From assembly GCF_000313135.1 (NCBI RefSeq), contig NW_004457313.1:422815-486814 (forward strand): a DNA stretch of 64,000 nt, read 5' to 3'. The DNA comes from Acanthamoeba castellanii str. Neff. Taxonomy: Eukaryota; Discosea; Longamoebia; Acanthamoebidae. A program made the position numbers and the translations under genes. This document shows positions 1-64,000 of this stretch, piece after piece. The notes beneath the pieces were generated by a model. The model was not told the origin of the DNA, searched no databases, and was given only the letters and a program-made list of their open reading frames with translations. Numbering within the stretch: the stretch's first letter is position 1; the number at the start of each line of letters is the position of its first letter.

Positions 1-787
1 GAGCGTGGACTGCATGAGGTGCTCCTCGAAAGGCGGCACGCCCAGCACGACGGGCTCGGCCACCGCCTCCTCCCTGAACTTCATCCCGTCGGCCGCCTCC
101 GCCGGTCGCTCCTCACCCTCTGTCCATTCGACGGCCAATCTGAGATCGTGTGCGGTGTGTGCGTGTGTGTCGTGTGTGTGTCGTGTGTGTGTCGTGTGTG
201 TGTGGTACCAAACACGGGCTTGTTGGAGAGGCCAAGCGGGGGGACGTTGGCGCCCAACGGTCTGGACTCGGCCAGCTCCGGCTCCGCTGCGACGCCGGTG
301 ATGGCGGCCAGGGTGGCGACGAAGGTGCGCGGGGCGTCGAACACGCGGATGACCTTCTCGTCGGCCCCCGAGACGAAGCGGTGGCTGGCCCCGTTCACGA
401 ATGCCAGGCAGCTCATATCGTAGCCGTGGATCTGCGGTCGCGCCACCTCATGCCACGTCATCGTGGCCTCCCCCTCTTTTGCACGCGCACGTGTAACTGT
501 AAGTGTCGTGTGTCGTGTGTCGTGTGTCNNNNNNNNNNNNNNNNNNNNNGCGGGTGGTCTGGTCCTTGCTCACGGAGACGACGTAGCGCTGCGAGGGATC
601 CCACGACACGTCCTCCACCGAACCGAAGTGGCCCGACACCGTGACGCAGGGCTCCCACGCCTCGAGCTCCAGATCCTCCACTCCCTCACCTGCAACCCAA
701 TACCTCAGCACACACACACGACACACGACACACGACACACACACACACGACACACACGACACACAACGCACGCACGTGCACATGCAC

Positions 788-824
<37 letters not shown>

Positions 825-2736
825 CCTACCTTGCAATACTTTAGTGACCTGACGCTTCCAGAGGTGGAAGGCGCCGTTGTAGCCGTGCGCCAGGATGTAG
901 AGGCCCTCGGGTCCGAACAGTCCGCCGAAGAATCCGAGCGCGTTGCCGCCCAGCTCGCCCACGCGCACGTCGTTGAGCCACACGCCGGTCTCCGGGTCGG
1001 GCCGCCAGATCGCCATCGAGCGGTCCATCGAGGCCGAGAGCAGCGCCATCGGCTGGTGCTCCACTCCTTCACCAGTTGGCGACATGTCAGCCAAAGCCAC
1101 CGCACACGAACACGATCGCACACACGACACACGACACACACACGACACACACGACCACCGCACACGGTGTACCCTGTTTCTCGATTGTGGGGTGCCAGCG
1201 CACGGAATAGACCCAGTCGTCGTGTCCGTAGAGGATGGACTCGAGCACGGCGATGAACATGCCGTCGCTGCCCAGCTTGAACCGCTTGCCCCGGCGCTGC
1301 TCGATGTCCTCCCGGCTCAGCCCGGCGCCCTCGTCGTCGGCCTCCGCCTCGTCCGGCGCGTCGTCGCCGCCGGCGGCGGCGAGAAGCGGCGCGACGGCCA
1401 CGCTCGACTCGCCGGCGTCGGAGCGCGCGATCTTCCACAGGCGGATGTAGTTGTCCTGCGCGGACGAGGCCAGGAACACGTCGCCGTTGTCCGCGCGCGT
1501 GAAGGCGAGCGACCGGATCCAGTCCTCGTGCCCGTGCAGCTCCAGCAGCCGATGAAACTGAAGCGACAACGTCGCGCGCAGTTGTCAGTACTGTGTGTCG
1601 TGTGCGTCGTGTACATTCTGTGCGTCGTGTGCGTCGTGTGCGGTGCTGACCTTTTGGCCGTCCAGCTTGCAGACGTAGAGGTGGATCATGAGATCGACGC
1701 CAGCGGCGGCCATCAAGACCACGTTCGTGCCGGGGATGTGAGTGAGCGCGACGCACTCCATCATCTTCGGCGCGTAGTCGAACGTCTGCAGGCACGTCCA
1801 TTCGCCCGCCGTCGGGCCGGAATCCCGCCGCCAGATCTTCATCGTGCGGTCGGCCGACGTCGACGCAAGCCACACCTGCGCACACGACGCACATGTGGCA
1901 TCGAGTGTGAGTCATCGTCACCTTGCGGTGCGTTCAGCTGCGGTTGTGGCTGTGGCTTACCTGGCCGTTGGGCGTGGTGAGTACAGCGACGTGGGTCACG
2001 GAATCGGCATGGCCCTGCAAGACTGCCGACGCTTCCCACTACTCGGTTGGTGTGTGCGGTGATCGAGCGCGAGCGCAGGAGGAGCTTGTGGTCAGCAAAA
2101 CCAAAACGCGAAAGGCCACCAGCAACCACAAAGGAGAGGGGTGTGTCCATGCCTCGTCGCTGCTCTGGGACTTGCGCCAGACCATCACCGTCTTGTCCGA
2201 CGAACCCGATACGAGTTCGGTCTCGGGCGACTTCCACCGCGCCTCGACGCTCTCTGCGATCGTGATGAGCACGCCGCGACGAGGTGTGAGATCAAACTTG
2301 CTGTGCTCTCGGCGGTGGTGGGCAAAAAAAGATGGTGGGCAGCTGCACACGAACCGGAGGTGTTGGGAATCCACGACACGCTGTTCACCCTGTCCGTGTG
2401 GCCACGCAAGACCTGCTTCACTCGATACTCCTGCATTTTGTAAAGATGAAAAAAAACGGAATTTAATAAAATATAATCAATCTAAATTGATCATTCGTAG
2501 CACGTCACGAGAGAAGGGTGCCGCAATGGGGGCAAGGTCGGACGTACATCAGGAGCGTAGAGGGCGATCATGTTGTGGGCTCCGTAGGCGAGCAGATTGT
2601 TACGGCCCCAAGTAGCAGCATTCACCAACCGGTTGCAACCGACACTAATGAAGCGCAAGAGAACCTTGGCATCAAGAGCCGAAGATGCCTCTCCCTCGGC
2701 CGCAAGGTTGCCCGAAGCAGCTGCCGCCCCCTCCAT
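1..2736 (-). CDS. ELP2: Elongator complex protein 2 (WD40), 3' end truncated by window
   Basis: Elp2 is the double beta-propeller scaffold of Elongator, which modifies wobble uridines of tRNAs. The minus strand reads from ATG at 2736 through about eight exons and runs off the left edge. WD-type blades are visible in order: [71 protein letters not shown] and [13 protein letters not shown]. The ELP2 signature region VPPLGLSNK, then [12 protein letters not shown], sits near the edge, so the last few blades are missing. Introns carry long TGTCG/CACACG repeats; a 21-N gap at 529-549 interrupts one exon or its border. Blade order and the GLSNK segment separate it from generic WD40 proteins. The upstream neighbour (dioxygenase) is also on the minus strand, with its stop 148 bp from this start. 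Confidence 0.9.
529..549. other. Assembly gap (21 N)
   Basis: A run of 21 N directly follows a GTGTC-type repeat at about 500-528 in ELP2. The gap lies at a repeat/exon border, so the true length of the repeat and a few codons of ELP2 are unknown. Confidence 0.99.
712..826. repeat. Intronic CACACGACAC / (CA)n microsatellite
   Basis: Degenerate repeats of CACACGAC grade into a pure (CA)n tract of about 40 bp at 787-824, inside an ELP2 intron. Similar tracts of either strand sense occur in other introns of this gene (about 150-205, 1100-1165, 1590-1640). Confidence 0.9.
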
Positions 2737-2883
2737 CTTGTTCTTTTCAACTCTCTTTCAGAGATGAAGAGAAAAGAAAATGGTGCGGAAAAACTGGCGG
2801 TTTGTGGTGTGTGCGGTGTGTTGACATCAGACCATGGCCACCTGAATGCTTGAAAAGGTGTGTGTCTTTATGATGGAGTATGA

Positions 2884-4218
2884 TTACAGTTCGTCGGCCG
2901 GAGCAGAGGTGGTGGCGCTATCCTCCTCGGGTGTGACAAAGGGGAAGGCGTAGGCTGCCATGGAGAAGCTCCCATCCCAGTGCTCGTGCAACTTGATCGC
3001 CTTTCCAGTACTGCGTGCACACACGACCATGAAGGAAAGTAGCAGTTGTAAGCCAAGGAAGGAGTTGACAACAACATCCACTGGAGAGCGAGAGAACTGT
3101 GCGAGAGTGAGGTTTACCCAGATACGCCCACGAGGGGCAGTAGCGGAACAAAGTGTTCAACGCGAGGGTGGGCATCGTGAATGAGCGGGTGCTGCTTAAA
3201 CGTGGCGAAGTGGTCCTCGCGCTCCTTGCCCGTCTTTGTCACCCCTTCCTCGACCCACTTGTCAAAGTCCACCGCCCATTGCTGCACGCGCGCGCTCGCG
3301 CAGGTGAGCACGGCAACGGGCTGGTGGCGACACTCGACAACATAAATCCGTACCTCTCTCTTCTTGAAGGCGCGCCAATCGCGCAGATTGTGTGTGATGA
3401 GACCACTCCCGATCACCAGCACGTCTTCCTCCTTGACCAGCGCCGTCAGCGCTTTGCCCATTCTGCATTGTCGTGTGCGGTGTGCGTGCGTGCGTGCGTG
3501 TTCGGTCAGCCACCACAACCGCCTCGAGATGTTGTGCGATTGAATGGTGTACCGAAAGTGGAGGCGAGGCTCGAAGGAGTCGATGAGGGAGAGCTGGAGA
3601 ACGGGGATGTCGGCCTCGGGGTACATGAGGTGCAGCGGCACCCAGGTCCCATGGTCCAGACCGTGCTTGGGGTCCCCTCGGCACTCAATGCCCTCGGCCC
3701 GGAGGGCTTCCGCCACGCGCGCGGCGATGTCGGGTGACCCCGCAGGTGTCCACTTGATCTGGTACATCTCATCCGGAAAGCCTACGACAAGGAGAGGCCA
3801 AGGGAAGGGTGTGATCGGTCAGTACACAACGACACACGACACGCGACACACATGACACCTGGCACGCACCATAGAAATCGTAGATCTGGGGAGGCGCGAG
3901 CGCTGTGTTCACTGCAGCCTTCCTACCACCAATAAAAGAAATTATTAGTCATTAAATAATAAATAAATAAATGGATTAGTGACTAATAATAAAAAGTAAG
4001 ATAAAAATATATACGAGGGGTGCGTACTGTTCCTCCCAATGCGCGGATATGCAGACAATGGCCTTAGGCCGGCCGAGCTGCTTGCCCAGCTGCTTGAAGA
4101 ATTGGTGGGACGGGTGCTGCCGGTCGATAGCCAAGGTAGGCGCTCCGTGCGACACGAACACCACCCTCGTCTTGCTCAAATCCGTGGTTGATTTGATGGA
4201 GCTGCTGGCCTGCCTCAT
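2884..4218 (-). CDS. LigB-family extradiol dioxygenase (4,5-DOPA dioxygenase-like)
   Basis: Class III extradiol dioxygenases of the DODA/YgiD type open catechol-like rings using a non-haem metal. The minus strand encodes, across about five exons, VFVSHGAPTLAID near the N-terminus, then CISAHWEEQ, YDFYGFPDE, GLDHGTWVPL and GSGLITHN. These contain the histidines expected of the metal site (SHG, SAHW, DHG, THN) in the family order. The C-terminus is HEHWDGSFSMAAYAF followed by an acidic tail. I take the start as ATG at 4218, because the open frame further upstream has only non-ATG codons; a short upstream exon cannot be excluded. One intron near 3940-4015 is AT-rich. The substrate cannot be told from sequence; aromatic or betalain-type diols are typical for the family. 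Confidence 0.85.
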
Positions 4219-4760
4219 CGCGACGCTTAAGGTCAAGGTGAAAAAGTAGACGGCGAGAAGGAGATGGAGAGTAAATCTCTTTGGAGGATTAAAGGGAATG
4301 ATGGTGGTGAAGGCAGGTAGGCCCAGAGTAGTGAGGAGGGTGGTGCAGACGCGGCGTGAAGTTGTGGTGTGTCCATGATGCGCAGCGACTTCATCTTTTT
4401 GTGGCTGTTGGCTCGCCGTTTGCGGGATACTGGAGAAGCTTCCGACCGCAGTAGATTGGCCAAAGCTCCAACCAACCGCAATTCAAACTTCAACGCTCCC
4501 ATGACAGCACTCCCCTTTTCCGCCACTGGGGCCGTTTTTCTCTGGTGGCAGCTTGCTGGGTCTTCTTGGAGCTCAAGGAGATGAGCTGTTGGTGTTGATC
4601 CAACTGAGGTTTGGTTCGCTTCGGGTGTTGGGCTTTTTGGCGGGAAGGATCCTTATTGGTTGACTGCGGGGAAAGACCGCCAAAAAGATGCCGCGAAGAC
4701 AGCAAAGTACACGCAGAGCTGGTTCAGGTCGGTTCCATTTGGCCTCAAAATCACGCGAAA
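4219..4760. promoter_or_regulatory. Divergent intergenic region, no gene seen
   Basis: A 542-bp spacer lies between the starts of the minus-strand dioxygenase and the plus-strand SANT/U-box gene. Open frames here are short, start with non-ATG codons and show no recognisable domain. It must hold both promoters and leaders, but no clear TATA or Inr element can be defended. Confidence 0.4.
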
Positions 4761-6928
4761 ATGTCGGATGACGAGGAATCGAACAGCTACACGAGGCCGG
4801 CGACGGCGTTCTTCGATGAGCCCATCACGGCGCATTACAGGCACTGGCTCCTACAGAGGAAAAATCGCGCTTCGGCGATGGCCATCGAGGAAGATGAGCG
4901 AGCGATCGCGGGTCACCACCTGAGAAATCTGTTGATCCAGCAATGGGAGGAAAGGCAAAAGAAGGAGCTGGAGGAGGACTACACCGAGCACGACGCCCAG
5001 GGTGCCAGCGACGCCAAGCAGCTGCTCAACCATCACAGCACGATCGCAACGGTGAGGAAGGACAATGTGTTCACGAGCGAATTGACGGAAGAGGAGCAGG
5101 AGATCGTGCGCCAACGCGTCGAACTCCAACGCAAGCAGTTCGAGCAGTTCATGAAGCGACAGAACGAGAAGCGAACGCGCAAGATCAGAAGCATTCATCC
5201 CTACATCACCGAACGCGAGGCCCTCCAAGCATTGAAAGAATGCAACGATGATGAGGTTCGTAATGCCCACTCACCCCCTTCTCACTATGGACGTTGTTTT
5301 TCGTTCGTTTTCGCTCTCGCGTTTGAGACATGTCTGATATTCAGATGAGGTCAATCTACCAACATTTGTTGAGTAGCGATCCCAATTGAGCCTTAAAGAA
5401 GGTGTAATTGCGGCTGTAGTGGCCATATCATCGCGAATTTTGAGCAGCCCTTCGATAAGTCTGTCAGTGCAACAGATCATTAACGTTTCCCGCCATTTAT
5501 CCAGAATGAGGTTGTGGAGAAGCTCATGCAGGCGGGATTCTTCCACGAGGTGCGCAAGGCCATCGCCACCGAGGGGCGGACCGACGACAGCAGCGATGAC
5601 GAGAAGGGGAACGATTCTGATAACAATGGCGACATTCCCGCCGATAAGCAATTCATCTCGAGGAAGCGCAAGAATGTGGACAAGAAGCGGCTCAAGCGCC
5701 TTCGCCTGGATGAGGCATTGAAGAACGTCGATGAGGGCAACTTCGAGGGCTGGTCGGAGGCTCGAATTCGGGCGTGGCAGCTCAAGGACAAGAATCCGAA
5801 TGCGTACTACTACCGCTTCAACGATCCTGGCGTCGAGCAGAGAAACGGCACATGGAACAAGGTACCCACACCCTGCCCTCACCCTCACACCCTACAAGCA
5901 GCAGGGCGCTCACTCTGCCGCCTTGGCTCTTGCATGTTCAGGAGGAGAGGGCGCTGTTCTTCCAGCGAGTGGAGGAGATCGGCGTCAACGGCCAGTGGGG
6001 CATCTTCTCGATGGTCATTCCTGGGCGCGTTGGCTACCAGTGCAGCAACTTCTACAGGTACCATCAGAGTGCCATAGAGATAGATACCCACATGGGCATA
6101 GCGTAAACATGCTGAGCACTTCTCTTTCATGTCCGCGCTGCAGGCACCTCGTTGAAACAGGTCAGGTCGTGGACCCCAACTACGTGATCGACGAGAAAGG
6201 CAAGGCCCACTATCTGTTCAGCAAAGGCATTTGCAAACACACCAAGTCACATAAGAGAAAGGACCCTGGTACGTGGACCGCCTTGCGCATCGGCTCGTAG
6301 AGTGGTGGACTGACTTCAACTTTACCAACGGTCGCCGGCAATATCAGACGACGCGCCTCAGGTCAAGGTTAAGCAGCAAGGCAAGAAGAGAAAGGGAAGG
6401 ACACAGAAGAAGAAGAAGGGAAAGGAAGAAGACGAAGATGCTCATGAGGAAGATGATGACGAATACGTGCCACCATCAAGCCTCAAGAAACAAAAGGGCG
6501 ACGGTACTCGCACCCACCACATCGCCTTTGTTGGCGTGCCTGTGGTTCATTCAACGTTCGCTGATTTGTTCACTCTTTCTTTCGATGTTCGTTCAGACGA
6601 GGAGGACGAGGAGGCCAGGAAGAACGAGAACCCTCTGCCCGGGTTCCTCGATCCCATCACCTTGGAGGAGGTGGAACGGCCGGCCATTGCGCCTTCTGGT
6701 CACGTCATGGATTACAAGAGCTGGAGCAGGTACGCTGCGTTCGACCTTCTTCTTCTTCTTCGGCGGCTAACAACACGTGTGGTGGTCGTGTTCAGATGTC
6801 TTTCGTCCAATGGTGGCCTCTGCCCGTTGACGAAGCAGCCGCTCAAGAAGAGGGATCTGGTGATACTCACGTGGAAGAACATCCACGAGTACAACGACCG
6901 CATCGTCAACTGGCCCGACAAGAAGTAG
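4761..6928 (+). CDS. SANT/Myb-like and U-box-like domain nuclear protein
   Basis: Exons in order give MSDDEESNSYTRPATAFFDE, a charged helical stretch, and a UBA/CUE-like segment (HPYITEREALQALKECNDDE joined to NEVVEKLMQAGFFHEV). A basic region (SRKRKNVDKKRLKRL) follows, then a SANT/Myb-like unit with spaced aromatics (WNKEERALFFQRVEEIG, WGIFSMVIPGRVGYQCSNFY), a Lys-rich low-complexity linker, and a U-box-like C-terminus (FLDPITLEEVERPAIAPSGH, CPLTKQPLKKRDLVILT, NIHEYNDRIVNW). The stop is TAG at 6926. DPIT...GH...CPLTK is the hallmark of U-box folds that bind E2 enzymes without zinc. An E3 role on chromatin is inference. Start and splice sites look standard; about seven exons. Confidence 0.75.
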
Positions 6929-7363
6929 TAGGCACCACCGCCAGCTTTCTCTTTCACCACCTTCTTCTCTTCGCCTTCGGCTTGTTGTCGCCCGACCGTC
7001 AGTTTTCGCTTTGCCTGTAACTTTCCATCGATAGTAGAACTTGTACCTATTTTCTCTCCAAATCCAGAGACATGTTATCTGATCTTGAAGCTAAGCAGAT
7101 CGGCTGGTGAAGCTATGAGGCCTTCTTCTTCTCCAACATTGCAGACCTTCTTTCTCTGGTTTGGCTCTGTGTGTTGTGGCAGATGTTGAGCCAATGGCGA
7201 ATCAAGTGCAGACTCAGGGTATTTCTCCCTGAATTTCTTTCCCCACTACCGCTTCTTCACACCTTCTTCTTGCTCGTTCCAACCCGTTGCTTTCTTTCTT
7301 CAACCAAGAAACCATCATCATCACCAACTCCTCCTTCTTCTCTATATTCGCCAATCACACAAT
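6929..7363. other. Intergenic, tandem genes; nothing coding seen
   Basis: This 435-bp spacer between the SANT/U-box stop and the actin-fragmin kinase start is T/C-rich (many CTTCTTCTTC runs). It presumably holds the 3' UTR of one gene and the promoter of the next. Confidence 0.5.
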
Positions 7364-9434
7364 ATGTCTGCCATGCCGCCACCTCCACCTCCGCAGGTCT
7401 CTGGTACGCGCACCCCTTCATTTATTTTGTTATTTTAAAAATTGTGATAAATCAAATCTTATTATTGCTATTATTTGAGGCGTAACGTTTCTTCGACACG
7501 GACAGTCGAGGCCGGCGTCGTCAAGTTCGTGGCCGAAGGAGAAGACGAGAAAAAGAAGAACTGGCTCCCCACCTCGCTGGACATCCTCGACAACAAGGCC
7601 CCATCTCCACACGAGTACGTCGTCTCTCTTTCAAACATTACAACGTTCATCGTCTCCCGTCGACGTTGTTGCATTGCGTCACCACGAGATCATGGTCTCG
7701 TGTGAAGATGCGTGTGTTGTGCTGACAAGCGAAAGCTTCCTTTTTTTCTCCCCACCTTCAAAGGCTCACCTCGGCGCAGCTGGCGCAGGCCAAAGCGGCG
7801 GACATCGACCACATCCAATGGACTAAAGTCTCTGCCTTCTGCCGCTCCGGCGTTGGCTCTGCCGGTAACGATTACCCCACTACACGCCACACACGCCACA
7901 CACGCCACACACGCCACACACGCCACACACGCCACACACGCCACACACGCCACACACGCCACACACGCCACACGACGAACTAATGCATGGCCGGCTCCGA
8001 TGCGCAGGCGTGTTCTTCGTCAAGGTCCCGGAGGGCGTGGCGGTGGTCAAGGGCTGCGACTCCGTCGTAGAGGAGGTCTTTGCGGCGCTCCTCGCCGAGG
8101 TACGTCATCACCGACCAACAACCTGACACGACACGACCAACGACACACGCGCACCGCACGCACCGCACGCATGGCACACGCACAACGCACAACGCACACG
8201 ACACGTGCGGTTCTGAAAGGGATGTGTCTGGGTGGGTGTGCAGCGGGTGGGCATCCGCGTGCCGCGCGTGCGGGTGTTGGAGTACACGAGCCGGGAGTGG
8301 CGCCAGGCCAAGTGGGCCATCCGCTCCAAGGCCGAGGCTGCCGACCCCACCGGCGTCGACGCCCTCAAGGTCGAGAAGGAGCTCGACCGCCCCTTCATCA
8401 TGGGTACTCTCCTCTACATCGTGCCGCGGTGTGTGCCGCGTGTCGTGCGTGTCGTGCCGTGAGCGGGGTGGCGCGTGTGCGATGACTGATGGAGAAGTGG
8501 GCACCAGTGATGGAGTTTGTGAAGGGGAAGGACCTGGAGCAGTTGGGTCCGCAGGCCAAGTCGCTGTTCGAGAGCCCCGACGGCCCGCGGCTCTTCCGCG
8601 AGATGGGCCGCCTCGTGTGCCTCGACATCGTCACCAACAACTGGGACCGACTTCCCATCATCTGGGACAACGACGGTACCACCCGCCTCACGCAACACGA
8701 CACACACGGCACACAAGACACTCACGGCACTCACGGCACTCACGGCACTCACGGGCTTGTGTGTGTTTGTGTGGTGTGTGTGTGTGGCCAGGGAATTTCC
8801 GCAACCTGTACCTGGAGCAGCGGGAGGGCAAGGACCACCACCGGACCAAGTGGAGCGTGGTGGGCATCGACCAGGGCATCACCGCGGTCAAGCGCGAGGT
8901 GCACCCGGAGGGCCACGACAAGTACATGAGCCGCGTCGAGTCGCTCGTCGTGCACATCGCCACCAGGGTACCTCCTCGTCGTGTGTCGTGAGTGCGTCCG
9001 TGTGTCGTGTGTCATGTGTGCGTGTGTCGTGTGTCGTGTGTCGTGTGCCGTGTGCCGTGTGTGCCGTGTGTGCCGTGTGGTGTTTGCGATGACTCAAACG
9101 TTGGCGTTGCATTGCTTGGGCGCAGCCGGGTGAGGAGGCGGAGGAGCTGCAGCGATTCAGGGACTGCATTCGCACCGAGCTGGCGATCGATCTGCGCCCC
9201 TCCGATTCGCTTGAGATTCAAGCCGGCATTCTGGAGACGGTGAAGGAGTTCGCCAAGCTCGAGGAGAAGGACCTCGTGGAGATGAAGCACAAGGTGGAGC
9301 ACATGATCCGCACCGACTGGGCCGACGTGTGGGCCAAGGGCCTCGAGAGCATCCACATCCCCATGCTCATGGACGTCATCGACATCTACAAGCGCGCCCT
9401 CTCCCTCCCGCCCCAACCCGCCGCCACCAAATAA
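7364..9434 (+). CDS. Actin-fragmin kinase-like protein kinase
   Basis: Physarum actin-fragmin kinase phosphorylates actin in the actin-fragmin complex and has an atypical kinase fold. About eight exons start with ATG at 7364 (MSAMPPPPPPQV). The catalytic region runs from IDHIQWTKVSAFCRSGVGSA through FFVKVPEGVAVVKG (nucleotide-binding lysine region), VFAALLAERVGIRVPRVRVL, FIMVMEFVKGKDLEQLG and CLDIVTNNWDRLPIIWDNDG to WSVVGIDQGITAV. The conserved D..NNWDR.P..W...GN block and the ID.G motif match the Act-Frag catalytic family. The Physarum protein has C-terminal kelch repeats; here the protein ends shortly after a helical tail (ALSLPPQPAATK, stop TAA 9432-9434), so it is a kinase-only form. Introns carry 9-bp minisatellites. 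It converges with the next gene, leaving 153 bp between stops. Confidence 0.88.
7884..7975. repeat. 9-bp tandem repeat (CGCCACACA)n
   Basis: About ten near-perfect copies of the 9-mer lie inside an intron of the actin-fragmin kinase gene, just upstream of the exon encoding FFVKVPEGV. Another short 9-mer array (GGCACTCAC, about four copies) lies in a later intron at 8716-8753. Confidence 0.95.
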
Positions 9435-9587
9435 TTATAATCACCGCACACACGCACACGCACACGCACCAACGCAACGCAACACACGTGATATTACTTT
9501 TTGATGTATACAATTCTACATTTTCGCACACACCGCGTGTCGTGTCGTGTCGTGTCGTTGTGTCGTGTGCGGCGACTGATTTTATTG

Positions 9588-12500
9588 TTAGAGCTCGCGA
9601 CGTTGGGTGGTGGGGTCCGGGGAGGACTGCGCGGCGTCGACGTGGTAGCGGAGGAGGCAGCGCTGGTAGTCGGCGCTCCCCGTGCTGGTGATGGCGCACA
9701 TGTTGGGCAGCGCGTTGGCGATGTAGAGCGCCGTCTTGTAGCTCAGGTAGCGCGCAAAGTGGGACGAGAAGCCGCTCGTGATCGTCTCCCACACCCACGC
9801 GAACGAGGCCGTGTCCACCCCGCTCACCTGTTGTGCCACACCGCCGCCGCCGCCGCCACGTCAGCACGACACGCACCACACCACACGTGTGCGCACGACA
9901 CAGCACGCGCGCGCGGGCGGGAGGGAACGTACGGCGTAGGCGCCGCGGAAGGTGTATTCGAGGACCCAGCGAGGGGCGGGGAGGAGGTTGACGAGGGCCA
10001 GGTCCAGGTAGAAGTGGGCGTAGTCCGCGATCGCCCCCGTCTCGCGGTAGTAGTGGTAGTACCTGAAACTCGGATTGTTTTCGTGCCTGTGCGCGTGCGT
10101 GTGCGGTGTGTGCGGTGCGCGTGTGCGGTTGGTGGTGAGGTGTGTGCGCACATATGACATGATGAGGTTTGCGGAGACGGGTGTGGCGTACAGCGGGGAG
10201 ATGGAGGGGTGGATCATGATGCTGGACACGACGACCGGGTCGGCCGAAGTGGTCTGCTGCGCGCCGGCGACGTCGTCGTCGGTCGGCGGCGGCGGCGTCG
10301 CACTGGCCTCGGCGCCGCGCGGGGACAGCAAAATGCGGAACTCGTCCAAGTGGTAGTGCGCAAAGATCTGGTTGATGATCACATCCTCGGCAAACTGTCG
10401 AACACAGCACGTTGTATGAGCATTCCGCACTCGCACGCGCGCGCGCGACCGCACACGCACACGCACGAGTTGGGGGGGGGTTGAGGCGTACGGGGTAGAT
10501 GATGTCCAAATACGAGTCGACGTATTTGGCGCACCAGTTGATGGATCCGTCGTATTCGTTGACACCGTAGGGAATGTGGCCGGCGATGATGACCTACGGC
10601 CCCAGCGTTCATGAGAATGACACACGACACGCACGGCACGCACGACACGACACGACACGACACGACACGACACGACACGACACGACACGACACGACACGA
10701 CACGACACGACACGACACCTTTTCGTTGTTGAGCTTGGCTTGGGCGAGTTGGTTCTTGAGCCACACGAATTGGCCGTTGGGGTCTGCCGGCGGGTTGGTC
10801 GTGCACGAATCGTACGGGTCTGCGGCCAGATTAATCTGGCTTCGTCAGCCAAAAGGAATGAAAAGAAAAGAAAAAGAAAAAGGCATTTGGGGCGGCGAAC
10901 CGAGGGCGGTGCTGTTGCTGGGCACAAAGTTGATGGAGTAGAGCACCGTGTTGAGGGCGATGATGCGCAGGCCGGTCGCCGCCGGGACCTTCATGCTATA
11001 GTAGCCCCCCGTGACGAACGTGGCTCGCTGCTCCTCTACACACACGACACGCACAACGACACGACACACACAACGACACGCACGACACACGACATGTCGA
11101 CCCGCGTGGTGTGGGGTTGAGCGATGGGTCGAGGAGCGAGCCGAGGCCTGCTGCAAGCGCGGTAAGGGCGTCTTACCGCCGAGCCAGGGAGACCACAGAT
11201 TGGCGAGGTGGTCGAGCCACGCGCTGGGTCCGTAGGGCTGGTGGTAGTCCGGGTACACGTCGTTGTTACCTGCTGCCGAGTCAGCCTTCACGTTGCGTGC
11301 CATGCCGTGTGTCGTAGCGTGTGCCGTGTGTGCCGTGTCGCGTGTCGTGCCGTGTGTGTCGCGTGTGTCGCGTGTGTCGCGTGTGTCGCGTGTGTCGCGT
11401 GTGTCGCGTGTGTCGCGTGTGTCGCGTGTGTCGCGTGTGTCGCGTGTGTCGCGTGTGTCGCGTGTGTCGCGTGTGTCGCGTGGGTCGCGTGTGTCGCGTG
11501 GGCTGCGGAAGTGTGGAAGTTGGAGGCCAGGTACCGAGGAGAGGGAGGACGAGGGTGGTGGGGAAGACCTGGCGGATCATCGAAGTGAATTGGGTGATGG
11601 TCTGGTTTTGCAATGCCCACGTCGGCATGGCATGCGCCGGTATGTCGCCCGTTCTACACGCATCATACACCGCATTCCTCACATTAGCACACGCACTCAC
11701 CGCACAACCGCACACGCACACACGCACACGCACACACTCGCACAACCGCACAACCGCACAACCGCACACGGCGTACATCAAGATAAAGTCTGGCTTGCTG
11801 TCGACCGCGTACATGGCGCCCAACCTGTTCACATGTGAAGGCAGATTCAAGTTGAGTCGCTCAGCATTGAGGGCGATGGCGATGGCGATGAGGTCCAGTA
11901 GTGGTTTGGTTTTAAAGGTGGCAGTCGAGGTGGCTGTACGCGCTCTTGACCAGCTCGACGGGGGCGTCGCAGCCGTACTGGCCGTAGGGGAAGTTGCCGC
12001 CCGAGGGATCCGATGCCCGGACCGGCGAGGCAAAGTAGGATTCCTCTTCTGCGTGCGGTGCGTGAGTACGGTGTGTGCGGTGGTGCGTGTGCGTGTGCGA
12101 CGGCGAGTGTGTGCGGTGTGTCGTGTGCTGTGCACGTACGGGTGAGGTTGGAAACGCGGCAGAAGGTGCTCCGATTCCTCGAAGCGTCGTAGAGCACGTC
12201 CATGTGCACGTCCGACAGCTGGAAGAACCTTCCTCTGCATTTTATTGTCAGTAATTAATTTTATTAATTTTTCTATAATCAATATCAATAATTATTATCC
12301 ATAATAAATCGTAATAATAAGACTCTAGCAATAATTCTATTTTTTTAATTGATTATTACTCTTGTGGGGGGGGGTAATACCGAGGGGAGATGGGGCCAGA
12401 GGGGTGGAGATCGTCGTTGGCGACGTGGATGACGTCGAAGAAGAGGAGCAGGAGGAGGCTAAAGAAGGCCACGAAGAAGATGAAGCCCGCAAGGAAGAAC

Positions 12501-12772
12501 GCCCAGCGCTGCAATCGCTTTCGCCTCACCGTTTCGCCATTGGGGCAGCAGAGGAATGGGAATGCCGAAGCGAGCGCTGATCGCTTGGCAGAGTAGGGCG
12601 AGTTGAGAGATGAAGAGGAAGAGGAAGAAGATGACGACGGGAGCACGGTGGAAAGAAGGCTCTCTTCGTCATCTCCGCCACTATCATTCACCAGCAGGTT
12701 TTGGCGTGCCTGGTGATCGCTGTGGCTAGATCGCGCGAAGGGGTGGTAAAAGCGTCGCTCCTGCTCCTCCAT
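9588..12772 (-). CDS. Membrane-anchored acid sphingomyelinase/endopolyphosphatase-like metallophosphoesterase
   Basis: This is a type II membrane protein with a calcineurin-like phosphoesterase ectodomain. From ATG 12772 it reads MEEQERRFYHPFARSS, a Ser-rich cytosolic tail, basic residues and one hydrophobic helix (WAFFLAGFIFFVAFFSLLLL); the luminal domain follows. Metal-site motifs in order are FQLSDVHMDVLYD, GNNDVYPDY, IIAGHIPYG and FAHYHLDEF. The last is normally GHTHxDEF; here glycine and threonine are replaced but both histidines stay. CxxxPYGQYGCD and WLKNQLAQAKLNNEKV are also typical of ASM-like enzymes. The membrane-anchored layout recalls yeast vacuolar endopolyphosphatase Ppn1 as well as ASM-like phosphodiesterases; the substrate is undecided. 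About nine exons, one AT-rich intron at 12240-12360, stop at 9588. It is divergent from RPB12 with a 212-bp spacer. Confidence 0.85.
10637..10718. repeat. Pentanucleotide array (CACGA)n
   Basis: About 16 copies of the 5-mer sit in an intron of the phosphoesterase gene, just before the exon encoding GQFVWLKNQLAQ. On the coding strand the unit is TCGTG. Confidence 0.95.
11352..11500. repeat. 9-bp minisatellite (GTGTGTCGC)n
   Basis: About 15 tandem copies of a 9-mer fill an intron of the phosphoesterase gene. Because 9 is divisible by 3 it keeps every frame open and generates spurious long ORFs on both strands. Confidence 0.95.
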
Positions 12773-12984
12773 CACCACCTCCACTTCCACTTCCAGTGCA
12801 GTTACGAATAAATATAAATAAAAAGATTTATTCTTTTGTAATTCATAAATCAGTTTTATTATCGGACCGTTCTCGTCGACTTACGTGTTCCGTTTATTTT
12901 CTTTGTGGGCTGCGCATTTTCTTTTTCCGTTTTGCGTTCGGGGCCGACACATCTCAAGGAGATCGTCATCTTCTAGGACACAAG
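12773..12984. promoter_or_regulatory. Divergent promoter region, phosphoesterase / RPB12
   Basis: A 212-bp spacer separates the two divergent start codons. It is AT-rich near 12800-12860. No specific motif can be defended. Confidence 0.4.
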
Positions 12985-13324
12985 ATGATTTACATTTGCG
13001 GAGGTACGTAAGATAGTCGCTTTATGTGCACCGCGGCGCATGCTTCTTGTGTGCGATAATTCAGCATTGTGCCCCCCCCCCAACTTGAATTAAATCAATG
13101 GATGCTCAATCTGCAGCGTGCGCTGCTGAGAATGACATCAAGCCCAAGGAGCCCATCCGATGCCGAGAGTGCGGGTACAGAATCGTGTACAAGAAGCGAA
13201 CCAAGAGGAGTACGTGCCCTCCCAAAATTCAATGTCATCCTCACCTCGCTCCATCCTTCGCATTCTTACCACTTCTCCACTTCCGCACTCTGCAGTCATC
13301 CAGTTCGAGGCTCGCCGAAAGTAA
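12985..13324 (+). CDS. RPB12: RNA polymerases I, II and III subunit RPABC4 (Rpb12)
   Basis: Rpb12 is the smallest zinc-ribbon subunit shared by all three nuclear RNA polymerases and helps hold Rpb2 and Rpb3 together. Three exons splice to a protein of about 46 residues. Exon 1 (from ATG 12985) encodes MIYICG, exon 2 [20 protein letters not shown] then [11 protein letters not shown], and exon 3 IIQFEARRK before TAA at 13322. The CxxC pairs (CGAC, CREC), the [18 protein letters not shown] block and the FEARRK end are diagnostic, and the length fits the family. Intron 1 has a run of about 10 C near its 3' end. Confidence 0.95.
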
Positions 13325-13516
13325 ATGATGCTCGACTTAAACAAGGGCGGAGAAAGGATAGATGGAGACTGTAAGAGGGGTTGCAGAGCGCTGCCGTAGT
13401 AAAGTTTAGCCTTTCTCTCTGGCCCGCTCTTGTGTGCGTTGTTTTTTCTACAACACACAGCACCACTGGCTGGCGAAGGGGTTGTGTTGTGAGGCGAAGC
13501 CACAAGTTGAGCAAGA

Positions 13517-13598
13517 GACAACTTGGCCGAGTGGTTAAGGCGGTAGACTTGAAATCTACTGGGATCTTCCCGCGCAGGTTCAAACCCTGCAGTTGTCG
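13517..13598 (+). tRNA. tRNA-Ser (anticodon UGA)
   Basis: An 82-nt cloverleaf: acceptor GACAACT pairs with AGTTGTC, D-arm TGGCCGAGTGGTTAAGGC, anticodon stem-loop GTAGACTTGAAATCTAC with TGA as anticodon, and a long class II variable arm (GGGA TCTT TCCC). T-arm GCAGGTTCAAACCCTGC serves as B box. There is no intron and no encoded CCA. A Pol III T-run follows at 13605. Confidence 0.95.
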
Positions 13599-13604
13599 AT
13601 TCAA

Positions 13605-13610
13605 TTTTTT
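13605..13610 (+). terminator. Pol III terminator of tRNA-Ser(UGA)
   Basis: Six Ts start 7 nt after the tRNA 3' end, a standard Pol III stop. Confidence 0.85.
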
Positions 13611-13926
13611 ACTTTTCAACCATGGTTTTGGATATGTCCACCCATGAGAAAGGCTGGGTTGAGCTCTCCCAACACCTATCCTGTGCACACAGTCATCCAG
13701 TCATGGGGAGAGCAGCCAAAAAGGTATCAGTGTTGCCACTGACCCTTTTTGAATTATGGCTGTATGGCTGGCAGCCACCAGCTGCCATCCAAATGCAGCA
13801 CTCAGCCCTGCTTGTCCTGTTGAATATTTCACTGGCTGGTGGTGACTTTATATTTGTGTCAGCCAATGCTTGGCTGTGCAAACTGGTCCTGAGTGGAGCT
13901 CTACCACCAATGCCAGGAGAGGTGTG

Positions 13927-14516
13927 AACTTGTGGTCATTTGAAATGAGAGGTCCAGTCTGTGATAGAATGTCCTGCAGGTACACAGTGACTACATGTTA
14001 GACCTACCAATACTTAGTTTATCATGTACACATACATGATCTGGAAAATCAGAACTTTGCTTGTTTTGTGTAAGTGCTCCTCTGAACAACCTCAAACTGC
14101 ACCTTGCTTTTGCTTTCATACCCTCCATCAATTCTGTAATCAGTGGCCAACATGCTGCCCTGACATCCAGTTCATGTTCAACCTCACACCATATTCAGTC
14201 AGTTGCACACATGCACTGAACTTCATTCTTCACATTTGTGCTGAATTGGAGCACTATTCCTAAAGTTAAAATTCCACTCCATTCCACACTGATAAAATCA
14301 CTTTTAACTCCACAAATTCCAAGTTTTTATGAATCATTTTCATCTCAAGTCCCTCAATATCACTTATAAGCAGCGGTCTAGCATGTCAAAATCACACATG
14401 CAGATCAAAATCTTCAAAACTGACCTGTAAATCAAAAATGTCAAATCTCACATGATTTTAGCACAACAAAAATTCCACTGTCCTTTGTGACCTCTCATTT
14501 CAAATGACCACAAGTT
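13927..14516. mobile_element. MITE-like non-autonomous element with 28-bp terminal inverted repeats
   Basis: The left end 13927-13954 (AACTTGTGGTCATTTGAAAT then GAGAGGTC) is the exact reverse complement of the right end 14489-14516. TGTG directly flanks both sides (13923-13926 and 14517-14520) and may be a 4-bp target duplication. The 590-bp body is AT-rich and CpG-poor, with no open frame longer than about 80 codons and no transposase motif. The inverted repeats are identical over 28 bp; the superfamily cannot be assigned. Confidence 0.75.
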
Positions 14517-14681
14517 TGTGGTGGAGCTTGCTTCAGGCCATGGAGCTTGGGGAAGTGGCAAGAGGCCTTCAACTCAGGCCAATTTAGGTGGGTGGGAAGA
14601 TGAAGAGGGGCTTGTAGGAGGTGAGGATGTGGTTGCTCATGTTGAGGAGATGGCTAGGTCTGGAAGAGGGAGGAGCTGGCA

Positions 14682-14717
14682 AATAGATATGCAGTCACAC
14701 AGGAATTGAACCTGGGC
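14682..14717 (-). pseudogene. Decayed partial copy of tRNA-Gly 3' half
   Basis: AGATATGCA...GGAATTGAACCTGGG repeats the stretch AGATATGCATCC...GGAATTGAACCCGGG that forms the 3' half of the adjacent tRNA-Gly. One clear difference (CCCGGG to CCTGGG) is a CpG-to-TpG change. A 12-nt repeat of the tRNA 5' end (ACCACGGATGC) also lies just beyond the tRNA at about 14811-14821. Confidence 0.55.
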
Positions 14718-14723
14718 AAAAAA
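14718..14723 (-). terminator. Pol III terminator of tRNA-Gly
   Basis: Six As on the plus strand (six Ts on the transcribed sense) lie 5 nt past the tRNA-Gly 3' end. Confidence 0.8.
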
Positions 14724-14728
14724 GATAT

Positions 14729-14798
14729 GCATCCGCCGGGAATTGAACCCGGGTCTCCCGCGTGGCAGGCGGAAATCTTGCCACTGGACCACGGATGC
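14729..14798 (-). tRNA. tRNA-Gly (anticodon GCC)
   Basis: The minus strand folds as GCATCCG...CGGATGC acceptor, D-arm TGGTCCAGTGGCAAGA, anticodon arm with CTGCCAC loop (GCC) and T-arm CCCGGGTTCAATTCCCGG. It lies inside the CpG-poor block yet keeps its own CpGs, which argues that it is under selection and functional. Confidence 0.93.
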
Positions 14799-15487
14799 CT
14801 TGCTTGCCTGCACCACGGATGCTTGTTGGGCTCTGCCGGCTGCCATTGTAGTCAGCTAAGAAGCTCTTGTTTCTGGTGGCCTGTGCATTTCATCACTTGC
14901 TGTTTAGTCTTTCTACAAAAGGTAACTCACTGGAACCTCCAAACAGCTTTGGTGGGCTATGAGTGTAGGTAAAAATTCATAAGAAGCAAACAAGCAGGTC
15001 TATAGTGACAATCCAATCACATCCCTCTAAAGTCATCCCTCCATTGTTTACTACATTTTTTGTGCTGATTGTTGAGGCTTGATGCCTCATGGCAAAGATG
15101 GGTTGGCTCAGAGTAGAGACCAGCAGTGGGAGGAGGGGGAGCAGTGGGAGGTAGATGTTGTGGTGTGTTGTTGTACCTGGCTGGCAGGTGGCAAGGACAG
15201 CCAGTTGATGCTCCCAGGTGTGATTGTCTGCATTGTACTGCAGTACATTCTATTTGTTGTATCTAGATGTTGGCCCAGGTTTTTATTGGTATAGTTGTGA
15301 TTGGTGTGTTGTAAGGTGTGTTTCAGAAAACAGGGTGCTCACATTATGAACAGATTATGCGTAGAATGGGGAGGATGTGGGAGTACTGCAGATATTTTTA
15401 CATTGTATCCCTGGTGGGCAGAGCCAAGCCATCAGGATCTTTGTTTATTATACGTAGTTTTTAACTAAAAAGATGTGGTTGTAGTAA

Positions 15488-15559
15488 GATTCCGTGGTGC
15501 AACGGTAGCACGCAAGCCTAACACGCTTGAGGTCGCGAGATCAACACTCGCCGGAATCA
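15488..15559 (+). tRNA. tRNA-Val (anticodon AAC), unusual T-loop
   Basis: Acceptor GATTCCG pairs with CGGAATC. The D-arm TGGTGCAACGGTAGCAC and the anticodon stem CAAGC/GCTTG with loop CTAACAC give AAC. The T-stem GCGAG/CTCGC is intact, but its loop reads ATCAACA rather than the usual TTCRANN, which also weakens the B box. A T5 terminator follows. It may be a real but divergent gene or an early pseudogene. Confidence 0.8.
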
Positions 15560-15564
15560 TTTTT
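15560..15564 (+). terminator. Pol III terminator of tRNA-Val
   Basis: Five Ts immediately follow the discriminator base of tRNA-Val. Confidence 0.75.
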
Positions 15565-15619
15565 AATGTTTATTGTGTGTTGTTGTCCGCACACTTTCTT
15601 TTGTTGCGTCTCATTCGTA

Positions 15620-17302
15620 ATGGATTCGCCCAGCTCGGAGGACATCGCTCGCCTTGCGGCCGACTTATCGAGCGTGCAAGAGCTGGTGCAGATCTCCTTC
15701 TCCCTATTGATGCAAGCCAATAATCTCTAATTTATTATTCTCCATTCAACAGGAACTCTCTACGCCCCGCTACACCCCCACCCTCCCCTCCCAACGCGAG
15801 GTACTCCACCCTTTCTTTTATTATTATTCTTCTGAATCCTATAATAATTGAAATTATAATCGATTAAATGGAAAAACAAAAATATCTGCAGCAATGGGAG
15901 AGGGAACAGATGCTGCAGGAGATCCGGGCGCGCGAGCGGGACATGGAGCGCATCCAGGCCGAGCTCGACGCGCTGCGCAGCGGCGCAGCAGCCCGTAGAG
16001 GCGTCAAGCGCCACCTTCCGCCACCAGTCGTCGAAGAAGCCAAGCGCGGCCAGCCGACCACCACCGCCAGCGCCCGGGAGGCCGAAGACCTGCTCGAGGC
16101 CTGTCTGGGCCTCAGCGAGGCCGTGCTCGGCGTCTCCTTCTCACACGTCTCCTCGACGCTGGTGCCCAGCCGAGACGGCCGTACGCGCTCGGCTTCACTC
16201 CAACGCTGCCGCCGCCGCCGCACTTGCACTGCGCTGATGGCGGCCTCGAATGGGTGAGCCGGACTAACCACGATTGTCGCGTCGGCAGTGATCATCAAGC
16301 GGTACGATGTACGCGGAAGAGCTGCCGCGTCGATGTCGTTCATGCTGTTGCTTCAAGTCCAGGTAGGCAGCTACAGTGGTTGTCGTGTCGTGTCGTGTCG
16401 TGTCGTGTCGTGTCGTGTCGTGTCGTGTCGTGTGCTGGTTGAGATTGTGCGGATGACACTTTGTGACGGCCGGGCAGGAGGAGGCCCAGGGCGAGGGCGA
16501 GCTTGCCGCACACGAGACCGTCGTCCGATCCCAGGTCAGGGTTCCGGCCGCTTACAGCGACCAGCTGCGACCACTCACTCGGATGTGCGTCTCCTTCCAC
16601 TGCGTATCGTGTTGTGTCGTGCGAGTCGTGCGTGTCGTGGGGTCGATAGACATCGGAATTGACTCGCAAGCCACTGGCACAGGCTCGAGGAAACGAAGGG
16701 CGTGCAGCTGTTTTTGTCGCGTCTGGCCGAGTTCGCCGAACTCGCCGAGGCGCGGGAAGCGCTGTGGCGACACATGAAGCACAAGTATGCGGCCCGCGTG
16801 ACACTCCCCCACGGGCTCTCATCGACACACCTGTGGTTCACCCCGATCAGGTTGCACCCCCGTCCCTCGCTTGATGATCGTCAGCGCTGCCGTGACCACT
16901 CATCCGCACACACATGCAACAACACAGGGACACGCCTGACCTCCAATTCGCCTTCATATGGGAGATCAACTTTACTGGTACCATGTTGTGTGCGGTGGTG
17001 CGTGCGCGTGTGTGCGCATGTACCAACCAACGATCGTTGCATGTGCGTGTGTACATATGCCACAGACGAGCTGGACATCAAGACTGTGGTGGATCTGGTG
17101 CCCAGAGTTTCTTTCACCGGTACGCCTCTCCCACAGCTCATCCACCTGGTGGAGCAGGTGGTACTCACACGCGCCCGTGGCCGCTCTAGTGCCGGACGAG
17201 CTGGCGTGGCTAAAGGACACCTCCCAGCACTTCAAAACGCTCACATCGCGGAAAGGCGTGCAAGATGCCCTGGAAACCTTCTTTGAATTTGCCTCCAGCT
17301 GA
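15620..17302 (+). CDS. Centromere protein P-like (CENP-P / Ctf19-type RWD)
   Basis: CENP-P pairs with CENP-O in the constitutive centromere-associated network. The ATG at 15620 (MDSPSSEDIARLAADLSSV) leads through about eight short exons. A coiled coil (QQWEREQMLQEIRARERDM...IQAELDALR) is followed by LGLSEAVLGVSFSHVSSTLV, which resembles the GISF segment before the first RWD. Next comes VQLFLSRLAEFAELAEAREA then LWRHMKHKYAARVTLPHG, which matches the family helix rich in F..RL and the H.K.KY pattern. LQFAFIWEINF, LDIKTVVDLVPRVSF and a C-terminal helix (HFKTLTSRKGVQDALETFFE) close the second RWD. The order and spacing match CENP-P better than CENP-O, but similarity is weak and was judged by eye. 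Stop TGA at 17300. Confidence 0.62.
16380..16432. repeat. (GTGTC)n pentanucleotide array
   Basis: About ten copies of GTGTC in an intron of the CENP-P-like gene, the complement of the CACGA array at 10637. Confidence 0.95.
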
Positions 17303-17387
17303 GGAAAATGCACACCTTCACGAATCCAGCGTAGTCACAGTCCAAAAGCCAAGCTTGCTTCTATTTTGTTCAACAATACGCAAGGAC

Positions 17388-17392
17388 AAAAA
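17388..17392 (-). terminator. Pol III terminator of tRNA-Ser(CGA)
   Basis: Five As on the plus strand, a T-run on the sense strand, lie 8 nt beyond the tRNA 3' end. Confidence 0.7.
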
Positions 17393-17400
17393 GTCTTGGT

Positions 17401-17482
17401 CGACAACGGCAGGATTTGAACCTGCGCGGGGAGACCCCAGTAGATTTCGAGTCTACCGCCTTAACCACTCGGCCACGTTGTC
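17401..17482 (-). tRNA. tRNA-Ser (anticodon CGA)
   Basis: The minus strand gives acceptor GACAACG/CGTTGTC, D-arm GGCCGAGTGGTTAAGGC, anticodon loop in GTAGACTCGAAATCTAC (CGA) and a long variable arm (GGGG TCT CCCC). T-arm GCAGGTTCAAATCCTGC follows. It differs from tRNA-Ser(UGA) at 13517 by few bases, including the anticodon, so the two are close paralogs 3.8 kb apart in opposite orientation. Confidence 0.95.
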
Positions 17483-17613
17483 TTGCCTAAAAAAATGTGG
17501 TACGGAAAGAAAATTTGTACCACTAATATTGAACTCAAATCCAACCAAGTGGGCGGAGGGAACTCAGTGGTCCTTGTGGCTTGAGCGGAGGATGAGCTTG
17601 CATTGGATCGAGT

Positions 17614-20412
17614 CTAGTGGTAAAGGAAGGAAAGGGGCATGCCGCCAAAGTGTGCGAGGGAGGGCGGCAGACACGTTCGGTTCCTCTCCTGAAGAATGCG
17701 TAGCAGCTCCTCGCACTCGGCTTGCCACAGCACCACCTCCTCCGCCCGCACTTCCGACGATCCGCCGCTGTGCATGTCACGCGTGACCACCATTTGATGA
17801 ACATAAGAAATAAGAAAATTGCCCCACACCTGCGCCACACGCGCGAGCCGAAGGAGCAAACGTACGTCAGCCCCAAGGTGTCCTCCTCCGCTCCTGCGGC
17901 CGTGCAGTCCACGTAGCGGAGCTTGGCAATGGGCGCAAGACCTCTCCCCACGTCTGCATTGTTTAAGACCAGGTGAGTATGCGACACACGATGACACGTG
18001 TGCGTGTGCGGTGGTGCGTGTGCGTGTGCGTCGTGTGACCTTGGAGCAGAGGCAGGTTGCTGGCCAGGGACGATCGCCAGTTCATCAGGATGATGAAGAT
18101 CACCGGCTTATCCTGCGCGCACGTGATTGGTGGTTAGTCAGGGCCTACACGAGTGCCTGTGCGTGCGTGCGACCGACGTCGGCAGTGGCGCGCACCGACT
18201 CGAAGGCCTTGATCGAAAATCGGTACACGGCGTGAATGGAGGAGCTGGCCAGCAGGTGCTTGGCCACGAATCGCTCCAGCGTGTCCGCCCGGAAGTAGTT
18301 CTCTTCCGACGAAGGCGAGCCAGTACGAGTACGAGCCGGCGAGAACGGTCGATTCGCGATGCGATACGTGAACAGCCGCAGGCTCACGTGCTCTGCGAAA
18401 CCAACCAACAAAACGAAACGAAACGAAACACGAAACGAAACGAAACCTGGTCAGCACATGTCGTGTAGTTGAAGGGAGGCCACGGTAGAGCGGCACCTTG
18501 TACGATGGGGGGGATTTCCTTGACCCCGAAAGGCGTGTGGCAGGCCCGGCAGGCGATGGGCGACCACCCGACCTCGCTTCCCGCCGACACCAGGCCCTGA
18601 CGTCACCCACAAGGGGAGGCGGGTCAGTCTAGAGATCGGTCGGTCGGTCGAGGGTGGGCACCTGATCGGGGGGTCATACCTCGAGTTGCTTGTCGCCTTG
18701 CGGCGGCACGGCGTAGTCGACTTGGGACGAATGGAGCATCAGGAAGGTGTCCGACACGAAGCACACGGACGGTGCCGCCTTGATCTCATCTGCGCGGCGC
18801 CAGCTCTTGAGCACCGAGCACGCACGACACACACGACACAACCAAACACGACACGCACGACACAAAGGCACGACACACACGGCACAAGGGCAAGAATGGA
18901 AAAGTGTGCGTACCGGTGGGAAACTGGCGAAACGCACAGCAGTTGCCACAGGTCCAGAAGTCGGCCAACTCCAGCCAGTACGTGGACGGCAGCGAGAACA
19001 CCTTGAGTAAATAGAGTAAATAAACAAATAAACAAAACACTCACTTTAGCCGTGTGTGCCGTGTGTGCGGGATTGGTGCCTTTTTGATGAGAGCATGTTC
19101 GTGGCCGGAGGACGGCTGGAGTTCAGCGTTGTGTCCCTCGGTGGAGGGGTGCAAGAGGGACTCGCCGCACGCCCGGCAATACAGCTGGGCGACTTCAGCG
19201 AGCGACGGCAGCTTCTGCGCCTCCAGCAGATGACTGCAAGACGGACAATTTACGTGCGCGAATGAGCACGACAACACACACGACACACGACACACGACAC
19301 ACGACACACACAACACGCACACGGCACACGGCACGGACGCACCTGTCGTTGTGAATGGACGCATTGGAGGCGGATTGGAGGGGTATCTTGATGAGCACGT
19401 GATCGGGCAGGAGCTGCATGGTGGCCTTCGACGCATCCACCTTCGCCCCGTACAACGGAATCTTGTAATTCCTCGATGCACTGCAGCCCAGGCCCGTCAG
19501 AGCCGTTACACACATCAACACACCGCACACGCACACGAACACACCGCACACACAGCACGCACACGACCGCAGATATTTTTGGCGCGTACCTGGGGCAGTA
19601 CCACAGATGCGTGTCGGATAGGGTCACCCGCACGTCCTCGGGCGCCGCTGCCGACTCTCCCTGGGAGGAACCATAAAAGTTAAAATTCCAGTCCTCGCGC
19701 AGTTGGGCGACTTGACTTGACGGGTACCCGTTGATGGAGGATGGTGACGGACACGCTCTGCAGGTTCTGCAACACCTCCACCAGGTGCGGCGGCGAATCG
19801 CTCCCTCCTTCCGCGTTGTCGTCTTCCACTTCTTCGTCTTCGTCTTCCACTTTCGCTTCCTCTTCCGCGTGCTTTCCGTTCGTTTGCACCACCGCGCTGC
19901 ACTCGTCCCTGCTTTCGACTCTCTCTACGGATCGGCCAGCGCCCGGTCGTTCGTCGGCCGCCTTCGCCTGCTGCCCGCACAGCTCAGCGTGAGCACGCAG
20001 CCAGCATTGGCTTGCACATCGCACGACACGACACGACACGACACGACACGAAGAACACAGGCGGCACCTTCAGTGAAGTGCAGAGCGCGCGGTGGCCCGC
20101 CTTCCAGTCTGCAGCTTGGCAGTCCCGAGAGCAGTACCGCACGGCCCGGCAGCTGCCGCACACCATCAACTTCTTCTTTCTGTCGTCGGTCGGCGCGCTG
20201 CCTCCCGTCGCCTCCCCGTCGCTCGTGTGCTTGCAACCGCCGTAGCTGCACTGTAGTCGCTCATCCCGAGATTGAACGTGCGATGAAGGGATGCGGTAGG
20301 TCAGCCTCTGGCCAAAGTTGGCCTCTGCCGCCAGCCGGTATCCGGCCAGGAGGGTCGGTGGCGTCGCCACATGCGAGTGCGAATGCGGATGTGCGCCATG
20401 GTTGTGTTCCAT
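17614..20412 (-). CDS. UBE3D-like E2-binding protein with N-terminal MYND zinc finger
   Basis: The C-terminal two thirds match the HECT-like E2-binding family (UBE3D/H10BH), which binds UbcH10-type E2s. About eleven exons from ATG 20412 encode MEHNHGAHPHSHSHVATPP, a pre-finger region CSYGGCKHTSDG, then a MYND finger (CGSCRAVRYCSRDCQAADW...HRALC). An acidic linker follows (AEEEAKVEDEDEEVEDDNAE). UBE3D-type motifs come next: LWYCPR, CSASRNYKIPLYGAKVDAS, LYCRACGESLL, LPSTYWLELADFWTCGNC, VCFVSDTFLMLHSSQVDY, CRACHTPFGVKE and a C-terminal helix LWQAECEELLRILQE, ending at 17614. The paired CxxC knuckles and WLELADFWTC are the family signature. The MYND part is not usual in animal UBE3D. It is divergent from RPB10. 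Confidence 0.82.
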
Positions 20413-20556
20413 CTCTGGTGCGCGCCAAAAAGGAACGAGAAATAGGCGAGAAAGAAAAAGACAAAAAGAACGGCAGCAGGACCGGCATTCCATTCTGCTG
20501 TTGACATCTGGAGCCGGAGGCATCAAGAGCGAGATTCGAAGAGACACACCAGCGAA
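20413..20556. promoter_or_regulatory. Divergent promoter region, UBE3D-like / RPB10
   Basis: Only 144 bp separate the two start codons, so the genes probably share a bidirectional promoter. An open frame continues upstream of the UBE3D-like start, so its true start could lie inside this stretch. Confidence 0.45.
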
Positions 20557-20997
<441 letters not shown>

Positions 20998-21164
20998 GAG
21001 ACCTCATCCACGAGTAGCAGCACCATGATGAACAAAGCCAAAAAGAGAGGACGTGGGTGGTGGGCGCCAGCTTGTACAAGCCCTCCAATATACACTGTTC
21101 CATGCCTCTCTCCACTTCTTCATCCCAAGCGTTGTTGTTGTTGGTTGGTTCAGCCAGCACGTCA

Positions 21165-23467
21165 TCAGCTCGCGCCGAAGACGACGAGGTAGCAGGGCAG
21201 GACCTGCGCGGCGTCGAACAGGACCAGCTCCTCGCCGCACGGGCTCGTGTGCGAGTCGTAGCCGCGGCGGCAGCCCACGCCCTCCATCACCTCCGGGCAG
21301 GTGTAGATGCGACCCATGAGCACCGCGCACACCAGCATCTTGCCGTCGGCCGCGTAGCCCTGCGCCACGTCCGGATTGGGCGACAGATAGATGCCACACC
21401 CGTACCTGTCCACCACCACCACTGTAAGTGCGGCGGTGCGTGTCGTGTGTCGTGTGCGTGTGTGTGTGTGTGTGTCGTGTGTGTGTCGTGTGTGCGTGTG
21501 CGTGCGTGTGGAGAAAGAGAGGTTGAGGTGCGGACCAGCCAGAGTCGGTGACGTGCTCGACGCCAGGGGCGGTGCCGGGCACGAGGAGGCCCTTGTTGGT
21601 GATCGATGGAATCAAATCGCCGCGCGTGCCTGCAACATACAATGGACAAAACCCAGGTGAGCCGCCCAAACAAGCCAACAATGAAGTCCTTCCGGGGTGA
21701 GGGTACCGTGAAAGGCGAGCGTGGTCTGGGACTCGGCGGCGGTGCTGCCGTAGGTGGCCTTGAATTCGCTCCACTTGCGGTCAAACTTCTCCACCAGGTC
21801 GTACTTCATCACGTTCGTGATCGTCACCGAACCTATTGCGTGTCGTGCGTGTCGTGTGTGGTGAGCTCACCGAAGAGACGGCCAACCAAGAGGCACACGC
21901 GCGCGTACCATTCTGCTTGGCGCAGGAGAAGAGGAATCCCTCGAGCACCGACGTGTCGGCGAAGAAGCGCGTCGACTTCCAGTCGCTGTCGCCCACGATC
22001 TTGCCCTCGGCCTTCTCCCGCATCCGCTCCTTGTCGCCCCACCCGAACCCGAAGCCCGGCCACGCCTTCTTCTTCTTCTTCGTCGTCGTCATCATCGCCT
22101 CCCGCTCGTCGATCTGGGCCAGCTCGCTCCGCACCCACTCGTCGTGGTCCATCTCCTCGGCGCGCATCAGCTTCTCGATGAGCTTGCGGCTCATGGCCCC
22201 CTCCTCCTTGGCCTTCTTCGCACGCTCGCGCCTGTGTGTCTCCTCCTCTTCCTCCTGCAGCAGCCGCACGATCAGCTCGTCGCTCGTCATCTCGGCCGCC
22301 TCCGCCGTCTCGTCGGTGCGGCGTCGCTTGCCGGCCGGCTCGCCGCCGCCATCGCCAGTGCTGAGGGACTTGGCCAGCGCCTCGTCCTCCGCCTCGCGCT
22401 TGCGCTTCTCGCGGTCCTCCTCCTCGAGCAGCTGCAGGGCGAGCCGTCGGTCGCGCTCCGTCAGCGAGTCTTGTCGCACCAGCTCGCGCCAGCCCTTCGT
22501 CATCGTCGCCGCCGCCGCCGAGTCGTCTCCTTCACTGCTGCTGATCAGCAGTCGTCGGCGCCCCGACGTCGGCCGCTCGGTCGCCTCGGCCTCGGCCGGC
22601 GTTGATGCGTCAGCAGCGCCGTTCTCGCTGCGGGCCAGCTCGCGCGCGTATCGCTCGTCCTCCTCCTCCATCCGCTTCATCGTGCGATAGGCGTCGTCTT
22701 CGATGGCCTGCAGCGCGCGGGCCAACACCAGGTCCCTGTCCTCCTCCGCCGCCGCCTCGCCCTGCTCCTCCCCCGCCGCGCTCGCCGCGCCAGTCTCGCC
22801 CTGGCTGCCCTGCGAGCCGCCGGCGGTGGTGATGACCTTGGCCTTGGCGCCGTTGAACTGGCCCTTGAAGATAACCTCGCCGGCCTGCGCGCCGCTGAAG
22901 ATGTCGGCGAACACGTTGCTCAGGTTGCTGAACTCGCGCTGCTTCCGCATCTCCTGCGCCGGCGTGAGCTTCTCGTACTTCCCTTCGCGACCACCGTCAT
23001 CGTCAGCATCATCGTTTCTTCTTCCGCTCTCTATCGCTTTCGCTTTGACCTTTGCTGCGTCGGCTCCCTTGCTCGTCGGCGACAAGGCCGACGAAGACGA
23101 AAAAGAAGAGGAAGAAGGTGGTGGAGGAGGAGCTAACGTGGGTGGTGGAGCAGAACGGACGTGTCGATCGTCGTCGTTGTGAGAAGAAGTGAGGAAGCGG
23201 TGCGGGTTATCAAGGATGTGCTGCAGGCAGCTATCGACGTTGCTGCCGGCGGCGCTGATCACCTCGCCCAGCTGCTTCTCGGTAAGGTCGGGAAACACCT
23301 CCCTCAGGCTCTCGCCCTGTTCTCATCGAGTCAGTCACAAATCCCCCACCAAGGGTGACGAGCTAAATCTCCCAAATGAGAAAACAAAAACGAAAGTAGC
23401 AGGCGCAGCGTACCAAACGTCTTTTCTCTGACGGCCCCAAGAACGTGACCGGTGGCTGGTACTCCAT
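21165..23467 (-). CDS. CUE domain, acidic helical repeats and PARP-type ADP-ribosyltransferase domain
   Basis: Exon 1 from ATG 23467 encodes MEYQPPVTFLGPSEKRRL and splices to GESLREVFPDLTEKQLGEVI...NVDSCLQHIL, a CUE-type ubiquitin-binding domain. A long charged region has several UIM-like helices: DRDLVLARALQAIEDDA, DERYARELARSE, RRLALQLLEEEDRE, DEALAKSLSTG and DELIVRLLQEEEEE. The C-terminal region has FHGT (first His of the triad), DRYGCGIYLSPNPDVAQGYA (Tyr) and CGEELVLFDAAQVLPCYLVV (Glu), so the H-Y-E triad of active PARP-like transferases seems kept. It resembles PARP catalytic domains that act on ubiquitin-linked targets; the target is not known. About six exons, stop at 21165. Confidence 0.75.
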
Positions 23468-23719
23468 CTCCCTCTTGTGTTTGTTCTTCTTGTCGCCTAC
23501 TTTTTGTTCTTGGAAGGGCTCCCTGCCTTCACCTTTCTTCCTGGTATTCTTTTTATTTTATTTACTTTTATCTTTTTATTTGAGGAGATTCCACTTTGTG
23601 TACATTCTAATGGACCTGATTAATCAGAAGTATGAAAAGGGGTGAAGAGAAGACGGTGATAGAAGAGCAGATAGTTATGAACATCAATAAATAGTGTGAT
23701 CGATCGAGTCGCCCGCTGA

Positions 23720-25237
23720 TTAGCAGATGCAGGTCCCCGTGCGCGGCCTGGCCGACGTTGGTACGGCTCCCGACGAGTGCGCGTAGCTGCGGGTCCGCCC
23801 ACCGTGCGCGGGGATAGGAGGTAGCGGCCTGCGCGCGCCCCAACCGCTGCGGAACGGCGGCTGGGGCACCACATCGACGGCGGCCAGCAGCTGGGACTGC
23901 GGCTGCGGTGACTGGCGCGAGGCTTGGTGGGGAGGCTGGGCGGTCGAAGGCGGTAGCACAGGGGGCATCGTCATCCTGTACGACGCCTTCGACGCCAGCG
24001 AAGTCGCGGCTGGGCTGGTCGGCACCCGTAGCATGACGGGCGGGAGCGCGGCGGGCTGGCGCCAGCTCGCCACCGAGTGCCTCGGGCCTGCGGCGGGGGT
24101 CGCGGCGTTGGTCCTGGCCGAGGCGGTGGTGTGCCGATGATGGTCGATCTCGCCGTCATCGTCGCTGGCCTCGTCGAGCTCGACGTCGATCTCGACCTCG
24201 GGCATGGCCGTGGCCAGCATGGTGGGACTGTCGTAGGTGGCCGTGTCCTCCTCGATCATGATGCTGAACGTCTCGTGGTCGCTGATCGTCATGCGGCCGT
24301 AGTTGTGACCCACCACCGGGTGGAGCTGCCGCGAGTCCGACGACGAGCTGAACACGAACACGGCGTCCGTGTAGCGCGCATCGTAGGTGAGCTGGCTTCC
24401 GTCGTCGCTGTCGCTGTCGGCCTGCATGTTGTTGAGATCATCGCCCGACGACGATGCGTTGTAGGGTCCTTCCTGGGCCGACCGCCTCTGCCGTTTCTTG
24501 TTGGCCTTGGTCGACTTCTTCTTCTGCTGCTTGAACGAAGGCGCCTTCTTCAAGTCCTTCGTCGTGGTCGAGGTCGGGGCAGTCGCGTCCATCTCCTTGG
24601 TCGAGGCCAGGTCGCGAATGTCGGCCGACATCTTTCTGAAGTAGGACCTCATCTCCGACGTCTTGTTGAAGAGGAACGACGCCGCCTTCCGCAGCCTCGG
24701 CTTGCTCTCGCTGCTGGTATCGGTTGAGTCGCGTAGCTCTTGGTCGATGGCCTGCAGTTGGTCGGGCACGTCGGCGCCGCCGAAGACGCTGTCCCTCTCG
24801 AGCTCCTTGGCCTTACCCACCGATACGGTGGAGTCCTGCTCTTGGCTCGTGTCGAGGTCGCTGGCGGCCGCCTCCTTCTCCTTGTTGAGCCCTTTGATCG
24901 ACTTCTTCTTCTTCTTCTTGGCCTTCGTCGTCTTGTCCTTCTTCGTCTTCTGCTTTATCTTTGAGCCTTCCTTCTTCCTCTTCTCCTTCTTTCCATCTTT
25001 CTTCTTCTTTGTCTTCTCCTTCTTCAGCTTGGGGGTGATGGTCGTTGAAGAGGGCGGTGGTAGCGTGACGCAAGATGTGGTGAGGTCCGCGGCCATGCCC
25101 AGATGCCGCTCTAGCTCAGCCATGCGCGAGCTGATGTACTTGTACTCCTCCTCGGGCGACGCGAAGACCGGGTAGAGGGCGAAGGTGCTCGTGCCATGCC
25201 CACCACCAGCCACTGGCACCGTGCCTTCCCGACTCAT
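23720..25237 (-). CDS. Hypothetical basic, low-complexity protein (single exon)
   Basis: ATG 25237 opens a 505-codon uninterrupted frame. It starts MSREGTVPVAGGGHGTSTFA, followed by a helix EEEYKYISSRMAELERHLGM, a strongly Lys-rich block (about residues 65-130), Ser/Thr-rich linkers and RKAASFLFNKTSEMRSYFRK. Then come KKAPSFKQQKKKSTKANKKR, an acidic patch (DEASDDDGEIDHH) and a Pro/Ser-rich tail ending GTCIC. RKAASF and KKAPSF look like basophilic kinase sites. I recognise no domain. The terminal CIC is not a CaaX box. Codon use matches the neighbours, so it is likely a real lineage-specific gene, perhaps nucleic-acid or membrane associated. Confidence 0.6.
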   Translation of the reverse strand: MSREGTVPVAGGGHGTSTFALYPVFASPEEEYKYISSRMAELERHLGMAADLTTSCVTLPPPSSTTITPKLKKEKTKKKKDGKKEKRKKEGSKIKQKTKKDKTTKAKKKKKKSIKGLNKEKEAAASDLDTSQEQDSTVSVGKAKELERDSVFGGADVPDQLQAIDQELRDSTDTSSESKPRLRKAASFLFNKTSEMRSYFRKMSADIRDLASTKEMDATAPTSTTTKDLKKAPSFKQQKKKSTKANKKRQRRSAQEGPYNASSSGDDLNNMQADSDSDDGSQLTYDARYTDAVFVFSSSSDSRQLHPVVGHNYGRMTISDHETFSIMIEEDTATYDSPTMLATAMPEVEIDVELDEASDDDGEIDHHRHTTASARTNAATPAAGPRHSVASWRQPAALPPVMLRVPTSPAATSLASKASYRMTMPPVLPPSTAQPPHQASRQSPQPQSQLLAAVDVVPQPPFRSGWGARRPLPPIPAHGGRTRSYAHSSGAVPTSARPRTGTCIC

Positions 25238-26070
25238 CGTGATGTGTTGTGTGCTGTGCTCTGCAAGTTGTGAAGGAGAAGAGAGAAAGAGTAGAGAGTA
25301 TGGAGAATGGAGTAGAAGAAGAACGTGTGGTGTCTGGTGTGCGGTGTGGCTGGTGCGTTTGGTGAATGTGCTCGCCACGCGAGCGGGAGGGTATAAGTAG
25401 AGGAAGTAGTTTCAACCTTGTCCTTCTCGTTGCGTGAGTAGTACTGCAACAGGCGGCAACCAGAGAGGCAATACGATCTCCCGCCCCGTTCGTGTAAGCG
25501 AAGGTGGAGCATGCGCGACGAACTGCCAGGACAAGCACCAGAAATCCACGGCTTCGAGGGCGGCCGACGGTGGTGGAAAGCGCGCGGTCGGCGAAATTCC
25601 ATGCATTGCTCGCTCTCTGGTTTTGTTGTCGACCAACATTGAGCAACGAAGATGGAGAAGGAAGTATGAGTGGGCGGGAAGAAGGTGCACGAGAGGAACT
25701 GCCAACCACGCGAAATACACTCCTCGGTCGGTCACGTCGTTATGTGAGCACTTATGGAGAAAAGGAAGGGAGAAGAGGTGGAACGCAGAGTTACGGGCTC
25801 TCATCTCGAAGAAGGCGACGCACAATACACAACACAACGCAACACCAATGGCCGAACGTGTGGAGAGACCACGAGATCGAAGACATGTGCGGTCACGCAC
25901 ACAATAGAAAGACGAGCAACAGAAGAGAAGTCACTTTATGGGAGCGAGCCAACAGGTATGGACACATGAAGCAAAAGTTGTAGGTCGTGTGAAAGAGAAG
26001 GAGAAACGGAGATGAACGAAGGCGCGACGGAACGGGAGGTGATGATGGTGGTGGTGAAATGTACGTCTGT
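25238..26070. other. Intergenic, no supported gene
   Basis: This 833-bp spacer lies between the ARF 3' end and the hypothetical gene start. Several open frames of 70-160 codons exist on both strands but overlap each other, lack domains and look composition-driven. It should contain the promoter of the hypothetical gene. Confidence 0.5.
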
Positions 26071-26850
26071 CTAGGAAGCGGTGGCGGCGGGGAGGTTGTT
26101 CGCGAGCCAGTCGAAACCCTCGTAGAGGCCCTCGCCGCTGGTGGCGATGGAGCCCTGGACCTTCCACTGGCGGCCCCTCACGTTGTTGAGGCCCAGCTTC
26201 TCTGTGATCTCTGCGACGGACAGCGCCTGGGGCAGATCCTGCTTGTTGGCGAAGACGAGCAACGAAGCGTCCCTGAGAAGGGGTTCGTTGAGGAGAACGT
26301 CGAGTTCGCCCTTGGCCTGCTCGACTCGAGTGTGATCGTTGGCATCCACGACGTAGATGATACCGCGAGCGTTCTCATAATAGAAACGCCACAGCTTCCT
26401 GATCTACGAAAAGAAATCAGAATTGAATCAAATTAGATCATCACCAACGATTCTTCAGTAATCTGATGGAGGCGAGGGGGTACCTTGTCCTGACCGCCGA
26501 CGTCCCACACGTTGAACTTCAAGTTCTTGTACTCGACCGTCTCGACGTTGAAACCTGCCGATTACAATGGTAAGAGGATACAATTCAAAGAACAGGAAGG
26601 GAAGATTTGGGGGGGGGGTATACCGATGGTCGGGGTTGTCTGTACGACCTCACCAAACTTCATCTTGTACAAAATGGTAGTCTTACCGGCAGCATCCAAA
26701 CCCACCTGCAGGCACAAGCCGAACTTGAGCTTCCAATTCACAAAAATTGATGGATGAATGAGGAAAGGAGTGCAGCCATACCATGAGGACTCTGACCTCC
26801 TCTCCATACCACCACCATGTGGCCAGCATCTTGGTGAGCGAAAGTCCCAT
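26071..26850 (-). CDS. ADP-ribosylation factor family small GTPase
   Basis: Arf GTPases recruit vesicle coats at Golgi and endosomal membranes. Four exons splice to about 183 residues: [20 protein letters not shown] with a myristoylatable Gly2, then [15 protein letters not shown] (P-loop), [15 protein letters not shown] (switch I), [13 protein letters not shown] (switch II), [17 protein letters not shown] and a C-terminal [18 protein letters not shown]. All nucleotide-binding motifs are intact. The amphipathic N-terminal helix is odd: WWWY stands where Arf1 has a Phe/Lys-rich stretch. That comes from an exon read across TGGTGGTGG with no better splice option seen. An ARF rather than ARL identity follows from VETVEYKN and VVDAND. 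Confidence 0.92.
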
Positions 26851-27380
26851 TTTGCAGCGATGTACAAGTCTTTACAGAAGGCGATCGATTTGATGGATGG
26901 ATTTTGTTGGCGCGCGGCAATCGACGTCTCTGTGCCCACGTCGGCGGACTTTGCGGAAAGGGGAAAACAGCGACGTCTCACCGTCGACAACGTCCGCGAA
27001 ACCTGGCAGGAAAGTTGCCTTGGCCACGGACACTGAGGGGCAAGCCACAACACAAGAAGAAGCACAGCACCATCAGGGCTCACGAGCCATCGTTCGGCCT
27101 GACCTAGCTCACACGGTCACACCAGGGCGGAGAGGGATAACGCGTGTTGTGGAGGAATGCGTAATATATGGCTGTGCCGCTGCTGGTGCATTGTTTGAAT
27201 AAAACACAGAATTACGGTTGCAATTCCGGAAGCCGAACAACCAGAACGTTGGGCACGGGGGGGGGTCAGACCAGCACGAGAAGGAGGAAGAGGCCCAGGC
27301 ATCGAATTGATTAGATTGCAGGAGTACAAGAAGTTCTGCAAGGCAAGTGCACGTGCAGCGCGGGAAGGAAGGAACAAAAA
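26851..27380. promoter_or_regulatory. Divergent intergenic region, ARF / STE20-like kinase
   Basis: 530 bp between two divergent starts, with no coding signal. A G-run (nine Gs) lies at about 27258. Confidence 0.4.
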
Positions 27381-29824
<2,444 letters not shown>

Positions 29825-30038
29825 GCGGTCCGCGCGCGGCCCTTTGCTCTGAGGGTGGTGTCTCGAGTAGGTAGGCGCGTGCGCGTGCGCGTGCGTTGCG
29901 CGGCGCGGCGCGCGTGTTGGTGTGTGGAGAGGTGGCAAGCGTTGTTTATAATCCGATTTTTGTGTTGAGGGCTTGCGCCACACACCCATTCACTTCTCTT
30001 TTCCTCTCCGTCCTGTGGTGGCGCTTCGAGTGCGATTA

Positions 30039-30759
30039 TCATTCGCGGTGCTTGCAACCGCTCTTCTTTCTTTTCTCGGCGTCGGTCTTCCTCTCCGTCT
30101 TTCGCCTCTTCTTTGACGTCGTCTCCTTCCTTTTCTTCTTCGTCTCGCTGCTCTTCTCAGAGCTTCGCTTGCGCTTGCGCATCTCGGACTCCTCGCCGCC
30201 TCGAGCTTGGCCTGCGTTGACTGGCGCCAGCCGCGTGTTCGTGGTATCCGCGCGTCTCTGTTCGTCCAGCAGCTCGCTTCCCAGTCTCCGGCCTGGGCTT
30301 GAGGGGAACAATCACACACGCACATGCAGGTGCAGAACTAACCAAGGTAAGCTCCACTGAACGACGATGTCTGAACGTTTTGAAGCGGCGAATGGGTTGG
30401 TTCGCCTTACCTGGCGTGCAGGCCTGGTCGTTTGTGAGTTTTGAAGCGGGAGCGGCTACGATGTTCCAGCAGTTGAAGGCCAGATGCCCGCTGCCTCGGC
30501 ACTTGGTGCAGGTGGCCAGGCTGCCAGTCCCGCAGCCGCCCTTGGACGCCGTGGCCCGGGCGAGAAGGGCACGGAACTGGTCATAGCCGCTGGCGAGGTC
30601 AGCGGAGGTAGGGCCGGTTGTGCTGGAGTGACTGCCGTTGTGGTGTCGCTGGATGGGCGCGTGGGGGTCGTAGCCGATGCTGTCCTGCCACACCGCGTGG
30701 GTCGACAGCGCGCCTCCACCGTAAATCCTGTTCTGGTTGGGGTATCTGCGTCGAGACAT
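30039..30759 (-). CDS. SREK1IP1/p18SRP-like zinc-knuckle splicing-associated protein
   Basis: ATG 30759 gives MSRRRYPNQNRIYGGGALST. A helix YDQFRALLARATASKG leads to CTKCRGSGHLAFNCWN, a CX2CX4HX4C knuckle with the GHLAF.C pattern of SREK1-interacting protein 1. One intron (about 30295-30411, donor GTAAGG, acceptor CCCAG) joins ACTPG to RRLGSELLDEQRRAD. That is the only junction I found that reaches the Lys/Arg/Ser-rich tail (MRKRKRSSEKSSETKKKRKE...KKSGCKHRE). The N-terminal extension before the knuckle is longer than in animals. It likely works in splicing regulation in nuclear speckles, by family analogy. It converges with the kinase gene, 215 bp apart. Confidence 0.8.
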
Positions 30760-30815
30760 GCCAATGTTTGTAGTGTGTTTCTTTACTGCCTGGTTTGTCG
30801 CGCTTTTGATATATT

Positions 30816-31311
30816 TTCTTCGGCCAGAAAAAGAAGAGAAATAGTCAGAAAAAGCACAGCTTCGTTCTTTGGCGAAGCGGCGGACTTCGCTCTTTGTCCC
30901 CCCCCCCATTCGCCCTCAAAGCACGGTCAGGAAAGGATGCACTTCTTGTCCCTGGACCCTCCCGAGGGCGGACCAGGTCGAGCAGAAAGCGTAGCGGAGC
31001 AGCCAGCAGCTCCCTCGCGTTCTCCACGCGATTCTCCTACACCGGCCGGCGCACACCATCGAAGCCGCATGAGTGGCACCGCTCTCAAGAAGAAAGAGAA
31101 GAAGCAAAGTGGAAGAGAGGCACCAGAAGACGGAACTCGAAGGGCTTGACGCCCTTGAGCACGTCTTCGTCCTTGGTCCAATCGAACAGTCCCGGGCTTG
31201 TGTTTGGGGCCTGGTGCGCGGCGCCCAGGTGAGAGGAATTGCCGCACGCAGCAGCTTAAGCAAGTGGTGGCTGGGCACTCGTACAAACAGGATCCTGTCG
31301 TGCAGCTTCTC
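30816..31311 (-). pseudogene. Truncated duplicate of the CDC123-like gene 3' end
   Basis: This stretch repeats 37193-37797 in the same orientation at high identity by eye. It has lost 43 bp (source about 37325-37370) and about 70 bp (source about 37702-37771). The first loss shifts the last exon so that the CILS end falls out of frame; the second removes coding sequence around QLIVVELNPF. It retains many CpGs, so it is younger than the decayed relic next to it. It lies 57 bp upstream of the SREK1IP1-like start and may now serve as that gene's promoter or leader. Confidence 0.85.
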
Positions 31312-31312
31312 T

Positions 31313-31370
31313 GTTCACATTCAAGATGCACTTCATAGAGCTGCCCCCAGCAGCCATCCAGGCTCTCCTC
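31313..31370 (+). pseudogene. CpG-decayed relic of a CDC123-like exon 2
   Basis: These 58 bp match 38676-38733 (reverse complement) with eight differences. All eight are CpG in the source turned to TpG or CpA here; the other positions are identical. It still reads MHFIELPPAAIQALL beside the source FVELPPAAVQALL. It lies on the opposite strand to the adjacent duplicate. Confidence 0.9.
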
Positions 31371-31954
31371 TGGCCAATGCTATGACATAGAGGCAGTTGA
31401 CACAGCGCACAGCAAGGGCCTGCTTTAGCATGGACACATGCAATGCTGCCTCCCCCTTTTGGAATCCTGCCTACAAGATGAAGATGGGGATGAAGGAGAG
31501 GGCAATGGGTTGCAGTTGTGTGATGTTGAGAATGTCAGCAAAAGAGAAGTTATCAAGGCATTTCTTGCAACAACAGAATGATGCAAGAACAGTATTGATG
31601 TGATCATTGCTGACAAGCAGGCAACACTTTTTGGGGATTCACTCTTCAGCAGTTCAGAGAACTCTCTTCCTTGGAGTATGAGCTGTGGCTCATAAGGACT
31701 GGCCAAAGATTGGGGATAGTAGGGTAGAGGTGAGGACCTCAGTGTTGGTGGGGAGAGAGTGGCTCATTGTGGTGGAGAATGACTGTATGACACTGGCAAG
31801 GTATTTAAACATTTGGTGTGATATCTCCAATTCCCAATGGCCACATAACAGATAGATGTGGTTCTTCTGGATTGGCAAACATTTGTGTTTCTTGGAACTC
31901 CAGACCAATGAGCTCACAACAGTGGAGTTGAGGAAAATACTGGACAAATTAAAA

Positions 31955-32122
31955 AACCCAATGCGCATCAGGTTTTTTATTTGTCAACTCTTTTCCTGAT
32001 GCACATCAGGAAACAGGACAACAAATTAAAACTGATGTGCATCAGGAAAAGAGTCAACAAATAAAAAACCCAATGCACATCGGGTAGCAAGTCAACAAAT
32101 ACAAAACCCAATGCACATCAGC
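31955..32122. repeat. Dispersed repeat cluster R1 (TGCGCATCAGG family), partly palindromic
   Basis: Several copies in both orientations of a unit of about 38 bp: CCCAATGCACATCAGG, then AAACAAGTCAACAAAT, then AAAA. The core ATGCGCAT appears as ATGCGCAT, ATGCACAT or ATGTGCAT, as expected if one palindromic CpG decayed on either strand. Head-to-head copies at 31965-32060 could form a hairpin. Confidence 0.85.
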
Positions 32123-32255
32123 TCTCCAGACCACATGAAATTTCGCCACCTGTTTCCAGTCCCTCCAATTAGAATTTAATGCAGACAGCTTTTTTGTAGA
32201 CCTTCACTACCTATAAAATGTCAAAACCTGTTTTGATCATTTTGTTGTACCACCC

Positions 32256-33919
32256 ATGTTCAACACACACTTCCTTACAATGTCTTCTTGCCAAGCTGCC
32301 TCAGTCCTTCCCAACTTCTCAGCCATGTCAGCCACTGAGCTTCTAGCAAGCTCCCATAATGCCCTGGCAAAGGTGCACCAGCAACCTGGCACCAAGGTTA
32401 TCACCAAGGCATACATTGACAGGTTGCTGCAGGTGCAGGGCCAAGACACTGGCTGCACAAAGCAGCAGTCTCTCAAACTGCTAATGCAGTGTACACCAAT
32501 GACAGCAGAGGAGGGAGTGAAAGAGCTGATGGATGTGGAAGAGGAAGAGGAGGAGGAGCAGATGGAGGATAAGGAGGAAGAGCAGGAGAAGGAGCTGGAG
32601 GAGGAGGAGGAGAAGCATGGGGAGGAGCAAGTGGAGGAGGAGAAGGGGGTGGAGCTGGAGGAGGAGAAAAAGGAGGAGAAGGGAGAGGAAGCACTGGAGG
32701 AGGAGTGGGAGGAGGAGTTGGAGGTGGAGAAGGAGCTAGAGGAGGAGGAGGAGCTGGAGGAGGAGGAGCACCAAGCACCACCAAGGAAGCACAAGCTGGT
32801 AGAGGAAGAGCACAAGGAGAGGAAATGTGCACACCCAGTGGTGATTGACCTGGACAAGGAGATGGAGGTGGAGGAGATCAAGACCAAGCCTCACAAGCAG
32901 CTGGTGGTGTGCCAGTACTCTGAAGGCAACACCAAAGAGCAATGCAAGGAGGCTGCCAGACTACTTGCCCTGCCTGACCTGGAGCTTGGTATGTACACTT
33001 TGTGTGCATTGGGTTTTTTATTTGTTGACTTGTTTCCTGATGTGCATTGGGTTTTTTATTTGTTGACTTGTTTCCCAATGCACATTGGGTTTTCTATTTG
33101 ACCTGTGAAAATCACATTCTCTAACAGTTTGTGTTGCTGACCTCAACCTTACTATGCAGAAATGAAAATTCATATGCTCTTGAGCAGAGGAGGCCTCCCT
33201 TGCCTCAATGTCCACAAGTGAACAGTGCTGGTGTCTCTCTGTGTTGGCCAAGGGGAAAATGGTACAAATCAACTCCTTCCTGTTCCAATTCACACCCCAT
33301 TACTTTCACTTACACCACTATTATCTAACTTCAGCCTGCAGTACCCACTGCCACTGAAGCTTCTGGCACCACTCCAACCACCCCAACCAGTACGTTTTCA
33401 TTTTGCTGGTAAAGTTCCAAGCTCACCACATGCTTGTTCTTTACAGCTACCAAGAAACATGGCAAGGGTAAGGCTGAAGAGGAAAAGTTGCCATCTACCA
33501 TCAAGCACAAGGCAGAGCTTGCTCTCCAGAAACAGTATCTCCCCCAATTCACTGAGCCGCTCACCAAGCTTCTTGGCCAACCAATGCAATTCCATGAATG
33601 GCTGGTGTGTTTATTGTCCTGCATTGTTTTCCTGATGTGCATCAGTTTTTTTATTTGTTGACACTTTTCCTGATGCGCATCAGGTTTTATTTGTCAACTC
33701 TTTTCCCCAATGTGCATTGGTTTTTCTAATTTCACTTATTTCCTGATGTCCACCGGTTTTTTTCTTCCACAGGTGTTGATCTACCTGCATGACTTTACCA
33801 TCCACAGTGTGGACATTCCTCTCAACATTGAGGACACACTCTCCTCTACCCCCATAGCAGAGGGCAACATCTCCTCTCTCACCAACTGGCTCCTCACCTT
33901 CCACTCTAAATTCCTGTAG
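32256..33919 (+). CDS. Novel acidic gene inside the CpG-poor block
   Basis: ATG 32256 starts MFNTHFLTMSSCQAASVLPN. Four exons with usable GT/AG sites join in frame. Exon 1 ends LPDLEL (donor GTATGT at about 32988), exon 2 encodes PTATEASGTTPTTP, exon 3 TKKHGKGKAEEEKLPSTIKH to MQFHEWL, and exon 4 VLIYLHDFTIHSVDIPLNIE to LLTFHSKFL and TAG. Features are a Ser/Ala-rich start, a helix around HNALAKVHQQPGTKVITKAY, a Glu-rich coiled-coil region of about 90 residues, and VVIDLDKEMEVEE. Introns 1 and 3 contain the dispersed repeats. After the TAG the frame stays open for about 45 codons (ESDLTAITSFLQGL...). I recognise no family. It could be an element-borne gene or a resident gene caught in a methylated block. 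Confidence 0.5.
33003..33098. repeat. Dispersed repeat cluster R2
   Basis: Two to three direct copies of the R1 unit (GTGCATTGGGTTTTTTATTT then GTTGACTTG) at the start of intron 1 of the novel gene. Confidence 0.85.
33622..33773. repeat. Dispersed repeat cluster R3
   Basis: Four degenerate copies of the same unit fill intron 3 of the novel gene, one keeping the CpG form GATGCGCATCAGG. Confidence 0.85.
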
Positions 33920-34307
33920 GAGTCAGATCTCACAGCCATCACTTCCTTCCTACAAGGCCTAACTTCACATCCTGCCCTTGCCCCTCTCACACCCAAGACC
34001 AGCTCCTCCTCCTCTTCCAGTCCATGGAAAGTGCAGAAGTCCATTGGCTTAATATAACAAGTGTCTGTTGTGGTCACACCACTATATCATACATACAATG
34101 ATATGGCATAACAATTTGCATCCCCTTATGATGAGTCCATTGTCTCTCAGAAGGTTCCTCTTGCCTCCACCTGTTGCTTTGAGCAACAGAAGCCGTCATA
34201 GCAGAATGCGCCGCATGTGCCAGCCAATGGTGTATTTTGGCATCTTTCCTTTTTGCACTTTAGGGGATTTGCGAGCCCAGGGCTTTTCATCTTTACTCTT
34301 CCCACCG

Positions 34308-35518
34308 ATGCAAGTGAACACACCCTTCCTCTTCCTTGTACTGCTCACCCTGGCCTGTGGGGTCCACTCCGTGCCCAGGCCTGGGCTGTTCTCGGTGCTG
34401 GCCGACCGTGAACTGTGGGTGTTTGAAGACCCCACCTCGCTGGTGACCTTCTCGCCCAGCGCAGTGGTGGGCGATCTTCCGCTTCATCATGAGAGGATTG
34501 TCTCCGCGGTGGCCAGTTCCAAGCCTGGTGGCAACTTCGTGGTGGTCGGTTCGCAGACCGTCGCAGTGCAAAGGCAAGCGCACCGCCCCTTCGAGCTTGC
34601 CTTCAACTTTCACCCGGAGATCACCCTTTATGACGCCACCAACGTTCCCACCACCGGTGTACGTACCTTACTTCTCACAAAAGTGTTTCTAGGGATTTAT
34701 TAATTGTGCGGCGGTTCCGGTTTTAGGTCTTCGTGGCGGTCGGTGTCAACAGGTCGGCAAGTGGGTCTAAGGAAGAGATTATGTTTTTTCGCTCCGAAGA
34801 TGGTGGTTTCAGTTGGACCTCCTCATCCTCCTGGCCCAGTCAGAGCTACACCAATGCCTCCAGCGGCTTCTCCTTCTCCCCTTCTGGCGACTTCGGCCTC
34901 TGCAGTATGCCCCTCTTGTTGTTTTGTCCCTTTACGCTTGCGACTCAAGGTGACTCACAAACCCTGCCAATGCCTGAAACTGCAGTGTTGGGTGACCACA
35001 TGTTCCGTACCGTGGATGGGGGACGCTCATGGGTGAAAACCGCCTGGAATGATGGAAGGGGTCAGGCGGTGTCGGTGGCGGTCCTTGACCCGTCTCTCGC
35101 GGTGGTCACCATCGACTCACGGTATGGTGGGGGCATGGTGCTCATCTCCACCGACGCTGGGGCCACCTGGCAGCCGCTCCTGGAGGCGAACATTGGAACA
35201 GGGTACGGCATCGTGCTCTTCGACCGGCAGACTTGGGTGGTGGCCACCCAAGTCCCCCGGACCGGACAGATCTGGCGCACGACGGATGGCGGCAAGACGT
35301 GGGCACGCACCTTTGCCCAGCCCAACACCGCCTGGACGGGCTTGGCCTACAACTCGGACTGGGGCGCCCTTCTTGCCGTTGGCTACTTCTACAACGACTC
35401 CGTTAGCCACAGCGCAGGCGCGATGGCCCTCTCGTGGGATATGGGCGGCCAGTGGTTGCTCTCTGGTCCGCTGGACAAGGTGCTCGACCGTGCCGTGCCT
35501 GGCACGCCCTCCTTGTAA
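34308..35518 (+). CDS. Secreted Asp-box (BNR) repeat protein
   Basis: ATG 34308 begins a clear signal peptide (MQVNTPFLFLVLLTLACGVH). Four Asp boxes follow, RSEDGGFSW, RTVDGGRSW, STDAGATW and RTTDGGKTW, spaced as in beta-propellers of the sortilin/BNR/photosystem II assembly factor HCF136 type. Predicted N-glycosylation sites include NRSA, NASS and NDSV. Three exons; the frame ends AVPGTPSL at TAA 35516. There is no membrane helix or sialidase active-site FRIP, so it is probably a secreted binding or glycan-related protein rather than a sialidase. GC and CpG are normal, in contrast to the block just upstream. Confidence 0.78.
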
Positions 35519-35984
35519 GGCACGCACTCTGCCTAACCTATTTTAATTTATAAACATTTTTCATAACTCTTTGTCCCGCTTATCCACGTAACCAATGATG
35601 GGGTGGTTTTCTTTCTTTTCACACACACGGAGGTCACCTGCATGGGTGCGATTACAGTTGGACAGACCACACTGTTCCCCTCGCTGGGGGGCGAGGCAGA
35701 GAAACTGACCTACAATCGCCGGCATCGCAGATGTCCGTGACCTCAAATCCGCCAAAGGAATCGGTTCAGTCAGAGTCGTAGACTTGTATGCACCTACACT
35801 GGCGCAGAAAGTGTGCACCTCATTCCTCCTAGATAACGTGGACACTTAGCAAGGGTTCCGTCATCCAACTGAAAACCCGCCACCCGCAAAAGTGCGTTCA
35901 CTGAGTGGTGCTTCGTGAGCGCTTCCATCCAAATCATACTCGCCGGTGGTCAGTGCTTGCCGCACACGCCAGTCGATCTGTTCT
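35519..35984. other. Intergenic, weak coding remnants only
   Basis: Minus-strand frames (35561-35845) include GAYKSTTLTEPIPLADLRSR but have no start or recognisable domain. Nothing firm is supported. Confidence 0.4.
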
Positions 35985-36240
35985 TCAATTTCGCGCCTTT
36001 TGCGTGCGTCGCGTTGCTTGTCCAAGTGAGCGCGTCTTCATCCTGTAGACCGTGGTCTCCATGTCCGTGTGTATGAAGATGGTTGTCACGTTGGCTGTGC
36101 CGAGCATGACTCGCAGCAATTCGGCGCCGGCCGCGTCGGTCACAAGACAATAGAGCACGGCATCGTTCGACGCGTGGGCGTGACGGCGCCAGACCACATC
36201 TTTTCATGAGGGTGCTCTTGCCCAAACCGCTCGCGCCCAT
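35985..36240 (-). pseudogene. Frameshifted P-loop NTPase fragment
   Basis: The minus strand reads VVFMGASGLGKSTLMK, a Walker A motif, then changes frame at an A4 run (36200-36205). The second frame continues VVWRRHAHASNDAVLYCLVT and IFIHTDMETTVYRMKTRSLG before a stop. One base fewer in the A-run would join the two. It is either a relic or a sequencing indel. The family is not identifiable. Confidence 0.5.
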
Positions 36241-36655
36241 GAAAACTACGAGTCAGCCCATGGCAGTTTGGCGGGTGGTTCGTTGAGGTTGATCGCGTCT
36301 CGGCCCCGCAGCCAAAAGGAAGAAGAACAAGAGAGGCAACCAGTAACGGATATCCGTAGTTGCAATGATCAGTTGATCACCTGTACAGGAGCGGCAACCA
36401 GCACCACTTCGAATTCTTAGAGTGGGCAGAGGAGATGGGACCAAGTTGCTAAAAGACGAGTCCCTTTCGCCAGCAAAGTGCTCTCACGTTGTGGCGTTTG
36501 TGACGATTTACAGAAACTCAAGCAGCACACCAAAAGGTTAGGGTTAGGGTTAGGAGTGAGAGGAGAGCAAGAACGTTGTTACCCACACACACCCATTCCA
36601 TCGCGAACACGCACAACCAAACAGGCCATGCACAACTCTACCCTGGTGAGCCTGC
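36241..36655. other. Gene-poor stretch with telomere-like repeat
   Basis: No supported gene. One short minus-strand frame has a hydrophobic stretch (YWLPLLFFFLLAAG) but no start context. It holds the TTAGGG-type tract at 36536. Confidence 0.4.
36536..36554. repeat. Interstitial telomere-like repeat (GGTTAG)3
   Basis: Three perfect GGTTAG units, a TTAGGG-type telomeric motif, lie internally between the P-loop relic and a broken coding stretch. The tract may mark a repaired break or a rearrangement joint. Confidence 0.8.
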
Positions 36656-37192
36656 TCACTTCCATTCAGATGCATAAAAAATGAGGCTCCACATGCGCGG
36701 ATCGAGTCGGGCCTCGTGCATGAACAACTTGTAGAAGTAACCGTGTTCGTCGCAGTCGTCGGCCGGCCCAATGCCCACGTCGGGGCGGTGGTCGCCGCCT
36801 ATTCCTTGCCACGGCCTGGCCTCGTCGCGGCGATGCAGGCGCGCCTTGGCTGCCAGCCACAGCCTGGCCAGCATGTTTTTGGAGTCGACATCCGCGAGAG
36901 TCTGCCCGCAAGGCACCTGCAGGGCGCGCGGCGCAGAGAGCGTGGCGGGCATACTTGGTCAGCACCAGGTCACCCATGTGTTGGTCACTGGCATCGCTGA
37001 TGTAGGGATCTCGCTGGCGCCGACGGTGGCGCCGCCGGGGCCGAGGCCCGTGATGACATCGAGGCCAAGCGCGCTCGCCACCGTCGCGCCGGAGAGCGCC
37101 TGGCGGTGGACAACGACGTTGTTGGCCCTCAGTTCGAGCGTCGGTGCAGTGTCGAGGGACAGGCCGAGGGCGATGCCCTCGCGGCCGTTGAA
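36656..37192 (-). pseudogene. Coding-like stretch of unknown origin, frame broken
   Basis: Two minus-strand frames look protein-like. One is EEFNGREGIALGLSLDTAPT...GLDVITGLGPGGATVG, ending VTNTWVTWC. The other is SAPRALQVPCGQTLADVDSK...DEHGYFYKLFMHEARLDPRM, ending IFYASEWK. They are offset by one frame at about 36955, where a short intron (donor GTGCTG, acceptor CTGCAG) might also join them. No start codon or family was recognised. It begins exactly where the CDC123 duplication ends (37193). Confidence 0.4.
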
Positions 37193-37293
37193 TTCTTCGG
37201 CCAGAAAAAGTTCGGAAAAAGCATAGCTTCGTTCTTTGGCGAAGCGGCGGACTTCGCTCTTTGTCCCCCCCCCCACTCGCCCTCAAAGCACGG

Positions 37294-38919
37294 TCAGGAA
37301 AGGATGCACTTCTTGTCCCTGGACCTGGCTGCCGGCTCCTCCTCGGAGCCCTTCTTCTCGTCAGCGGCCTCCCGAGGGCGGACCAGGTCGAGCAGAAAGC
37401 GTAGCGGAGCAGCCAGCAGCTCCCTCGCGTTCTCCACGCGATTCTCCTACACCGGCCGGCGCACACACCATCGAAGTCGCGTGAGTGGCACCGCTTTCAA
37501 GAAGAAAGAGAAGAAGCAAAAAGGAAGAGAGGCACCAGAAGACGGAACTCGAAGGGCTTGACGCCCTTGAGCACATCTTCGTCCTTGGTCCAATCGAACA
37601 GTCCCGGGCTTGTGTTCGGGGCCTGGTGCGCGGCGCCCAGGTGAGAGGAATTGCAGCAAGCAGCAGCTTAAGCAAGTGGTGGCTGGGCACTCGTACGAAC
37701 GGGTTCAGTTCGACGACGATGAGCTGGCCGTCAGGCAGAAGGGCGAAGTCGATGGCGTAGGTCGAGGCCGGGATCGTGTCGCGCAGCTTCTCCTCATAGA
37801 AGCTGCGGATCTGTTGTGCGATGGCCTCCTTCTTCTCCACCGCCTCGCGTACAAAGCAAAACTTGTAGTAGTGCGTGACTGTGTGCGTGTGTCATGCCGT
37901 GTGCGGTACCGTGTGCAGTGCGAGTTGAGTGTCAGTAAATGCTGTTTGGGCAGCGGCCTGTTAGCGATGGGTACCAGCAGTGAGTTGTCGGTCGTAGACG
38001 AAGCCTCTGCCAATGAGAAAACAAAGTTAGCCAAATGCCTGCTGCACATTGGAGGCATACATGGAGAATTCGGACCTGAACTCGAGCTCGGGACGAAAGT
38101 CGAGCCATTTCCTGATGACTATGTTCACGCTCAGCTCATCGCCTTCCTCTTCCCTTCGCGTCGCCAGATGGCGATCCACTCGATCACTGACGCACACAGC
38201 GAGTCAGAGACCGGCACAGTACACGGCGCACGGCGCACGGCGCACTACATGCACGACACGACAAAAGAAAAACCTGCGGATGAGGAGGTCCATGGCTTCG
38301 GCCCCGTTGGTCACGCGGCAGGCGAGGCAGCAGGCCATGTTGATGGCGATGATCTCGGCGTCCTCGTCGCCCGCCGCGGCGCCCTCCAGCTCGGCCTCCA
38401 GAAGGCCCTTGAGCTTCTCCGACTGCCACTTGACCGCGTCCTTCGGGCTGAGCGTCGAGATGCGGACAAAGGCAGCCCCGCCCAAGGCCTCAATCGCCTC
38501 CTCCACCTGCGCTCGCAACTGTGTGGCGTGTGGCGTGTGGCGTGTGGCGTGTGGCGTGTCATATTGTGGGTCATTCCACGCACGAAAGTGCTGCGAAAGA
38601 GAAGAGTGCCTGCTCGACGACAGTGGCGTGGGCGGGTTCGAGGGTTCGTTGAGCGGAGCGGGCGTCGTGTGCGCGGAGGAGAGCCTGGACGGCCGCCGGG
38701 GGCAGCTCTACGAAGCGCGTCTCGAACGTGAACTCCTTGATTGCCTCGTACCAGCTGTGGGCGACGCGTGGTCAAGTCTTTCCAGACATAAACAAATTGA
38801 CGATTTAAATAAATAAAATGGTTAAAAAAATTAAAAAAGCAATAACGCTGCAAATGGAGAGGGTACCCTTCCACGGCCCAGTCGAGCTTATCGAACTTTT
38901 GTTGCTCTTCACCTTCCAT
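37294..38919 (-). CDS. CDC123/D123-family ATP-grasp protein with C-terminal CaaX box
   Basis: Cdc123 proteins are ATP-grasp chaperones for eIF2 assembly. About seven exons from ATG 38919 give MEGEEQQKFDKLDWAVEGWY, FVELPPAAVQALL, GGAAFVRISTLSPKDAVKW, WLDFRPELEFRSEF, YKFCFVREAVEKKEAIAQQI and STYAIDFALLPDGQLIVVEL with NPF. The last exons give SPGLFDWTKDEDVLKGVKPF then EFRLL, ENRVENARELLAAPLRFLLD and DKKCILS at TGA 37294. RPE.EFR, D(A/F)..L..G...VVELNPF and the FDW motif are the family core, with the Asp/Glu/Asn ligands of the Mg-ATP site in VELNPF. The CILS end is a prenylation signal, supported by an upstream Lys/Arg-rich, amphipathic tail. Parts are duplicated at 30816-31370. Confidence 0.82.
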
Positions 38920-39026
38920 CTTGCCAATAAACTTGAAACGTAAAGTAAAATGAAATGTGAAATGAAAAAAGAAAAAGAAAACAATAAGTAAAGTATTGTT
39001 CCACTCGTGCGAATCAGGTCCGAGAG
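38920..39026. promoter_or_regulatory. Divergent promoter region, CDC123-like / FZO-like
   Basis: Just 107 bp separate two divergent ATGs. It is A/T-rich (GAAATGAAAAAAGAAAAAG), with no defended motif. Confidence 0.4.
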
Positions 39027-42000
39027 ATGAGAAGAACCACGGCAGCAACCATGGCACAGGGGAGGGTGGTCACTACCGCAACTTTCTCCACCTCTGCGTG
39101 GCTTCGGCGTTGTGGCAGCGAGACGACTTCAGCGCTGATGCCGTCTACATCTTCACTCGGTCGCAGCGCCGCCTCGCGAGGGGTGGCTTCAGCACGCCTG
39201 CACTACCCTCGGCCCCGAACAAGCTTGTTCGGTGATGCCCCCGGCAGCCGTGGGGCAGCTGCCATCTCCTCCTCGCTGGCATTCAATCGCCATCTTCTGC
39301 CTGCAGCCTCATCTTGCAGGCGAAGACAGGCCACCGCCACCGAAGTCTCCCTCCAGAAGGTTCGCAGTAGTGGCTATGCTCAGTGCACCCTCCTTCATCC
39401 ACTCTGCAGATTTATTTCTTCTATTTTGTTTATATTATAAATATATAATTATCTATTTTTAAATAAATATAACATTATATTCATATTTGGGTTCTCTACC
39501 AAAGCAGGGAGAGGGTAAGGAGGGACTGCGTCGTGTGCTCAACGCGGACCAAGCGGCGCTGCTGCAGCAGGAAATCTGTCTGCTCGAAGACGTTCTGGCC
39601 TTCCTGCAGAAGGTACGCCTACAGACTATATCACACACATTCGCTACGCAGTGCGACTCACCGCACGCGCTCACTTGACCCCCAATTCACACGACGCACA
39701 CGCTCCCACGCACACCCAACAGATCGGAGCTGACCAAGAGGACGTGGAGCTGTTGAAGCAAACGAGGGAGCAACTGGAGGAGTTGTTCCTGCTCGTCGTG
39801 GTGGGAGAGTTCAACGCCGGCAAGTCGGCTTTCCTCAACGCTATGCTCGGCAAGAAGTACCTCAAGGAGGGAGGTGCGCTGCAGCCTGTCCTCCCCTCTC
39901 ACATGTTGTTGTATTACTGTTCGAACGCTTTTTTCTTAGCTCACCACGACACCTGAACGCACCACACGCGCGTGTGCAGTGATTCCCACAACGAGCAAGA
40001 TCACGTCGATTCGGCACGGCGAAACGGCGTCGTCTGTGCTTCCGACCGAAGAGCCCGATCGCGAGGTCATCTACCTGCCCGTGGACTGGCTCAAGGTGCG
40101 CCTCATATTTAACTGCTCAGTTTACAATGACGTTGCCGCCAAGATTGAGCAGACACCATGTAAGACATGTCAAGCTTACGACTGTGTCGACTGTGCGCTT
40201 TACCTCAGGACCTCAACTTGGTGGACACGCCAGGCACCAACGCCATCCTCAAGTATCACCAGCAGATCACCGAGCACTTTGTCCCACGCAGCGACATGGT
40301 GCGCGATTCCAGTTGTTGTTCTCTGCTGACGTTGGCGAGTTCCTCTAACAAATGATGACTTTCCCTTGGCTCACTACCGTTGCAGGTTCTGTTTGTCACC
40401 AGCTCCGACCGAGCGCTGAGCGAAAGCGAACACCAATTCCTGAACAGGATTCGCCAGTGGAAGAAGAAAGGTAAACTTCATACTTGATTCGCACAAGTGG
40501 CAAGCTACAGCTAACCTTATGCGTATGTGTGTGGCCTTCAGTTTTGGTTGTGCTGCAGAAGGTCGATTTGTTGGAGGACGAAGCGCAGCTCGAGGAGTTG
40601 CGCAGCTTCGTCGCCAAGGGAATGAGCCAGCTCCTTGGCATCCAGCCCAAGTACCCCACTCACTCCCTCCCCCCTCGCGGCCCGCGGCCGAGCCGCTCAC
40701 TGTGTGTTACCACTTTCGCAGAATTTTCCCAGTGTCGGCTCGCCTGGCGCTGAAGGCCAAGCAGCTGATGGCCAAAGAGAACGCGTCGGCTGAGGTGAGG
40801 GTCACTGGTGCTAGCTACAGTCAGGCGATTGGAGGTGTATGTTCTGATATGGGCCGTTGCAGGAGAAGGCAGAGGCTGCAGCGCTCTGGGAGAAGTCCCG
40901 CTGGGCCGAGCTGGAGACCTACATTCTCAAATCGCTCGACGCCGGCGAGAGGTCTAAGCTGAAGCTCAAGAATCCCCTCGGCATCGCCCACAACCTTTTG
41001 AACAAGTACAAGGGTACGCTGCAGTTGCATGCGTGCACTCTCTTGCTGAAGTATAGTTCATACGCACAACACGAACAGATGTGACCGAGAGCAGACTGCA
41101 GGTCCTGGCCAAGGACATCACCAGCATCGAACACATTGAGGAACAGCTCGAGGAGTACCGAAAGGTGTGTGCATGTGTGAATATATATTGTCTACATCGT
41201 TCAGTGTATGTGCGATGCTATTCGTTACTCATTGTTCGTTTTTATTTTTGTCTTGTCTTGTCAACAGGAAATGAAGAGGGACTACGAGTTCCAGCAGAAC
41301 CGAATCGACAACGTGCTGCTCGAACTGGCCAATCGAGGCGACGCCTTCTTCGACGAGCACCTCTCCCTCTCCAACGTACGCCTCAGCGCCCACACGATCG
41401 CAGCCATCCTCCCGCTGATCGTTTTTCGTCGTTTTTTCGTGTGGGTGCCATGGCAGATCTTTGCGTTGGCTCGGTCTGAGAAGCTTCGTGGCGAGTTCGA
41501 GCGCACCGTCGTTGCTGAAACGGCCATCCAGATCGAACGGTGACGCACCATCTTCCAATATGCGATATCAAGGCGTTTTGCGTGGTGGCCCTGCTAAATG
41601 TCGTTGTGTCTTTATACAGGAGCGTGAGCGACCTGATCGACTGGACAGTGGACAAGAACAGCAAACAATGGCGCAGAGTTGTGGACTACGCCCTCGAGCG
41701 AGCTGCGCACCACGCGCAAGTCTGCCCGCCCCCTCCATCGCATTCTCTTCTCTTTTCATTCTTGCTTGCGTACGGTTTGTATATTCACGGCTAGCACGTA
41801 CAGAGCGAAGGCCTCATTGGCAAGGTCGAATCCGAGTTCGATTACAACAGGGCCAAGCTCCTCGATACCATGGGCGCAGGGGTCCGTAACGTAGTAGCGT
41901 CCTATGACAAGACCGAAGAGGCCCGCCAGCTCGCCAACGAAGTGCCTTACTTTCCCACCTCTGTTCAATCTCGCCTCGCGGTCCCGTTTCGTATCGTGCA

Positions 42001-42740
42001 ACTGACTGGGCGCGTTTGGCGCGATCGCCCGGTGCAGGTGCAAACTGCGATCTACTCGACGGCTGCGATAGAAGTAACGGCTCTGGGTGTCGGCTCCCTC
42101 GTGGTCGCCTCACTTCTCGACTTTACTGTACGCCTCATTACGCAGTTCTTCCCTCCCAGTCTCTGTGGTATTGCTTCAAGATAGGCGACTGATGCAGAAA
42201 TTGGGCACAGGGTGTGTTGGGGGCGGGTGCTCTCGCGATTAGCGGCCTCTGTGTCCTTCCTTACAAGCGGGCTCAGGTAATGTTACATGCGATGTGTAAG
42301 CGAGGCCTGGTCGACTGATGCCAACGCGTTGCGTTGAGCAGGTCAAGCGGATCTTCAACGAGAAAATCGCAGGGCTGCGGGTGAACATGAGGGGCGTCAT
42401 GCATGCGCACTTCGATAGGGTATGTGAGCCTCACGCCACCGCAATCGGACGAAGACAATGTGCCACTGAGAATCACGTTTACATATAGGAGCTCGCCGAC
42501 AACATACGCAAGATCCAGGGTTCCGTGTCTCCGTACACTCTCTACGTCAAGACTGAGAAGGAGAAGGTTCGCTCCACTTGGATCAGTGTTCTTGGTCACG
42601 CACTGACTTGATCACTACAGTTGACCAAGACGAAGACAAGGATTGAGGACACGATGAAGCGAGTCTCGAACAGCATACACTCAATCGATCTGGCCTTCCA
42701 GGGCGAGTCCGCCGAGGCCCCCGAAGAGGACCTCCAGTAG
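39027..42740 (+). CDS. FZO-like (FZL/bacterial dynamin-like) membrane GTPase
   Basis: These dynamin-family GTPases remodel organelle membranes. ATG 39027 begins a Ser/Arg/Ala-rich, acid-free leader (MRRTTAATMAQGRVVTTATF), consistent with mitochondrial import. The GTPase has GEFNAGKSAFLNAMLG (G1), IPTTSKITSI (G2), NLVDTPGTN (G3) and LVVLQKVDLLED (G4). Coiled coils follow (IEEQLEEYRKEMKRDYEFQQ, RIDNVLLELANRGDAFFDEH), then paired hydrophobic segments (EVTALGVGSLVVASLLDF, VLGAGALAISGLCVLP) and a C-terminal coiled coil (TKTKTRIEDTMKRVSNSIHS). This order matches FZL of plants and cyanobacterial BDLP more than animal mitofusin. About 15 short exons; stop TAG 42738. With no plastid expected, a mitochondrial inner or matrix-side site is the best inference. 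Confidence 0.85.
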
Positions 42741-42875
42741 TCGCCGCACACCACCGAGCGGCCAATAAATGCGTGTTTGGCATTCCTGTCCAGGCGTGCT
42801 TTTTTGCCGGCGCGTGCTGGAAGCGCTCACTCTTCACTTTCGCAAGCAGCTGACCACGTCGCGTACGCGAGCGCA

Positions 42876-44139
42876 ATGAACGTAGAGGGCGAGAAGGGCG
42901 AAGGAACGAAAGCGAGCGGAGACTCGACCACGACGCAAGACATAGCCGCTGTGCATTCGGTCCTGCAAAGTACGCACGTCCTCTTTCTTCGCTGACGTTA
43001 CGTTTTACGCGTAGTAGATACTCAAAGCTCTCGTACATCGGCCACCAGCGCTACAGCTCCAAAACGAAAAGCTTGCCAAGTATCAGGAGATAAGGTTCGT
43101 ACTCGCTTCTGTTCGCGAAGAAGCAGCTTTACCTCTAACAACCTCGTTCAGCTATCGCTGGCACCAACAGGTACTTCCTTACCTGTGATCGGGTTAGGGT
43201 GTTGAGATGTGGCTCTAAGCTCTACACGCCTGGTAGCATCACCAAAACCTCAAGAAGATCATCGGTAAGTACCTCGCGAGTGAGCGTTGGGCAGAAAGCT
43301 CATGGATAACGCCCTTTTTACACAGCCGGTATCAACAGGCTGGCGGAGATGATGAGGGAGCCCTCTTCCTTGCGTAGCGGTGAGTCTTTCCGTATCGAGC
43401 CAGGTAGTGCCCTCATTCCCTCGAAATGCGGACTTTCGCTCATGCCTTCACCATATAGACGAGAGCCTCCTCGAAGGAAGCGCGCTAGACAAGCTATCTT
43501 CCTCCAGCTTTCGCTACCAAGGTACCACCATACCACTTTACGTGCACGCCAAGCAGGAATTCAACGTCACTTCGTAGAGGATAGTCGTCGAGTTCATCCG
43601 ATGATGTCGCCGAGCGGAAGCTACACACCGTCAACGAAAGCGGCATCTTTCCACGACCGCGTCATGAGCTTTAAGGACTCGCTCCACTCGCATGAGCTGC
43701 GCCAGCTCCTCAGTTCCATCACCATGGACGAATTTCAAGAGCTGAGAGAAGCATCCGCGTCGGTCATTCTGCCTATCGTTGTGGATTGGCTCTACGGTAC
43801 GCATACCGAACTCTCTGCAGTTACTTCGCCAACTCACAGCTTCTACTCTTCAGACCCGGTCACGCAAAGCCTGGCCCTTGTCTACCTCTGGGAGACCGCT
43901 AAGCAGTTCCCAGCGCTGTTTCGCAGAGCGGAGAACAGTCAGCTTATACTCAAGTGCTACTCAGGTGAGCTTAAGCGTTATGGTTGGCTCTCTCACTCGC
44001 TTACTGATGCTCTTTCTCAGCTCTGGACGGTGTGAGCAGCTCGGACACATTCTCGCCCGAAGAGATCACTCAAATCCGGGAGTTCATCGCCCTGGCATGC
44101 TCCAGAACCACCTCGCCTGCCATGTCTTGGTCTGTCTAA
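42876..44139 (+). CDS. Unrecognised helical protein
   Basis: Many short exons. After ATG 42876 (MNVEGEKGEGTKASGDSTTT) and QDIAAVHSVLQ the best frame gives ILKALVHRPPALQLQNEKLA, YQEISYRWHQQHHQNLKKII, AGINRLAEMMREPSSLRS and DESLLEGSALDKLSSSSFRY. It continues with IQRHFVEDSRRVHPMMSPSG, SFKDSLHSHELRQLLSSITM, LREASASVILPIVVDWLY, DPVTQSLALVYLWETAKQFP and ALFRRAENSQLILKCY, ending RTTSPAMSWSV. All junctions except the first fit in phase; exon 1 to exon 2 needs another donor or a 1-nt correction. The first half is a predicted coiled coil vaguely like KxDL/BLOC-type subunits; the second is helical, HEAT-like. No family is assigned. Confidence 0.6.
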
Positions 44140-44323
44140 GCCAGACGCGCGACGCATTCTTCGAAACACCCTTCATCATGTTCCGCGCGTAGGAGACAAA
44201 AGGCTGAAGCGGTTGCTACCGCCACCTTAAAAAGACAAGAGGTGAAAATTCCCGGCTTTGTTGAACACAAAAAAAGAAGGAAAAAGAAAAAGAAATCAAA
44301 TCTTCTTCTAGCGAGGTGGCGAC

Positions 44324-46781
44324 GATGAGCGTGCGAGCGGATTCAGGGGAGTACGTTGCAATCTCTGCATTGCACCTTTAATTGCATGTGTACGCATTCA
44401 TTCCGATTCTCACCCGTTTGTCGTCAAATTCAGTGTCGTCCGGCTAATCTTGCAGTTCCTCAAGGAGCAGTCGCTCTTCAACGCCATGCACACACTTCAG
44501 GTAGCCCAAATATTTCTTTATATATTTGATTTTATTGATGAGATAGAACTCTATTCATTTATTGATTCGCGTGGTGCGTGTGCGTAGGAGGAGGCCCAAA
44601 TATCGCTCAACACGGTAGACAGCATTGAGGCCTTCACCTCAGACGTCACGCACGGTCGTTGGGACTCGGTGCTGCGCACGGTGGGCACATTTGCCCTCCC
44701 GCAGCCTCTCGTCATCGATCTCTACGAGCAGGTACGGCCCAGTTTCTTATTCTTCTTCGCATGTGAGTGCGCACGCATGCAGTGAAGTGACGTATCGGTG
44801 TGCGACACAGATTGTGATTGAGATGATCGAGTTGAAGGAGAGTGAGACGGCGCGAGCGATGCTGCGCGACACGGCGCCTATGGTGCTCCTCCGCAACAAG
44901 GACCCCGAGCGATACCTCAGGCTGCAGCGACTGATCAACAAACCCTTCTTCGATCACCGCGATGCCTACCCCGATGGCTCCAACAGAGAGAAGCGACGTG
45001 CCGTCATCGCCAAAGGTGAGTCTGGCCAGCTCATGGCCGTCTGCAAGCGCATGTGTTGACGTGTGGCGTGCGCGCGTGTGTCGTGTTGTGTTATGCGCGT
45101 GTGCATGCGTCAGCTCTTGTGGCCGAGGTGCAGGTGGTACCGCCATCGCGCCTGATGGCCCTCATCAATCAGGCGCTCAAGTACCAGCAGCTCCAGGGCC
45201 TGCTGCCGCCCGGCTCGGAGCTCGATCTGTTCCGAGGCACCACCGCCGCCCAGCAGGAAGAGGAAGAGACCTTCCCCACGCAGCTCGAGAAGATAATTAA
45301 GGTACCCGTCGTATTCTCTACTTGTGTTGAACATTAATTTAATCATTAATTGTAATTGCGATTCGAAATTGTACTTGAATAATGTTATTGCAATTGTTAT
45401 AGTTCGGAGCCAAGTCGCACGCCGAGGCGGCCGCGTTCTCGCTCGACGGCCAGTCGTTGGTCACGGGAAGCGTGGACGGCTTCATCGAGGTGTGGGACTG
45501 GGTCACCGGCAAACTCCGCAAGGACCTCCAGTACCAGGCCGAGGTGCCTCTCTGTTTCTCTCTCTCTCTCTCTCTGAGGAAGATGGTGGTGATGATGAAG
45601 CAAATACTGATGGTTCGTATCTTGGCTGTGCTTACTGGGGCGTGCAGGACAAGTTCATGATGCACGCTGAGTCGGTGTTCTGCGTGAACTTCAACAAGGA
45701 CAGCGAGCTCCTCGTTACGGGCAGCCAGGATGGCCAGGTGAAGGTTTGGCGTATGGCGACGGGCAAGAGCCTGCGCAAGTTCGAAAAGGCCCACGTCGAG
45801 GGTGTCACTTGCGTGTGCTTCGCCGACGATTCTTCACACATCCTCTCTGGCTCCTTCGACCACACCATCCGGTATCACACGCACACACGCATCACCGCAC
45901 ACTGTGCAACACATTCTGAAGAGTGCACTCGTTCGTCACGGGCATTGCAGGATTCACGGTCTGAGGTCGGGCAAAACGCTGAAGATCTTCCGAGGCCACT
46001 CCTCCTACGTCAACGCTGCCATCTACTCTGAAGATGAAAACTACGTACGACACACACATACACACACACCACCGCACACACACCACCGCACAGGCACGCG
46101 CATGACTAACTCTCGCTGTGTGTTGCTTCGCCGCCGATTCAGATCATCTCGGGCAGCAGCGATGGTACGGTGCGCGTGTGGGATGCTAAGACGACGGACT
46201 GCCTTCGCTTCTTCTCGCCAAGCGGCGCAGGACGGCACATCACCGAGCTCACCTCCATCCACTCGCTTCTCCTCTCTCCGCTCAATCCCGAGTACATCAT
46301 CGTCGGCAGCAAATCCAACACCGTCCACCTCATGAACCTGAAGGTAACCCTCTTTCATCATCGTCACCATCACCACCATCACCTTCACCTTCATCTAAAC
46401 GTTGTTCGTTGTGTCGAGCAGGGCAAGGTGATCAAGTCCTACTTCTCGGGGAAGAAGGACGTGATCTTCCTCAAGTGCATTACAAGCAAGAAGGGCGGCT
46501 TTATCTACGCTGTGGGCGAGGACAGGCACCTCTACTGCTTTAACGCCAACACGGGCAATCTTGACTACACTCTGATGGTACGCAGCGCTCGCTTTCATTT
46601 TCAAGTGTGCGTGCGGTCGTGCGTGTGTCGTGTCGTGTCGTGTCGTTTCCTCACTTTGCTTCGTTGATTGCAGGACCTGCACGAGAAGGAGGTCATCGGT
46701 CTGGCCCACCACCCGCACAAGAACCTCATCGCCACCTTCGCCGACGACGGCCTGCTGAAGCTGTGGAAGGGCGAAAAATGA
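44324..46781 (+). CDS. SMU1: Spliceosomal WD40 protein SMU1
   Basis: SMU1 works with RED/IK at spliceosome activation. ATG 44324 gives [20 protein letters not shown], a LisH motif, then CTLH ([40 protein letters not shown]). [20 protein letters not shown], the diagnostic [20 protein letters not shown] and [12 protein letters not shown] follow. Seven WD repeats include [81 protein letters not shown] and [12 protein letters not shown]. Stop TGA 46779. About ten exons; length fits the roughly 510-residue family. All domains are intact. Confidence 0.95.
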
Positions 46782-47238
46782 GTGAGTCCGTCCATGACTC
46801 TCTCGCACCACCAAGATCACTCTTTTCCTCCTGTGCGAGTCTGTCGTGCGTGTGTCACTTTTCCTGCTACTTAGGAGAAAAGCGACGGACCAACGGCTGA
46901 TCATCGAGTCATTTATCCCGCCAATGAGGGAGATTCAGGAATTCGGCGCGGGAAATTGTTTGGCGCCAAGGCGGAAAGCCCCAGGGGCAGGGACGTCTGC
47001 AGTACACAGGCTTTGTGGCGGTTGCAGAGTCGGCGCAACAAGAACAGGCTGCTCGCGGCGTTCGTGACATCTCTCGCGGCGTTGGTAGAACAGGAGGTGT
47101 GGACAGCAATCAGACTGAATTTCGGCCAGCAGGATAGATTCGATACATCGAGATCGAGATCGATTATTTCGAATAATCTCCATCTTTGTTCTGTAGCCCT
47201 CTGGTCTCCTCTCTTTTACCTCTCCTCTGCGCCGCACC
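46782..47238. other. Intergenic, nothing coding seen
   Basis: A 457-bp spacer with the SMU1 3' UTR and the promoter of the PAP2 gene. An imperfect palindrome GATTCGATACATCGAGATCG at about 47135 is the only visible structure. Confidence 0.45.
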
Positions 47239-49365
47239 ATGGATCATTCGAGTGATGCACGAGTGCGCGACTTTGAAGAAGACCTGGACGATGAAATCCA
47301 TCTCGATAATGCATCCATCAACAATGACACCGTCCTCTCGCTTCCGGCCGCACACAAGCACTTGTCCTCTGCACCACCGAGGCGGAGTCGAGATCGTAAG
47401 GGCTGCTACTCGGAGCGATTTCCCGATCGACGCGTCATCTTCCTACTCACGGTGATGCAGCTGATGGGATTCACCTTCCTCTTCCTGGCGGGCCTCGTCG
47501 AGAGCGTAGCCATCACCCTCGTGTGGGGCTTCCTGTCTCTCGGACTCTACCTCTTCATCAGATGGGCCAATCATCGCGGCTACAACGACACCTTGAGCGC
47601 CGCGGTGGCCCGCGGTCTGCTCATGGGCGCACTGGCCCTGGCCATCCTCTTCTACTACGAGGGCACCCACGGAACGGTACACGAGATGCGCGAGCGCGAG
47701 CCCAATCTCAAGCTCTACGACGACGAACTGCTCAGCATGGACCGGTTCATGCTCGGCTGGCTCTTCCCCGACGGACAGCTATCGCTGTGGGCCGACGAAA
47801 ATCGCTTCATCGGCCCAGAGAGCCTCATCGGACCCCTCCTCACCGAGATCCTTCAAATCTACTACGCCAGGTACCGACCGCGCACAGGTGCCTGCTACGC
47901 AGCACGCAACACATCCACACTAACGTCGCCTTCGTGCAGCTTCTTTGGCTGGTGCAGCGTGCTGATCGTGTACGTGGGCCTGTGGGAGTACTTCATCTGC
48001 GGCTTCACCGGTGCCCGCACCGACTCCCTTGAGGCGTACGCTGCTTACTATCGCCAGTGTCATCATCTTTATCATCACGCGCCACGCACTCTTCTTCTCG
48101 CTCGGGCACTTTTTAGCCTCTGGGTCGGAAGAGTCGACCGACACACTCGCTTACCCACACCCGTCTCTTCTTGCAGAGACGTCGAGGCGCACAACCCGCA
48201 CAAGTATACGGAGATGCAGGAGATGGGCTCTGCTGAGGACGGTGATGAAAAGGATTCCCCTTCATTCGATGGGTACGGCTCGGCCTCACGCGCGCGCCCG
48301 CTCTCTCTCTCTCTCTCTGGCCGGGTATCCTCACCGGGAGTCTCTGCGTTGCGTGCGTAGGGCTACGACGGGGGCCAAAGGACTCGCCAAGACCTACCGC
48401 TATCGGTTCTGGAAGTGGACCTTCTGGTTCACCCACGACGCGGCCGTCTGGCGGCGGCTCTTGATGATTATCCTCGCCATTCTCGGTACGCTTCACAGTC
48501 CTCTCTGCTTCGCGTTCTCTGTCTCTTGTCTGGCGTGACATGCATGCATGCATACATAACGGAGAACCCCAAGCGATCTCACTGATTGGTTCCACGACAG
48601 GCGCGTTTCTGTTGAACTACCTCGTCAGCTTCATGTTCCCGGCCGTGAGCCCGCGCGTTTCACTCAAGCACAGGTACGCATGTGAAATTCATACATGACG
48701 TCTCTCCTGCCTCCAGAGCTGTGCGAACTCCTTCTTCGCTCACCCGCCAGCCACTCACGGAAAAACAATGTCGATCAGATTCAAGAACCCGCTGTCTGGG
48801 TACTGGTTCAGCGACATCATCCGCGACACGCTGTCGAAGACCGACGAGGGCACCTATGGCTCGTTCCCCTCGGGACACGTCGCCCTCACCTGGGTTCCCT
48901 CCATCGTTGCCCTCAAGCTCGGCTATCCCAAATACGGTAAGGCCCTCATGTGCGTGTGTGTGTCGTGTGCGGTGCGTGCGCACACGTCCGCTCACCACTT
49001 ACGGTGCCGCTTGGGATTGCGCACAACCAGGTTGGAGCTGTCTGGTGGCTGCCGTGCTGATCACCTTCTCGACCCTGTACCTGCGCTACCACTACTTCAC
49101 CGACGTGGTGTTCGCCATCCCGCTCATCGTCTTCGGCCTCTACTTTGGCGGCATCTACACCATGACGCCCTACAAGCGCGCCGCGCGCCGCGCCTGGCAC
49201 TGGCTGCGACCCCGCCTGCCCTGCGCGTTCGTGCAGGAGTGGGGCCGCTATCACGACGACGACCTCGTCTTTGCTGGCGACAAGTACGATGATGACGATT
49301 ACGACGATGAAGTCGACGACGTTCACGACTTTGACGCCAACCAAGCGGAGGAGACGCGGCGATGA
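47239..49365 (+). CDS. PAP2/AUR1-like multi-pass lipid phosphatase/transferase
   Basis: ATG 47239 gives an acidic N-terminus (MDHSSDARVRDFEEDLDDEI) and, after SERFPDRR, several hydrophobic segments (VIFLLTVMQLMGFTFLFLAG, ITLVWGFLSLGLYLFI, GLLMGALALAILFYYEG). Later come SVLIVYVGLWEYFICGF and LLMIILAILGAFLLNYLVSF. Catalytic PAP2 motifs follow: GTYGSFPSGHVALTWVPS and YLRYHYFTDVVFAIPLIV, giving the two histidines and aspartate of the active site. The first PAP2 motif (KX6RP) is not obvious, as in inositol-phosphorylceramide synthase-like members. The tail is Asp-rich (DKYDDDDYDDEVDDVHDFDA). The substrate is uncertain: phosphatidate or sphingolipid. About six exons; a CATGCATGCATG tract and (CT)n runs lie in introns. 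Confidence 0.82.
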
Positions 49366-49620
49366 GCTTCCTTATGATGCGCGGAAAGCTAGAGAGCCGG
49401 ACGATGACCAAGAAGGGAAGAAGAAGAAGGGGAAGGAGAAGGAGAAGAGGGAGGCCCGCTGCCTTGTTCAGTGTACCTTGTACAAGATTTTGTTTATTAT
49501 TATTTATTTTTATTCTTTTAAAACATGTTCCAATCATTCTCAAGGGAAGAAGTACACGCTGCCGCGTGGTGATGAGGGACATACCATACGGGGTGTTAGT
49601 GGTCGGAGATAGGATCAACA

Positions 49621-49845
49621 GTTGTTGTTGTGGGGCCGAGGGCCGCGGAGGGGGCCACTGTGCGGGATCGGAGTGATTGATGACAGAGCCCGCACTGGAG
49701 TCCAGCACTGTGGGTTCATGGACTGATGACAACCCGTACAGTGATTGTTGTGGGCTATGTGGGCCGCTATGTAGGATCGGCGTGATTGATGACAGCGCCC
49801 GCACATGTGGGTTCAATTGATGACACAACCCGCACACGTGCACAA
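49621..49845. repeat. Two tandem copies of an approximately 115-bp GC-rich repeat
   Basis: 49621-49740 and 49741-49845 share the order GTTGTGGG..GGGCCGC, GGATCGG.GTGATTGATGACA, GCCCGCAC, GTGGGTTCA and ACCCG.ACA. Each copy itself contains two half-units around TGATGACA..CCCG. It lies between the PAP2 and Zn2Cys6 genes; no coding potential. Confidence 0.8.
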
Positions 49846-49987
49846 CTGTTGCGGGAGCGCGTTCATTGGACCGGTCTGTAGTTGTCAAAATACAAAACAG
49901 CTCAAGAGCTTTGCTGGGCCTTTGTTCCGTTTTGTTTTTGCCCTGCATCAGCCCTCCGACCTAAAGTTGAATCACACCCGCGAGGAT

Positions 49988-52398
49988 ATGCAGCAGCGCC
50001 CGAGGAAGAAGGTTTGCATCCAATGCCGTCGGGCTCACACCGCCTGTGACGGGTACCGCGTCCCTCATTCATTAAATTGACTAAATTAACCTACTCTCAA
50101 TCAATGTTTTATAAAATATTATTTATTTCTTCATGTATACATCGATTTTACTGGGCCTATCCCCTTATCATTTATTTATTTATTTATTTATTTCAATATA
50201 CAAAGGCACTTTGATTTCACGTTTTTCTCGTTGTCTGGTGCTGTCCATCCAGGCAACAGCCCTGCCGCCGATGTATTGGGGCCGGGATGGCCGACCAGTG
50301 CTGTCCACCGCCGCCCGGCAGGCCGCGCGGGCGTTACATGACCGGCGGCCTGGCCGGCGCAGGTGGTGCCCCGGGCGCCGCCGTTGCCGGTGCGCCGCCA
50401 CAGATGCCCAACGTCGGCATGCCCGCCCTGGCGCCCCACGTCATGCCGGCGCAGACCACCTTTGCCTCGGCCTTCGCCTCTTCCGCCGATCCCTCCGCCG
50501 CCGCCGCGGGCCTTGCCGACCCCTACGCCCAGCCGCAAGCCAAGAAGCAGCGCAGCGAGCCCAACGGCGGTGCCGGGGCTGGAATGATCGGAGTGCCGCT
50601 GCTGTACGACGGCGCGCAGGGTGGTACGACCACGTCGACGTCGACGGCGGCGGAGCTGAGCCAGATCAAGTCGCTGATGTCGATGCTGATCGAGCAGGTG
50701 CGCGAGGTCAAGCGCGAGAACGCCGACCTGCGCGAGGAGGTGCTCGATATGCGCATACGCCTGGACGACAACGACGCCATACACAAGCGGCACATGGACG
50801 AGCTGCGCCGCGAGGTGGCCGCCGCCGGGCTGAAGGGACCGCGCAAGGGCCGCCGATCGCACGATTCGTCGCCGTCGTCGTCGTCGTCGGCCTTGTCGCT
50901 CTCGACCACTACGCTCGCCAACAGCGGTAACACGACGGCCAACGTGCTCGAGTCGGCACTCCAGCGGCAGGCCATCATGACCACCCTGCCCTTCGTCCGG
51001 GAGTACAGCGAATATCTGGACTCGTTCGTGCTCAACGACGTCATGTACTCATCATCTCCCATCATCGCCCGTTGCGTGTGTCGTGTGCTTGTCGTGTGCG
51101 ACACGACTGACATCGCACGCGCGCAGGACGGATGCGTTTGCGGTGTTCTACATGGGGGAGCCCAAGTCAGTCGAGGAGCTCTCCGTCAATCCGCCGGTGT
51201 TCGTGCACGCCTCGCCGGCCTGCTGTGCGCTCACCGGATTCACCCAGGTTCGCACCCTTCACCACCGCCCACACCACCACTTGGCGCCGTAGTGCTCACC
51301 ACCCTTTTCCCCTCTGTGTGTCGTGTGTCGTGTGTCGTGTGTCGTGCGCCGTGTGCGGCGGTGCGTGTGTCGTGTTTGTAGGAGGAGCTGATGGGCAAGC
51401 CGATCTTCATGCTCTGCCAGACGGAGAAGGAAATGATCTTCGTCATCCTCACGCGCATCTTCAGCAAGCCCACCAAGCCCACGGGCGAAATCTTCGTCAC
51501 CACCATGACCTGGGCCACCAAGGACAAGCGCGCCCTCGTCGTGCGCCTGCGCCACCAGATCTTCTACAACAAACAACGACAGGTATCGTTGCGTGTCGTG
51601 TCGTGCGCGTGTCGTGTGCGTGTCGTGCTCACATTCCGCAACATTCCACAACAGCCCAAGTGGTATTTTGTGGCGGTGGAGTCGGTGCTGGACGACGACG
51701 CGCCGGAGCCGCAGCGGAGCCTGAGCGACATCCTCCACAACCCGAGCGAGCTGCAGCGCTTCAAGAGCCAGTTCTCGGCCTTCTTCGACTCGCTCTACAC
51801 CACCAAGACCGTCACCACCACCGTCACCACCCTGCACCACGCCGGCCCCGGCGCCCACGCGCTCATGGGCAGCTCCATCCCCGCCGCCTTCCCGCCCTCT
51901 TCCTCCACCACATTCTCCGCATTCCCGGCCATGTCGCACCACTTCCCGCACGCCATGATCGGCGCCGCCCAGTACTACCAGCAGCAGCCGCCGCAGCTGG
52001 GGCCGGCCTCGTCTGAGGACTACTCGCCGTCGTCCGGGTCGATGTCGGCCTCTTCGTCGTTCGACTCGTCGTCGCCCGATTCCAACCCGCTCGACCCAGC
52101 CACCACATCATCGTCGTCGTCGTCGACCTTGTCGTCGATGTCGTCATCGACGCAGGCGTGGAGCAACATCACGCTGGCCGAGCTTTTGGAGGACGACGAG
52201 TGCCGAGCCATCCTACAGGAGCAGAAGCGAAAGGCCGCCGAGAGTCACCAGCTCCAGCTCCAACAGCAGCAGCAGCTCAACCAACAACGCGTCAATCTCA
52301 CCAGCGGCAGCGGCGGAGGGAGCGGCAAGTCGTTGGCCGATCAGAGCCTCGAGGAGCTGCTCGACGAGTTCGTGCCGCGCACTGCCCAGCCCTCCTGA
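49988..52398 (+). CDS. Zn2Cys6 transcription factor with PAS-like domain, copy 1
   Basis: ATG 49988 gives MQQRPRKKVCIQCRRAHTAC. The intron (donor GTACCG) joins DGQQPCRRCIGAGMADQCC, completing a CX2CX6CX5CX2CX8C binuclear zinc cluster, a DNA-binding fold typical of fungi. An Ala/Pro-rich linker follows, then a leucine-rich coiled coil (IKSLMSMLIEQVREVKRENA, LREEVLDMRIRLDDNDAIHK). The PAS-like domain of the ERT1/AcuK gluconeogenesis-regulator type runs TDAFAVFYMGEPKSVEELSV, FVHASPACCALTGFTQEELM, MLCQTEKEMIFVILTRIFSK and WATKDKRALVVRLRHQIFYN with KQRQPKWYFVAVESVLDDDA. The tail is Ser- and Gln-rich. Stop TGA 52396; about five exons. It lies 242 bp upstream of its paralog. Confidence 0.85.
50171..50193. 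repeat. (TTTA)n microsatellite
   Basis: About five and a half TTTA units in the AT-rich first intron of Zn2Cys6 copy 1. Confidence 0.9.
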
Positions 52399-52640
52399 GC
52401 CCCCATTTGTTTTATTTGTTTTATTTGTTTTGCTTTTATCTGTTTTCGCTCCCAGTGCGGGCCTGTACACACATACACCACGAGTCGTCAACTTCACCAG
52501 ACACGGGGACCGCGGGGCAGTCACGTCTCGGCGGGTAGATCATTCCGGCGGTAAGATCCGGCGGTACTTGCCGGTAGAGGTTGCATTCCACACATAACTC
52601 ATGCTTTCACTCGGCCAGTGAAGCGCAAACGTTGTGCACA

Positions 52641-54858
52641 ATGATGGATCCCTCCGAACCCACAAAGATGAAAAAGAAGAGGGTGTGCCTGCCCTGCCGA
52701 ATGGCGCACTCTGCCTGCGACGGGTTCGCTCAACCCCCCCCCTCTCGCATTCGTTCTTCTCCCGTACTGCGTCGCTTTCGTTGTTTTTCTGAAGGCGCGG
52801 GGGGGGGCATCCAGGCAAGACCCGTGCCGCCGGTGCGTGGCGGCGGACACCCCAGGCCAGTGCCTGCCGGCGCCCTCGCGCAAGCGGGGCCGTCCCGCCA
52901 TGGGCCTTTTTGTCAATGACGCCAAGGCCGACGTCAGCAACCCCTTCAACAGCCTCACGAACTTTGACCTCACCTTCACGCGGCCTCCCTCTTCTTTCTT
53001 TTCTTCTTCCACTTCTTCTTCTTCTTTCTTTTCTTCTTCTTCTTCTTCTTCATCCGATGGATCATCGTCCTCTTCTCCACTCCAGTTCGAGCCACAGCTT
53101 CAACACACATCGTCACACCATCAACACCATCAACACCTTCAACAACTTCAACAACTTCAACACCAACACCAACAGGCGCCGACGCAAGCCACCAGCGCCG
53201 CCGCCGCAGCGGTGATGAACGACACCATCGGCGGCCAGGCCAAGAGGCAGCGGGCGTCAGCGTTGGTGGACTCGGCGGAAGCCCAGGCCCAGGCCCAGGC
53301 CGGGCGGGTCGACGGGGGGTTCGTCGGGCCGCTGGTGTTGCTGCTGGTCGAGCAGGTGCGCGAGGTCAAGCGCGAGAACGCGAGCCTGCGGGACGAACTG
53401 ACCCAGCTGACCACCCACCGCGTGCGCGCGTTGGAGGACGACAACCGCCGGCTCCACGCCGAGCTGCTCCGTCTGCGCAGCGTCGTCGACGATCTTCAAT
53501 CGCTACGCAACAACCACCAACCGCCGAACTCACAGCTACAGCTCTATCTCAACCCCGCCTTCATAACATCATCATCACCGTCGCCGCCGTCGCCGTCTTC
53601 GTTTTTCAACCCGTCGTTGTCGTTGTCGTCGTCGTCATTGCTGTCGCCTTCGTTTTTGTCGTCGTCGGACCTCGGGCCGCTGTCGGCGCGTGGCGCCGGT
53701 GGTGGGTGGGCTCCCAATCGGGGCGGTCGGCCTACTTGGGCGGGACTGCTGGGCATGCCCGCGTTCCGACCCCTCGCGAAGCGCGCGCTTCCGTTCCTCG
53801 ACGACTACGCCGGCGAACTCGCCACCCGGCCCTGCGTCTTCGATGACGTCTTGTACGCACCACGCCACATCGCTCACATAACTCGCATTCCTCGCTTATA
53901 CCGTGTGTGTTGTGTGTGTCGCGTGTGTGCTGCAGCAATGACATCTACGCGGTGTTTGACATGAGAGAACCGGCCGATCCACAGGAACTGTGCGTGAACT
54001 CACCGATCTTCACCTATGCATCCCCGGGCTACTGCGCCGTCACCGGATACGAGATGGTGTGTGTGTGTGTGTGCGCGTGTGTGTGTATGTGTGTGCGTGT
54101 GTGCGTGTGCGTGTGTTGGTCGATTTACCTAAGTGTGCGCGTTCAGGAAGAGCTCGTGGGCAAGCCCATCCAGACGATCTCGCGCACAGACAAGGAAACG
54201 CTCTTCATCGTTCTCGTGAATATCTTCGCCAAGCCCCCCTCGCCCGTGGGCGATTTGTGGGCCACCGTGCAGACGTGGCAGCACAAGAACGGCACTCCGC
54301 TCATGCTTCGCCTGCGTCACCAGCTCTTCTACAACCAGCTATGGCAGGTTCGCTCCCCTCGTTCATTGTCTTGTGGTGCGTGTGCGGTGGTGCGTGTGCG
54401 TGTGCGTGGGCGTGCGATGATATTTACATCAACTACGTTAGCCGAAGTGGTTGGTGCTGGTGACGGAGTCGGTGCTGGAAAGCCCGCACCTCCAGCCGCA
54501 GAACGACATTCTTCACACGCCCGACGAGTTCCAGCGCTTCCGCACCCGCTTCCCGGCCTTCTTCGACTCGCTCTTCACCACCAGCACCCGGACCGCCAGG
54601 CTCAAGGCCGCCGGCTCCACCACCACCAGCCTTGGTCGGCCGCTGTCGGCTTCGTTCGGCGTTGAGCAGTGGTTCACTGCGCCGCTACCCAGCGGAGGCG
54701 TGACCGGCGCCACCATCCGGGAGCTCGATGACGACAGTGCCGACACGCCCCCGCCGCAGGCCGTGGCGCCGGCGGAGGTCACGGGCGACTACCAGTTGGG
54801 CGACATCCTCAGCATCCTTGACTCGCCGCGCGCTCCCTTCTCCCCCTTCTCCACCTGA
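52641..54858 (+). CDS. Zn2Cys6 transcription factor with PAS-like domain, copy 2
   Basis: The first of two adjacent ATGs is at 52641 (MMDPSEPTKMKKKRVCLPCR). Splicing joins MAHSACDG to QDPCRRCVAADTPGQC, the same CX2CX6CX5CX2CX8C cluster with the intron at the same place as in copy 1. Low-complexity His/Gln/Ser tracts follow, then the shared coiled coil (LLVEQVREVKRENASLRDEL). The PAS-like domain runs NDIYAVFDMREPADPQELCV, YASPGYCAVTGYEMEELVGK, TISRTDKETLFIVLVNIFAK and LMLRLRHQLFYNQLWQPKWL, with FRTRFPAFFDSLFTTSTRTA after it. Exon structure and domain order match copy 1, so they are tandem duplicates; low-complexity linkers differ freely. Stop TGA 54856. Confidence 0.85.
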
Positions 54859-54988
54859 TCAGCTTCTGGCACCTTCCCTGGACCACTGCAACGCACTTTC
54901 GGAGTTGTATCACTACACTTTTTGCTCAGTAGCGAAGCCAAAGCAACACCTACAAACACACCACACCAGCCCTGCGTACGAAGCAAAC

Positions 54989-56802
54989 ATGTTGAGGGAG
55001 GCTGCCGTGTGTGGCATTGTGTTCCTGTTGGTTTTGGGCCTGGCAGCCCTGTTCACACGCCACCCTATTCCTCCTTTCGCTGCCGGGTAAGTGAAGTTGC
55101 ACCTTTGCTTGTCGGCCGACCAACAAAGGTGATCATTCACTATCACCATCTTCTAACGCTCTGCACAACAGAGATGGCCCCGCAACCACGCCCCGCGCTT
55201 CCCTGGGTCCTTCACCGCGCATGGACCCTGAGTACCTCGTCCTTCTGCGAGACCACCTAACCGGCCCACTCCGTACTACCTCCGCCGCCCTTCTTCTTCT
55301 TCTTCAAGTTAGTGTTCTTCTGCCCCTGAACTGCTCATATTGCGTGGCTCACCCGTCGTTGTACTACTCGGTTCACTGGATGCCCGAAAGTCGAGCTGCA
55401 GGTGGCCACGTTGCGTTCGGTTGTTGATGCGTGTAAAGACGGCAGCCAGCTGAGGCATGTCTACGCCATCGATCACGACCAGAACTCACACGTGCTCCTC
55501 TTCCATCTCTCCACAACGTACGCGCAATGACTGCTTTCTACTTCACCATCATCTTCATGCCCTCTCATCCCTCCCCCCCAAAGGGCGCTTCGCAAGATGA
55601 GGGCGCACCCCTACGTCGCCCTGGTCGAGGCTAAGCAGGGTGCCACCGACCTGCCCAAGGTGTGCAACAGTCCCACCGACAACAACTTGTCCACCCGCCT
55701 GCAGTGCTCAGGGAAGGAGATCGCCGTTTCTGCCCGCTTCATCGACATCGCTGTGGAGCAGGTGGGTGAACACCGAACGCTCGGTCTCGCTTGTGGTCGA
55801 AAGGGAGTGGCGGTGTTGTGAACTGAGGTGGTCGCTTGTTGTGATCAGCCGAACGCGGGAGGGAGGCGCACTGTGACGCTTCTGGAGTACAAGGGCGGGT
55901 TCTACATCGCCTTGCCCACCGACAACCCGAGTGTCTCCACCTACAAGGTACACTACTGCACACACACACGAGAACAACGTTGGCCAACGTAGGAAAAACT
56001 CATGAAGTGATCGGTTGTTGGTCTTGTAAACAGTGTCCGACGCGCCTCCAAGGCACCATGTCCGACATCGTGACCACGTGGTTCGCCATTCGGTTCAATC
56101 CCCAAGACTTGACCGTCAACACGGGCGACTACACCTTTGTCACGTACGTGTGTCGCACTCCTGGCTACCTTCGTGCGTGAAAACATGTTCACCACATACG
56201 GTGCCGATGCTATCAGGAGCACCGGATACAACACGCACCACAAGGACATGGGTCCTGATGCAGCTACACATGTCCCCTTCGCTACCTGTTTTGGTGCCTT
56301 CTTCCCCCCTTGTCCCCCCCAACCTTTTTGAGGTCTAATCCACTGAATTGACCACTTCCCCACAACAGGCTGTGAGGCGTCGCAAAGGGACGACGGCAGA
56401 GCAGTGGTGGACCTGCACGGCACCCCGTTCGTGGTCCTCGACAACCAGTTCAAAGTGCGTCTGACCACCTTACCTCTCTTTCACTTGATTTCTGGTGTCA
56501 TCCAACTCTCTTCTTCTTCTTCCTGGGAAACTGACAGTTCGCTGGCTACTTCGCCTACGGGACGTGGACCTATTCGAACAACGCCCAATTGGTTGACCTC
56601 ACCGGCGGGGTACCAGCTTCGCCCTCCATCCTCTCGTGTGGTTACAACACAAACAGAAAGCCTCATTATTCCGACGAATGTGTGTGCTTGGGGGGGGGGC
56701 ATGCAGGGCTACTGTGGCTGGACGGCCCCGTTGGCGGCTGCGGACAACGAGAACATGGCGTGCAACGGCGGCTGGCACCTCCAGCTTGGCCTTCTTCTTT
56801 AG
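54989..56802 (+). CDS. Secreted protein with I9-like (subtilisin propeptide) domain, copy 1
   Basis: ATG 54989 begins a signal peptide (MLREAAVCGIVFLLVLGLAA). Exons then give MDPEYLVLLRDHLTGP, VELQVATLRSVVDACKDGSQ, RHVYAIDHDQNSHVLLFHLS and LRKMRAHPYVALVEAKQGAT. This is the beta-alpha-beta-beta-alpha-beta pattern of peptidase inhibitor I9, including the terminal HP.VA.VE. No subtilase catalytic domain follows. Instead there is LLEYKGGFYIALPTDNPSVS, CPTRLQGTMSDIVTTWFAIR, NTHHKDMGPDAATHVPFATC, DGRAVVDLHGTPFVVLDN, YFAYGTWTYSNNAQLVDLTG and a Cys-containing end GYCGWTAPLAAADNENMACN. The second domain is unknown. Role: perhaps a free propeptide-like protease inhibitor (inference). Stop TAG 56800. 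Confidence 0.68.
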
Positions 56803-56866
56803 AGACAAGAAGAAGGACATTTGATCACGATCTACAAGAGATCGCACTTCTTTACCTCGCCACGAG

Positions 56867-58381
56867 CTAGAAGAACAAGACGGCTTTCAGGTGGTCGATC
56901 TGGCTCACCAAATCGTCGATGGTCCGCCTTCGCGACGGTGTGTTGGGTCCGGGTATGCCGTCGATCACCCGTTTGCGGGCCTCGAGCAGGGCCGACTCCA
57001 CCAGGAGCGACCCCTCGCCCCAGAACCCGCTTCGGTCGTCGTCGCCTGCCACCGGGCTGTCCCAGTCCGCGTCCCACGGGTCGGCTCGACCCGTGCCGAA
57101 GAAGAACCGGCGCCGGTACTTGATCACGTTGGCCCGCATGAACCGCTGGAGCTCCACATCATCGGCCAGCCGTCGCATCTGCTCCTGGATCAGTTGTTTA
57201 TTCATGAAGCTGGGGACGTCGGCGGTGTCGTTGGTGGTGGTGGCGTTGGTGGTAGCGGGGCCGCCAGGCTCCTCGGGGGCGAAGATGACCATCTCGTGCC
57301 AAGGCAGCTGGTCGACGAAGGGCAGGTGCCACCGGTCGGAGAAGAGGATCGGGATGCAGCCGCCGGCGAGCATGTTGAACAGGGCGCGGGTGGTGGGCGT
57401 GTGGCCCCGGGCCACGGCGCAGAACACGGACTGAGTGATCTGCTCGACGTAGTACGTGTGCGGCACGGTGGCGCCAAACATGGGGCCGAGCGCCTCGGTG
57501 AGCCCCCCGGCGGGGTCGGTGAAGAGGTCCTTGATCTGGAGGCGCAGGTTGGGCTCGGTGGCGATCTTGAGAGTGTCCCAGTGGGCCGCGAACATGTAGG
57601 GCCGGGGCTTGTTCATCAAGTAGTCATCGGGCAGCGTGTAGAGGAAGGAGGCCGACGAGCAGTAGGGCATGGAGATGTCCTTTACCGCATCGGGCAGTGG
57701 CAGACTGGCCGGCTCGCCAAAGCTGTCGCCCTTCCTCTTCACCCCGTTGTGTAGGATGGTGGCGCTCTTGAAGACGGCGCCGAGGTGGTCGGAGTTCTGG
57801 TTGGACTGCTGGTGGATGAGGAACTGCCGAGGCTGGGCCTGGTAGCGCGGCCCCCACTCGCTGGACTCGAGTAGCCACTTCTCTGTATCGTTGGCGGCCT
57901 GGGCGATGCACCAGGGCCACACGGGAACGATGTAGAGCGATGCTTGAGTCCGGTCGAAGGTGCGGTAGGGCGACCGTCGTAGCAGGGAGGTGAAGAGCTG
58001 CTCGCCGCCCATGTCCTCGGGCGCCTTGGCTGGCGGCCAGTCGTGGCCTCCCTTGTTGGTCTCGTTGCAGAGGTGGTTGTGCGAGGCCATGAAGGAGGTG
58101 ATGATGTAGAAGGTCACGTTGGCCAGTTCCGCCCGCAGGGTAGTGGGGTCTTCGCGGTAGGGGCCTGCAGGCGTGGCGTCGAGGCGGTGGACGACATGGA
58201 CAGAACCACTGCGTGCATGATCAGCTGCTGGCCTGGGACAGTCTGGAGGGTCGAGGCCGAAGAAGAGGCCAAGGGTAAGGTAGAACAGTGCTGAGGCTAC
58301 GAGGAGGATGCCCAACAGCGCTTGGAAGCCAGCCAGTTGACCGGAGTAGCTTTGTGAGGAGCTTAGGCCCACTAGTGGCAT
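56867..58381 (-). CDS. Exostosin-family (GT47) glycosyltransferase
   Basis: A single-exon type II membrane protein from ATG 58381 (MPLVGLSSSQSYSGQLAGFQ); the open frame extends upstream only with non-ATG codons. One membrane helix follows (LLGILLVASALFYLTLGLFF). The luminal exostosin domain has VTFYIITSFMASHNHLCNET, FTSLLRRSPYRTFDRTQASL then YIVPVWPW, MPYCSSASFLYTLPDDYLMN, RPYMFAAHWDTLKIATEPNL and FCAVARGHTPTTRALFNMLA. GGCIPILFSDRWHLPFVDQL then PWHEMVIF is the GT47 donor-site region, where (G)C.P.....LPF is typical. The C-terminus is a basic helical tail ending KAVLFF. Sits between, and opposite to, two I9-like paralogs. Acceptor unknown; Golgi location expected. Confidence 0.85.
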   Translation of the reverse strand: MPLVGLSSSQSYSGQLAGFQALLGILLVASALFYLTLGLFFGLDPPDCPRPAADHARSGSVHVVHRLDATPAGPYREDPTTLRAELANVTFYIITSFMASHNHLCNETNKGGHDWPPAKAPEDMGGEQLFTSLLRRSPYRTFDRTQASLYIVPVWPWCIAQAANDTEKWLLESSEWGPRYQAQPRQFLIHQQSNQNSDHLGAVFKSATILHNGVKRKGDSFGEPASLPLPDAVKDISMPYCSSASFLYTLPDDYLMNKPRPYMFAAHWDTLKIATEPNLRLQIKDLFTDPAGGLTEALGPMFGATVPHTYYVEQITQSVFCAVARGHTPTTRALFNMLAGGCIPILFSDRWHLPFVDQLPWHEMVIFAPEEPGGPATTNATTTNDTADVPSFMNKQLIQEQMRRLADDVELQRFMRANVIKYRRRFFFGTGRADPWDADWDSPVAGDDDRSGFWGEGSLLVESALLEARKRVIDGIPGPNTPSRRRTIDDLVSQIDHLKAVLFF

Positions 58382-58420
58382 TGCTTGCTCACTCAGGCTG
58401 TTGTGGTGCAAAGAGACATG

Positions 58421-58455
58421 TTTCCTTTTCCTTTTCCTTTTCCTTTTCCTTTTGC
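58421..58455. repeat. (TTTTCC)n hexanucleotide run in divergent promoter
   Basis: Five copies of CCTTTT between the exostosin start (58381) and I9-like copy 2 start (58674). A polypurine/polypyrimidine tract in the shared 292-bp promoter region. Confidence 0.9.
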
Positions 58456-58673
58456 AAGCTTTTCATTGAAGCCCAAAAAACCGGACAAAAAGCTCGGACC
58501 AGGCAAACGGCCGAAAGAGGGTTTGGTTGTACGCTCACCATGCAACATCATCACTGGTTTTTTTACCTGGATTCTTTTCGGAGTTACCGATGTCCCCGGT
58601 TGGTTTGGTTGGCCTGTCTTAAACCCACTCTCCGCCGAGGTTCAACAACAACACCACCACCAAGTGCAGCAAC

Positions 58674-60376
58674 ATGTTGAAGCCGGCCGCGCTTGCCGTC
58701 CTCTTCCTCTTTGCCCTTTCAGCTGCCCTGGCCACACCCGGCCGTACCACACCCAGTTCACAAACTAGCAACGGATCACTCTCTAAACGATCACCTCTTT
58801 ATTGATGTTGATCAGGCCTGGCCCCACTTCACGTGGCGACAGATCCTTCGCAGCGCGTTCCAGGCGAGTACCTGGTCGTTCTTGTTGACGAACTCACCGG
58901 TCCACTCTGTACACCACTACCTCTCCACTTCATCAACTGCTTCTGTCTTCTCCCCCTCAACCACAGTCGTATTGCTTGGCTCACTCGGAGTTATAACTAC
59001 CAATGTTCACTTTCTTTTAGTCGAGCTGCAGGTGGCCACCTTGAAGTCGATCGCCGACGCTGCGAGGGACGGGAGCGCGCTCAAGCATGTCTACTCCATT
59101 GACGCCGACGGGTCGCGCCTGCTCCTCTTCAAGCTCTCCTCCACGTACAGTCAACGCCGATCTCCATAGACATCATCGCCCACAGCTACTAACGAACGAG
59201 GAACACATCTCTAGGTCTCTGTTCAAGATTAGGGCTCACCCCTCTGTGGCCTTGGTCGAAGAGAACCAGTCCATCTACATGGACAAGGTCTGCTACACGC
59301 AGAAGGTCACTGCCGACCTGTCCAAGCGCCTCCTCGCCTGCCCGTGGACGGAAATCCACACCTCGGCCCACTTCGTTGATGTCACTCTGCGACAGGTTAG
59401 TACACTGTAACAGTGTGTGCCACTTTTACTAATCAACCTTTTAATGATTATGTTTTGGTTGATGTTCACACCTGGTTGTTTGTGTCAGCCGAACACTGGC
59501 AAGTGGAGGAATGTGAAGCTGCTTAAATACCTCGATGGTTTCTACATCGTGCTGCCCACCGACCAGAGCAGTGTCTCGTCCTATAAGGTATCACTCGCCT
59601 AGACCAGACCCGGATACTTCGTATCTTACCAACAACACCCTTGTGGGCAGTGCCCGACGCGCCTCCGAGGCTCCATGTCCGACATCGTGACCACGTGGTT
59701 CGCCGTTCGCTTCGATCCTGCAAACTTCACAGTCAACACGGGCGACTACACCTTCGTCAAGTACATGACCCCCCCCCCGCCGGCGTTCAAGATTGCATGT
59801 GTTGGTTGGGTGAGTCTCTTCTTGGGTTCTCAATCGGCCCTATGCTATCAGGACCACCGGGTACAACGCGCACCACAAGGACATGGGCCCCGATGCTGCC
59901 ACGCACGTCCCCTTCGCGACCTGCTTTGGTGCCTTCCCCCCCTCTCCCACTTTCCTCCGTCCTCCACTGACCAGTCTCCTGCGACAGGCTGCGAAGCTCC
60001 CTCACGAAACGACGGCCGCGCCGTGGTGGACCTGCGCGGCACCCCGTTCACGGTCCTCGACAACTTTAAAGTACGTCCTACCGCTGACCACCCAAAACAT
60101 GGCCATTGTTGATGTTAACGTTGGGACCTTGCAGTACTCTGGCTACATCGCCTTCGGGACGTGGACCTATTCGAACAACGCCCAATTGGTCGACCTCACC
60201 GGCGGGGTACCAGCTTCCCCCTCTCGTGGCCTTCGCCCTGCCAACTGAGATCACTGACTTTGGAGTGGTGGTGGGAATTCAAGGGCTACTGCGGCTGGAC
60301 AGCACCGGTCAAGGCGGCGGACAACGAGAGCCTGGCGTGCAACGGCGGTTGGCACCTTCAGCTCGGCCTTCTGTGA
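58674..60376 (+). CDS. Secreted protein with I9-like domain, copy 2
   Basis: ATG 58674 begins a signal peptide (MLKPAALAVLFLFALSAALA). Domain order mirrors copy 1: PGEYLVVLVDELTGP, VELQVATLKSIADAARDGSA, KHVYSIDADGSRLLLFKLSS, LFKIRAHPSVALVEENQSIY, LLKYLDGFYIVLPTDQSSVS, CPTRLRGSMSDIVTTWFAVR, TTGYNAHHKDMGPDAATHVP, DGRAVVDLRGTPFTVLDNFK, YIAFGTWTYSNNAQLVDLTG and GYCGWTAPVKAADNESLACN. Stop TGA 60374. Intron positions coincide with copy 1; several exon ends are nearly identical at the DNA level (about 56560-56620 and 60150-60210), suggesting recent duplication or gene conversion. A run of nine Cs at about 59770 sits beside an exon end. Confidence 0.68.
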
Positions 60377-60460
60377 GCACCTCCAGTCCGGCTCTTGCAC
60401 CATGGCAATGTTTGATTTCAATTTTAAAACAAGTTTTGTTGTTTTTGAATGGACGCCAAC

Positions 60461-63400
60461 TCAAGAAGGGGAGTAGGCCTGGGGGACGGCCACGTAGAGA
60501 AAGTCGCGCACGAGGCAGCACTGGAAGGGCTCGTTGGGTCCGGTCTGCAGCAGAGGCCTCTTGCCCTCCGCATCCAGCGTGTACACGTACCTGTGCGAGA
60601 AACCCACGCCAGTCAACACCACACGCACACAAACACGCACACGCACACGTACCACCGCACACGCACACGCACGCGCGCGCGCGCGCGCACACACACACAC
60701 ACACACACAAACACGAGGAGCAGGAGCGTGGGTACGGCAGGCGGAGACAAAGGAAGCTGTTGGGCGGCAGCGCAATCTCCAGGCCAGTCTCGAAACTGTG
60801 CTTCGGCCCGGTTGGGGAGGTGCTAGCCGCCGCTGCCGCACCTCCGGCCTTGGCAGTCGCCTGCTGCTGAGTCGGTTGGGCGGGCGACCACTGATTTTGG
60901 GGCGACTCAGTTGTGTGTGTGTGTGTGTGTGTCATGTGGTGTGTGTGTGTGTGTCATGTGTGTGTGTGTGTGTGTCGTGTGTGTGTGTGTGTGTCGTGTG
61001 TGTGTCGTGTGTGTGTCGTGTGCGCGCGCGGCGTGAGTACCTGAATGCGAGGGCGGAGGAGAATGCTCTCGGGCTGGTTGGGCGTGACGAAGTAGAGCCG
61101 CTGCAGCTGCGCCAGGGCCGGAGCGACCTTCTGGCAACAGCTCGCGCCGGTGCACGGCGCGTAGAGAGGGACGTCCGAGTTAAGACGCACGCGCTGATCG
61201 CCCTTCTGCATCAATGGTATCAGATACCGCACACGCACACACAACCACCGCACACGCACATGCACCACCGCACACGCATGTTTTTCCAGAGGGAAAGCGC
61301 ATACGTTTTTCATGCGATAGTGACGATCCTGCTTGTGCGCTTTCGAGGGGAGGGCCAGGAAGCGGTGGCCGGCCGGGCATTCGTACTCGAAGCCCAACAG
61401 CACACTTACAAACGTCGCTTGCGGTCTGTTTACGGCCACACACGCACCACACGCACACGACGCACCGCACACACACAACACGCGCACCGCACACGCAGCC
61501 AGCGCGCATGAGGAGTGTACGGGCAAGCTTGAAAGAGAGCGTGTGGTCGGAAGTGTGAACCGTTCGATCTTGTTGGCTGGCGGAGGGAAGTCGATGGCCG
61601 CGTCGCGCTCGTAATCGCCGTCGTAGGCCGCGTCCCTGTCTCCCTTCCGTCGCTGCCTCTCGCGTCGTCGCATCGGCGAACGCGGCGGCGACGTCGCCCT
61701 ACGACGCCACGCGGCCACACACACGTGACACGTCAACACGCCACGTCAGCACCCCCAGCGTGGCACGCCACCTTAACATACAAACGTTGTATGTACCGTG
61801 CGGCGGCGGGGAGAGCGGAGGCTGCGGCGGGCGCGATGGCGGTCGACGTGGGCACGGCGAGGCCGAGGTTGGAGGCCGCCACGTGGAGCGCGTGGCCCTT
61901 GCTCTCGAGGAACTTCTGGCGGCGGTGCATCACCGCCAGCTCCAGCGCCGTGCCCACGCTCGTCTCGGCCTTGGCGCCTGGCGTGCGAATGACGCGTCAG
62001 CGCACGACACGACACACGCGCGACCGCACACGCACACGACCACATGTACGCACCTGACGCGGAGAGAGTAGAGGTGATGGCGCCGACTTCGTCGGAAATG
62101 GCGGCGAACAGGGTGGCGAAGCCCGCGGCCGAGTCGGGCAGCGGGGCGGCCCGGTGTTGGCCCCGACCACCTACGGCGGCGGCCGGGGCTGCCGCTGCTG
62201 ACGTGGCACCTGTGGTTGCTGACGTGGCACTCGGCTGCTGCTGCTGTTGGCCCAGCATGTGGGCGGTGTTGGGTATGGGGTAGTAGTGGCAGGGCACGTT
62301 CATGAACGAAAGGTGGTTGAAGCCCTGTACGAAGCCCTCGAACGGCAGACCCGCCTCCCGACGGTACAGCGACGCCGGACCCACACGGCACAGCGACCTG
62401 CGCACCATGCGTGCGGGAATTGAGCATGTGTCGTGTCGCGTGTCGCGTGTGTGCGTGTGTGTGCGTGTGTGCGTGTGTGCGTGTGTCGTGTGTGCGTGTG
62501 TGCGTGTGTGCGTGTGTGTGCGTGTGTGTGCGTGTGTGTCGTGTTGGTACCAGGAGGGGAAGGAAGGAAAGGAAAAGCTGAAGTCCGGGTCCGGTCCGCC
62601 GATGGAGCGGGCGAGAGGAAACTCGAAGAGGATGGCCTCCCGACAGCAGTCCATCAGGAAGAAGTCGTAATTGGCCTCCTTCGCATCAAATGGATCCTCT
62701 CTGCGCGCGGCACGCGTGTCAGATATCGAGCAGGACGCACAACACGCGACACGACACACTCGACACACACACACACGCGCACCTTATTCTCCTGGACCGC
62801 CCACAGTTACACGCGTGGAGAGCACGATGCGCGGACGAGTGCGGAATGCAGCGTTCCTACGTGTGCGTGTGTGGGGGAGGAGGTAACTGTTGAGAAACCG
62901 CAGCAGTGCCGGCAGGCGCCTGCGCGAGCGAATACCTCGTAATTGGCTTCCTCGTCGTCGTAGCCTGGCTCCGCGTCAACGTCGCCTTCTCGCTCACCCT
63001 CCTCTGCGTTGTTATCGTCGTCATCGTCATCGTGACGTTCTTCGTCGTCATCGTCGTCGTTGCCACCGTCGTCGTCGTCATCGATGTCGTCGTCGTCACG
63101 CGACCGACTTCGCAGCCGATCGCGGTCTCGAGGCCTCACCTCCTCCACCCCCTCTTCCTCTTCATAGTCTTTATCTTCAACCGTGTCCCTTCGCTGCGCG
63201 CCGCGTCGTCGCGGGTCGTCCCTGCTTGGATGAACGGCCCCGACCCCGCCCCGCGCTCTCGGCTGCGGCTGCGGCCTGCGCCGCCGGCGCTCCGTGTTGC
63301 CCTTGGCCAAGGGCGGAGGCAGCGAAGAGACGGAGGCCTCTGCCGCGGGCGTGGTCGATGACACCGCGCCGTCGGCTGGCACCGTGTGAATGCGGTACGT

Positions 63401-64000
63401 GCACGGTCGGCCCGTGAGACTGTGCGCGTGTGCGGTCGTGTGCGTGCGGTCGTGTGGTGTGCGTGTGCGGTCGTGCGTTATGATAAGGGACGGCTGATAG
63501 TGTTGACCCAGTATTTGGGGGTACCTGAGGGCGTCACAGAGGCGTCGGCCGTTCTCCCAGAATTTGGTGCACTCCTCTTTGAGCCGCGCGATGAACGTCT
63601 CCACAGCGGGACCGCGTGCGTTCTGATAGAAATAACGAAGCGCCTTGTCCAACTGCGCACATACATGACACCACGACACGCACGCGTTAAGAAAAGCTGC
63701 GTCGACTCCCTGCGCATGTGCGGTGGTGCGCGTGCGCGCGTGCGTGTCGTGCGTGCCTGCTTTTCATGGACCGACGAGGGGTAGCACTGCGGAAGGTCTC
63801 GCACGTAGGTCTCCTTGGCCGCTGGCAATGCCTGCATGCAACGGCTACGTCCCATTGACACGCGTCAGTTGAACTTCAACATTGTTTAAACACCAGTGTA
63901 TTATTAATAATAATATGAATTAGAAAGTGGCATGTGCGCACCTTTGGGAGAACTTGTACTCGGGGTCGAGAAAGCTCTTCAGCTTGTCGTGGACCACGGC
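60461..64000 (-). CDS. SMG8: Nonsense-mediated decay factor SMG8, 5' part outside window
   Basis: SMG8 with SMG9 restrains the SMG1 kinase in NMD. The minus strand enters at the right edge and ends at TGA 60461. Exons in order give ALPAAKETYVRDLPQCYPSS, LDKALRYFYQNARGPAVETF and IARLKEECTKFWENGRRLCD, the classic SMG8 block with ARGPA and FW.NG..LC. A long acidic/Arg-Asp region follows, then FLMDCCREAILFEFPLA, GFNHLSFMNVPCHYYPIPNT, FVSVLLGFEYECPAGHRFLA, SDVPLYAPCTGASC, LQRLYFVTPNQPESILLRPR and SFLCLRLPY near the end. GFEYECP.GHRF is the family hallmark. The acidic insert (DDDDIDDDDDGGNDDDDDEE) is longer than in animals. Many introns bear CA/TG repeats. Confidence 0.85.
60620..60712. repeat. Alternating purine-pyrimidine tract (CACACG/CGCG/CACA), Z-DNA-prone
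   Basis: CACACGCACAC units pass into a (CG)n core (about 60672-60689) and then (CA)n, nearly unbroken pyrimidine-purine alternation over about 80 bp in the last intron of SMG8. Confidence 0.9.
60908..61022. repeat. (TG)n with TCGTG/TCATG interruptions
   Basis: About 110 bp of TG dinucleotides broken by TCATG or TCGTG in an SMG8 intron; the opposite strand sense to the tract at 60620. Confidence 0.95.
62432..62543. repeat. (GTGTGTGC)n / GTGTCG microsatellite
   Basis: GTGTGTGCGTGTGTGC repeats fill another SMG8 intron. Confidence 0.95.

Follow-up and report, generated by a model that had tools for sequence, protein, structure and literature searches.

The loss of CpG from a relic of a host exon and from the repeat-element copy adjoining it, in a 64,000-nucleotide stretch of the Acanthamoeba castellanii str. 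Neff genome (the window), is best explained by methylation-directed C-to-T decay at the CpGs of silenced DNA and its flank. We put the probability of this reading, which is drawn from sequence, at about 0.85. The initial annotation of the window had inferred that this genome methylates CpG on repeated or inserted DNA, or has a RIP-like process, and that the relic records it; a CpG transition excess, TG/CA discordance between repeat copies and the presence of DNMT1-like and SRA genes all lend this support. The locus presents near-complete CpG-only erosion of repeats on a local scale, against an observed/expected (o/e) CpG ratio of 1.02 for the window. Coordinates of the features are collected in Table 1.

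We aligned 31313-31370 with the reverse complement of 38676-38733, which had been claimed as its source, and the match was upheld, with 50 of 58 bases identical. Each of the 8 source CpGs holds exactly one of the 8 differences (7 CG→CA and 1 CG→TG), and none of the 42 non-CpG bases differs, so the earlier claim that every CpG is now TpG or CpA, without any other change, also held. The probability that 8 substitutions in 58 bases land one in each of 8 CpGs is 1.3e-7, a figure that does not include the requirement for transitions, and it rules out a chance match as the origin of the relic. The same match was recovered in a genome-wide search (E = 9e-11), and it can be extended by two bases, to 31372, which takes in a ninth source CpG, likewise TpG now. 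The initial annotation had named a closer genomic source already lacking CpG as evidence that would count against it. We looked for such a source by searching the whole assembly with region 37100-39500 (40 of 67 first-look candidates scored). Among the 129 matches listed for that region, the relic was the sole non-self match to exon 2, so this search revealed no closer source. The assignment of the source gene to D123 is weak and comes via its 3' exon (PF07065, E 2.4e-4, 20.8 bits, below the 24-bit cut-off). An ACACGCC tandem repeat within the same gene (window 38520-38560) recurs at dozens of genome sites.

Table 1. Features of the window (positions count from its first letter)
Feature	Position	Strand	Remarks
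CpG-keeping piece of the gene copy	30845-31289		direct copy of 37212-37701
CpG-depleted block, whole	31281-34260		~2.9 kb, about 31.3-34.2 kb; CpG almost absent
Third piece of the gene copy	31290-31311		source 37771-37792, 20/22 identical
Inverted relic of exon 2 of the CDC123-like gene	31313-31372	+	9/9 source CpGs are CpA or TpG (7 CA, 2 TG); zero other substitutions
CpG-poor stretch between relic and element	31373-31514		1 CpG, at 31406
Truncated copy of DUF7869-associated repeat element	31515-34053		CpG o/e 0-0.27 in fourteen 200-bp bins starting 31401 to 34001
Source: exon 2 of CDC123-like (D123) gene	38674-38733	-	CpGs present
Second CpG-depleted block	13599-15487		between tRNA-Ser (13517-13598) and tRNA-Val (15488-15559); repeat inside at 13925-14516
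tRNA-Gly interrupting the second block	14728-14798		holds 7 CpGs

The relic is the last of three adjacent pieces (30845-31289, 31290-31311 and 31313-31372), all from the one CDC123-like gene, and the pieces differ in the fate of their CpGs. The 442 aligned bases of 30848-31289 contain 13 substitutions. This stretch retains 32 of the 36 source CpGs that align; 4 more source CpGs fall in a segment deleted here. Two of the four lost CpGs, at 31284 and 31288, are the final ones of the piece, and both are CG→CA. The short piece that follows had 3 source CpGs, one retained (31299), one now TpG and one changed by a transversion. Taking 31281-31372 together, the 14 CpGs of the source have become 9 CA and 3 TG, with 1 transversion and 1 kept; the excess of CA over TG (9 to 3) is not a significant strand bias in this zone (p 0.15). 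Loss of 8/8 CpGs in the relic compares with 4/36 in the CpG-keeping piece (Fisher p = 2.8e-6). Hence, a single gene copy is split by a CpG boundary near 31280, with CpGs kept on one side and lost on the other.

This boundary places the relic at the edge of the CpG-poor block at ~31.3-34.2 kb. For the stretch between relic and element, 31373-31514, a degenerate 32-base pattern found only itself genome-wide, and similarity to the compared loci gave nothing. A second large block lies near 14 kb. Repeats occur in both, and those copies that we examined are poor in CpG. A few other low-CpG bins of the window start at 7001, 26601, 34801 and 58201. The tRNA genes of 13517-15559 resemble islands or barriers inside a depleted domain.

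From 31515 onward the element has long matches at nine other places in the genome. A sister copy, L064, is longer and carries two reading frames with the Pfam domain DUF7869, which has 44 matches in the genome (43 above cut-off) and relatives in metagenomes and some animal genomes. The element is probably a DNA transposon, a cautious placement since DUF7869 is a domain without assigned function. It also contains tandem 36-38-bp palindromic units of the CCTGATGCGCATCAGG type, in both orientations, at window 31956-32133, 32987-33100 and 33610-33766.

To follow the decay across sister copies, we compared two alignments of 12 sequences each: region 1 (window 31515-33100; 80 ancestral CpG sites inferred) and region 2 (L064:5600-8300; 151 ancestral CpG sites inferred). 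L064 is the same insertion as L004, and the regions share several insertions, so they are not independent samples of insertions. In region 1, L004 retains 64/75 CpGs, the window copy 2/72 and the other ten copies 1 to 10 each. In region 2, L064 retains 123/149, L065 33/148, L072 27/143 and the nine others 6-13 each (7-12%). Read as a time series (123, 33, 27, then 6-13 CpGs left), the sister copies allow measurement of the rate. Non-CpG differences from L064 number 8/2403 in L065 and 7/2250 in L072 and reach 0.6-2.4% in the remaining copies. Counted per CpG, CpG loss outpaces other change by a factor of 469 (238-1087) in L065 and 560 (272-1394) in L072, and an excess of ~500 per CpG amounts to ~250 per cytosine. 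A single rate does not fit all copies, because old ones plateau at 7-12% CpG retained rather than at zero, and retention varies from site to site.

The spectrum of these changes led to several observations. First, at the CpGs of L064 the other copies read TG 475 times, CA 487 times and TA once, out of 1124; at those of L004 the counts are 243 TG, 243 CA and 3 TA of 540. Equal TG and CA with TA almost absent is expected if a single deamination destroys the CpG site. Second, set against L064, 9 of 11 copies have no more transitions than transversions outside CpG, and the other two stand at 7:6 and 4:3. Third, pairwise spectra contain many TG-versus-CA differences, each a sign that two copies independently lost the same ancestral CpG. 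Concordance of CpG state did not fall significantly with inter-copy distance (Mantel p 0.31 and 0.28), a flat result that a star-like copy history explains and that likewise gives no indication of shared inheritance. CpG losses are largely independent between the element copies examined.

Meanwhile, the repeat at 13925-14516 behaves differently. Among 20 sequences (the window and 19 further ones; locus L058 was omitted, the same place being already in L055), the pairwise comparisons sum to 501 TG/CA discordances and 4,459 other substitutions. So few discordances indicate that CpG loss there largely predates the spread of the copies, and the family is of little use as a test of independent loss. 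The family spread while CpG-poor, so its mobility was not stopped by CpG loss. Repeat pairs across the genome without a CpG transition excess would have spoken against the initial annotation; in the pairs examined, from three sets of related repeats and this one further family, the excess is very large. We noted in addition that a CGCGTACGCGTACGCG-type motif at L048:970-1030, and at matching places in L044-L047, L055, L058 and L060, has most of its CpGs intact in close copies, although the repeat is otherwise CpG-poor. In the diverged copies L050, L052 and L061, and in its internal repeats, the CpGs of this motif are mostly CA or TG.

We suggest that the relic and the adjoining mobile-element copy would share one silenced domain with CpG cytosines that are methylated, or formerly were, and that this domain would extend beyond the element into the adjacent scrap of host gene. 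Methylation would be the targeting mark. Methylated CpGs would turn into TpG or CpA at a rate hundreds of times that of change at other bases, leaving few in the end. The T:G products of deamination may escape repair and the C-to-U products may be removed by uracil glycosylase, which together would explain why CpG alone is targeted. Part of the loss would arise through events that strike several sites on one strand, and not site by site. The relic matters here in that host DNA beside a silenced element is also affected, and CpG-free blocks could act as a sequence-only map of past methylation.

Strand correlation offers a way to test slow chemistry against an enzyme. We counted neighbouring lost sites on the same strand and compared them with permutations within sites, using the CpGs of L004 (64) or L064 (123) at which at least 80% of copies read CG, TG or CA, and copies with at least 15 lost sites (10 of 11 in region 1, where L009 was omitted, and all 11 in region 2). 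Same-strand neighbours numbered 280 against 230.7 ± 10.2 in region 1 and 590 against 481.7 ± 14.9 in region 2, values attained in 0/300 permutations each. A third set, of related but distinct copies with sites inferred from mixed states, gave 165 against 138.1 ± 7.2 (0/500 permutations). Each of the three sets consists of DUF7869-associated elements or neighbours of such elements. Clustering z was positive in 9/10 copies of region 1, 11/11 of region 2 and 5/6 of the third set, with p < 0.05 in 4/10 and 7/11 copies of regions 1 and 2. The strand correlation, computed over 52 and 110 sites in the two regions with the palindromic repeat units excluded, stood at 0.27 and 0.36 for CpGs within 10 bp, was down to 0.13 and 0.15 at separations of 60-150 bp and had vanished beyond 400 bp (-0.06 and 0.02). 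In a simple model of events that each strike, on a single strand, a fraction e of the CpGs nearby, e would be ~0.4-0.5 at short range, which is a reading and not a measurement.

Two trivial causes of the clustering were considered. A strand preference specific to each site is ruled out by permuting within sites, and misregister in the palindromic 38-bp repeats is set aside, as the correlation persists with the units left out. Individual copies vary. The least decayed, L064, has bunched losses (p 0.005) in strand domains, 8 consecutive CA followed by 11/12 TG. The youngest decayed copies, L065 and L072, have weak, non-significant clustering (z 1.19 and 1.11) and no bunching of lost sites was seen in them; L003 and L054 lean in the opposite direction (z -0.84 and -0.83). 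Neighbouring CpGs are hit on the same strand beyond chance, so site-by-site independence does not hold. The statement that spontaneous deamination gives exactly this pattern is therefore too simple, since neighbouring CpGs tend to agree in strand.

We searched the genome for methylation and repair genes, DNMT genes having been proposed as a check. Profile PF00145 found cytosine-methyltransferase exons on C155, C94, C215 and C248. The best PDB relatives of the C155 exons are DNMT1 (E 2e-13); the C94 gene is weakly DNMT1-like (E 0.003), C215 is HaeIII-like, and C248 we take to be DNMT2-like by motif. SRA domains score above cut-off on C154 and C148. DNMT1-like and other cytosine-methyltransferase genes are thus present together with SRA genes. 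No DNMT3-type gene was identified in the genome, though one is reported for A. castellanii. The HaeIII-like gene (G000:C215:64255-65683; L021, L022) is bacterial in type and may be a transferred gene or lie on a contaminant contig. There is one UDG-superfamily match, on C124, presumably UNG-type judging by its motif. In the surrounding locus (L063, around G000:C124:12459-12935) the glycosylase has an in-frame TGA, with an F-box domain after it in the same frame; an intron or two genes may be the reason. APOBEC_N had zero matches in the genome, and the same search gave none in any control genome. The HhH-GPD search returned 1 match here and was positive in 14/14 control genomes. A eukaryote should have more than one such match, so the exon-wise search is insensitive and the absence of TDG/MBD4 cannot be concluded from it.

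How the decay proceeds can be read in more than one way. The losses might be independent, one-site spontaneous deaminations of 5-methylcytosine, fast only through poor repair of T:G. The CpG-only spectrum, with non-CpG transitions not above transversions in most copies, speaks for this, as do the UDG-superfamily match and the slight strand clustering of L065 and L072. Left unrepaired, 5-methylcytosine in duplex DNA deaminates at some 1e-5 to 1e-6 per site per year, and protist mutation rates are low; such rates would allow a ratio of several hundred with no enzyme involved. Against it, independent deamination predicts zero strand correlation between neighbours and three data sets show one, and the HhH-GPD search is too insensitive here to establish that TDG/MBD4 is absent. 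We hold this account at somewhat below even odds.

An active RIP-like process, in which an enzyme (for example, a cytosine methyltransferase acting as deaminase, or a single-stranded DNA deaminase) mutates several CpGs per one-strand event, repeatedly and in repeats and their flanks, would account for the same-strand excess over within-site permutations in the three sets, for a correlation that is short-range and gone beyond 400 bp, and for the strand domains of L064. It sits less well with L065 and L072, where clustering is weak and lost sites are not bunched, and with the reversed sign in L003 and L054. No deaminase was found, though the APOBEC_N search was silent in control genomes too, and a persistent strand asymmetry of each locus, from R-loops or transcription, could yield similar domains without multi-site events. 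We entertain this process tentatively. As between slow chemistry and an active RIP-like process, the strand coordination tilts towards multi-site events without settling the matter. The broader proposition, that A. castellanii, a non-fungal protist, runs a RIP-like defence in which silenced repeats and adjacent DNA are hypermutated at CpG alone, several sites per strand, until CpG is nearly gone, we regard as doubtful; if true, RIP-like use of cytosine methylation as a mutator arose outside fungi.

An assembly artefact is improbable. A long-read base-caller that miscalled methylated CpG as TpG or CpA on the strand dominating the reads would be compatible with a CpG-only effect, with very low non-CpG divergence and with strand tracts, and contigs of up to 2 Mb suggest that long reads were used. 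Such an artefact should bring the correlation within 10 bp close to 1, by our reasoning, against the 0.27-0.36 observed. The CpG-poor states of the 13925-14516 family are mostly common to its 20 sequences, hence real sequence, and CpG-rich motifs are called inside depleted elements. Moreover, element proteins from other sources bear the footprint of CGN codons losing CpG, that is, Arg replaced by Cys, His, Gln or Trp. We examined 5 of 122 element homologues. From P0001 to P0002 the replacement affects 8/11 Arg (reverse 0/2). From the L064 frame it affects 9/12 towards P0002 (reverse 1/4), 5/9 towards P0008 (0/4), 5/7 towards P0013 (0/3) and 2/4 towards P0005 (0/2); from P0001 to L064 it affects 1/13 (reverse 0/12).

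That the element simply avoids CpG, and that the relic derives from a diverged paralogue never having had those CpGs, is very improbable and we reject it. In its favour, the 13925-14516 family spread already CpG-poor. Against it, the relic agrees with the local gene at 42/42 non-CpG bases; moreover, the element has a sister copy rich in CpG, and at the CpGs of that copy the poor ones disagree in TG/CA state.

Methylation-directed decay of silenced DNA can be set beside several known systems. Vertebrate CpG decay involves the same substitution class, on both strands and at CpG only. The mammalian excess is 10-15 per cytosine, in contrast to ~250 per cytosine here, where the decay also appears confined to repeat blocks in the window and is strand-correlated. 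APOBEC/AID hypermutation goes with a cytidine deaminase of that family and a preference for the 5' neighbour; here it is the 3' G that defines the target.

In A. castellanii itself, 5-methylcytosine is described as restricted to CpG and located in repeats and silent genes, hypermethylated windows number 966 and span 3.4% of the genome, and the species has both DNMT1 and DNMT3; the same source names 5-methylcytosine as mutagenic in general (PMC12344493). Viral inserts in this species are described in general terms as silenced and then decaying by point mutation and rearrangement (PMC12210455), and UHRF1 and HELLS are present (PMC10538959). In the available text of PMC12344493 and PMC12210455, methylation is described rather than the sequence trace that we see here, and neither CpG depletion nor RIP-like mutation in Acanthamoeba is described in the available text of these two and PMC10538959. 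Among the literature matches listed, we found no report of RIP-like or CpG-deamination hypermutation in Acanthamoeba or protists.

Fungi offer further parallels, and CpG-signature decay of transposons (PMC4352252) and one-strand clustering in RIP (PMC7296669) are already known there, as far as the available text of these papers goes. In transposons of Microbotryum and Tuber, CpG→TpG/CpA is the only or the main signature, found with a DNMT1-class gene and ascribed to CpG methylation followed by deamination of 5-methylcytosine (PMC4352252, available text). That transposon signature is shared here. The difference is that near-total CpG loss lies here beside sequence with o/e ~1 and that the strand correlation was measured; the word 'strand' is absent from the available text of PMC4352252. 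In Neurospora, about 92% of RIP clusters lie on one strand (PMC7296669, available text), and RIP is tied to a DNMT1-superfamily gene (PMC4352252, likewise). For the RID/Masc1 feature, the candidates by best relatives would be the DNMT1-like exons on C155, the weakly DNMT1-like gene on C94 and the HaeIII-like gene on C215. RIP of the Neurospora crassa type shares with the present case C-to-T change in and near repeats, clustered by strand, although the clustering is diluted here compared with Neurospora; it differs in that the change here is at CpG only, not with the CpA preference of ascomycetes, and in that the host is not a fungus.
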